Shown piece after piece: positions 1 through 40,330 of a stretch of DNA of 40,330 bases; position 1 is the first letter of the stretch; each line of letters opens with the position of its first letter. The stretch is taken from NCBI GenBank assembly GCA_947464595.1, contig CANHXO010000010.1:1-40330 (forward strand). The letters are read 5' to 3'. Under the pieces are notes generated by a model that made no database searches, was not told the DNA's origin, and saw nothing but the letters and a program-made list of their open reading frames with translations. Source of the DNA: Cytophagaceae bacterium (GTDB taxonomy: Bacteria; Bacteroidota; Bacteroidia; Cytophagales; Spirosomataceae). Position numbers and translations under genes: made by a program.

Positions 1-999
1 TCCTTGGGCCGAGCTTTTGATCTTTTCACCCGCTTTTTGGTCGGTGTAAATTTGCCCTGTCACAAAGAAGAAATCAAAGCAAACTCCATGTAACACAATA
101 CCGATATATAAAATCCATTCACTTTGAATTCCGTCGCCGTATCCGAAACATAAAAAGCGGACAATCCAAGCGACTAGTCCTACCACTAACATTTTTTTAA
201 CCCCTAATCGGATAAAAGCGAGTGGAATTAAGAGCATAAAAATCACCTCTGAAGCCTGACCTAATGACATCTTGTTTTCAACATTCGTCATGTGTGAATC
301 AGTCAGGGATGGATTGGCCATCGCATAATAAAAGGAGAGTGGAATACAGATTAATATGGAAGAAATAAAGAAAATTAAGAAGGAACGATCTTTAAATAAT
401 TTGAGGGCATCTAAGCCAATGATTTGTCCAATGGACGCATTTTTATCCGCTTTCGGGGGTGTGTCAGGAAGAAAGAATGCATAAATTCCCAAGGCAAATG
501 AACTGTACATGGCAATCTGAAATATAGCTACATTGTCACCCAAGGCTAAAAACCCAATGATGTTCGTGACCACAATCCATGCAATCGTGCCGGTCACTCG
601 AATGGCAGGAAACTCCTTTTCTGGGTTTTGCATTTGGTTCATGGCAATGGAATTTGATAAGGCCAAATTAGGAGCAAAACAAAGTGTGTAAGCTAATATG
701 TACCAAAAGAAAATTTCAGGGTCCTTCGTTTGACTCAAGAAATATAAAATAACCCCACCTAAAATATTTAGAAATCCCATCACTTTTTGAGCAGAGAAAA
801 AACGATCAGCGATCAGCCCAACAAAAAATGGGGCAAATATGGCGGCAATTGAAAAAGTGGTGTAAGCATTGCCAACTTGGTCCCCGGTCGCCCCCAGCGT
901 AGTGAGTAAATATTTACTCATTTGACCATACCATGCGCCCCAAGAGAAGAACATCATAAACATCATGGTAATGAGCTGGAATTTTACAGTATTTTTCAT
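1..999 (-). CDS. MFS transporter, nucleoside:H+ symporter (NHS) family, 3' end cut by window edge
   Basis: The frame is open from an ATG at 999 to the left edge, giving 333 residues without the C-terminus. The family usually has about 400-420 residues. The N-terminus reads MKNTVKFQLITMMFMMFFSW and is followed by regularly spaced hydrophobic segments, as in a 12-helix carrier. Family-type stretches include FAPFFVGLIADRFF near the N-terminus and SLGQASEVIFMLLIP then GLVAWIVRFLCFGYGD in the second half, which resemble NupG/XapB-type permeases. It should be an inner-membrane proton symporter for a nucleoside or small polyol/sugar. It is divergent from the DUF3592 gene and myo-inositol oxygenase, so inositol or a related compound is a possible substrate, but that is inference from context only. 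Confidence 0.85.
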   Translation of the reverse strand, partial: MKNTVKFQLITMMFMMFFSWGAWYGQMSKYLLTTLGATGDQVGNAYTTFSIAAIFAPFFVGLIADRFFSAQKVMGFLNILGGVILYFLSQTKDPEIFFWYILAYTLCFAPNLALSNSIAMNQMQNPEKEFPAIRVTGTIAWIVVTNIIGFLALGDNVAIFQIAMYSSFALGIYAFFLPDTPPKADKNASIGQIIGLDALKLFKDRSFLIFFISSILICIPLSFYYAMANPSLTDSHMTNVENKMSLGQASEVIFMLLIPLAFIRLGVKKMLVVGLVAWIVRFLCFGYGDGIQSEWILYIGIVLHGVCFDFFFVTGQIYTDQKAGEKIKSSAQG

Positions 1000-1304
1000 A
1001 ATTACAGGTTTGTTCAAGATCAAAAATACAAATTTGCATGAAATTAAAAATTTTATAAAAATATTTTTTTGGCGAAACTTAATGAAAATCAAAACCTAAA
1101 ATGACTGAATTGTACAATTTTTTATAAAAATTTGTCAAAAATCAAACCATTTTTTTAAAGTCTTGCAAAAATGAGCAAAAAGTGCTTTGATTTCCATCTT
1201 AAACCTTTTTTTACCAGAATTTTTAAAATTTGATTTTAATTTATTTTTATTGTTGCTTTGGCCAAAATTCAGGGTAAATATCGCTGGATGCATGCTAATT
1301 GAAT
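1000..1304. other. AT-rich divergent intergenic region with a 12-bp palindrome
   Basis: About 300 bases without a convincing gene. Open frames here run through poly-A/T and look random. It contains a minus-strand -7 element (1021-1028) and a perfect palindrome AATTGTACAATT at 1108-1119 that could be an operator for a dimeric regulator. No other conserved structure was recognised. Confidence 0.5.
1021..1028 (-). promoter_or_regulatory. Candidate -7 element for the MFS transporter
   Basis: The minus strand reads TATTTTTG, a full match to the Bacteroidota -7 consensus TAnnTTTG, 21 nt before the transporter ATG. No good TTTG is seen 19-21 nt upstream, only T-rich sequence, so this is a moderate to weak call. 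Confidence 0.4.
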
Positions 1305-1775
1305 ATGTTATTAACAGGAGTCTTATTAATTTCAGGTCGGCCAACGGGAGCTTTTCAGGGGTCCATGACTTTATTTTTAAGTCTATTCCTATTGATTGCC
1401 ATCTCATTAATTTTTGTTGGAATTTTCTTGTACAAAAAGAGGTCAAAATGGGTATCTCATTCCATAACAACTTATGGCAAGATTGTTGAGATTTCGAAGC
1501 GTTATGCGCGCGGTGATCATTCGGGGCGTTTCCCTATTTATTTCCCTATCGTTGCTTATCAAGTAAATGGATTAGAATTTAGAAGAGAGGCTGAGCAGGG
1601 AATTGCGAAAAATTGCGAGATTGGTCAGGAAATACCTGTTCGCTATCTTTCTGAAAACCCATATGAAGCATCTTTGAGCGACAATTCTGTCCCCGTATTA
1701 AACCCAACTATATTTTTTGTTCTTGGTTTTTTAATGCTTCTAAGCTCCATTGTTTTGTCTCTGATGACACATTGA
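1305..1775 (+). CDS. DUF3592-like small membrane protein
   Basis: A 156-residue protein with two hydrophobic helices. One is near residues 24-42 (LFLSLFLLIAISLIFVGIFL) and one at the C-terminus (IFFVLGFLMLLSSIVLSL). Between them lies a soluble domain of about 85 residues containing a YGKIVEISKRY strand and a VRYLSENP motif. This topology matches DUF3592 proteins, whose function is unknown. Two starts are possible: ATG 1305, used here, or ATG 1365, which is preceded by an AGGGG and places the first helix at the very N-terminus as is usual in the family. It ends just before the myo-inositol oxygenase gene, but nothing in the sequence links the two functionally. Confidence 0.75.
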   Translation: MLLTGVLLISGRPTGAFQGSMTLFLSLFLLIAISLIFVGIFLYKKRSKWVSHSITTYGKIVEISKRYARGDHSGRFPIYFPIVAYQVNGLEFRREAEQGIAKNCEIGQEIPVRYLSENPYEASLSDNSVPVLNPTIFFVLGFLMLLSSIVLSLMTH

Positions 1776-1778
1776 TTT

Positions 1779-1807
1779 TTTGTTTTTAAAAATCATTTTG
1801 TAATTTG
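1779..1807 (+). promoter_or_regulatory. Weak candidate promoter for myo-inositol oxygenase
   Basis: TTTG at 1779-1782 is followed after 18 nt by TAATTTG at 1801-1807, close to but not exactly the TTTG-N19-TAnnTTTG pattern. A small AT-rich hairpin (TGATTTTT 1773-1780 with AAAAATCA 1788-1795) overlaps it and the preceding stop codon, and may be a weak terminator of the DUF3592 gene. Confidence 0.3.
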
Positions 1808-1826
1808 GTGACTCAAATCAATTCGT

Positions 1827-2654
1827 ATGGAAACTATCGTTAAAGAAAAATCTGAATTTCGTAATTACGAGCAGGGAGATATTACTGCTGCTGTAAAAGA
1901 TCATTATTATAAGATGCGTACGCGCCAGACTTATGATTATGTTCAAAGGATGAAGAAAAAGTATTTGACTTTTGAGCGACCTATGGATTTGTGGGATATG
2001 ATGGATCGTTTAAATGCTTTGATCGATGTGAGTGATCCTGATCTTACTTTACCTAATATTATTCACTTATTGCAATCTGCTGAAGGTATTCGTAAAGATG
2101 GACGTCCAGATTGGATGCAATTAGTTGGGTTAATTCATGATTTAGGAAAAGCCATGTATTTGTTTGGATCTGATGAGGACGGAACAAGTCAAGCAGAGCA
2201 ATGGGGATTAGTCGGTGATGTGTTTGTGGTAGGTTGTAAATTACCTGATACCTGCGTTTATCCTGAATTCAATCAGGGAAATCCAGATATGTTGGTCGAT
2301 CGATATAATTCAGAGTTAGGCATTTATAACCCTGGATGTGGCTTAGACAAGTTAGAACTAGCTTGGGGACATGATGAATATTTATACCAAGTATTGAAAA
2401 ATCATCCAACGAATACCATTCCTGAGGCGGGTATGGCGATGATACGTTTCCATTCATTTTATCCTTGGCACACAGGAGGAAGTTATCAGGCGTTATTGAA
2501 TGAAAAAGATGCGCAATATTTAGATTGGATAAGAGATTTCAATCAATATGATTTATATACTAAGTCGCCCGAAGTACCTAACTTCGAAGAACTTAAGTCT
2601 TATTATGTGCCGATTGCCGAAAAATATTTAGGAAAAGGTCCTATCTATTGGTAG
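1827..2654 (+). CDS. miox: Inositol oxygenase (myo-inositol oxygenase, EC 1.13.99.1)
   Basis: This 275-residue protein is a full-length homologue of animal MIOX, a soluble non-haem di-iron oxygenase that cleaves myo-inositol with O2 to D-glucuronate. All expected HD-domain iron ligands are present: H80, H104 and D105 (in LVGLIHDLGK), H182 (WGHDEYLYQV), H209 (MIRFHSFYPWHTGG) and D242 (YDLYTK). Substrate-site stretches such as AEGIRKD and RYNSELGIYNPGCGLD are also conserved. The length matches the eukaryotic enzyme of about 285 residues, and the ATG at 1827 gives the usual N-terminus. A strong terminator follows, so it ends its transcription unit. Downstream glucuronate genes are not in the window. 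Identification is very secure; the physiological inositol source is unknown. Confidence 0.96.
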   Translation: METIVKEKSEFRNYEQGDITAAVKDHYYKMRTRQTYDYVQRMKKKYLTFERPMDLWDMMDRLNALIDVSDPDLTLPNIIHLLQSAEGIRKDGRPDWMQLVGLIHDLGKAMYLFGSDEDGTSQAEQWGLVGDVFVVGCKLPDTCVYPEFNQGNPDMLVDRYNSELGIYNPGCGLDKLELAWGHDEYLYQVLKNHPTNTIPEAGMAMIRFHSFYPWHTGGSYQALLNEKDAQYLDWIRDFNQYDLYTKSPEVPNFEELKSYYVPIAEKYLGKGPIYW

Positions 2655-2675
2655 GTATTTTAATTGACATCAAAT

Positions 2676-2709
2676 AAAAGGGAGGGCTTCGAATGAAACC
2701 CTCCCTTTT
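2676..2709. terminator. Bidirectional intrinsic terminator (miox / NTF2-like gene)
   Basis: Perfect 11-bp stem AAAAGGGAGGG (2676-2686) with CCCTCCCTTTT (2699-2709) and a 12-nt loop. T runs follow on both strands, so it can stop miox on the plus strand and the convergent secreted-protein gene on the minus strand. Confidence 0.9.
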
Positions 2710-2743
2710 TGTTTAAATTTTATCGCTTGGTTTTTTAATATGC

Positions 2744-3250
2744 TTACCAACCGTCATTCTTTTTCGGTTTGACATTAGCGGAATTCTTTTTCGCCGCTGA
2801 GCTTGCATCCGGAGCAGCTGATCCTTTTAATTGGGCATCTAAATCTACTCGGCTGTAGACCCGACAAACAATTTTCCATTGATCATTTATTTTTAATAAA
2901 CTTAAAAGATCAATGTATTTGAAATCGGCAAATGTTAATTCAACCGTAGCAATTCCGGAGGTTCCCGCATAGGAATATGAAATCAACTTTCCTGTAGCCT
3001 TCACCCCACCTGCAGGCATTTTGCTAATGAACGTTTTTAATGGAGAGTCTTGAACTCTTCCGGTAGATGTATTAAGGTTACGCAACAAAGCACCAGCGTA
3101 AAATGCTTTATTTAAGCTCGCGGAGTCGCCTTTCGTAAATCCGTCAAAATAGGTGTTAATCGTCGATTTAATTGCTTCATCGTCTGTTTGGGCAAAGCTT
3201 GATAAACTTAAGCAAGTCCATGCGAATAAAAATAAGAGGCATTTTTTCAT
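2744..3250 (-). CDS. Secreted NTF2-like (lumazine-binding-like) protein
   Basis: A 168-residue protein with a clear signal peptide (MKKCLLFLFAWTCLSLSSFAQ, cleavage after AQ). An NTF2-like domain of about 115 residues follows, of the putative lumazine-binding type: an N-terminal helix IKSTINTYFDGFTKGD, an AFY segment, then strands including ATVELTFADFKYIDLLSLLKIN and WKIVCRVYSR. The C-terminal 30 residues are low complexity (Ala/Ser/Lys-rich). The function of such single-domain secreted NTF2 proteins is not established. It lies 11 nt after the beta-lactamase-fold gene on the same strand, so the two are probably co-transcribed. Confidence 0.8.
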   Translation of the reverse strand: MKKCLLFLFAWTCLSLSSFAQTDDEAIKSTINTYFDGFTKGDSASLNKAFYAGALLRNLNTSTGRVQDSPLKTFISKMPAGGVKATGKLISYSYAGTSGIATVELTFADFKYIDLLSLLKINDQWKIVCRVYSRVDLDAQLKGSAAPDASSAAKKNSANVKPKKNDGW

Positions 3251-3261
3251 ATTATATTGAA

Positions 3262-4497
3262 TTAGTTTCCGGTCGTAAATTCCAAAGGAAGAGATTCTCC
3301 TTTCATAAATAAATTCGCTTTTTCTGGGTAAAGAATGGATTGAACTATATTGACTTTTGCCAACGAATGTCCAGCCATATTACCCAAAATTATGATCGAT
3401 GAATTATCTTTTGGATTGTGAAGATAGTAATTTTTGAAGCCATGCCACCAACCCGTATGATAGGTAAGCCACTCGCCGTTATCGAGTTGCGTTAGGCGCC
3501 AACCAAATCCATAATTTTTCGGAAGGGTAGTGGGTATCGTATGTTGTGGCGTAAAGGCTTCCTCTAGCGTACTCGATTTGACTAGTTTCTCTTCATTTAA
3601 TGCATTATCCCAAAGATGCAAATCCTCCACGGTGGAGTAAATACCTTTATCTCCAGTTACTCCATCTAAATGATTAAAATCAGAAACGACTGGCCCCCCA
3701 CGCCTAGGTACATATCCAGTGGCTGCAGTTTTTAACATTTCTGGATGCAATGGGTCATAAATAAATGTCTCTTTCATCCCTGCCGGTTCGAAAATATTTT
3801 TCTTCACGTAAGTTCTGAAATTTTCACCCGTTAATTTCTCTACAATATAAGCGAGCAACATGTAATTTGTATTGTTGTAGCTGAAACGGGCATTGGGTCG
3901 ATAATCAATATGGGGTTTTAGGCGAATCATCATTTCGACCACTTTTTGATTGGTGAGCGGAACTTTCTTGTCATACATTTTATCCATATTGTAGGCATAA
4001 TCAGAAAGACCTGATCGATGGGTCAATAAACTACGGATGGTGAGGCTAGAGTCATATGGAAATCCTTGTATGTGTTTATAAATAGGGTCATCATAACCAA
4101 GCAAATTTTTCTCTTTCAATTGCATGATGGCCACGGCAGTAAATTGCTTAGAAACGGATGCCAACTGGAAATGTGTATGGCTCTTGATGGGTGATTTTGT
4201 AAAATAGTTGGCGTAACCAAACGTTTTATTGTAAATAACTTTTCCGTATTGAGAAATTAACACAGCACCGTTGAAACCAGTATTTTGTTGGAGTTTTTTG
4301 AAAAACGTATCTAATTTAATGGACTTTTGCTCGGCAACTTTTGGATCAAATAATTGACTTAAACTGTCATTTTTTTTCTCAACGGTTGATTTGGCGTAAA
4401 AGTAACTTCTGGTTTGGTGGGAACTTGCTAATAAACCGATTAAGATACTGATCGATAAAAAAAGGATTAGTTTAGAACTCTTAGCAATTTTCGGCAT
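3262..4497 (-). CDS. Serine hydrolase of the beta-lactamase / class C (AmpC-EstB) fold
   Basis: A 411-residue protein with an N-terminal hydrophobic segment (residues 10-24, LILFLSISILIGLLA) that is either a signal peptide or a membrane anchor, so it acts in the periplasm or cell envelope. Catalytic motifs are present: S114-V-S-K117 (SxxK), Y207-N-N209 (YxN) and a late HTG in YHTGWWHG in place of KTG. HTG in that position is common in esterases, D-aminopeptidases and other penicillin-recognising hydrolases, so beta-lactam resistance should not be inferred. The substrate may be a peptidoglycan peptide, D-amino acid ester or other ester. It precedes the NTF2-like gene in a likely two-gene operon. 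Confidence 0.88.
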   Translation of the reverse strand: MPKIAKSSKLILFLSISILIGLLASSHQTRSYFYAKSTVEKKNDSLSQLFDPKVAEQKSIKLDTFFKKLQQNTGFNGAVLISQYGKVIYNKTFGYANYFTKSPIKSHTHFQLASVSKQFTAVAIMQLKEKNLLGYDDPIYKHIQGFPYDSSLTIRSLLTHRSGLSDYAYNMDKMYDKKVPLTNQKVVEMMIRLKPHIDYRPNARFSYNNTNYMLLAYIVEKLTGENFRTYVKKNIFEPAGMKETFIYDPLHPEMLKTAATGYVPRRGGPVVSDFNHLDGVTGDKGIYSTVEDLHLWDNALNEEKLVKSSTLEEAFTPQHTIPTTLPKNYGFGWRLTQLDNGEWLTYHTGWWHGFKNYYLHNPKDNSSIIILGNMAGHSLAKVNIVQSILYPEKANLFMKGESLPLEFTTGN

Positions 4498-4625
4498 TAT
4501 TTTATTAGCATAACGTATGAGGCAATTTATTTAAAATAGGTTTTATATCAAACCTTTTAGCTATAAATTCGTGGGAGTTGAATAAATATTTTAAATTTAA
4601 GTTTTTAAGGTATTCCATTCAAATT

Positions 4626-4847
4626 ATGGGAAATTTATTGAAATTATTCTTCTTGGGTTTAATTCGATTGTATCAAGGATTGATATCTCCCTTTCTGCCT
4701 AATGCGTGTCGGTACCAACCAACTTGTTCCGAATATTCGAAACAAGCGTTGATGAAATACGGCTTTTTAAAAGGATTTCGGTTGGCCATACGGCGTATAT
4801 CCAGTTGCCATCCATGGGGGGGCAGCGGCTATGATCCAGTACCTTAA
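4626..4847 (+). CDS. yidD: Membrane protein insertion efficiency factor YidD
   Basis: This 73-residue protein has the YidD signature: a hydrophobic/amphipathic N-terminus ([20 protein letters not shown]), then [34 protein letters not shown] and the end GGSGYDPVP. The family is a small, inner-membrane-associated factor that aids YidC-dependent insertion. The frame stays open upstream to a TTG at 4578, but ATG 4626 gives the normal family length and N-terminus. It stands alone here rather than in the rnpA-yidD-yidC cluster seen in many bacteria, as is common in Bacteroidota. Confidence 0.92.
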
Positions 4848-4995
4848 TTTATAGCGGTTAAATAATTTAAATAAATAGGCCACATGCTGCCCTTTGTTCA
4901 CGTTTGAATTTAAACAATGATATCGATCAACAAAAATATAGTATGCTTGCATAATATATTTTTTCTCTGCAAATTTGTTTCAAATAATAAAATTT

Positions 4996-6774
4996 ATGGC
5001 TAAAGAATACGACCGTCGGAATCTCGACTTCCTTTTAAAGGAGGTTTTTGATAGTGCTTCTCTTTGTAAATATCCTCGCTTTGCGGATTACACACCTGAC
5101 ATGTTTGACATGTTATTGGATTCAGCTGATTTAATTGCAGAAAAATATTTGCGTCCCATTTATGTCGATTCGGATCGGAAGGCAGCGGAATTAGTGGATG
5201 GTGTGGTGCAAGTGCATCCAGGAGTTGAGCCGTACATGAAGGAGATGGGCGAGTCCGGAATGATAGGTGTTACATTTGATCTGGAGCATGGTGGTCAGCA
5301 ATTGCCATCATTAATAGGCGGGGCACATGAATTCATTCGGGGTGCGGCGCATAATTCGGTGGTTATGTTTACGGGACTTTCCCATGGTGCGGCACATTTA
5401 ATTGCTTCTTTTGGTTCAAAAGAATTAGCGGATAAATTTGTTCCTAACATGCTTTCGGGAAAATGGGCAGGTACGATGTGTTTAACAGAACCACAAGCAG
5501 GAAGCTCGTTGAACGACGTTACTACATCTGCCAAAGATTTAGGAGATGGAACTTATTCGATTAAAGGTCAAAAAATATTCATTTCAGGAGGAGACAATCA
5601 CTTTTCTGAAAATATCATACACTTAGTTTTGGCTAGATTAGAGGGTGCTCCTGCGGGAACTAAAGGAATTTCCCTTCTTGTCGTGCCTAAAAAGCGCATG
5701 GAAAATGGCCAATTAGTTCAAAATGAAGTGGTTTCTTTAGGGGTTTATCACAAGATGGGCCAAAAAGCGACACCAGCACTTCATCTATCTTTTGGAGATA
5801 AAGCTGCGTCGATTGGATATTTGGTAGGCGAGCCCAATAAAGGTCTTAAGTACATGTTTCAGATGATGAATGAGGCCCGTATTGGAGTTGGTATGGGTGG
5901 GGCTTACATCGCTTCAGCCGCCTATCATTTCTCTAAGCAATATGCAAATGAAAGATCTCAAGGTCGTTTATTGACCAATAAAGATCCAAATACTCCGCCG
6001 ACTTTAATTAAAAATCATCCGGATGTACAGCGTATGTTGTATTTCCAAAAGGCTATTGTCGAAGGATCCATGGGATTGCTTTTCCAATGTTTACTTTGGG
6101 ATGATTTAACTAAGTGTACGGAAGGTGAGGAGCAGGCGGAGGCCCAATTGTTGTTGGATTTAATGACGACTGTTGCAAAAACATATCCAGCTGAAATGGG
6201 AACATTAGCCGTTAACCAAGGACTTCAAGTATTAGGAGGTTATGGATATACGGAAGATTTTCCTTTGGAACAAATGGCGAGAGACGTACGGATCATGTCC
6301 ATTTATGAGGGAACAACCGGAATCCACGGCTTAACTTTGTTGGGCAGAGGCATACCTTCAAACAATGGCCAGGCCCTTCAAACCTTAGGGAAATGGATTG
6401 CTAAAGATATTGAATTAGGAAAATCTTCTGATTTGGTGGCTAAATATGCGGGTATGTTGGAAGCCGAGGTGGCCAATTTGACTAAGGTCACCATGCATAA
6501 ATTGGGCATTGCGATGCAAGGTAAATTTGATATTTATTTGGCTGATTCCACGCTTTATATGGAATTGTTTGGTTTAATTACTGTAGCATGGCAATGGCTA
6601 AAACAAGGAAATGTAGCTGCAGCTGCCATTAAATCAGGTGGATTGAGCGCGGATGAGTTAGCTTTCTATCAGGATAAAATTCACACCATGAAATTTTTCT
6701 TCCATTATGAAGTACCTAAGGCTTTAGGCCTGTCAAAACGATTGATGGACGAAGAGATTTTAACCGTATTTTAA
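4996..6774 (+). CDS. Acyl-CoA dehydrogenase (long ~600-residue, DmdC/FadE-like type)
   Basis: A 592-residue FAD-dependent acyl-CoA dehydrogenase. It has the N-terminal helical domain, the flavin-binding segment MCLTEPQAGSSLNDVTTSA, the KIFISGGDNHFSENI region, the QVLGGYGYTEDFPLEQMARDV motif, and the catalytic base E438 in MSIYEGTTGIHGL. The extra C-terminal domain (about residue 470 on) is characteristic of the roughly 600-residue subgroup that includes 3-methylmercaptopropionyl-CoA dehydrogenase homologues. Substrate chain length cannot be read from sequence, and fatty or branched acyl-CoA oxidation is most likely. ATG 4996 is preferred to a TTG at 4975, because MAKEYDRRNLDFLL is the normal start. 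It is followed after 26 nt by the peptidase gene. Confidence 0.93.
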   Translation: MAKEYDRRNLDFLLKEVFDSASLCKYPRFADYTPDMFDMLLDSADLIAEKYLRPIYVDSDRKAAELVDGVVQVHPGVEPYMKEMGESGMIGVTFDLEHGGQQLPSLIGGAHEFIRGAAHNSVVMFTGLSHGAAHLIASFGSKELADKFVPNMLSGKWAGTMCLTEPQAGSSLNDVTTSAKDLGDGTYSIKGQKIFISGGDNHFSENIIHLVLARLEGAPAGTKGISLLVVPKKRMENGQLVQNEVVSLGVYHKMGQKATPALHLSFGDKAASIGYLVGEPNKGLKYMFQMMNEARIGVGMGGAYIASAAYHFSKQYANERSQGRLLTNKDPNTPPTLIKNHPDVQRMLYFQKAIVEGSMGLLFQCLLWDDLTKCTEGEEQAEAQLLLDLMTTVAKTYPAEMGTLAVNQGLQVLGGYGYTEDFPLEQMARDVRIMSIYEGTTGIHGLTLLGRGIPSNNGQALQTLGKWIAKDIELGKSSDLVAKYAGMLEAEVANLTKVTMHKLGIAMQGKFDIYLADSTLYMELFGLITVAWQWLKQGNVAAAAIKSGGLSADELAFYQDKIHTMKFFFHYEVPKALGLSKRLMDEEILTVF

Positions 6775-6800
6775 TAGATTTGTATTAAAACCCCATTAAA

Positions 6801-8753
6801 ATGTTAAAAAACACATTAGCTATTTTGCTTTTTGCGGCATTCTCAACTTTTGGTCAAACAAAATCGATTTATAATGCCTATGAATTGTTCCATCCTCTTT
6901 GGAATTATGGCCCTAATTCATCAGCCCGTTCTGGATCAGGTATCCCCGGTCCTTCCTATTGGCAAAATTCAGTCGATTATAAAATATCAGCATCTTTGGA
7001 TGAGGAGGCGCGTAAAATATCGGGTGAAGTCGAGATGACCTATAAAAATAATTCCCCTGATAAATTGCCTTTTTTATGGTTGCAATTAGATCAAAATTCC
7101 TTCTCTACTCAATCCCGTGGAGGTAAAACCACTCCAGTTTCAGGTGGAAGATTTGGTAATATAGGCTTTGAGGGTGGGTATCAAATTGAAAGCGTAATGG
7201 TGGATGGGAAAGCCGCTAACTATGTGGTGGAAGATACTCGTATGCAAATTCGATTGGCCCAACCGATGCTTGAAAAAGTGGGTGTAGCCAAAATTAAAAT
7301 CGTTTATTCGTTTAAGTCTCCTACGAATGGCCATGACCGAATGGGAATCCAAGAAACTAAAAATGGGGCTATTTTTACCGTAGCGCAATGGTTTCCTAGA
7401 ATGTGTGTGTACGATGATATAGAAGGTTGGAATGTTTTGCCATATTTAGGTGCAGGAGAATTTTATTTGGAATATGGAAATTTTGAGTATTCCATTAATG
7501 TACCAGCGTCTCATATCGTGGTGGGATCCGGTGAACTTGTTAATCCATCGGAAGTTTATACTGCAGACCAAGTCAAAAAATGGGCTTTGGCGGCTCAATC
7601 TGAAACGACGGTAGTGATAAGATCAGCGGATGAAGTGTTGAATCCCGCTTCAAGGCCATCAAAAGATCGTTTGACTTGGAAATTCAAATGTATGAACGCT
7701 CGTGATGTTGCATTTGCTAGCTCTAAATCATTTATTTTAGATGCTGCAAAAATTAATTTGCCAAGCGGTAAGAAATCCATGGCGGTTTCGGTATATCCCG
7801 TGGAATCTAACGGAAGCAATGCTTGGGGAAGGTCGACAGAATATGTGAAAGCTTCGATTGAATATTATTCAAATTGGCTTTACGAATATACCTATCCGGT
7901 GGCAACTAATGTCGCAGGCATCGTTTCTGGGATGGAATATCCTGGCATTATTTTTTGTGGATATCGGGCTCAAACATCAGGGCTGATGGGTGTTACGGAT
8001 CATGAGTTTGGACATAATTGGTTCCCGATGATAGTAGGATCGAATGAGCGTAAGTTTCCATGGATGGATGAAGGTTTTAACACATTCATTAATTTTTATT
8101 CCATGGATGCCTTTAATAAGGGGGAGTTTAAGAGTCAAAAAATGGATATGCATCAGATTGCGCCGAGAATGTTTAGGGAATATGCTGACCCCATAATGAC
8201 GACTCCAGATGTAATACAACCCATGAATTTAGGTTGGGAAGCTTATAATAAACCAGGCATGGGACTGCGAATTTTACGGGAGAATATTTTAGGTGCGGAT
8301 CGTTTTGATTATGCGTTTAAAAATTACATCAAGCATTGGGCATTCAAACATCCGACTCCCTTAGACTTTTTTAAAGCAATGGAAGATGGAGCTGGCGAGG
8401 ATTTAGGTTGGTTTTGGAAATCTTGGTTTTACGAATTGTGGCGTTTAGATCAGTCGGTTAAAGATGTGGATTACATTGAACAAGATCCAGGGAAAGGCGC
8501 ATTAATTACCATCGAAAATATGGAAAAGATGGCCATGCCGGCTGTGGTCGAAGTGGAATTAGTTAGTGGGGCAAAAGAACGTTTCAATTTTCCTGTGGAA
8601 ATTTGGCAAAGAGGCTATTCTTGGACCTTTAGGACGTCCACCAACCTTCCTATTAAGTCAGTTACGATAGATCCTGACCATGTTTTTCCTGATATCAATG
8701 GTAAAAATAATGTTTGGAGGCCTACGGTATTTCGAGTGCCAAGAGGAAATTAA
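6801..8753 (+). CDS. Secreted M1 family zinc aminopeptidase
   Basis: A 650-residue protein with a signal peptide ([19 protein letters not shown]). An M1-type N-terminal beta domain precedes the gluzincin catalytic domain. Zinc ligands are visible as HEFGH (H401, E402, H405) followed after 18 residues by E424 in MDEGFNTF, the M1 spacing HEXXH-X18-E. The exopeptidase motif GxMEN appears as G-M-E-Y-P (377-381), an Asn-to-Tyr change often seen in secreted Bacteroidota M1 enzymes. The C-terminus ends after a beta-rich region without an obvious T9SS tail. It probably trims peptides outside the inner membrane. It lies 26 nt behind the acyl-CoA dehydrogenase and ends in a strong terminator. Confidence 0.92.
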
Positions 8754-8799
8754 TCCAGCTAGTTTTTTAGTCTTTTTTGTTAAAAAAGAATTAATTCTG

Positions 8800-8841
8800 A
8801 CCGATGCAGCTCAATTTAGATAAGCTGTATCGGTTTTTTTT
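8800..8841 (+). terminator. Intrinsic terminator after the M1 peptidase gene
   Basis: ACCGATGCAGCT (8800-8811) pairs with AGCTGTATCGGT (8823-8834) over 12 positions with one G-U, across an 11-nt loop, and is followed by eight T residues to 8841. Confidence 0.9.
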
Positions 8842-9086
8842 ATGTCATTCGTATTGAAATTTTTCCTGGTATTATTCCAATTTTATTTACCACTTAATCA
8901 GTATTTCCATTGTATTATTTTAATATTGAATAATCTTATTATTTGCCAAAAAGTGCTTTTTTAGAGCCGAAACATATTTTTTTTTCAATTCGATGTTTTT
9001 TTTTGAGTAAAAGCTTAGTTATCTTAGCCGTATTAAAGTCGACGAATTTAACCATTTCGTCGATTTCACAATTTAAAAACCATTTT
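8842..9086 (+). promoter_or_regulatory. susC upstream region with 5'-UTR hairpin and weak promoter
   Basis: About 245 AT-rich bases between the terminator and the susC start hold no convincing gene. A plausible -7 element TATCTTAG lies at 9020-9027, with only T-rich sequence at the -33 position. It would start transcription near 9032. Immediately after that is an 11-bp inverted repeat, 9036-9046 with 9056-9066 (core TCGACGAA/TTCGTCGA, one G-U), with a 9-nt loop, ending 20 nt before the ATG. It could be a stabilising 5' hairpin or a regulator site; there is no T run, so it is not a terminator. Confidence 0.4.
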
Positions 9087-12000
9087 ATGAAATCAAACTT
9101 TTACCGTAGCAAGTTTCTGTACTTGCTGGCCTTTCTGCTCTCCAGTTCGTGGGTGGCATTTGGCCAAAACCAAACCATCACTGGTAAAGTAACCGATGAA
9201 AAGGGTGAGGCCTTGATCGGAGTAAACATTATCGTTAAGGAAACCAATAAAGGTACCTCGACGAATGCGGATGGAAAGTATAGCCTTTCTGTTCCAGGAA
9301 GTTCTAGTAAAATCATTTTTACTTTTGTTAGTTATGAAAGTAAAGAAGTGACTGTTGGGAATCAAAGCATTATCAATGTATCCCTAACACCAGACGCAAA
9401 AAGTCTATCTGAAGTTGTCGTAGTAGGTTACGGTGTTCAGAAAAAGGCGACGGTTTCAGGATCTGTTGTGTCCGTAAAAGGATCAGATTTGCAGAAATCT
9501 CCAAGTGTTAACTTAAGTAATTCACTTGCTGGTCGTATGGCTGGGGTTGTGGCTGTTAACCGCTCTGGAGAGCCTGGTTATGATGGTTCAACCATTCGTA
9601 TTCGTGGAGCTAACACTTTAGGGGGTGATCGTACTAATGCTGCGCTTATCGTAATTGACGGTATTCCAAATCGTGCAGGTGGTTTAGATCGTATCAATCC
9701 AGCAGACATTGAGACTATTTCCGTCTTGAAAGATGCATCTGCAGCCATTTACGGAGCGCGTGCAGCGAATGGTGTAATTTTGATTACTACGAAAAAAGGA
9801 AAATCAGGAAAGCCAGAGTTGTCTTACTCATTCAATCAAGGTTTTGCAGACCCTACTGTTATTCCTAGATTAACTAATGCAGCACAATATGTGGGCATGT
9901 TAAATGATTTGGATATCTATCAATTACCGACCAACCAGTGGAGTGCAGCAACTGCTGCTTATAAATCTACAGGGGTTTTTAATGGTAGAAAAGCTCCTTT
10001 CAGTCCAACTGACATTCAAAAATATGCAGACGGATCTGATCCATGGCTTTATCCAAATACAGATTGGTACAAATCAACTTTAAAATCATGGTCACCTCAG
10101 TCGCGTCATAATGTGCAAATGAGTGGAGGAAGTGAAAATATCAGGTATTTGGCTTCTTTAGGCTATCAAAATCAAGATGCCTTTTATAAAAATTCAGCTA
10201 CAGGATTTGAGCAATATGATTTACGTTTAAATTTGGATGCTAAAATTAATGAAAATATAAATTTGTCTATTGGTGTTTTAGGACGTGAAGAAAATCGTAG
10301 ATTTCCAACACAGTCTGCAGGAGCTATCTTTAGGATGCAAATGAGAGGTAAACCACAAGAGCAAGCATTTTGGCCAAATGGCTTACCGGGTCCTGATATC
10401 GAAAATGGTCAAAATCCAGTGGTTATCACAACTAACCAGACAGGTTATGACCGTGATCAACAAAGTTATTTCCAGACCAATGGCCAGTTAGACGTTAAAA
10501 TCCCTTGGGTTCAAGGTTTGAAATTAACAGGTACAGCTGCGATAGATAAGCGTTTCCGTGCAACGAAACGTTGGGAGACCCCTTGGACTCTTTATCAAAA
10601 AGGAAGTACTTTTGAGGCAGATGGAAAAACTCCTACATTGGTACCATCTAGACGTGGACCTGCTGAGCCTCGCTTGACATTAGGTGATGAATCTCAACTG
10701 AATGTATTGCTAGGAGCTATTGCCACTTATGAGCGTAAATTTAATGACCATGGTATTACGGTATTGGCTGGAACGAACAGAGAAACGATCGTTGGAGATA
10801 ACTTTAATGCATATCGTCGTTTCTTCATTTCACCGGCTTTAGATCAAATGTTTGCGGGTGGAGACTTAGAGAAAAATAATGGTGGTGGTGCTTATGAGCG
10901 TGCACGTTTGAATTATTTTGGTCGTGTGGCTTATAACTTCAAAGAAAAGTATTTAGCTGAATTCTTGTGGCGTTATGATGGATCAGATATTTTCCCTGAA
11001 GCAACTCGTTATGGTTTTTTCCCAGGCGGTATGCTAGGTTGGGTTATGTCGGAAGAAAGTTTCATTAAAGATCAATTGCCTGCCATTAATTTCTTGAAAT
11101 TAAGAGGTTCATGGGGACAAATGGGTAATGACCAAATTGATTCTTATCAGTATTTGTCAACTTATGGATTTAGAAGTTACATCATTAATAACGTAGAAAC
11201 TAAAACTTTGTTTGAGACCAAAATTCCTAATAATGATATTACATGGGAGGTGGCTACTAACTCGGATATCGGTTTAGAAGGTTCATTGTTTAACGATAAG
11301 GTAACTTTTGAGTTAGATTATTTCTACAACAAGCGTACCGATATTCTTTGGCAAAAAAATGCATCTGTTCCTCAGTCAACAGGTTTAACTTTGCCAGCTC
11401 AAAATATCGGAGAAGTTGAAAACAAAGGATTTGATTTTACCATTGGGTATCGCAATCAAATCGGTGATTTCAAATACAATGTGGGCATAAATGGTGGTTA
11501 TGCTAAGAATAAGGTTTTATTCTGGGATGAGGCACCAGGTGCGCCAGAGTGGCAACGTACTACGGGTAGGCCGATGAATACTTTCATGGTTTATCAATAT
11601 GATGGAGTATTTAAGGATCAAGCGGATATAGATGCAACAACGATAAGCTATAAAGCTCTCGTGAATACATTGCGTCCAGGAGATATGAAATACAAAGATT
11701 GGAATGGAGATGGTAAAATTGATCCAAATGATATGGTTCGTAATGATTTCACTCAATTGCCTTTGTTTCAAGGTGGTTTGAATATCGGAGCGACGTATAA
11801 GAATTTTGATTTAACGATCTTATTTCAAGGAGCAGCCGGAGCGATGCAATTCATCAGTGCTGGTGAAATGGGAAATATAGGTAATTACATCTCTGACATT
11901 TATGAGAATCGTTGGACGGTAGAAAACCCTAGTAGCGTGCATCCTCGTATTGCTAATAGAAATGATCAATATTTTTCTGCTAACAACACCTATTGGTTGA

Positions 12001-12224
12001 GAAGTTCAGATTACATTCGTTTGAAAAACTTTGAAATCGGATATAATCTTCCTGAAACATTATTGAGTAAAATTGGTTTAAAGAACGGTAGGTTATACAC
12101 CAACGGGCTAAACATGTTTACATGGGATAAGTTGAAAATCTTTGATCCAGAAACTGTGAGCTCAACGGGCCAGTATTACCCACAATCAAAGATTATCAAT
12201 TTAGGATTAACAGCAACGTTTTAA
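9087..12224 (+). CDS. SusC/RagA-type TonB-dependent outer membrane transporter
   Basis: A 1045-residue SusC homologue. Domains in order: signal peptide ending VAFGQ, a carboxypeptidase-regulatory-like beta-sandwich (ITGKVTDEKGEALIGVNIIV to about residue 110), the TonB-box-like SEVVVVGYG, then the plug (VSVKGSDLQKSPSVNLSNSL, IRIRGANTL, IDGIP, ISVLKDASAAIYGARAANGV). A long beta-barrel ends in an aromatic residue (LGLTATF). The frame is open further upstream to 8943, but ATG 9087 begins the signal peptide. It works with the SusD lipoprotein 19 nt downstream to import an oligomeric nutrient across the outer membrane using TonB energy. No ECF sigma/anti-sigma pair or hybrid sensor is adjacent, so regulation and substrate are unknown. 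Confidence 0.95.
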   Translation: MKSNFYRSKFLYLLAFLLSSSWVAFGQNQTITGKVTDEKGEALIGVNIIVKETNKGTSTNADGKYSLSVPGSSSKIIFTFVSYESKEVTVGNQSIINVSLTPDAKSLSEVVVVGYGVQKKATVSGSVVSVKGSDLQKSPSVNLSNSLAGRMAGVVAVNRSGEPGYDGSTIRIRGANTLGGDRTNAALIVIDGIPNRAGGLDRINPADIETISVLKDASAAIYGARAANGVILITTKKGKSGKPELSYSFNQGFADPTVIPRLTNAAQYVGMLNDLDIYQLPTNQWSAATAAYKSTGVFNGRKAPFSPTDIQKYADGSDPWLYPNTDWYKSTLKSWSPQSRHNVQMSGGSENIRYLASLGYQNQDAFYKNSATGFEQYDLRLNLDAKINENINLSIGVLGREENRRFPTQSAGAIFRMQMRGKPQEQAFWPNGLPGPDIENGQNPVVITTNQTGYDRDQQSYFQTNGQLDVKIPWVQGLKLTGTAAIDKRFRATKRWETPWTLYQKGSTFEADGKTPTLVPSRRGPAEPRLTLGDESQLNVLLGAIATYERKFNDHGITVLAGTNRETIVGDNFNAYRRFFISPALDQMFAGGDLEKNNGGGAYERARLNYFGRVAYNFKEKYLAEFLWRYDGSDIFPEATRYGFFPGGMLGWVMSEESFIKDQLPAINFLKLRGSWGQMGNDQIDSYQYLSTYGFRSYIINNVETKTLFETKIPNNDITWEVATNSDIGLEGSLFNDKVTFELDYFYNKRTDILWQKNASVPQSTGLTLPAQNIGEVENKGFDFTIGYRNQIGDFKYNVGINGGYAKNKVLFWDEAPGAPEWQRTTGRPMNTFMVYQYDGVFKDQADIDATTISYKALVNTLRPGDMKYKDWNGDGKIDPNDMVRNDFTQLPLFQGGLNIGATYKNFDLTILFQGAAGAMQFISAGEMGNIGNYISDIYENRWTVENPSSVHPRIANRNDQYFSANNTYWLRSSDYIRLKNFEIGYNLPETLLSKIGLKNGRLYTNGLNMFTWDKLKIFDPETVSSTGQYYPQSKIINLGLTATF

Positions 12225-12243
12225 TAATTAACTAGACAAAACA

Positions 12244-14094
12244 ATGAAAAAAAGATATGTAATCATTGCGCTATCGGTTTTTGGCACTGTCTTCACGAGC
12301 TGTAATGACAGTTTTGTCAACACAAAACCCTTAGATCAACTTTCTGAATCTGTTGTTTGGACAGATCCAAGCTTGGCAGATGCCTTTGTAACTGAACTTT
12401 ATGGAGGTTTAGGTAATGGAGGTTTTGATGAGCAGATGTTGGCATCTTTAACAGATGAAGCATCTTTCACACACCCAGGTCGTAATATAACGACAATCAC
12501 TGAATCACGTTCAAATCCTGCCGATCCAGGTTGGATTAACGGTACGTTGAGCTGGCAGAATATGTATACTCGTATACGTGCTTGTAATGTGGCCTTAGAA
12601 AACTTGAAAAAAGCTACTACTTTTCCAAAAGCAGTCGTAGACCGATTGACAGGGGAAGCTAAGTTCATGCGTGCTTATTATTACCATCAATTAGTTCGCT
12701 ATTATGGAGGTGTACCTATCGTAGATAGATCATTCTCATTAGCTGATACCGAATTCTTATCGAAAAGAAATACCATGAAAGAGTGTATCTCTTTTATAGA
12801 GAAAGAATGCGACGAGTCTGCAGCTTTATTGAATGGATTAACGATGGCCGGTGGCCGAGCATCTAGAGCTGCTGCTTTAGCATTAAAATCTCGTATTTTA
12901 TTGTATGCAGCAAGTGATTTGTACGATGCGACAACGGCTAAATCAAAATCTACAGCAATGTCTGCTTTCTCAAATCCTGAGTTCGTAGCCTATGTAGATG
13001 GATCTCGTACTGAGCGCTGGACTAAGGCACAAGCCGCTGCTAAAGCAGTTTTAGATTTGCCTGGTTTAGGTAACCAATTGAATTTGTCTGAACCTGTATC
13101 TAAAGAGGTTGGAACAACCAATTACATGAACAACTCTTTATCAAGAAATGGTGGAGAGAGGGAATTGATATTTGCGCGTTATTTCATTAATGCAAAAGCT
13201 GAGAATGGTGGACGTATTGGTTTGTTTAACGGACCTAATGGTTACAACAACTGGGCTGGGAACGCACCGATTCAAAATTTTGTAGATGATTATGAAATGA
13301 TGGATGGAACTAAGTTTTCATGGTCAAATGCTGATCATTCGGCTGCACCTTATGTAAATCGTGATCCTCGTTTCTACGCTACTTTAATGTATGATGGTTC
13401 TGCTTGGAAGCCTCGTTCAGCGAGTGCAGCACCTAAAGATCCATTTAATCAAATACAAACTGGACAGTATGAGATTATGTCGGGTTCTAATAAGGTTGCT
13501 TACTTTGGATTAGATACACGTAAAAGTTCCATTGAAGACTGGAACGGAAGTTACACGGGATATTATTTCCGTAAATTTACGGATCCCAATCCTGCGATTG
13601 TTGATCAAAACACTTGGCAACAAATTCCTTGGCCTTTCTTCCGCTACACTGAGGCTGTGTTGAATTACGTAGAGGCTTGTATTGAATTGGGTCAAGATGC
13701 TGAGGCACGTGCTTGGTTGAATAAAGTGCGTTTCCGTTCAGGCATGCCTGCTGTTACGGAGAGCGGCAATGCTTTACGTCAACGTTACCGCAATGAGCGT
13801 CGTATTGAAATGGCTTTCGAAGAGCAAAGATATCATGACGCGCGTCGTTGGATGATTGCCCCTACTACCTTAGGTAATAAAGTTCAAATCATTAATGTGA
13901 TAGGTACTTTGAAGCCAGGTAAAACGGTTACACTTTATCGATACGATCCTACTAGCTATGATTATCAATACAAAGTAGCTTTGATGGATCCAGGAAAAGA
14001 AAACCGCGCTTGGGCAGATAAGATGTATTTCTTACCTATCCACCGCGATGAAATGAACCGTAACAAAAATTTGGTTCAGAATCCTGGATATTAA
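12244..14094 (+). CDS. SusD/RagB-type nutrient-binding outer membrane lipoprotein
   Basis: A 616-residue SusD homologue with a lipoprotein signal (lipobox FTSC, lipidated Cys20) and the family's N-terminal SusD-like region (VNTKPLDQLSES, WQNMYTRIRACNVALENL, GEAKFMRAYYYHQLVRYYGGVPIV). The C-terminal RagB/SusD domain contains the usual NEVRFRSGMP-like segment (LNKVRFRSGMP), RNERRIEMAFEEQRYHDARRW, and the end YFLPIHRDEMNRNKNLVQNPGY. It forms the lid on the SusC barrel at the cell surface. It lies 19 nt after susC in one operon and is followed by a very strong hairpin. The glycan or other ligand cannot be deduced. Confidence 0.95.
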   Translation: MKKRYVIIALSVFGTVFTSCNDSFVNTKPLDQLSESVVWTDPSLADAFVTELYGGLGNGGFDEQMLASLTDEASFTHPGRNITTITESRSNPADPGWINGTLSWQNMYTRIRACNVALENLKKATTFPKAVVDRLTGEAKFMRAYYYHQLVRYYGGVPIVDRSFSLADTEFLSKRNTMKECISFIEKECDESAALLNGLTMAGGRASRAAALALKSRILLYAASDLYDATTAKSKSTAMSAFSNPEFVAYVDGSRTERWTKAQAAAKAVLDLPGLGNQLNLSEPVSKEVGTTNYMNNSLSRNGGERELIFARYFINAKAENGGRIGLFNGPNGYNNWAGNAPIQNFVDDYEMMDGTKFSWSNADHSAAPYVNRDPRFYATLMYDGSAWKPRSASAAPKDPFNQIQTGQYEIMSGSNKVAYFGLDTRKSSIEDWNGSYTGYYFRKFTDPNPAIVDQNTWQQIPWPFFRYTEAVLNYVEACIELGQDAEARAWLNKVRFRSGMPAVTESGNALRQRYRNERRIEMAFEEQRYHDARRWMIAPTTLGNKVQIINVIGTLKPGKTVTLYRYDPTSYDYQYKVALMDPGKENRAWADKMYFLPIHRDEMNRNKNLVQNPGY

Positions 14095-14108
14095 TCCAAA
14101 TTAATTTT

Positions 14109-14150
14109 AAAGGAAATGGGAAAGTTTTGCGACTTTCCCATTTCCTTTTT
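14109..14150 (+). terminator. Strong intrinsic terminator after susD
   Basis: Perfect 17-bp stem, 14109-14125 with 14132-14148, loop TTTGCG, followed by a T-rich tract. It is only 24-27 nt before the start of the next gene on the same strand. Confidence 0.92.
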
Positions 14151-14174
14151 TTATTTTTAGCATAAAAATATTTC

Positions 14175-17100
14175 GTGCCTAAATACTACCTATTATTTTC
14201 TTTATTGTTTCTTTTGGGATGCCAAAAATCCAAAGAATCTGTCGAGGTCTCAGAACCTCAATTGTTTTCCTTATTAAGTCCAGAACAAACCCAAGTTAAT
14301 TTTCAAAACAACATTCAGGAAGGGTTAAATACCAATGTCCTTATGTATGAATATTTTTACAATGGGGGCGGGGTTGCTACAGGCGACCTCAATGGAGACG
14401 GAAAAGAAGACATGTACTTTTCTAGTAACATGGAGGCTAATCATTTATATATTAATGAAGGAAATTTGAAGTTTAAGGAGGTAGCACTTCAGGCTGGTGT
14501 GGCAGGCCGACCAGGTCCCTGGAAGACTGGGGTAAGCTTTGTAGACATTAATGGGGATGACAAATTGGACATATACCTCTGCTATTCTGGAAATTTACCG
14601 CCGGATAAAAAAAGAAATTCTTTGTTTGTTAATCAAGGAAATGATCCAGCCGGCATCCCTTTATTCAAAGATGAAGCTGCACGCTATGGCTTAGACAGTC
14701 CGTCAAATAGTACGCATGCTGTTTTCTTTGACTATGATCGAGACCAAGATCTTGACATGATATTAGTCAACCACAATCCAAAATCATTGCCAGTTTTGGA
14801 TGAATCTAGTACCGCCGATTTATTAAATAAACCTGATGAAAATTCAGGAATACAGTTTTTTGTCAATCCAGGTAAAGGAGGAAAATTCATCAATCAAACA
14901 AAAGCATTAGGAATTCAGAGTTCCACACTTTCCTATGGCTTAGCTGTAGGAATTTCAGATGTCAATCAAGACGGTTGGCCCGATTTTTACGTGTCCAACG
15001 ATTATACTATACCTGATTTTCTTTATATCAATCAGGCAGGTAAATCATTCGTCAATACGATTAATTCAAGCATTGGCCACATGTCCCATTTTTCTATGGG
15101 CAATGATATCGCCGATGTCAATAACGATTTAATGCCTGATATTTTTACTTTAGACATGTTGCCTGAAGATAATGTAAGGCAAAAATTGTTGATGTCCCCC
15201 GACAATTATGAAAAGTATGATTTCAATTTAAAGGTGGGATTTGGACATCAAATCATGCGGAATATGCTCCAATTGAATTTGGGTCAAAATGCTTCAGGTA
15301 ACACGATGTTTTCGGAAGTGGGCCAATTGGCCGGTATATCGAATACAGACTGGAGTTGGAGTGCGTTGTTTGCCGACTACGACAATGATGGCTGGAAAGA
15401 TCTTTTTGTGTCTAACGGATATTTAAGGGATTATACCAATTTAGATTTTTTGAAGTACATGGGGGATTATGTTCAGAATAATCAAAATTCGATTCAACGA
15501 GAGAATGTTCTAGAACTTGTTCAAAAAATGCCTGCATCCAATGTGTCCAATTATATTTTTAAAAATAAAAAGGATGCGACTTTTAAAAATGTAACGGCTG
15601 ATTGGGGTTTAGAGATGCCAACTAACAGCAATGGGGCAGCTTATGCCGATTTAGATGGGGATGGGGATTTAGAGTTGATTGTGAATAATATCAATAAACC
15701 TGCTTCTATCTATGAGAATAAAAGCAATGAAGTATATCAAGAAAATAAGTCTATTGCGGTCGATTTACATGGTTTAGGTGAAAACACGCAAGGCGCTGGC
15801 GCTAGTGTGAGTGTATTTCAAAATGGACAATCCCAAATCGTTTATGCGAATATGTACCGGGGTTATCAATCTAGTGTGAGTCCCCGTCTCCATATTGGAT
15901 TAGGTGGTTCAGCAAAAATTGATTCGATACTGGTACATTGGAATTCAGGTAAAGCTCAAACCTTGAAGGGCATTAAAGAGGTAAAAAACATTTCATTTTT
16001 TGAGAAGGATGCCCAGTTAAGTCCAACAAAGAAAATAGAACAAAAGTCATTTTTTGCTAGAGCTGAGCCATTGATGCTGAACCCTATCGATAACGGGGTG
16101 AATGACTTTAAGCGACAAACCCAATTGGTCAATCCACTTTCATTTGTAGGACCTATTTTAAAATCTGCCGATGTCAATAAGGATGGTCTTTCGGATATTT
16201 ATGTAGGAGCTTCTCAAGGAAATCAAGCACATGTATATGTACAGCAAAAAGGAGGTAAATTCCAATCTGTGTTCATTTCTGGTTCTCAGGGATTTGAAGA
16301 TTCAGATGCTTTGTTTGTTGACATAGATTTAGATGCAGATCTTGATTTATATGTAGCTAGTGGGGGCTATGCTAATTTGGAACCTAATGCAGCTTATCTC
16401 CAAGATCGAATTTATCTGAATGATGGGAACGGAAATTTCACTTTATCTAAAAACAAACTTCCTAATCCAAATGGTTCTCATTCTTGTGTGGCAAAGGTTG
16501 ATTTGAATGGAGATAAATTGCCTGATTTTTTTGTGGGTGCTCGAGTTATTCCAGGCCAATATCCCCAAGTTCCTCAAAGCCAATTATTGTTAAATCAAGG
16601 GAATGGGAAATTTCTGGATGTAAGTAAAAATTATCCTGAGATTCAATCGGTAGGTATGGTCACAGATGCTGAATTTAAAGATTTGAATGGAGATCGTACG
16701 AATGAATTGGTCTTAGTAGGAGAGTTTATGCCGATACAAATTTTCAATTTGGATCAGGGTAAATCGATAAATGTTACGAAGACATTTTTTGATGAATCTC
16801 CAACTGGGCTTTGGAATACATTAGTATTAGAAGATTTAGACAAAGATGGGAAGCTTGAGGTGTTAGTTGGCAACCATGGAACAAACTCTCAATACAAGGC
16901 TTCTGTCGCAGAACCCATGGAGTTATATGTAAAAGATTTTGATTCCAATGGATCCGTTGAGCCGATTTTAACGACCTACGTAAAGGGTATTAAAGTGCCA
17001 TTTTTAACACGAGATGAATTATTGGAGCAGATCTCATTGATGCGCCCGCGTTTTACCGATTATCAAAGTTTTGCGGAGGCAAAGCTCTCAGACCTCTTTA

Positions 17101-17501
17101 CTGAGGATGAATTAAAAGATGCTAAAATTTACAAAGCCACTGAATTAAAGACATCCTTGTTTACACTTAACAATCAAGGAAAATATGTGTCTAAGACTTT
17201 GCCTTCCATGGTTCAGTCTTCCCCTATTTTTGCTATTCAAATGGCAGATGTAAATGCTGATGGACATTTAGATATAGTTTTGGCAGGAAATGCAAATCAT
17301 TCTAAATTACGAATAGGTAAATTAGATGCTAATTATGGGCTTCTATTGTTGGGAGATGGCCATTTGAACTTCCAACAAGTCCCTCAAAAGAAGAGTGGAT
17401 TTTGGCTGAAAGGAGATGTGAGATCCATCTTGATGCTACATAATCAGTGGTTTTTTGGAGTTAATTCTTTGGGTGTTGAGACTTATAAAATGCTGAAATG
17501 A
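14175..17501 (+). CDS. FG-GAP/VCBS repeat lipoprotein with ASPIC/UnbV domain
   Basis: A 1108-residue lipoprotein (LFLLGC, Cys16) starting at GTG 14175, the only start that preserves the signal peptide. It carries repeated calcium-binding-like Asp motifs of FG-GAP/VCBS propeller repeats: DLNGDGKEDMYF near 71, DINGDDKLDIYL, DYDNDGWKDLFV and DLDGDGDLELIV. A UnbV/ASPIC domain lies near 528-605 (AGASVSVFQNG, YQSSVSPRLHIGLG, VHWNSGK). A second propeller-like set follows (DVNKDGLSDIYV, DIDLDADLDLYV, DLNGDKLPDFFV, DVNADGHLDIVL). It is probably surface-exposed or periplasmic. The gene overlaps the haloperoxidase gene by 4 nt (ATGA), implying coupled translation. The exact role is unknown; proteins of this type often sit beside SusC/SusD pairs. 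Confidence 0.9.
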   Translation: MPKYYLLFSLLFLLGCQKSKESVEVSEPQLFSLLSPEQTQVNFQNNIQEGLNTNVLMYEYFYNGGGVATGDLNGDGKEDMYFSSNMEANHLYINEGNLKFKEVALQAGVAGRPGPWKTGVSFVDINGDDKLDIYLCYSGNLPPDKKRNSLFVNQGNDPAGIPLFKDEAARYGLDSPSNSTHAVFFDYDRDQDLDMILVNHNPKSLPVLDESSTADLLNKPDENSGIQFFVNPGKGGKFINQTKALGIQSSTLSYGLAVGISDVNQDGWPDFYVSNDYTIPDFLYINQAGKSFVNTINSSIGHMSHFSMGNDIADVNNDLMPDIFTLDMLPEDNVRQKLLMSPDNYEKYDFNLKVGFGHQIMRNMLQLNLGQNASGNTMFSEVGQLAGISNTDWSWSALFADYDNDGWKDLFVSNGYLRDYTNLDFLKYMGDYVQNNQNSIQRENVLELVQKMPASNVSNYIFKNKKDATFKNVTADWGLEMPTNSNGAAYADLDGDGDLELIVNNINKPASIYENKSNEVYQENKSIAVDLHGLGENTQGAGASVSVFQNGQSQIVYANMYRGYQSSVSPRLHIGLGGSAKIDSILVHWNSGKAQTLKGIKEVKNISFFEKDAQLSPTKKIEQKSFFARAEPLMLNPIDNGVNDFKRQTQLVNPLSFVGPILKSADVNKDGLSDIYVGASQGNQAHVYVQQKGGKFQSVFISGSQGFEDSDALFVDIDLDADLDLYVASGGYANLEPNAAYLQDRIYLNDGNGNFTLSKNKLPNPNGSHSCVAKVDLNGDKLPDFFVGARVIPGQYPQVPQSQLLLNQGNGKFLDVSKNYPEIQSVGMVTDAEFKDLNGDRTNELVLVGEFMPIQIFNLDQGKSINVTKTFFDESPTGLWNTLVLEDLDKDGKLEVLVGNHGTNSQYKASVAEPMELYVKDFDSNGSVEPILTTYVKGIKVPFLTRDELLEQISLMRPRFTDYQSFAEAKLSDLFTEDELKDAKIYKATELKTSLFTLNNQGKYVSKTLPSMVQSSPIFAIQMADVNADGHLDIVLAGNANHSKLRIGKLDANYGLLLLGDGHLNFQQVPQKKSGFWLKGDVRSILMLHNQWFFGVNSLGVETYKMLK

Positions 17502-18808
17502 TGAGGAATATTTTATTATTTACGGTGTTTTTAGGCACTATTTTATCATGTAAAACTGAGAATAAAAAGGTAGAATTTACAGGTAGAGAGATTGATAAGG
17601 TTTTGGGCGAAATGACGGAATTGATGATTCATGACGTTTCGAATCCCCCTTTGGCTATGCGATTTTTCTCCTATACTTGCTTGGCTGGATATCAGGTAAT
17701 AGCCTCGCATGACGCAAGTTTACCGCGTATATCAAAACATCTGAATGGATATCCAACATTCGATAAAATTAATTTTGCCAATTCAGATCCAAATTTAGCG
17801 GCTATCATTGCGATGATGGAAGTTTCAAAGAAAATCCAACCCTCTGGAAAGCGGATGGAACTTTGGGAAAAAAATTATTTGGATTCATGTCAATCGATTG
17901 GATTAAGTGTACAAGTAATCGATAATTCGAAGGCTATAGGGGAGTTAGTTGCTAAGAAAATTTTAGGATATGCAAAAGCTGATCGGTACAATACACTGTC
18001 TAACTTTCCACGATATACGCCTGAAAAGAAGAACGGGCATTGGTATCCAACACCTCCTGGATATTTCCCAGCGGTAGAGCCTTACTTTTCAAACATCAGA
18101 AATTATACCATGACTGAAACAGAAGTTTCAGATTTTGATATGATACCGCCTAAGTCTTATTCAGACGATCAGCGGTCAGAATTTTACACATTAGCTAGCC
18201 AAGTGTATTCAGCGGGTAAAAACGAGGAGGAGCAGAAAATTGCGGCATTTTGGGATTGCAATCCTTTTGCCTTGTCCTCCAATGGACATTTGTTGATTGC
18301 CATGAAGAAAATATCTCCTGGAGCACATTGGATGGGTATTTCTGCCATTGCGTGCGCCAAGAAAAAATTGGACTTCGGGCATAGCTTATTGGTGCGTACT
18401 GTATTATCAGTGAGCATGCTGGATGCCTTTTGGGTTTGTTGGCGCGAGAAATACCACAGCAATCGGATTCGCCCTGAAACGGCTATTAGAAAATTAATTG
18501 ACCCTACTTGGAAACCATTTTTACAGACCCCTCCATTTCCGGAATATCCGAGTGGTCATTCGACGGTTTCATCCGCTGCAGCTGTTATTTTAACCCATTT
18601 TATGGGTGAGAATTTCTCGTATGTAGATACAGTGGAGACTCGATATGGCATCGAAGCAAGGCCCTTCAAATCTTTTAATCAGGCCGCTGAAGAGGCTAGT
18701 ATATCCCGTTTTTATGGGGGTATTCATTTTATGGATGGCATCACTTCGGGTCAATCACAAGGGAAAAAACTAGGAAATCACATACTTAAAAAACTAAACT
18801 TACTATGA
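17498..18808 (+). CDS. Vanadium-dependent haloperoxidase / PAP2-family lipoprotein
   Basis: A 436-residue lipoprotein (lipobox ILSC, Cys18). The vanadate/phosphate site of the vanadium chloroperoxidase family is complete and correctly spaced: K318 and R325 (KYHSNRIRPE), S352-G353-H354 (YPSGHST), then R404 and H410 (SRFYGGIHFMDG). It may oxidise halides with peroxide, or act as an acid phosphatase, since the two activities share this site and cannot be separated by motif. The envelope location follows from the lipobox. ATGA overlaps at both ends link it to the FG-GAP/UnbV gene and the DUF1080 gene, so the three products are probably made in fixed proportion. Confidence 0.9.
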   Translation: MMRNILLFTVFLGTILSCKTENKKVEFTGREIDKVLGEMTELMIHDVSNPPLAMRFFSYTCLAGYQVIASHDASLPRISKHLNGYPTFDKINFANSDPNLAAIIAMMEVSKKIQPSGKRMELWEKNYLDSCQSIGLSVQVIDNSKAIGELVAKKILGYAKADRYNTLSNFPRYTPEKKNGHWYPTPPGYFPAVEPYFSNIRNYTMTETEVSDFDMIPPKSYSDDQRSEFYTLASQVYSAGKNEEEQKIAAFWDCNPFALSSNGHLLIAMKKISPGAHWMGISAIACAKKKLDFGHSLLVRTVLSVSMLDAFWVCWREKYHSNRIRPETAIRKLIDPTWKPFLQTPPFPEYPSGHSTVSSAAAVILTHFMGENFSYVDTVETRYGIEARPFKSFNQAAEEASISRFYGGIHFMDGITSGQSQGKKLGNHILKKLNLL

Positions 18809-19665
18809 AAAAATTAGGATTGCTTTTATTGTTTGTCTCGACAAGCTTGTTGGGCCAGAAAGCTGCGAAGGAAGAATGGATTTCCATGTTTAATGGAAAA
18901 GATTTAAAAGGTTGGACGCCTAAGATTAGAAACTATGCTTCAGGAGAAAATTTTGGAAATACCTTTCGTGTGGAGGATGGCAAATTAGTCGTGAGGTATG
19001 ATGCCTACGATTCATTCGATGAACGTTTTGGGCATATTTTTTACAAAGATAAATTTAGTTATTACCGCATTCGCTTAAATTACCGATTTGTGGGTGATCA
19101 AGCCATCAAAGGTCCTGGTTGGGCTACGCGAAACAGTGGCATTATGATCCATGGACAGGCACCACAAACGATGGGCAAAAACCAAGATTTCCCGGTTTCG
19201 ATCGAGGTGCAGTTATTAGGAGGTAATGGGAAAGACAAGCGTACAACCTGTAATTTGTGTACCCCTGGGACAAATGTAGAGATGAATGGAAAATTATTTA
19301 CGCCACATTGTGTCAATTCAACTTCTGAAACCTACCATGGAGACCAGTGGGTGAAGGCCGAAGTATATGTCTTAGGAGATTCTTTAGTCCAACATGTAAT
19401 CAATGGCCAATCCGTATTGTCCTATCAAAAACCGCAAATCGGTGGTGGAAATGTGAGTGGCCAAGAGGTCATATTTGGTTCAAAGGGTCAGTTATTGACC
19501 GAAGGGTACATATCCCTTCAAAGTGAAAGCCACCCCGTTGAATTTAAAAATATTGAAATTCTAAATTTAGAAGGTTGCATGGATCCAATGGCCTTGAATT
19601 ATAAATCGTATTTTATTAAATCAAAGCCGAGTGATTGTACGTTTAAAAAGAAACGCAAATCATAG
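18805..19665 (+). CDS. Secreted DUF1080 (3-keto-disaccharide hydrolase-like) protein
   Basis: A 286-residue protein with a signal peptide (MKKLGLLLLFVSTSLLGQ) and a DUF1080 concanavalin-like beta-sandwich: WISMFNGKDLKGWTPK, FRVEDGKLVVRYD, FGHIFYKDKFSYYRIRLNYR, a GPGWATRNSGIMIHG segment, SIEVQLLGG, and the closing GYISLQSESHPVEFKNIEIL. Family members bind or cleave sugars, and some act on 3-keto-glycosides. A short C-terminal extension has GCMDPMALNY and a second cysteine, a small motif also seen in other secreted Bacteroidota proteins. It overlaps the haloperoxidase gene by 4 nt and ends at a terminator, as the last gene of the SusCD locus. Substrate unknown. Confidence 0.88.
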   Translation: MKKLGLLLLFVSTSLLGQKAAKEEWISMFNGKDLKGWTPKIRNYASGENFGNTFRVEDGKLVVRYDAYDSFDERFGHIFYKDKFSYYRIRLNYRFVGDQAIKGPGWATRNSGIMIHGQAPQTMGKNQDFPVSIEVQLLGGNGKDKRTTCNLCTPGTNVEMNGKLFTPHCVNSTSETYHGDQWVKAEVYVLGDSLVQHVINGQSVLSYQKPQIGGGNVSGQEVIFGSKGQLLTEGYISLQSESHPVEFKNIEILNLEGCMDPMALNYKSYFIKSKPSDCTFKKKRKS

Positions 19666-19686
19666 AAATTCAAGAAATTTGAGTAG

Positions 19687-19719
19687 ATAAGGCTTTTAGG
19701 GAATTCCTAAAAGCCTTAT
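19687..19719. terminator. Terminator between the DUF1080 gene and tyrA (convergent)
   Basis: Perfect 14-bp stem ATAAGGCTTTTAGG (19687-19700) with CCTAAAAGCCTTAT (19706-19719) and a 5-nt loop. T-rich sequence follows on the plus strand. The stem overlaps the tyrA stop codon, so it probably also ends the minus-strand transcript, though the T run there is poor. Confidence 0.85.
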
Positions 19720-20579
19720 TTGTTTTTAAGTATTCGACCGATATCGTTGGCTTTGCTTAACTCAACTTTAAGTTTGTCATAGCTTCCGGCAAGCATTAAG
19801 CCTTTGTATTTGAGCAGCGTGTTGATGTACTCATCTAACACATCTAATAGATTTTCCTGATTTTGGTGGAAAATCTGACTCCACGTTTCTGGAGAAGATT
19901 TGGCCAATCGAACGGTAGATTCAAAACCGGTGGAGGCTAGTTCAAAAATCCTTTTTTCGTCCTTTTCTTTTTCCAAAACAGTATTAGCTAACGCGAAAGA
20001 ACAGATATGGGAAATATGAGAAATATAAGCTGTATGTACATCGTGGCTAATTGAATCCATGTAAATCAATGCCATATGAAGCCCATTTTTATACAGATCT
20101 TCAATGATTTCCGACGCAGTAGGCGAACTTAACTCTTTATCACAAATCACGCAGGTTTTTCCTTTGAAAAGGCCGAGGACAGCCGCTTCTGGGCCCGAAA
20201 ATTCTGTTCCGGCCATGGGGTGCGTAGATACAAATTGAGCCCGTTTCGGATGATTTTTTAACGCTTCATAAACTGGAGTTTTGGTAGAACCTACCTCAAT
20301 GATCAATTGATTGGGTTTTAATTGATCTAAAATTTTGGGAATGATGCTAACTAACACATCTACAGGGGTAGACGTGATGAAAATATCGACCTCGTTTAAC
20401 GCATTTTCCCAAGTCATTATTTGGTCTACTAAGCGCAGCGATAATGCTTTTGATTGATGTTCAGGATTGGTATCGATCCCAATGATTTCAGAAGCCCAAC
20501 CGCTTTCGCGAAGTCCTAATGCGATGGAACCGCCAATTAACCCTATCCCGATGATGCCAACCTTTTTATTTGATTCCAT
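19716..20579 (-). CDS. tyrA: Prephenate dehydrogenase (TyrA, no ACT domain)
   Basis: A 287-residue NAD(P)-dependent prephenate dehydrogenase that makes 4-hydroxyphenylpyruvate for tyrosine. The Rossmann motif KVGIIGIGLIGGSIALGL is at residues 5-22. The substrate region includes STHPMAGTEFSGPEAA and the helical C-terminal domain contains SHDVHTAYISHISHICSFALA. The frame is open upstream to 20672, but ATG 20579 is the natural start, 4 residues before the Rossmann strand. It overlaps the aminotransferase 3' end by 14 nt, so the two are translationally coupled. Length and sequence show only the catalytic and dimerisation domains. The ACT domain that gives tyrosine feedback in many TyrA proteins is not visible, which fits control at the attenuator upstream of the pair. 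Confidence 0.92.
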   Translation of the reverse strand: MESNKKVGIIGIGLIGGSIALGLRESGWASEIIGIDTNPEHQSKALSLRLVDQIMTWENALNEVDIFITSTPVDVLVSIIPKILDQLKPNQLIIEVGSTKTPVYEALKNHPKRAQFVSTHPMAGTEFSGPEAAVLGLFKGKTCVICDKELSSPTASEIIEDLYKNGLHMALIYMDSISHDVHTAYISHISHICSFALANTVLEKEKDEKRIFELASTGFESTVRLAKSSPETWSQIFHQNQENLLDVLDEYINTLLKYKGLMLAGSYDKLKVELSKANDIGRILKNK

Positions 20580-21744
20580 TTGATTTTGATTTAATGCGCT
20601 GAATAACCTCTTTAAACACTTCTTCTTTTGCACATAATGAAATACGGATATACTCATTTCCTTGAGTTCCAAAGATCCCCCCTGGGGTTATAAAAACCGC
20701 ATGATTGATTAGTATATCATCCGATAATTCATAACCAGAGCTAAAATCACTAGGTGTTTTTGCCCATACAAACATACCTGATTGCGCTTTATCGTAGGTG
20801 CAGTTCAATAGATCTAGTAGTTCGAAAACGAGTTTTTGACGCGACTTATAGAGGGCATTTTGTTGTTTAAACCAGGTAAGATCTGCTGAAAGGGCCTCTA
20901 TAGCGGCTACCTGTAATGGAAGAAACATCCCCGAATCCATGTTCGATTTAAATTTTAACACAGGGTTTAAAAATGCTGATTTACCCATTAAAGCGCCGAC
21001 TCTCCAGCCCGCCATATTATGGGATTTGGACAAAGAATTTAATTCGATGCCCACCTCCATCATTCCAGGAATGGCTAGCATGGATAATGGTTCCTCATTT
21101 AAAATAAAACTATATGGATTATCGTTGACCAATAAAATGGAATGCTTTTGAGCAAAATCTTTTAATTGCTGAAAGAAAGATACATCCGCTTTCGCACCTG
21201 TAGGCATATGTGGATAATTGACCCACATGATTTTAACTTTTGATAAATCCCTCGATTCAAGTGCTTTTAAATCGGGAAGCCAACCCGTTTCTTCGGATAA
21301 TTCGTAGGTTAAAACCTTTGCCCCGGCTAATGAGCAAGCTGCTTGGTACGTAGGATATCCAGGATTTGGAATTAATGTTTCGTCTCCAGCTTCTAAATAA
21401 GCCATGGCAATGTGCATAATCCCTTCTTTAGATCCCATGAGAGGCAGGATTTCTGATTGGGGGTTTAATTCTACTGTATAATGAGCAGCATAAAAATCCG
21501 CAAAAGCTTTTCTTAGGGCAGGTATTCCTTGATAACCTTGGTAAGCATGGTTATCTGGATTTGCTGCAGCAGCCGTTAGGGCATCAATCGTTTTTTTCGA
21601 AGGTGCCAAATCTGGACTTCCTATGCCAATATTGATGACAGGAATTCCATCTGCTTTTAATTGGGCTATCTGTTTTAATTTGGTCGAAAAATAATATTCT
21701 TCAACGGTATTTAATCGAGATGCGGTGGATATATCTAAGCTCAT
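20566..21744 (-). CDS. Class I/II PLP aminotransferase, probable aromatic (tyrosine) aminotransferase
   Basis: A 392-residue fold-type I aminotransferase. PLP-site features are N177 (VNYPHMPTG), D208 and Y211 (DNPYSF), the Schiff-base lysine K240 in NSLSKSHNMAGWRVG with the phosphate-contacting Arg, and a late Arg in EYIRISLC. It belongs to the DapL/AspC-like group, which by sequence alone could act on aspartate, aromatic acids or diaminopimelate. Context points to aromatic work: it overlaps tyrA, and its mRNA begins with a tyrosine-rich leader and attenuator. It would then convert 4-hydroxyphenylpyruvate to tyrosine, and possibly phenylpyruvate to phenylalanine. The start codon lies 5 nt after the attenuator U run with no Shine-Dalgarno site. 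Confidence 0.88.
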   Translation of the reverse strand: MSLDISTASRLNTVEEYYFSTKLKQIAQLKADGIPVINIGIGSPDLAPSKKTIDALTAAAANPDNHAYQGYQGIPALRKAFADFYAAHYTVELNPQSEILPLMGSKEGIMHIAMAYLEAGDETLIPNPGYPTYQAACSLAGAKVLTYELSEETGWLPDLKALESRDLSKVKIMWVNYPHMPTGAKADVSFFQQLKDFAQKHSILLVNDNPYSFILNEEPLSMLAIPGMMEVGIELNSLSKSHNMAGWRVGALMGKSAFLNPVLKFKSNMDSGMFLPLQVAAIEALSADLTWFKQQNALYKSRQKLVFELLDLLNCTYDKAQSGMFVWAKTPSDFSSGYELSDDILINHAVFITPGGIFGTQGNEYIRISLCAKEEVFKEVIQRIKSKSNGIK

Positions 21745-21749
21745 AAAAC

Positions 21750-21773
21750 AAAAAAACCGACGATGGGCCGGTT
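21750..21773 (-). terminator. Attenuator terminator hairpin before the aminotransferase gene
   Basis: In the minus-strand RNA, AACCGGC (21773-21767) pairs with GUCGGUU (21761-21755) over 7 bp, with one G-U and a CCAUC loop. The U run spans 21756-21750, with its first two bases closing the stem. It lies inside the leader, 5 nt before the aminotransferase ATG, so a structure there must be conditional for the gene to be expressed. Its 5' arm is exactly the 3' arm of the competing antiterminator. Confidence 0.88.
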
Positions 21774-21808
21774 GTTAGTAAGTTATAGTTAAAACCTATG
21801 TAACCGGC
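21767..21808 (-). promoter_or_regulatory. Antiterminator of the tyrosine attenuator
   Basis: GCCGGUU (21808-21802) is a perfect 7-bp complement of AACCGGC (21773-21767), with a 28-nt A/U-rich loop. The 5' arm starts on the last base of the leader peptide's UAG stop codon. A ribosome stalled on the Tyr codons leaves this arm free, so the antiterminator forms. A ribosome that reaches the stop codon covers it, so the terminator forms instead. The two pairings are mutually exclusive because both need 21767-21773. Confidence 0.82.
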
Positions 21809-21873
21809 TATGCGCAATGGAAATACCCTGCGTAATAATATCCGATGTAATACGTTTTGTTTTCAAAATTCAT
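21808..21873 (-). CDS. Tyrosine-rich leader peptide (21 aa) of the aminotransferase-tyrA attenuator
   Basis: A 21-codon ORF from ATG 21873 to TAG 21810-21808. Codons 8, 9, 12, 13, 14 and 17 are Tyr, and codons 3 and 18 are Phe, so 8 of 21 residues are aromatic. The peptide reads YYIGYYYAGYF over residues 8-18. Such density is not expected by chance and is the hallmark of an attenuation leader that measures charged tRNA-Tyr. The promoter's -7 element ends only 4 nt before the ATG, so the mRNA would be leaderless or nearly so. The stop codon directly touches the antiterminator arm, giving the geometry needed for ribosome-controlled switching. Confidence 0.85.
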   Translation of the reverse strand: MNFENKTYYIGYYYAGYFHCA

Positions 21874-21877
21874 GCCT

Positions 21878-21908
21878 CAAAGGTATAAAAAAAATGTTTT
21901 TAAGCAAA
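21878..21908 (-). promoter_or_regulatory. Promoter of the tyrosine leader operon (TTTG-N19-TACCTTTG)
   Basis: On the minus strand TTTG (21908-21905) is followed after exactly 19 nt by TACCTTTG (21885-21878), a full match to the Bacteroidota housekeeping promoter. It lies just 6 nt after the recX stop codon. Transcription should begin 4-7 nt past the TTTG, at or next to the leader ATG (21873). Confidence 0.82.
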
Positions 21909-21913
21909 TTATA

Positions 21914-22363
21914 TCAAAAAAGGCCTTTTAATTGGGCCACAACAAGACTGGACTCATATCCTTTTGAAAGTGCAAAAGCGTAGCACTTTTGGTATTTTTG
22001 TTGTGTAGTCCCGGTCTTGATTTCAGCCTTTTTCTTATGAATTATTTTTTTTAATTTTTCGATGTATTCGGTTTCATCTAAGTCCTCCCATGCATGTACT
22101 AGCATTGACTCTGGAATTCCCCTTTTTTTTAATTCAAACATTATTTTGTTTCGACCCCAATTTTTTTGATTGAATTTGGAACGAACAAAAATTTCCACGA
22201 AGCGAGATTCATTTAAGTAGTTATTTTCAGCAAGCCAAGTAAGGTAATTCGGTTGGTCAGACTCGTCCACAAGCAAATCTTTCATTTTTTGTTTGATTTC
22301 AGAGATGCAACGTTCTTGATAGGCGCAATAACGGGCCAATTGATTTAAAACCTTGCTGTCCAT
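21914..22363 (-). CDS. recX: Regulatory protein RecX
   Basis: A 149-residue RecX family protein, a cytoplasmic modulator of RecA filaments. It is built of three-helix repeats: LNQLARYCAYQERCISEIKQKM, then YLTWLAENNYLNESRFVEIFVRSKFNQKNWGRNKIMFELKKRGIP, then a C-terminal repeat with YQKCYAFALSKGYESSLV. The RFVEIFVRSKF..WG..KI..ELK signature is typical. It follows hemA by 11 nt on the same strand, so it is probably co-transcribed with it. There is no clear terminator after its stop; a perfect 12-bp palindrome (21918-21929) inside the 3' end has no loop. hemA-recX transcripts may therefore continue into the tyrosine attenuator. Confidence 0.92.
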   Translation of the reverse strand: MDSKVLNQLARYCAYQERCISEIKQKMKDLLVDESDQPNYLTWLAENNYLNESRFVEIFVRSKFNQKNWGRNKIMFELKKRGIPESMLVHAWEDLDETEYIEKLKKIIHKKKAEIKTGTTQQKYQKCYAFALSKGYESSLVVAQLKGLF

Positions 22364-22374
22364 GCAGAGGAATA

Positions 22375-23646
22375 TTAGGATTCAAACTCTTCGATGTGCT
22401 CTAAATTGAACAATTCGTTCAAAATATCGACCATTTTTTCCGATTCACCTCTTTTGCATGCCGCCTTTAAATGAAGGATGGGTTGCTTCATGATTTTTTG
22501 AACCAGATTCGCGGTGATTTTCTCAAGCTTTTCGATTTCGTCTTTATTCAACCCTTTGATATGTCGGTTGATTTCTTCTTTTCGAATATTTTCAAGCGCG
22601 CTCTTTAATTTATGAATCGTAGGAGAGACCTCCATTTCCTTAGACCAATCATTGAAACTAACGATGCTTTCCTCAATGATGACGCGTACATCTGGCACCG
22701 ATGCCATTCGGGCCGCTAAAGCTTCATCAGCTCTTTCTTTTAAGGAGTCAATGTTATAAAGTAAGATTCCAGGATTCTTTTCAATTCCATCTTCTATACT
22801 TCTGGGCACCGATAAGTCAATAAAGTATTTAAAGGAAAGTACCTGAAGTTTTTTTATTTCTTCTAGGGTAATGATCGGGTTTTCCGTTCGAACCGATGAA
22901 ATAATGATGTCTGCTTTCGAAATTTCTTCCCATAAATCAGCAAATGGCGCTACTCGGAAAGGCATTCCTTGAGCTATTTTCTCCGCTTTTTCTTGCGTCC
23001 GATTCATGATGGTGAATTCAGCAAAATCCTTTTCCTCCATGTTTTTACAAACATCTAAGCCTATTTCACCTAAACCTAAAATTAAGACTTTAGGCTGAGG
23101 AATTGCTTGGGAAAGTTCTTCTGCTAGGGCAACAGTTGCGTATGAAACCGAAGCTGCACCATCTCTAAAGGAGGTTTCTTGGGCTACACGCTTATTGGAA
23201 TAAAATATGGTATGCATCAATCGATGCAAATAAGGTCCTGCTAAATTTAAATCAGCGGCCAACTGATACGCTTTTTTTATCTGGTTGGGGATTTGTAAAT
23301 CGCCCACTACTTTTGATTGCAATCCAGTGGCTACCTCAAATAAGTGCCTTAATGAATCCTCTGTTTCATTCAGGTATTTAAAGTAGTTCAGAAATTCAGC
23401 ATTTATTTGAATTCCTTTTTCGATTAGAAGGGCTTTGACTAATTCCTCAGAAATGTTTTCTATGGCTGTATAGTAAAGCTCTGTTCGATTACAAGTAGAA
23501 ACTATTAACAATTCATTTAAGCCAAAAAGGTCTTTGCATTTGATCGCAAAAGCCTTGCTTTCATCCTCATTCAACGCGACCATTTCACGGATGGTGAGTG
23601 GCGCGGTGCGGTGAGAAATACTTACTGACTTAAATGGTATGATCAT
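22375..23646 (-). CDS. hemA: Glutamyl-tRNA reductase
   Basis: A 423-residue glutamyl-tRNA reductase, the first committed enzyme of C5-pathway tetrapyrrole synthesis, which reduces glutamyl-tRNA(Glu) to glutamate-1-semialdehyde with NADPH. It shows SISHRTAPLTIRE, the catalytic cysteine C52 in STCNRTELYY, EVATGLQSKVVGD, the NADPH-binding LILGLGEIGLDVCKN, DIIISSVRTENPI, and the C-terminal helical dimerisation domain ending near LKAACKRGESEKM. Length is normal. It heads a hemA-recX pair and is divergent from the SDR gene, with a -7 element about 27 nt upstream of the ATG. Confidence 0.95.
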   Translation of the reverse strand: MIIPFKSVSISHRTAPLTIREMVALNEDESKAFAIKCKDLFGLNELLIVSTCNRTELYYTAIENISEELVKALLIEKGIQINAEFLNYFKYLNETEDSLRHLFEVATGLQSKVVGDLQIPNQIKKAYQLAADLNLAGPYLHRLMHTIFYSNKRVAQETSFRDGAASVSYATVALAEELSQAIPQPKVLILGLGEIGLDVCKNMEEKDFAEFTIMNRTQEKAEKIAQGMPFRVAPFADLWEEISKADIIISSVRTENPIITLEEIKKLQVLSFKYFIDLSVPRSIEDGIEKNPGILLYNIDSLKERADEALAARMASVPDVRVIIEESIVSFNDWSKEMEVSPTIHKLKSALENIRKEEINRHIKGLNKDEIEKLEKITANLVQKIMKQPILHLKAACKRGESEKMVDILNELFNLEHIEEFES

Positions 23647-23672
23647 TCTGGTGAAATCGTAAAATTAATTCA

Positions 23673-23680
23673 CAAAAGTA
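23673..23680 (-). promoter_or_regulatory. Candidate -7 element for hemA
   Basis: The minus strand reads TACTTTTG, a full match to TAnnTTTG, 26 nt before the hemA ATG. No recognisable TTTG is found 19-21 nt upstream. On the opposite strand a weaker TAATTTTA at 23724-23731 could serve the divergent SDR gene. Confidence 0.45.
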
Positions 23681-23755
23681 CAATGCAATTATTTAATTTG
23701 TATCCTTCTTGTTAAGAAAATCGTAATTTTATTGATAAATAAAAATTCAGAAAAA

Positions 23756-24577
23756 ATGTTTAAAAATAAAACTGTTTTTATCACAGGTGCTTCCAGAGGA
23801 ATCGGCTTAGAAATAGCCAAAAAACTTGCCTCAGAGGGAGCAAACATCGTTATTGCGGCAAAAACATCTGATCCTCATCCCAAATTAGCGGGTACAATCC
23901 ATTCTGCAGCTGCCGAAATTGAGGCTTTGGGAGGAAAGGCTTTGCCATGTATGGTCGACATTCGTGACGAAAATCAGGTTTTATCTGCGGTCCAAAAAGC
24001 AGTTGAAACATTTGGAGGAATCGATATTTTGATCAATAATGCTTCGGCTATCCAGTTGACAGGAACGTTGAGAACAGAAATGAAGAAGTATGATTTGATG
24101 CATCAAGTCAATGCGCGAGGAACATTTTTGTGTGCGCAGGCTTGTTTGCCATATTTGTTGAAATCAGACAATCCACATGTGTTAACCCTTTCCCCTCCAT
24201 TGAACGTGGAAGCCCGTTGGTTTGAAAATCATGTGGCTTATTCGATGGCCAAGTTTGGGATGTCATTGTGTACCTTAGGTATGGCATCAGAGTTTAAGGG
24301 GAAAGTGGCCTTTAATGCACTTTGGCCAAAAACAATTATTGCCACTGCAGCCATCGAATTTGCGATTGGAAATGCGGATATGATGCAGTTGGGAAGGAAG
24401 GCGACTATCATGGCAGATGCTGCCGCTGTCATTTTAAAGCGAGATGCAAAAACGGTAAGCGGTCATTTTTATATCGATGAAGAGGTTTTACGGGAGGAGG
24501 GTGTTGTTAATTTTGACGCATACCGAGTAAATCCTGCTACGAGAGAAGATCAATTAATTCCTGACTTTTTTATTTAG
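23756..24577 (+). CDS. SDR family NAD(P)-dependent oxidoreductase, HSDL2-like
   Basis: A 273-residue short-chain dehydrogenase. The cofactor motif T10-G-A-S-R-G-I-G17 lies at the N-terminus, NNAS is in the middle strand, and the catalytic Y162-xxx-K166 is in YSMAKFGMSL, with a serine in the preceding TLSPPLN strand. The AKTSDPHPKLAGTIHSAAAEIEALGG and FNALWPKTIIATAA stretches are typical of the hydroxysteroid-dehydrogenase-like-2 group. The substrate is unknown, possibly a fatty acyl or steroid-like alcohol. ATG 23756 is preferred over an upstream TTG at 23732. It starts a seven-gene co-directional run and ends 4 nt before the YheT-like gene. Confidence 0.88.
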   Translation: MFKNKTVFITGASRGIGLEIAKKLASEGANIVIAAKTSDPHPKLAGTIHSAAAEIEALGGKALPCMVDIRDENQVLSAVQKAVETFGGIDILINNASAIQLTGTLRTEMKKYDLMHQVNARGTFLCAQACLPYLLKSDNPHVLTLSPPLNVEARWFENHVAYSMAKFGMSLCTLGMASEFKGKVAFNALWPKTIIATAAIEFAIGNADMMQLGRKATIMADAAAVILKRDAKTVSGHFYIDEEVLREEGVVNFDAYRVNPATREDQLIPDFFI

Positions 24578-24581
24578 TTTC

Positions 24582-25559
24582 GTGCCTTTCCTATCCAGTG
24601 AAAATTTGATTAAATCACCCTTTTGGTTGCCTGACGGACATACTCAAAGCATTTACCCTGCACTTTATCGCGCAGTTACGTTAGATCATGTAGCAGTTAG
24701 GGAGCGAATAAATACCTTGGACGATGATTTTTTAGATGTGGATTGGTATGTAAATCAAGGAGATCTAGACAATACACCTTTGTTAATTATATCTCATGGT
24801 TTAGAAGGGAGTTCGGATCGGCACTATGTGAAAGGCCTTATACGAGTGATGCAACGAGAGGGGTATAACATCCTGGCTTGGAATTACAGAAGTTGCTCAG
24901 GCGAATTAAATCGGGCGTTGAGGTTCTACCATAGTGGTGCGACTGATGATTTGGATTTCATTATTCGATTAGCCCATTCGCGGGGGGCAAAACAAATTTC
25001 CTTGGCTGGATTCTCACTTGGGGGGAACTTGACCGCAAAATGGTTGGGAGAGCAGGGTGAAAATCCTCCTCATTTCATTCGAAAAGCTGTAGCATTTTCT
25101 GTACCTTTACACCTTTCTAGCAGTAGCCGGAAGTTGGCCCGCTGGGAAAACCGCATCTACACGCATCGATTTTTACAAACTCTCTTAAAAAAAGTCAACG
25201 AAAAGTCGGCCGTATATCCCCACGATATTACGTCTGATATGTTGAAAAGCATTAGGAGTTTGAAGCAATTTGATGATGTAATTACGGGTCCACTGCATGG
25301 TTTTAAGGATGCAGAGGATTATTACGAGCAGAATAGCTCGCTTTATTTTTTGGAAAAAATACGCATTCCACTATTAATTGTGAATGCACAGAATGATCCA
25401 TTTTTATCTGAGGAATGCATTCCTTATCAATTGGCAGAAACGTTAGATTTTGTCCATTTGGAAGCTCCAAAAGAAGGAGGTCATTGCGGTTTTTTTCCCA
25501 AGAATTACCAAGGAGTTACTTGGTCAGAGAAGCGTGCGGCAGATTGGTTTAGTATTTGA
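24582..25559 (+). CDS. YheT-family alpha/beta hydrolase
   Basis: A 325-residue alpha/beta hydrolase of the YheT/ABHD1-3 group. It begins at GTG 24582, 4 nt after the SDR stop, and no in-frame ATG gives the conserved SPFWLPDGHTQSIYPAL start. The oxyanion region is SHGLEGSSDRHYVKGL, the nucleophile S145 is in GFSLGGN, and the other triad members are D272 (NAQNDPFL) and H301 (GGHCGFF). It is a predicted cytoplasmic or membrane-associated esterase/lipase of unknown substrate. It appears to be part of the same transcript as the SDR and serine genes. Confidence 0.9.
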   Translation: MPFLSSENLIKSPFWLPDGHTQSIYPALYRAVTLDHVAVRERINTLDDDFLDVDWYVNQGDLDNTPLLIISHGLEGSSDRHYVKGLIRVMQREGYNILAWNYRSCSGELNRALRFYHSGATDDLDFIIRLAHSRGAKQISLAGFSLGGNLTAKWLGEQGENPPHFIRKAVAFSVPLHLSSSSRKLARWENRIYTHRFLQTLLKKVNEKSAVYPHDITSDMLKSIRSLKQFDDVITGPLHGFKDAEDYYEQNSSLYFLEKIRIPLLIVNAQNDPFLSEECIPYQLAETLDFVHLEAPKEGGHCGFFPKNYQGVTWSEKRAADWFSI

Positions 25560-25572
25560 TTAAATAAAAAAT

Positions 25573-27486
25573 ATGATATCTAATATACCTACAGACCCAT
25601 TGACCATTGTCATTGATTTTGATAGCACCTTTACTAAGGTGGAAGGCCTAGATGAATTAGCTAGAATTTCACTTCAAGGGAATCCCAAACAAGAGGAGAT
25701 TGTTGGTAAAATTCGCGAAATCACGGACAAAGGTATGGCAGGGGAATATTTATTTTCTGATTCGTTGCGTGATCGTGTGGCTTTATTGCCTGCGAATCGT
25801 TCTCACGTAGACCAGTTAATCACATTTTTAAAGGGTAAAATTTCTGATTCGTTTAAACGGAACAAAGATTTTTTAGCGGAGTACGCAGACCGAATTTTGA
25901 TCATTTCAAGCGGATTCAAGGATTTTATTGTACCTGTGGTAGAAGAAATGGGCATTGCGGCAGATCATGTCCATGCAAACACCTTTAATTATGATTCGGA
26001 AGGAAATATTACGGGGTACGACGAAACTAATTTGCTTTCTCAAGATAAGGGAAAGGTAAATTTATTGCAGTCATTAGCATTAGAGGGAGAGGTTTTTGTG
26101 ATTGGCGATGGGATTACTGATTATGAGTTGCGTGAATCCGGCCTAGCGAATGCCTTTTTTGCCTTTACAGAAAATGTCTCAAGGAAGGCTGTGATGGAAA
26201 AAGCAGACTATGTGGTTCCGTCTTTGGATGAGTTTTTATATATCAATGGTTTGAGTAGAGCTCAGTCCTATCCAAAGTCTCGGATCAAAGTTTTATTATT
26301 AGAAAACGTGCATCCCGCTGCGGTCAATGCCTTTAAAAAAGAAGGTTTTCAAGTAGAACTTTTGAAGGGGGCTTTGGATGAGAATGAATTAATTGAGAAA
26401 ATTAAGGATGTTTCTATTTTAGGTTTAAGGTCTAAAACCAATTTAACTAAAAAAGTGTTGGATCATCCGAACGCATCCCGACTCATGTGTGTGGGGGCAT
26501 TTTGCATAGGTACGAACCAAATTGATTTAGCTGAGTGTGAAACGCGAGGCATTGCCGTATTTAATGCACCTTACTCAAATACCCGAAGTGTGGTGGAGCT
26601 CTCCATTGGCCTAATGGTGATGTTGACCCGCGATATTTTTGAAAAATCCACTAAAATGCATGCGGGCATTTGGGATAAATCTGCTACGAATTCTTATGAA
26701 ATCAGGGGCAAGAAAATAGGTCTAGTGGGTTATGGCAATATAGGAACTCAAATTTCTGTGATTGCTGAGGCCTTGGGATTAGAGGTTTATTTTTATGACA
26801 TTGTAGACAAACTGGCGTTGGGCAATGCCAAGAAATGTAAGTCTTTGAAGGAGCTTTTAGGGCTAGCTGACTTTATTAGTTTGCATGTGGATGGGCGTAA
26901 ATCTAATACCAATATTATCGGAGAGCAGGAATTTTCATGGATGAAAGATCATGTTATATTCTTGAATTTGTCGAGGGGACATGTCGTCGAAATTCCTGCA
27001 TTAGTGGGAGCTATAAAATCCGGCAAAGTGTGGGGGGCGGCGATTGACGTATTCCCTTATGAACCTAAAACAAATGATGAGGCCTTTGTCAATGAATTAA
27101 GGGGTTTGCCTAATGTGATTTTGACGCCTCACATTGGAGGAAGTACCGAGGAGGCTCAGGCCAACATTGGGGAATTTGTACCTACTAAATTACTTCAATT
27201 CATGAATAATGGAAGTACGTACGGATCTGTCAACTTCCCTGAATTGCAATTGCCGCCATTAGAAAATGCACACCGCTTGTTGCATATTCATCATAATGTT
27301 CCAGGTATATTGGCACAAATAAATAATGTGTTTGCTAAATATAATGTCAATATTATAGGGCAATATTTGAAGACAACGGATAAGACGGGCTATGTCATTA
27401 CGGACGTCGCGAAGGAATATTCGGAAGAAATTGTGAGTGAATTGAAATTAATAGAGGATACGATTAAATTTAGAATGTTATATTAA
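25573..27486 (+). CDS. serA: SerB-SerA fusion: phosphoserine phosphatase-like HAD domain + D-3-phosphoglycerate dehydrogenase
   Basis: A 637-residue bifunctional-looking protein. Residues 1 to about 225 are a SerB-type HAD domain (IDFDSTF with D15/D17, IISSGFKDF, VIGDGITDYEL). Residues about 235-560 are a D-3-phosphoglycerate dehydrogenase, with NAD-binding GLVGYGNIG at 383-391, NLSRGHVVEIPALVGAI, and the His general acid H520 in TPHIGGSTEEAQ. Residues about 565-637 form an ACT domain (NVPGILAQINNVFAKYNVNI), the usual serine feedback site. It could catalyse both the first and last steps of serine synthesis, with SerC 2 nt downstream supplying the middle step. This fusion is known from Bacteroidota. 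Whether the HAD part is active phosphoserine phosphatase is inferred from intact motifs. Confidence 0.93.
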   Translation: MISNIPTDPLTIVIDFDSTFTKVEGLDELARISLQGNPKQEEIVGKIREITDKGMAGEYLFSDSLRDRVALLPANRSHVDQLITFLKGKISDSFKRNKDFLAEYADRILIISSGFKDFIVPVVEEMGIAADHVHANTFNYDSEGNITGYDETNLLSQDKGKVNLLQSLALEGEVFVIGDGITDYELRESGLANAFFAFTENVSRKAVMEKADYVVPSLDEFLYINGLSRAQSYPKSRIKVLLLENVHPAAVNAFKKEGFQVELLKGALDENELIEKIKDVSILGLRSKTNLTKKVLDHPNASRLMCVGAFCIGTNQIDLAECETRGIAVFNAPYSNTRSVVELSIGLMVMLTRDIFEKSTKMHAGIWDKSATNSYEIRGKKIGLVGYGNIGTQISVIAEALGLEVYFYDIVDKLALGNAKKCKSLKELLGLADFISLHVDGRKSNTNIIGEQEFSWMKDHVIFLNLSRGHVVEIPALVGAIKSGKVWGAAIDVFPYEPKTNDEAFVNELRGLPNVILTPHIGGSTEEAQANIGEFVPTKLLQFMNNGSTYGSVNFPELQLPPLENAHRLLHIHHNVPGILAQINNVFAKYNVNIIGQYLKTTDKTGYVITDVAKEYSEEIVSELKLIEDTIKFRMLY

Positions 27487-27488
27487 CG

Positions 27489-28574
27489 ATGAGCGAGCAA
27501 AAGTCCATATTTTTTACGCCGGGTCCTGCCGCATTATTTCCAACCGTTGAGGAGCATTATCGGGAGGCCTTTCGTTTACATTTGGGCTCTATTTCACATC
27601 GATCTGCTGCGTTTCGTAAAATTTACCAGCATACCGTTGAGCAGTTGAGAGTACTTTTAAATTTACCTTCGAGTCATGCGATTTTATTTACGGGGTCGGC
27701 CACGGAAATTTGGGAACGTGTACTCATGAATACGGTGGAGCATGAGAGTTTTCATTTGGTCAATGGTTCATTTTCAAAAAAGTTTTTCGATTTTTCTAAA
27801 GAGCTTCATAAGTTTGCCAATGTGTTACAAAAGCCTTTTGGCGAGGGTTTTGATGCGAGCGAAATTGAGGTTCCCGAATATGCAGAGTTGATTTGCTGCA
27901 CCGCAAATGAGACGAGCTCTGGTGTTCAGATGCGCGCTGCTGAAATTCATAAATTAAAAAAAGCAAATAAAAATAAGTTTGTGGTCGTGGACATGGTTTC
28001 ATCGGCTCCCTATCCGAATTTGGATTATAGCTTAGTTGATTCGTCGATGTTTTCAGTCCAAAAGGCCTTTGGAATGCCTGCTGGTTTGGGTGTTTGGATT
28101 GCAAATGAAAAGATGTTGGCCAAGGCAGAGCAAATTAAAAAGCATGAGGGGATCGTAGGTACCTATCATTCCTTACCTAGTTTGTGGGAAAATTATGCCA
28201 AGTATGAAACTCCAGAAACACCGAATGTGATGGCGATTTATGTGTTGGGCAAGGTGGCTGAGGATATGAATAAATTAGGCGTAGAAAATATAAGAAAGGA
28301 TACCGATAAGAAGGCCAATATGTTATATGATTTTGCAAAAAAATCAGATCAATTTGACATTTTTGTAGAGAATGAATCGCATCGTTCTGCTACGGTGGTG
28401 GTATTAAATTGCAAGGAATTAGCCGGAAAAGTTATTGATCGATTGAAGGAACAAACGGGTATGGTTTTGGGTGCGGGCTATGGTAAGATGAAAGAAACCC
28501 AAATCCGAATCGCTAATTTCCCTGCTGTTGACGTGAACCATGTGGAAACGTTGATTGAACATTTGAAGAAGTAA
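27489..28574 (+). CDS. serC: Phosphoserine aminotransferase (class V)
   Basis: A 361-residue class V aminotransferase that converts 3-phosphohydroxypyruvate and glutamate to phosphoserine. It opens with the typical IFFTPGPAALFP and has the HRSAAFRKIY segment. The PLP lysine is K192 in SVQKAFGMPAGLG, and the C-terminus has ATVVVLNCKELAG and LGAGYGKMKETQIRIANFPAV. It starts 2 nt after the serA stop, so translation is probably coupled, and the two genes cover the whole phosphorylated serine pathway. Confidence 0.93.
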   Translation: MSEQKSIFFTPGPAALFPTVEEHYREAFRLHLGSISHRSAAFRKIYQHTVEQLRVLLNLPSSHAILFTGSATEIWERVLMNTVEHESFHLVNGSFSKKFFDFSKELHKFANVLQKPFGEGFDASEIEVPEYAELICCTANETSSGVQMRAAEIHKLKKANKNKFVVVDMVSSAPYPNLDYSLVDSSMFSVQKAFGMPAGLGVWIANEKMLAKAEQIKKHEGIVGTYHSLPSLWENYAKYETPETPNVMAIYVLGKVAEDMNKLGVENIRKDTDKKANMLYDFAKKSDQFDIFVENESHRSATVVVLNCKELAGKVIDRLKEQTGMVLGAGYGKMKETQIRIANFPAVDVNHVETLIEHLKK

Positions 28575-28593
28575 AATTTAAAGATAAACCTAT

Positions 28594-29595
28594 ATGAAAA
28601 CGACACAACCCATTCGTTGGGGTATTTTAGCATGTGGAGGCATTGCTCGTAAATTTGCGGACGATTTGGCCTATGTGACGGATGGTTATTTAGCGGCCGT
28701 TGCTTCTCGTGATCTTTCAAGGGCAAAGGAATTTGCATCCCATTATTCAGAAGATGTCAAGACCTTTGGGTCCTATGCGGCGATGCTTGCCAGCGGTGAA
28801 ATCGATGTGGTTTACATTGCCTCACCTCATGGTTTACACTATGAGCACACTATGCTATGCTTGGATGCTGGATTACCAGTTTTGTGCGAAAAGGCTTTTG
28901 CCATTAATAGTAAGCAAGTGGCTGGTATGATCCAGAAAGCGCGTGAAAAAAATATCTTTTTAATGGAAGCTTTGTGGACACGTTTTCATCCGTCGGTGGC
29001 CAAAGTGCAAGAAATTTTAGCTTCTGGAGTGATTGGCGATATTTTACATTTGGAAGCAGATTTTGGCATTAAATTGCCTTATATCGAGGAGGCTCGTTGG
29101 TTTAATCCGTATTTAACCGGTGGATCTTTAATGGATATTGGCATTTATCCTTTATTTATTTCAAAATTAATTTTGGGCCAACCGCTTGAATTAAAGGCTA
29201 CTGGAGTGATGGCGGGGACTGGTGTGGACATGAATTGCTCGATTGTAACTAAATATAAGTCGGGCGCTACCGCGACTCTTTTCTCAACATTTGCGGCTCA
29301 GACGGATACGACATGTACCATTTTTGGGACTTTAGGTAAGATTTTCATGCATGGACGATTCCATGAGACAAAGGGAATTACATTGTCGGTGTATGAAGGC
29401 GAATCCCAAGTAGAAACGTTTTTTGAGCCTGAGCGATTGGGCTGGGGATACAGTTATGAGGCTGATGCGGTTCAAAATGATTTACGAGCGGGTCGTACAG
29501 AAAACGCTTTGATGACACATCAATTTAGTCAGGAACTGATGGGCTTGTTGGATCAAATCCGAGCTGAGATTGGATTAAAATACCCCAATGAATAA
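28594..29595 (+). CDS. Gfo/Idh/MocA family NAD(P)-dependent oxidoreductase
   Basis: A 333-residue protein with an N-terminal Rossmann domain (RWGILACGGIARKFADDL), the family's CEKAFAIN lysine motif (EKP-like, with Ala replacing Pro), MEALWTRFHP, and a C-terminal substrate domain with GGSLMDIGIYPLF. The sequence is closest in style to the dihydrodiol dehydrogenase-like subgroup that acts on sugars or related polyols. The substrate is unknown. It lies 19 nt after serC and overlaps the SGNH hydrolase gene by 8 nt. Confidence 0.9.
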   Translation: MKTTQPIRWGILACGGIARKFADDLAYVTDGYLAAVASRDLSRAKEFASHYSEDVKTFGSYAAMLASGEIDVVYIASPHGLHYEHTMLCLDAGLPVLCEKAFAINSKQVAGMIQKAREKNIFLMEALWTRFHPSVAKVQEILASGVIGDILHLEADFGIKLPYIEEARWFNPYLTGGSLMDIGIYPLFISKLILGQPLELKATGVMAGTGVDMNCSIVTKYKSGATATLFSTFAAQTDTTCTIFGTLGKIFMHGRFHETKGITLSVYEGESQVETFFEPERLGWGYSYEADAVQNDLRAGRTENALMTHQFSQELMGLLDQIRAEIGLKYPNE

Positions 29596-30250
29596 GCTCA
29601 TGAAAAAAATTATTTTTCTTTTATGTCTGATAAGTAGTCCTTTGTGGGCCCAGCATGCTTTTGAAAATGAGATAAGGAATTACGAAAAGCAAGACTCAAT
29701 CTCCATGCCGGCCAAGGGGCAAATTTTGTTTATAGGGAGCTCTAGTTTTCGAATTTGGAAAACGTTTGCGACAGATTTAGCAGGGATTCCAGCTTTTAAC
29801 CGGGGATTTGGTGGGTCTACGATGACGGATGCATTGCATTATTTTGATCGAATGGTGGTCAAGTATGCACCGAGTACCGTTGTGGTGTATGAAGGAGATA
29901 ATGATTTAGCCAAGGGCAAAAGCATAGAAGAATTAGCTAAGGAATACGAGGAATTTTCAAATCGATTAAAGAAGGCATTGCCTAAAACCAAATTAGTTTA
30001 TTTGGCCGTGAGACCAAGTTTATCTCGGATCGCGATTGTTGAAAAACAAAAGCTGTTTAATGCATGGTTAGCGAATTATTGTAAATCTCAAAAAGGGAGA
30101 TTTTATTTGGATATGCATTCCCCCTTTTATTTACCTGATGGCACGGTGATGCCTGATATTTTTATAGCAGATCGACTGCATTTGAATGAAAAGGGATATC
30201 AAATCTTTTCTGCAAAAATCAAGGGATTTATTTTGGATAAAATCCTCTAA
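29588..30250 (+). CDS. Secreted SGNH/GDSL-type esterase
   Basis: A 220-residue protein with a signal peptide ending LWAQ and the four SGNH blocks: ILFIGSSSFRIW (nucleophile Ser), FGGSTMTD (Gly), VVYEGDNDLAKG (Asn), and DRLHLNEKGYQ (Asp/His). It is a predicted envelope esterase or deacetylase. Two starts are possible. ATG 29588, used here, overlaps the Gfo/Idh stop. ATG 29600 gives a classical MKKIIFLL signal peptide 5 nt after that stop and may be the true one. It sits 3 nt before the Nudix regulator gene. Confidence 0.88.
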   Translation: MNKLMKKIIFLLCLISSPLWAQHAFENEIRNYEKQDSISMPAKGQILFIGSSSFRIWKTFATDLAGIPAFNRGFGGSTMTDALHYFDRMVVKYAPSTVVVYEGDNDLAKGKSIEELAKEYEEFSNRLKKALPKTKLVYLAVRPSLSRIAIVEKQKLFNAWLANYCKSQKGRFYLDMHSPFYLPDGTVMPDIFIADRLHLNEKGYQIFSAKIKGFILDKIL

Positions 30251-30253
30251 TCA

Positions 30254-30967
30254 ATGAAAAATATTGAACACTCATCGAAAGATTGGTTACCCGGTATTTC
30301 GGTTGACTGTGTTGTTTTTGTTTTTCATGAAAACCAACTTAAATACCTGACTCTTAAATTTTTAAATTCCGACATTTGGTCATTGGCCGGAGGATATGTA
30401 GGTAACCGAGAGAGTATCAATGATGCGGCAAAAAGAGTTTTAACGGAAAGGACAGGACTAACAAATATTTTTTTAGAGCAGTTTTATTGTTTTGGTGAAT
30501 TTGGAAGAAATGTAAATGCTCGGGCTGAATTTGCGAAAATTAAAAATGATATCGGCAGTACAACAGATGATTTGGATTGGCTTTCAAGTCGCTTTATTTC
30601 GACTGGTTACGTAGCCGTTGTCGATTATGAGAAGGTAAATGTATCGCTTGGAGATGTATCAGACCAATTTATGTGGCAAAATGTCAGGGAGTTCAAGCAG
30701 TTGTTTTTAGATCACAATGAGATTTTAGATAAGGCCTTAGTCAAATTAAGGGAATGTCTGGATGCCAAATTAATAGCCTTTCGCTTACTTCCAGAAACTT
30801 TTACTATGTCAGAAATTCAGCAGGTATATGAAGCCATTTTGGGGGCTTCGCTGGTACGGACAAATTTTCAGCGAAAGATATTGAGTTTGAATATCCTTGA
30901 AAGAATTGAGAAAAAATTTTCAGGAGGAGCTCATAAAGCACCTTACTTGTATCGTCTGAAAAAATAA
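30254..30967 (+). CDS. NrtR/AraR-like Nudix-fold transcriptional regulator
   Basis: A 237-residue protein with an N-terminal Nudix domain (about 15-155) and a C-terminal winged helix (about 165-237: FRLLPETFTMSEIQQVYEAIL, VRTNFQRKIL). The Nudix box at 47-69 keeps the Gly and first Glu (GYVGNRE) and the Arg, but the catalytic REUXEEXGU reads RVLTERTGL. Two of the metal-binding Glu positions are lost, so hydrolase activity is unlikely. This matches NrtR-type regulators that use the Nudix fold to bind a ligand. In Bacteroidota, relatives such as AraR control sugar-use genes. It ends the seven-gene run, and its target genes and ligand are not evident. Confidence 0.85.
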   Translation: MKNIEHSSKDWLPGISVDCVVFVFHENQLKYLTLKFLNSDIWSLAGGYVGNRESINDAAKRVLTERTGLTNIFLEQFYCFGEFGRNVNARAEFAKIKNDIGSTTDDLDWLSSRFISTGYVAVVDYEKVNVSLGDVSDQFMWQNVREFKQLFLDHNEILDKALVKLRECLDAKLIAFRLLPETFTMSEIQQVYEAILGASLVRTNFQRKILSLNILERIEKKFSGGAHKAPYLYRLKK

Positions 30968-30979
30968 GGTTTTAGGCAC

Positions 30980-31696
30980 TTAGGTCATGTTGTGATACAC
31001 ATTTTGTATATCGTCGTCCTCTTCTAATCTTTCAATTAGCTTTTCTACCTCTGCGATTTGTTCTTCGCTTAGGTCTTTCGTCTCATTTGGAATCCGTTCA
31101 AAGTCCGCTCCCATTAATTCAAAGCCTTTTTCTTCTAAAAACTTTTGAATGGCGCCAAACGCTGTAAATTCCCCGTAAATATTGATTTGATTCGTTTCTT
31201 CATCTAAAAAAACTTCTTCTCCCCCTAAATCGATCAGATCGAATTCTAATTCCTCTAAATCAATCGCTGGTTTAGCGGCTATTTTGAATACTGACTTTCT
31301 AGTAAAAATGAAATCTAACATCCCCTGTGTACCTAAACTTCCCCCACATTTTGTGAATGAAGAACGTATATTTGCAACCGTTCGGTTAATGTTATCTGTG
31401 GTTGTTTCCACTAAAATGGCGATGCCATGGAGTGCATATCCCTCGTATACGATTTCTTTATAATCTTCTTGGTCCTTAGAGATGGCACGCTTAATCGCTC
31501 GCTCCACATTATCTTTAGGCATATTGACAGCCTTCGCATTTTGAATAATAGCTCTTAAGCGGGAATTGGATGTGGGATCCGGACCACCGGCTTTGACTGC
31601 GATGACAATGTCTTTACCAATTTTGGTAAAGGTTTTGGCCATTTGTCCCCAACGCTTAAATTTTCTTGCTTTTCTAAATTCGAATGCTCTTCCCAT
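30980..31696 (-). CDS. YebC/PmpR/TACO1 family protein
   Basis: A 238-residue homologue of YebC/TACO1, cytoplasmic proteins reported as DNA-binding regulators and as ribosome-associated factors that aid translation of difficult sequences. Landmarks are MGRAFEFRKARKFKRWGQMAK and FTKIGKDIVIAVKAGGPDPTSN, then NAKAVNMPKDNVERAIKRA, YEGYALHGIAILVETTTDN, FTKCGGSLGTQGMLDFIF and an acidic C-terminus. ATG 31696 is the conserved start; an upstream in-frame ATG at 31735 would add a hydrophobic stretch not seen in the family. It is convergent with the Nudix regulator gene, 12 nt apart, with no obvious terminator between them. Confidence 0.93.
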   Translation of the reverse strand: MGRAFEFRKARKFKRWGQMAKTFTKIGKDIVIAVKAGGPDPTSNSRLRAIIQNAKAVNMPKDNVERAIKRAISKDQEDYKEIVYEGYALHGIAILVETTTDNINRTVANIRSSFTKCGGSLGTQGMLDFIFTRKSVFKIAAKPAIDLEELEFDLIDLGGEEVFLDEETNQINIYGEFTAFGAIQKFLEEKGFELMGADFERIPNETKDLSEEQIAEVEKLIERLEEDDDIQNVYHNMT

Positions 31697-31820
31697 AGTA
31701 TAATATATTTCCAATTGTAAAAATAAAACAAGCAAAAGGATTTTCTCTACATTCTTTTAAAAATGTTCTTATTATTTCATGGCTCCCCATAACTCCGCGA
31801 AAGCGTTTCGATAATTAGCA

Positions 31821-31828
31821 TACCTTTG
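31821..31828 (+). promoter_or_regulatory. Candidate -7 element for the DUF5916 gene
   Basis: TACCTTTG, a full match to TAnnTTTG and identical to the -7 element of the tyrosine leader promoter, 22 nt before the ATG at 31851. No TTTG is found at the -33 distance. Confidence 0.45.
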
Positions 31829-31850
31829 TAGCTAAAGTATACATTTAGCG

Positions 31851-34082
31851 ATGCAAAAATATATTTATTTATTGCTTTTGGTAGGCATATCCATTTTCGT
31901 TTTTGGTCAAAAAAGAAATGAAAATTATAAAATGCACATTAAGCAATCGGAAGGAATTTTAAAGGTCGATGGTAAATTGGACGAATCAGCTTGGTTGGCT
32001 GCCGCAGCGGTGAGTGATTTTGTAATGGTCAATCCCTTTGATACCCTATGTTCTAAAATAAGGACGGATGTACGAATGACCTATGATGATAAATATTTAT
32101 ATATTTCGGCTGAATGCTTTTTGCAATCAGAGTCCAATTATGTTGTCGAATCTTTGAAGAGAGACTTTTCATTTGGAAGTAATGATAATTTTTTAGTTTT
32201 TATCGATACGTTTGAGGATAAAACTACAGGTTTTTCTTTTGGAGCAAATGCGGCAGGAGCGCAGTGGGATGGACAAATGTCGGAAGGAGCGAAGGTGAAT
32301 TTAAACTGGGATAATAAATGGGAATCGGCCACTACCTACAATACTAAGTCCTGGATTTTCGAAGCAGCGATCCCCTTTAAATCGATTCGATACCGAGGAA
32401 ATTCAACTCGCTGGGGGATTAACTTTTCACGATTGGATTTGAAAGCTAAGGAGAAGTCAGCCTGGGCACCGGTGCCTCGGCAATTCCCAACGGCCTCCTT
32501 AGCCTATGCAGGCGTGTTGGTTTGGGACACACCACCGCCAACTCCCAAACAAAATATTTCCGTAATTCCGTATATTTTATCAGGTGTGAGTGCTAATTAT
32601 GAAACAAAAGATCCCACTAATTTCAGAAATCAAATCGGGGGAGATATAAAAGTGTCTGTGAGTTCAAGTCTGAATTTGGATATGACCTTAAACCCAGATT
32701 TTTCACAAGTGGATGTGGATCGCCAACAAACCAACTTGGATCGTTTTGAATTATTTTATCCCGAAAAAAGGCAGTTTTTTATTGAGAATTCTGATTTGTT
32801 TGATGGTTTTGGAACTGAGCATATTCGTCCATTTTTTTCGAGGCGTATAGGACTGGCGCTGAATTCCCAAACAGGTATTTATGAGCAAACCCCCATTACT
32901 TATGGGACCCGATTAAGTGGTAAGTTGACCAATGATTGGCGAATTGGGGTTCTCAATGTGCAATCAGAGCGAATAGAAGCTAAAGGAGTTCCCACACAAA
33001 ATTACTCGATGGTTGCCTTTCAGCGAAAGTTGTTTGCTCGTTCTAATATGGGTGTATTTATGATTAATAAGCAATCGTTTATTGATACTGACTTACAAAG
33101 AAAAAATGGATTTTTAGCATACAATCGAAATGTTGGGGTGGAGTATAATTTAGCTTCCGCTAATAATTTTTGGACGGGTAAAATATTCTATTATGGTTCA
33201 ATGACCCCCCAAAATAAGGATGAAAATTTTTCACATGCCGCATCTTTAGCCTACCAAGACAACAACTGGATCGTGAGTTGGAAACATCAATGGGTGGGGG
33301 CAAATTATAATCCTGAAGTGGGATATGTGCCCCGTGTGAATTATACATATATCCATCCCGAGGTTGGTAAAATATTTTATCCCAAGAATAAATCTTCCAA
33401 ATTATTTTTTGCCACATTGAGGGCGACTTCCATGCATTATTGGAATAATCAGGGAGTCAAAACAGATAATACAACTTATGTGGCTTTGGAGGGGAAATTT
33501 AAGGATCAATCTAGTTTTGGTACTTTTATTTCGTATGATTATGTCAAACTTTTATACGATTTTGATGCCACGCGAATGGGTAATACTGCCTTGAAAAAAG
33601 GCACGGAGCATGCTTGGAACGCCATTAATTTTTTATATAAATCGTCCCCCATTAAATTATTCACCTTTTCAACGACAGCGCGTTTTGGGGGTTATTTTGG
33701 AGATGGTTGGCGTACGGGGATAACCGGAGAGTTAGGTTATCGATTCCAGCCCTTTGGAAGTATTTCAATGGCCTTAGATTACAATGACATTCAAAATGTA
33801 CAAGTGCCTGGCACGGATGTGTTCGCTGCAAAAAAAGTGTCTTCTCAATTTTGGATCGTTAGGCCAAAAATTGATATTACTTTTTCCAATAAACTATTTT
33901 TTTCCACCTTTTTCCAGTTGAACCAACAAACGAAAAATATCAATTTAAATGCGAGATTACAATGGCGGTATAAGCCTGCTTCTGATTTGTTTTTAGTGTA
34001 TACCGATAATTATTTTCCGGAAATTTTTCAAATTCGTAACCGTGCTTTGGTGTTAAAATTAAATTATTGGCTTAATTTGTAA
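31851..34082 (+). CDS. DUF5916 outer-membrane-type protein with N-terminal CBM9-like domain
   Basis: A 743-residue protein with a signal peptide (MQKYIYLLLLVGISIFVFGQ). A carbohydrate-binding family 9-like sandwich spans about residues 35-225: GILKVDGKLDESAWLAAA, VRMTYDDKYLYISAEC, WIFEAAIPFKSIRY. A long DUF5916 region contains the family's LNPDFSQVDVDRQQTNLDRFELFYPEKRQFF segment and ends in many alternating strands and RALVLKLNYWLNL, as expected for a beta-barrel. It is a likely surface protein, with function unknown in this family. It is 21 nt ahead of the DUF2911 gene and probably co-transcribed with it. Confidence 0.9.
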   Translation: MQKYIYLLLLVGISIFVFGQKRNENYKMHIKQSEGILKVDGKLDESAWLAAAAVSDFVMVNPFDTLCSKIRTDVRMTYDDKYLYISAECFLQSESNYVVESLKRDFSFGSNDNFLVFIDTFEDKTTGFSFGANAAGAQWDGQMSEGAKVNLNWDNKWESATTYNTKSWIFEAAIPFKSIRYRGNSTRWGINFSRLDLKAKEKSAWAPVPRQFPTASLAYAGVLVWDTPPPTPKQNISVIPYILSGVSANYETKDPTNFRNQIGGDIKVSVSSSLNLDMTLNPDFSQVDVDRQQTNLDRFELFYPEKRQFFIENSDLFDGFGTEHIRPFFSRRIGLALNSQTGIYEQTPITYGTRLSGKLTNDWRIGVLNVQSERIEAKGVPTQNYSMVAFQRKLFARSNMGVFMINKQSFIDTDLQRKNGFLAYNRNVGVEYNLASANNFWTGKIFYYGSMTPQNKDENFSHAASLAYQDNNWIVSWKHQWVGANYNPEVGYVPRVNYTYIHPEVGKIFYPKNKSSKLFFATLRATSMHYWNNQGVKTDNTTYVALEGKFKDQSSFGTFISYDYVKLLYDFDATRMGNTALKKGTEHAWNAINFLYKSSPIKLFTFSTTARFGGYFGDGWRTGITGELGYRFQPFGSISMALDYNDIQNVQVPGTDVFAAKKVSSQFWIVRPKIDITFSNKLFFSTFFQLNQQTKNINLNARLQWRYKPASDLFLVYTDNYFPEIFQIRNRALVLKLNYWLNL

Positions 34083-34103
34083 ATTATTCATTAAATCAAA
34101 ATC

Positions 34104-34613
34104 ATGAAAAAATTACTGACTATTTTAACTTGTCTTTTGAGCTTCGGTGCTTTTGCACAGACTCAAGTTCCCTCTCCTCCAGCCGTTGTTATTCAAAAAG
34201 TGGGTGGCACTGAGGTAATGATTAAATATGCGCAGCCTGCCGTGAAGGGTAGGTTGGTTTTTGGAACAAAAGCGCAGAAAGCATTGGTTCCTTATGGCGA
34301 AGTTTGGAGAACGGGGGCCAATGAATCCACCACCATTGAATTCTCAAACGATGTGACCGTTCAAGGTAAGAAATTAGCTAAAGGAGTTTATTCCTTGTTT
34401 ACGATTCCAGGTGAAACAGATTGGACCATTATTTTTAATAAAGAAGCAAAAATGTGGGGTGCTTATACCTACAAAGCTGAAAAAGATGTTTTACGTGTGG
34501 CTGCAAAGCCAAGTGAGCATAAAATGACGGAAAGATTCACGATTGGAGTTTCACCTACGGGCCAAGTAACCTTGGACTGGGATAAAACATCCGTTTCATT
34601 TTATGTGAAATAG
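34104..34613 (+). CDS. Secreted DUF2911 protein
   Basis: A 169-residue protein with a signal peptide (MKKLLTILTCLLSFGAFAQ) followed by one DUF2911 domain: VMIKYAQPAVKGRLVFG, LVPYGEVWRTGANESTTIEFSNDV, LAKGVYSLFTIPGETDWTIIFNKE and MTERFTIGV. The family is common in Bacteroidota as secreted or lipid-anchored proteins of unknown function. It follows the DUF5916 gene closely and ends in a terminator. Confidence 0.9.
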   Translation: MKKLLTILTCLLSFGAFAQTQVPSPPAVVIQKVGGTEVMIKYAQPAVKGRLVFGTKAQKALVPYGEVWRTGANESTTIEFSNDVTVQGKKLAKGVYSLFTIPGETDWTIIFNKEAKMWGAYTYKAEKDVLRVAAKPSEHKMTERFTIGVSPTGQVTLDWDKTSVSFYVK

Positions 34614-34628
34614 GGATTTAAAATTTTT

Positions 34629-34660
34629 AAAAAAGCGGTTCCTTGTGAATCGCTTTTTTT
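34629..34660 (+). terminator. Intrinsic terminator after the DUF2911 gene
   Basis: AAAAAAGCGGTT (34629-34640) pairs with AATCGCTTTTTT (34648-34659), 12 positions with one G-U and a 7-nt loop, ending in a T run. Confidence 0.88.
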
Positions 34661-34704
34661 ATGCTTTTTTGGTTTGAAATGCAGGTTTCATTGGCTATTT
34701 TTAC

Positions 34705-34735
34705 TTTAATTAAGCATGTGTCACGTTTAAATTTG
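34705..34735 (+). promoter_or_regulatory. Promoter of the CheY-like gene (TTTA-N19-TAAATTTG)
   Basis: TTTA (34705-34708) followed after 19 nt by TAAATTTG (34728-34735), a full -7 match with a one-base-off -33. The -7 element ends 7 nt before the ATG at 34743, so the transcript would have almost no 5' UTR. Confidence 0.55.
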
Positions 34736-34742
34736 GGTTCTT

Positions 34743-35111
34743 ATGAAAAAAGTATTGATTGCAGAAGATAGTTCAGTGATTCAAAATTTGGCTAAAAAGA
34801 TTTTGGAATTTCAAAATTTCGAAATTCATGCCGTGAAAAATGGCCAACAAGTTTTAGACGAATTAGCCAAAGCTGATTTTGACATTATTTTATTAGATAT
34901 CAATATGCCCGTGATGGACGGGATGGAATGTGCTAAGGCGGTACGTGCTTTAGGTGACGCAAGCAAATCAAAAATTCCGATGATTGCCATCACTGGAAAT
35001 GCACGAAATTACAGCATGGCTGAATTTAAAGAGGCGGGTTTCAATGATTTTTTAGCAAAACCATTGAACTTCGATGCGCTAGTTTCTCAAGTGAAAGCTT
35101 TAACAGAGTAA
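34743..35111 (+). CDS. Single-domain CheY-like response regulator
   Basis: A 122-residue receiver domain with all signalling residues: acidic E8-D9, phospho-acceptor D52 in LLDINMPVMDG, switch T84 in MIAITGN, and K106 in FLAKPLN. There is no output domain. No histidine kinase or chemotaxis gene lies nearby, so its partner is unknown. It is 4 nt before the MBL hydrolase gene and probably leads a transcript through the HAD gene. Confidence 0.92.
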   Translation: MKKVLIAEDSSVIQNLAKKILEFQNFEIHAVKNGQQVLDELAKADFDIILLDINMPVMDGMECAKAVRALGDASKSKIPMIAITGNARNYSMAEFKEAGFNDFLAKPLNFDALVSQVKALTE

Positions 35112-35115
35112 TTTT

Positions 35116-35886
35116 ATGTCCCCTATACAAGTGACGTTTTTAGGAACGGGAACTTCTCAGGGGATTCCGATGATAGCCTGTGACTGTGAGGTTTGCAAGT
35201 CTGATGACCCCCGTGATAAGCGTTTAAGGGTGTCTATTCATATTCAAATTGGGGGGAAAAACTTTATTATTGACACAGGTCCTGATTTTCGCCAACAAAT
35301 ACTTAGAGAAGGCATAAAGCACGTCGATGCGGTGATTTATACCCATGAGCACAAGGATCATACCGCGGGTATGGATGATATTCGTGGGTTTAATTATGCG
35401 CAAAAAACGTCTATCCCTCTTTATGGTCAAAAGAACGTCATCGACCAATTAAAACGTGAATTTGCATACGCTTTTGACGAAAATAAATATCCGGGTGTTC
35501 CCGAAATCGATGTACATTACATTGAAAATAAACCCTTTGAAATAGAAGGAGTTGCTATTATACCCATTAAAGTCCGCCATTATTTTATCGATATTCTAGG
35601 TTTTCGATTCGGGGATTTTACCTACATTACGGATGCTAATTTTATTTCAGAGGATGAGTTGGAGAAAGTGAAGGGCTCTAAAGTTTTAGTTCTTAATGCC
35701 TTACGTAAAACTTCACACGTATCTCATTTTACCTTGGCAGAAGCCCTAGAAGTAATTGAAAAAATTAAGCCAGAAAGGGCTTACATAACGCATTTAAGTC
35801 ATATGATGGGTTTGCATGCCGATGTTCAGAAAGAACTACCTCCTCATGTATTTTTAGCAGAGGATGGATTAAAATTAGAGATTTAA
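35116..35886 (+). CDS. PhnP-like MBL-fold metallohydrolase
   Basis: A 256-residue metallo-beta-lactamase-fold protein: FLGTGTSQGIPMIACDCEVC at the N-terminus with a cysteine cluster C22/C24/C27 like the structural zinc site of PhnP, FIIDTGPDF, the metal motif TH77-E-H79-K-D81-H82, a mid-domain FGDFTYITDANF, and late HLSHMMGLH. This group cleaves cyclic phosphodiesters (phosphoribosyl 1,2-cyclic phosphate type), although no phosphonate genes are nearby. The following HAD gene begins immediately after its stop codon, suggesting that both act on phosphate esters. Confidence 0.9.
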   Translation: MSPIQVTFLGTGTSQGIPMIACDCEVCKSDDPRDKRLRVSIHIQIGGKNFIIDTGPDFRQQILREGIKHVDAVIYTHEHKDHTAGMDDIRGFNYAQKTSIPLYGQKNVIDQLKREFAYAFDENKYPGVPEIDVHYIENKPFEIEGVAIIPIKVRHYFIDILGFRFGDFTYITDANFISEDELEKVKGSKVLVLNALRKTSHVSHFTLAEALEVIEKIKPERAYITHLSHMMGLHADVQKELPPHVFLAEDGLKLEI

Positions 35887-36528
35887 ATGTCAGAAAAAGC
35901 TGTTTTGTTTGATATGGATGGGGTCGTTATTGATAATTTGCCTTATCATCTGGATGCATGGTTAGTCTATTGTGAACGCCATAGCATCCCTTTAACCAGA
36001 GAAATATTTTACAAGGACCTCAATGGATTGAATTCAAAAGACACCTTCGAATGGTTGTTGAAACGTCCATTAACGAAGGAAGAAATAGTGGAATTTGAAG
36101 AAGAAAAGGAATTGATTTATAGAGAATTTTATGCCCCTTTCTTAACTCCAGCGCCAGGTTTAATGGTATTTTTAGGCCAATTGAAGTCAGCGGGTATTAA
36201 AACTGCTTTAGGTACTTCAGCAGGTCCTGGTAATATTAATTTTATTTTGGACGGCTTAGGTATTCGAGACCAATTTGACGCGGTGATTGGTGGAGCCGAA
36301 GTGACAAAAGGAAAGCCAGATCCAGAAATTTATTTACGTGCTGCAGGATTAGTGGATGCAAGTCCAGAAAATTGCTGGGTCATTGAGGACTCACTTCAAG
36401 GAATTGAAGCAGGTTTATCTGCTGGGATGAACGTGGTGGGTATGACCACTTCCCATTCGTCTGAGGAATTATCCCATACCCATGTAACGAGTCCTGATTT
36501 TGTTGATTTGTTCCAAAAAATGTTTTAA
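35887..36528 (+). CDS. HAD-family hydrolase, beta-phosphoglucomutase-like
   Basis: A 213-residue HAD superfamily protein with D9-x-D11 in VLFDMDGVVID, a helical cap (LPYHLDAWLVYCERHSIP...), motif II ALGTSAGPGN, the lysine in GKPDPEIYLRAAG, and motif III WVIEDSLQGIEAG. It is a sugar-phosphate phosphatase or phosphoglucomutase; sequence alone does not decide. Its ATG follows the MBL stop codon directly (no spacer), so translation is likely coupled. Confidence 0.9.
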   Translation: MSEKAVLFDMDGVVIDNLPYHLDAWLVYCERHSIPLTREIFYKDLNGLNSKDTFEWLLKRPLTKEEIVEFEEEKELIYREFYAPFLTPAPGLMVFLGQLKSAGIKTALGTSAGPGNINFILDGLGIRDQFDAVIGGAEVTKGKPDPEIYLRAAGLVDASPENCWVIEDSLQGIEAGLSAGMNVVGMTTSHSSEELSHTHVTSPDFVDLFQKMF

Positions 36529-36562
36529 GAGCTCCTATTTTTAAATAATTAAATCAAAAATA

Positions 36563-39241
36563 ATGCGCGTATTTTTATTGGGTTTTTTATTGGTCTTCAG
36601 TCTAATTAATGGCTTACATGCCCAGAAATTAAAAATGGAAATGAAGCCAGGCGAAATGGTTGAAGAGTTTACGCCTGAAAAATCTGGAATCGTCCGTAAA
36701 CTGCCTGAAGGCTATTATGATAAAACCTTAGCCCAAATCCTTGAAAAAGCAAATAAGAAATCGTTGGGCACTCATATACCTACCGTCAGTACAAGTGAGT
36801 TTATTATCAATTACGAAGTTCCTCCTCCTGCCAACGTAAAAGCTGTTTTTGAACAGGCGGCAGCTACTTGGGCTAATTTTTTGAAGTCCGATATTCCCAT
36901 TCGTATTTATGTAAAATGGCGACCATTAGCCTCCGGTGTGTTGGGAAGCGCAGGGGCCTATTCAAGTGTTAGAAATTTTGTGGGGGCTAATAAGTTAAAT
37001 ACGTGGTATCCGATTGCATTAGCGGAAAAAATGGCACATGCTAATTTTAATGGTGCTGATTCCGATATTGTAGCCACTTTTAATTCCGATTATCCTGACT
37101 GGTTTATTGGGACGAATGGTGTGCCTACAGATAAACAAATAGATTTATATTCGGTAGCATTGCATGAAATGGGCCACGGGCTTGGATTTATCGGACAAAT
37201 TCAAGCAGATGTAACTTCTAACTCGACAAGCTCATCCACGGCTGGATATGGGTATCCGGGAATCTTTGACCAGTTTATTTTTGATAATAAAAATAATTTA
37301 CTCGTCGATACGTTGACCTATCAAAATAATTCTAACCAAATATTTAAGCAAATCATTTCGGATAGTTTATATCTCAAATCCGCTTCCATTTTGAGAAATA
37401 ATGCAGGTAATTCGGCACGACTTTATGCCCCAAAACCTAGTCAATTTCCTCCTCCCCCAAATCCATTGGGCTACAAGGAAGGTTCTAGTGTTTACCATGT
37501 AGATAACAACATTTATGGTCCTGGAGATATAAATGCATTGATGACTCCCCAAATTGCACCCGGTGAAATCACAGCCCAATTAGGCCCCATCGTCAAGGGC
37601 ATTTTCAATGATATGGGTTGGTATTCCTCTAATATCATTGATGAAGATCTAAGAGATACAGAAGAGAATCAAGTCCTTTTCTCTGCAAAAGTGTATTCCG
37701 ATACGCTTTGGGATGAGAAATCCTTGAAACTTATGTACTCGATTGACAAAAGTATATTGTCAGCAACCCCTGTGACTACTTTTACCAAAACAGGTTCAAA
37801 TACCTATTCCTACCTGCTTACTTTACCTAAGTCAACAGCTAATAGAAAGGTTTCTTATTACTGGACCGCAAATGAATTGTCTGGTAAAAAATTCACCTCT
37901 CCAGCTGAGGCACCTGTCATTGCCGGCACCAAATTTGGAAGTTATAATGAATTCACGATCGGTGTAGATACAATTAAGCCAATCGTTGTTTTTTCAAATC
38001 CACTTAAATACATTTTCAATTCTCAAACCACGATTCCTTTGCCTAATTTGTTGGCCATCGACAATTTAGGTATTGATACCATTTACATGGAGTATTCCAT
38101 TAATGGTGCGCCTCTAAAGGGGCAAGGTTTTAAAAAATTAGCAGGAGATGCGTATTCATATTCGAATGCATTTACTTTTTCAGCTGGTGTTTTAAAATCA
38201 GGTGACATCATCAAATATCGAATTATAGTCAAGGATAAGGCTAAACTTACTAACGTGGTCAATTTACCAGCGTTTGGATTTTATGAATTTAAGGTCTTGG
38301 GAATTCAAGCATCAACTAAATCCTATGTAACTAATTTTGACCAACAACCTTATTCAGACTTTTATTTAAAAGGCTTTAATTTTAGTCAGCCTTCTGGCTT
38401 TAATTCGCCTAGTTTAAGTTCGGATCACCCGTATGAAGATGGCTTAGAGGAATCCTACGATGGAGGAGGAGGTTCAGACAAGTTTACCAATAACGACGCT
38501 TTGCTTTTGAAACCCATTATTATTCGATCGGATACCGCTAAGATTTATTTTGATGAAGTGGTTCTTGTAGAACCTGGAGAAGAAGGGGAAGCGTTTTTAA
38601 ATGTGGATGGTTCCGTTAATCGAAATTTTTTCGACTATGTAATTGTTCAGGGGTCGAATGACTTAGGTAAAACTTGGTCTAATTTTACTGATGGTTGGGA
38701 TGCCAATACGTATTCCATTTGGCAAAATGCGTGGAAGTCTAAGACAGATAAAGATGGTAATTCAATCGCTTTAGGCAGTCCGTCCTTATTGAAAAAAAGG
38801 GAGATTAATATGCTATCGTCAGGTAAATTTAAAGCAGGGGACCAGGTCATCATTCGATTTAGGCTACATGCTGATGTGGCAGCGCACGGTTGGGGCTGGT
38901 GGATCGATAATTTAAACATTCAAGGTTGGAGTACAATCAGCAACCCGATTTTATCTATCGAACCCGGTTTTCAAAACATGGATTTACAAATATCGCCTAA
39001 CCCGACGAACGGTCGCTTGTTGATCCAAATGTCGTTGTCGGCTTTAGGAAACGCTGAGAAAGAAGTAAATATCCTAATTTCCGATATGATGGGCAAAGCT
39101 ATTTTACCTAAAAAATACCTTTTAACTGGGGATATGTTCAAGGAGGAATTGGATTTGTCGGCTTTAGGACAAGGAACCTATTTATTGCATGTACAAACGG
39201 GCGATAAATTAATTAGTAGAAAAATTGTACTCATAAAATAA
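36563..39241 (+). CDS. Large secreted HEXXH protein (putative zinc protease) with T9SS-type C-terminal tail
   Basis: An 892-residue protein with a signal peptide ending GLHAQ. A zincin-like domain spans about residues 65-350, with H201-E-M-G-H205 in VALHEMGHGLGFIGQ and a preceding YPIALAEKM region. Ig-like beta domains follow. There is an MAM/immune-inhibitor-like jelly roll near 700-795 (FKAGDQVIIRFRLHADVAAHGWGWWIDNLNI), then a type IX sorting tail with ISPNPTNGRLLIQM, a late YLLHVQTGDKLISRKIVLIK and a basic C-terminus. The third metzincin His is replaced by Gly. It is probably exported through T9SS to the surface or medium. It lies 34 nt after the HAD gene and may have its own promoter. Confidence 0.88.
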   Translation: MRVFLLGFLLVFSLINGLHAQKLKMEMKPGEMVEEFTPEKSGIVRKLPEGYYDKTLAQILEKANKKSLGTHIPTVSTSEFIINYEVPPPANVKAVFEQAAATWANFLKSDIPIRIYVKWRPLASGVLGSAGAYSSVRNFVGANKLNTWYPIALAEKMAHANFNGADSDIVATFNSDYPDWFIGTNGVPTDKQIDLYSVALHEMGHGLGFIGQIQADVTSNSTSSSTAGYGYPGIFDQFIFDNKNNLLVDTLTYQNNSNQIFKQIISDSLYLKSASILRNNAGNSARLYAPKPSQFPPPPNPLGYKEGSSVYHVDNNIYGPGDINALMTPQIAPGEITAQLGPIVKGIFNDMGWYSSNIIDEDLRDTEENQVLFSAKVYSDTLWDEKSLKLMYSIDKSILSATPVTTFTKTGSNTYSYLLTLPKSTANRKVSYYWTANELSGKKFTSPAEAPVIAGTKFGSYNEFTIGVDTIKPIVVFSNPLKYIFNSQTTIPLPNLLAIDNLGIDTIYMEYSINGAPLKGQGFKKLAGDAYSYSNAFTFSAGVLKSGDIIKYRIIVKDKAKLTNVVNLPAFGFYEFKVLGIQASTKSYVTNFDQQPYSDFYLKGFNFSQPSGFNSPSLSSDHPYEDGLEESYDGGGGSDKFTNNDALLLKPIIIRSDTAKIYFDEVVLVEPGEEGEAFLNVDGSVNRNFFDYVIVQGSNDLGKTWSNFTDGWDANTYSIWQNAWKSKTDKDGNSIALGSPSLLKKREINMLSSGKFKAGDQVIIRFRLHADVAAHGWGWWIDNLNIQGWSTISNPILSIEPGFQNMDLQISPNPTNGRLLIQMSLSALGNAEKEVNILISDMMGKAILPKKYLLTGDMFKEELDLSALGQGTYLLHVQTGDKLISRKIVLIK

Positions 39242-39299
39242 TGGGTTTTTATTAAATTGCATTCCGATTTATACGGGTCGGGTCATTAAATAATTTTTT

Positions 39300-40142
39300 A
39301 TGTCTTGGTTTTCAAGAAAAGATAAAGGGATTCAAACTCCCACCGAATTTAAACGCGAAGCACCAGATGGTTTATGGTATCAATGTCCGTCCTGTAAAAA
39401 GGCGATACATACTAGGGAGCATCGTTTATTTGCCTATACTTGCTCAAGTTGTAATTACCATGAAAAGATAGGTTCGCAAGAGTATTTTGAATTGTTATTT
39501 GACATGACCAAATACACGGAATTGGACGCACATATGGGATCTGGCGATCCACTTTCATTTGTAGATACTAAAAAATATACGGATCGAGTAGCTTCCACAG
39601 AATTAAAAAGTGGATTAAAAGATGCTGTTCGATCAGCCTATGGGGAGATGAATGGAAACCCCATCACTATTGCGGCGATGGATTTTAGTTTTATTGGGGG
39701 TTCGATGGGCTCGGTCGTTGGCGAAAAAATTTCCCGCGCGATTGATCATTCGCTTAAAACAGGAACCCCATTTTTAATGATTTCAAGATCAGGTGGTGCT
39801 CGCATGATGGAGGCTGGATTTTCACTCATGCAAATGGCTAAAACTTCTGCCCGTTTGGCTTTGTTGGCCGAAGCGAAAATTCCTTATATTTCATTACTAA
39901 CTGACCCTACTACAGGGGGAGTGACAGCTTCTTATGCCATGTTGGGCGATTTTAATATCGCAGAGCCTGGAGCTTTAATCGGCTTTGCAGGTCCGCGTGT
40001 CATTCGTGAAACAATTGGCAAGGATTTGCCAAAAGGTTTTCAAAGTGCTGACTTTGTCTTGGACCACGGGTTTTTAGATTTCATTGTCGACCGCAAGGAT
40101 TTGAAAGACAAATTGAGCGCCCTGCTAACGATGCTTAAATAG
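39300..40142 (+). CDS. accD: Acetyl-CoA carboxylase carboxyltransferase subunit beta
   Basis: A 280-residue AccD, the beta subunit of the carboxyltransferase that makes malonyl-CoA for fatty acid synthesis in the cytoplasm. The N-terminal zinc ribbon is complete (C29, C32, C48, C51 in CPSCKK and CSSCNY). The crotonase-like core shows [30 protein letters not shown] and [14 protein letters not shown], then [21 protein letters not shown]. Length is normal. It stands alone between the T9SS protein and a strong terminator. Confidence 0.96.
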
Positions 40143-40198
40143 CTTTGGGTTATTTTGACTTGATTTTATAGTCAAGCAATATTCCGATTTTAAATCTA

Positions 40199-40239
40199 AA
40201 TAAAAAGCCCTTTGCAAATCTTGCAAAGGGCTTTTTATT
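40199..40239. terminator. Bidirectional terminator between accD and the right-edge gene
   Basis: A 16-bp perfect stem AAAAAGCCCTTTGCAA (40202-40217) with TTGCAAAGGGCTTTTT (40221-40236) and a 3-nt loop, extended by three A-T pairs to 40199-40239. It has T runs in both directions and serves convergent genes. Confidence 0.92.
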
Positions 40240-40254
40240 ATAAATTCTGTTAGA

Positions 40255-40330
40255 TTACTCGGCTATTACAGCGGCTGCTGCAGCTGCTGCAGTAACTTTA
40301 CCTCTTGTTTTCTTTTCTTTTTCTGGTGCA
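40255..40330 (-). CDS. C-terminal end of an alanine/lysine-rich protein (partial)
   Basis: On the minus strand a frame is open from the right edge to TAA at 40257-40255. It encodes 24 residues, including EKEKKTRGKVT followed by seven alanines and VIAE. The position just beyond a bidirectional terminator supports a real gene end. The charged, Ala-rich tail resembles the C-terminal extensions of some ribosomal or nucleic-acid-binding proteins, but too little is present to name it. Confidence 0.55.
   Translation of the reverse strand, partial: APEKEKKTRGKVTAAAAAAAVIAE

Follow-up and report, generated by a model that had tools for sequence, protein, structure and literature searches.

A putative tyrosine-sensing leader-peptide attenuator ahead of an aminotransferase-tyrA operon in one branch of the Cytophagaceae/Spirosomaceae

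Introduction

Why does a Bacteroidota operon made of an aminotransferase gene and tyrA begin with a short open reading frame (ORF) crowded with tyrosine codons, and could that ORF be the sensor of an attenuator? The attenuators of E. coli follow a four-segment layout in which antiterminator and terminator overlap and an intrinsic terminator lies ahead of the biosynthetic genes. To our knowledge, tyrosine seems to be absent from the amino acids known to be sensed by leader peptides. We studied the locus within a 40,330-nt stretch of Cytophagaceae DNA (hereafter, the window), which belongs to a draft genome of 2.2 Mb, 74% complete and divided into 140 contigs. A first-pass annotation of the window had proposed a trp/his/phe-type attenuation layout at this site and had considered that a tyrosine version could be undescribed in the phylum.

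Results

On the minus strand of the window the genes follow the order recX (21914-22363), leader, aminotransferase and tyrA. The first structural gene encodes a class I/II aminotransferase of 392 aa whose scores against NCBIfam were all below the curated cut-off among the matches listed (25 of 63). Its nearest relatives among the matches listed (80 loci) come from Cytophagaceae MAGs with 88% identity, and the isolates with names that appear at 75-77% identity include Aquirufa antheringensis and Sandaracinomonas limnophila. The tyrA gene had been listed as a 318-aa ORF starting at a TTG (19716-20672), and its family match begins just after an internal ATG at 20579. We chose this ATG as the start, which produces a 14-nt overlap with the end of the aminotransferase gene and suggests translational coupling. 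Since the next long ORF beyond tyrA lies on the opposite strand, the operon consists of the aminotransferase gene and tyrA. The pheA gene of this genome, recognized by a PF00800 match, is located on a different contig.

Next, we reread the minus strand and found the promoter, the ORF, its Tyr codons and the three arms where the first-pass annotation had placed them (Table 1). The two promoter boxes are separated by a 19-nt spacer. Six codons of the leader ORF encode Tyr (8, 9, 12, 13, 14 and 17) and two encode Phe (3 and 18). The stop codon had been described as touching arm 1 and indeed overlaps it by one base, the first G of arm 1 being the final base of the stop codon. The arm 1:arm 2 and arm 2:arm 3 hairpins are mutually exclusive and lie upstream of aminotransferase-tyrA (minus strand, 21908-21744). 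A generic terminator scan independently recovered AACCGGC-CCATC-GTCGGTT with its T-tract; thus, in the window, as in its relatives, a predicted intrinsic terminator stands between the leader ORF and the first structural gene. The seven U residues that had been placed after arm 3 are present (21756-21750), but two of them belong to the arm and only five lie beyond the stem. Likewise, the order GUCGGUU, U residues, aminotransferase ATG was correct, but a GTTTT intervenes between the five-T tract and the ATG at 21744. Inside the ORF, a possible pause-like hairpin spans the last Tyr codon and ends 2 nt short of the stop codon.

Table 1. Positions in the window of the leader elements and of the genes of the operon.
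Feature	Position	Strand	Basis
-33 promoter box TTTG	21905..21908	-	sequence; fits the TTTG / TAnnTTTG consensus (PMC7366714)
-7 promoter box TACCTTTG, 4 nt upstream of the leader ATG	21878..21885	-	sequence
Leader ORF MNFENKTYYIGYYYAGYFHCA, 21 codons + TAG	21808..21873	-	sequence, conservation
Possible pause-like hairpin inside the leader ORF	21813..21832	-	predicted fold
Arm 1 GCCGGTT, antiterminator 5' strand	21802..21808	-	sequence, pairing comparison
Arm 2 AACCGGC, common strand pairing with arm 1 or arm 3	21767..21773	-	sequence, pairing comparison
Arm 3 GTCGGTT, terminator 3' strand	21755..21761	-	sequence, terminator scan
Terminator T-tract past the stem	21750..21754	-	sequence, terminator scan
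Class I/II aminotransferase, first structural gene	20566..21744	-	PF00155, E 1.9e-59
tyrA, prephenate dehydrogenase	19716..20579	-	NF006307, 338 bits (cut-off 295); PF02153, PF20463

A search of 38 genomes of the same genus revealed a Tyr leader (at least five Tyr) in all 36 that have the aminotransferase; the remaining two, both drafts, gave no match to this enzyme. When the survey was extended to 130 loci, 65 of the 67 with an aminotransferase identity of at least 61.7% had a 12-30-codon ORF with four or more Tyr upstream of the gene, as did 1 of the 63 loci below that value. This cut was picked post hoc with the data already seen and divides loci rather than independent genomes, some records being apparently duplicated (e.g. 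L016 and L120). The named genera with a Tyr leader are Aquirufa, Sandaracinomonas, Flectobacillus, Arcicella, Pseudarcicella and Siphonobacter. The peptides diverge strongly, as exemplified by MNYTGNTYYGAYYYAGYYTCR, MATILYTASYYYYYANA and MSFFNNSYRYYYSIK, and their constant part is Tyr. Congruently with the first-pass annotation, both the Tyr-rich ORF upstream of the orthologs and the alternative pairing of the arms are kept in six or more named genera, whose peptides and arms differ in sequence.

Three observations support a coding role for the leader ORF. Both Tyr codons are used (TAT 96 and TAC 80 in the 30 distinct regions without pheA), the stop codons vary among relatives (TAG 20, TAA 17 and TGA 2 in 39 distinct ORFs), and an alignment of 14 leader ORFs (A2) contains a single length change, an in-frame deletion of 3 nt. 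The differences at codon positions 1, 2 and 3 were 363, 660 and 922 for leader codons 8-18, a modest excess at the third position. These leaders can be described as short ORFs rich in codons for the product amino acid, whose conservation points to their translation. The 863,446 bp of fetched loci, which are neighborhoods of the aminotransferase and pheA genes rather than whole genomes and include some genomes twice, contain 5,333 ORFs of 12-30 codons, 58 of which are Tyr-rich (a minimum of five Tyr and of 24% Tyr). Every one of the 58 is the leader of this operon or of the form headed by pheA (57 Tyr and one Phe/Tyr, L076), and none of the non-leader sites in these loci yielded a Tyr-rich short ORF. 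Judged from these counts, the Tyr-rich leader ORF is not a product of chance.

The element is not universal even among near relatives. Thirteen other genera of the family have an aminotransferase of ~49% identity without such a leader, with tyrA adjoining in 11 of the 13; among them, L191 shows an ORF that looks like a chance occurrence, and the upstream sequence of L195 is limited to 534 nt. In this group (L184-L196), the sequence TAACTTGC, perhaps a promoter box, is located upstream of the aminotransferase start of L185, L190, L191, L193, L195 and L196. A separate case is L010, a record titled as a Spirosoma fluviale MAG, whose aminotransferase (76% identity) and leader fit the genus of the window and whose upstream stretch looks identical to that of L103, a locus of that genus; its title looks misassigned.

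We also searched 121 genomes of the family with a covariance model built from the genus and Sandaracinomonas. It gave a single match apiece in 12 genomes, 10 of them adjoining aminotransferases already located and the other two likewise upstream of an aminotransferase. This model is narrow, as it failed to recover the Tyr leaders of G038, G042, G046, G047 and G056 (L122, L121, L123, L120 and L124, respectively); it found no leader copies elsewhere in these 121 genomes, a search that copies of another shape could escape. The window leader was also compared with Rfam, and the candidates of a known leader RNA, riboswitch or T-box were discarded: none matched at the gathering score, and the only hit, RNAI, had an E of 0.36, below the cut-off.

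Then, we looked at the start of the leader. The ATG lies 4-5 nt past a TAnnTTTG box in 58 of the 65 Tyr-leader loci with an aminotransferase identity of at least 61.7%; the other seven have a gap of 18-24 nt or no box. The consensus of Bacteroidota promoters comprises TTTG at -33 and TAnnTTTG at -7 (PMC7366714), and if the box is centered near -7 the transcript would start within a few nucleotides of the leader ATG. The promoter box thus predicts a near-leaderless peptide. Leaderless starts are described as rare in both reported members of the phylum: 3.7% of the 5' UTRs of B. thetaiotaomicron are shorter than 10 nt (PMC7366714), and 5.5% of starts are leaderless in F. psychrophilum, whose report also describes Bacteroidota as lacking Shine-Dalgarno sequences (PMC9723704).

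The arms do not align across genera, so we compared them with a script rather than with a covariation tool, in 67 distinct leader regions of which 30 lack pheA and 37 have it directly upstream. Identical regions were merged, and the set excludes regions with an aromatic score below 0.25 as well as the Phe/Tyr loci L073 and L076, in which the scanner found no terminator. The first paired base of arm 1 is located 1-5 nt past the first base of the stop codon in 30/30 regions without pheA and 34/37 with pheA. The arm 1:arm 2 pairing was equaled by no more than 15 of 300 shuffles in 29/30 and 28/37 regions, respectively, and by 2 of 300 in the window; it was weak (over -7 kcal/mol) in 8 of the 37 pheA regions, several of them with a longer ORF that runs past the aromatic codons. 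The two hairpins share 4 nt or more of arm 2 in 30/30 and 34/37 regions, consistent with an antiterminator and a terminator that have one strand in common. In Pseudarcicella (L024) the arms are GAGTAGG, CCTGCTC and GAGTAGG, so that the sequence has changed and the fit has been kept. An arm-swap control gave a modest signal, the own arms beating 95% of the foreign ones in 13/30 regions without pheA and 14/37 with pheA, with mean energies for own versus foreign arms of -12.9 vs. -8.5 and -14.7 vs. -8.4 kcal/mol, respectively. The parts, their geometry, their conservation and the common arm can all be read directly from the DNA.

The last Tyr codon precedes the stop codon by 9-15 nt in 27 of the 29 regions scored on Tyr alone and by 24 nt in the other two; the thirtieth region, L067 with its mixed Phe/Tyr leader, was scored on aromatic codons of any kind. 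With this placement, a ribosome stalled at the control codons would free arm 1, and one at the stop codon would cover it. A hairpin across the last control codons recurs in different leaders (e.g. L025, L016, L057 and the window), and in several genera the last UAC pairs with the UAG stop, as in the CUACGC-CAAC-GCGUAG of Siphonobacter. Compared with synonymous recodings, this hairpin ranked among the lowest 10% in 6/30 regions without pheA and 22/37 with pheA, many of these rows being close relatives, and in the window 88 of 500 recodings folded equally well. By these predictions it may act as a pause hairpin.

To estimate switching, we computed folds with a ribosome footprint of 12 nt. The alternative hairpins expected from the first-pass annotation are present, but the energy of the whole window leader is unremarkable (z -1.59) and the naked leader is predicted to form the antiterminator in its minimum-energy fold. 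The probability of the terminator in the window was 1.0 with the ribosome at the stop codon, 0.13 with the ribosome stalled at Tyr17 and 0.79 without a ribosome, so the naked leader is ambiguous, this last value standing against the antiterminator of its minimum-energy fold. Stalling lowered the equilibrium probability of the terminator by more than 0.5 in 12/30 regions without pheA and 1/37 with pheA; in the remaining regions the local terminator was favored at equilibrium or the drop was smaller. When arm 3 had not yet been made, arm 2 was paired upstream (probability above 0.5) with the ribosome stalled in 30/30 regions without pheA and 33/37 with pheA, and with the ribosome at the stop codon in 9/30 and 5/37. 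In this model calculation a stalled ribosome lets arm 2 pair upstream before arm 3 exists, so that switching would depend on the order in which the arms are made; in regions without an equilibrium switch the antiterminator would have to win kinetically.

Finally, the gene content of the operon provided a natural experiment, with Phe/Tyr leaders where pheA heads the operon and Tyr-dominated leaders elsewhere. An aromatic leader was found in 44 of the 47 loci with pheA upstream of the aminotransferase and enough sequence, after setting aside nine pheA loci with less than 350 nt above pheA. The 36 distinct leaders of this type contain 130 Tyr, 172 Phe and 24 Trp, and Tyr exceeds Phe in 3 of them. 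When pheA is not upstream, a leader was present in 67 of 97 loci, and the 30 loci lacking it include three own-genome paralogs, Sphingobacterium loci and the 49%-identical family members; the 35 distinct leaders contain 205 Tyr, 30 Phe and 1 Trp, and Tyr exceeds Phe in 33. Such tracking of operon content by leader codons is what codon-sensing attenuation predicts. The exceptions to the rule are two Saprospiraceae loci, L067 and L069, with mixed Phe/Tyr leaders and no pheA upstream (the L069 leader has a GTG start and was read by eye); L191, also without pheA upstream, gave a chance-looking leader match, and no leader was found in L197-L199 (same order, pheA upstream).

Mixed Phe/Tyr(/Trp) leaders before pheA-aminotransferase-tyrA occur in several Bacteroidota orders, most of them with the same stop-adjacent arm. 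The loci with mixed Phe/Tyr leaders are L031-L066, which include Chitinophaga, and those of Hymenobacter (L043, L049, L057 and L075), Saprospiraceae (L027, L053, L065 and L084), Flavobacteriaceae (L080 and L083) and Bacteroidales (L082). Many Chitinophaga leaders finish in FFWYQK or similar, and these may also sense Trp. In Chitinophaga costaii (L036), pheA and the aminotransferase gene are separated by a long array of ATTCATAATTCATA-like repeats. The Tyr-only leader looks like a derived form of the mixed Phe/Tyr one, the direction of change being the one that the sequences suggest. We also searched for a TAnnTTTG box accompanied by a His-rich short ORF near hisG (10 loci, 8 of the genus), a Trp-rich one near trpE (10 loci, 9 of the genus) or a Phe/Tyr-rich one near a stand-alone pheA (30 loci, 21 of the genus), and found none in these loci, some of which have short upstream sequence.

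Discussion

Our results make it likely, with a good deal of confidence, that the leader is a transcription attenuator in which the ribosome senses charged tRNA-Tyr. RNA polymerase would start nearly at the leader ATG, with a ribosome trailing it through the Tyr codons. When Tyr-tRNA is ample, the ribosome would reach the stop codon and cover arm 1, arm 2 would pair with arm 3 and transcription would terminate at the T-tract before the aminotransferase gene. When Tyr-tRNA is scarce, the ribosome would stall on a Tyr codon and leave arm 1 free to pair with arm 2 ahead of the synthesis of arm 3, allowing read-through into aminotransferase-tyrA. The leader would very probably switch the operon on when tyrosine runs short. 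In this scheme the transcription start, translation, stalling, termination and tyrosine response are predictions drawn from sequence. The ORF, the position of its stop codon and both alternative hairpins in the relatives support the trp/his/phe-type layout of the first-pass annotation, and the ORF, terminator, antiterminator and codon placement together would assign the element to the leader-peptide attenuators.

Tyr-tRNA could also be sensed through a mainly translational control, in which the hairpin blocks the aminotransferase start site and stalling opens it. Only 10 nt separate arm 3 from the aminotransferase ATG in the window, and the gap between stem and ATG is 7-13 nt in the genus, Sandaracinomonas and L029 (stems as the scanner drew them), distances that would suit such a block. 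However, the gap extends to 22-99 nt in Siphonobacter, Pseudarcicella, Flectobacillus, Arcicella and related loci, the longer ones too far for simple occlusion, and we regard this reading as quite improbable; the T-tract after every stem counts little against it, since the scanner required one. The TnaC nascent peptide arrests the ribosome in response to tryptophan, and the leader peptide could similarly arrest it on free tyrosine or on a pathway intermediate. While the good conservation of YYYAGY within the genus would agree with such an arrest, outside the genus the peptides have little in common but Tyr runs (MATILYTASYYYYYANA, MKHLSNSYRPYYYYASRA) and the Phe/Tyr leaders differ again, so that sensing of codons fits better than a peptide receptor and we regard arrest as very improbable.

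It is hardly credible that the hairpin is merely the terminator of the upstream recX, with an incidental ORF. The end of recX at 21914, ~140 nt upstream of the hairpin, would allow it, but a promoter-like sequence lies in between, and the ORF, the Tyr codons and the stop-adjacent arm are kept across genera with changed sequences; we discarded both a chance ORF and a recX terminator on the basis of this conservation. A further reading, that the leader responds to general translation speed or to Phe and Tyr together rather than to tyrosine specifically, seems unlikely. The two Phe of the window peptide (codons 3 and 18), the mixed leaders of the relatives and the C. glutamicum aroR leader (Phe-Tyr-Phe), which is reportedly affected by Phe limitation and not by Tyr (PMC11802643), favor it, but the ratio of 205 Tyr to 30 Phe over the 35 distinct leaders without pheA does not.

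The tyrosine-only form, which the first-pass annotation had taken as possibly undescribed, seems new within the literature searched; leader-peptide attenuation itself is an established kind of regulation whose presence in the phylum had already been hinted at (PMC9723704). A search of the open-licence literature (titles and abstract openings) returned no report of a tyrosine-specific leader peptide. Three features appear to be new: the specificity for tyrosine, the near-leaderless start that relatives conserve, and the association of leader codons with operon content. We give even chances to a fuller account, in which this is the first tyrosine-specific ribosome-mediated attenuator, near-leaderless and belonging to one Cytophagaceae/Spirosomaceae branch. 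Its ancestor would be a Phe/Tyr leader of the sort found ahead of pheA-aminotransferase-tyrA in several Bacteroidota orders, with codons that changed to Tyr once pheA had left the operon. If this is true, the codons of the sensor mirror the genes that the operon contains. The tyrosine leader would also extend attenuation in a phylum without Shine-Dalgarno sequences and with rare leaderless starts.

Among the known systems, a survey of Actinobacteria places the tyrosine genes of other species under T-boxes (PMC1262725), and the main text of a survey of premature terminators contains neither "tyrosine" nor "bacteroid" (PMC2965389). The closest precedent in the phylum is the 2021 transcriptome of F. 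psychrophilum, which reported strong clues for leader-peptide attenuation upstream of amino-acid operons and conserved structured 5' elements, naming pheA and hisG (PMC9723704). Unlike the leader described here, those elements accompany another gene in another organism, and the section that presents them leaves tyrosine unmentioned; the pheA element probably corresponds to our mixed Phe/Tyr leaders. The uORFC-13-1 motif upstream of aroF in Acholeplasma is likewise a candidate uORF-type attenuator of the aromatic pathway, but it has Phe codons, precedes another gene and comes from Acholeplasma and environmental sequences (PMC8632094). The Cys-rich uORFs of mycobacteria, reported in a paper on leaderless transcripts, are similar in that an amino-acid-rich uORF was proposed to attenuate the linked operon; they differ in the amino acid, cysteine, and their authors allow for control of transcription or translation (PMC4633059). 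The aroR leader of aroF in C. glutamicum shares with ours an aromatic peptide with a Tyr codon before an operon of the aromatic pathway, but it belongs to another phylum and, with its Phe-Tyr-Phe, reportedly ignores tyrosine and responds to Phe (PMC11802643). Finally, the pheL-pheA and trpL-trp attenuators of E. coli resemble this leader in that their antiterminator overlaps the terminator, which is intrinsic and precedes the biosynthetic genes. Both also have a leader peptide encoded by a short ORF rich in codons for the end product (PMC11802643). In contrast to them, the leader described here, which has no Rfam match, uses Tyr codons and three arms, the first of which is at the stop codon, has only a putative 1:2 protector hairpin, and starts from a Bacteroidota-type promoter located 4 nt before its ATG.
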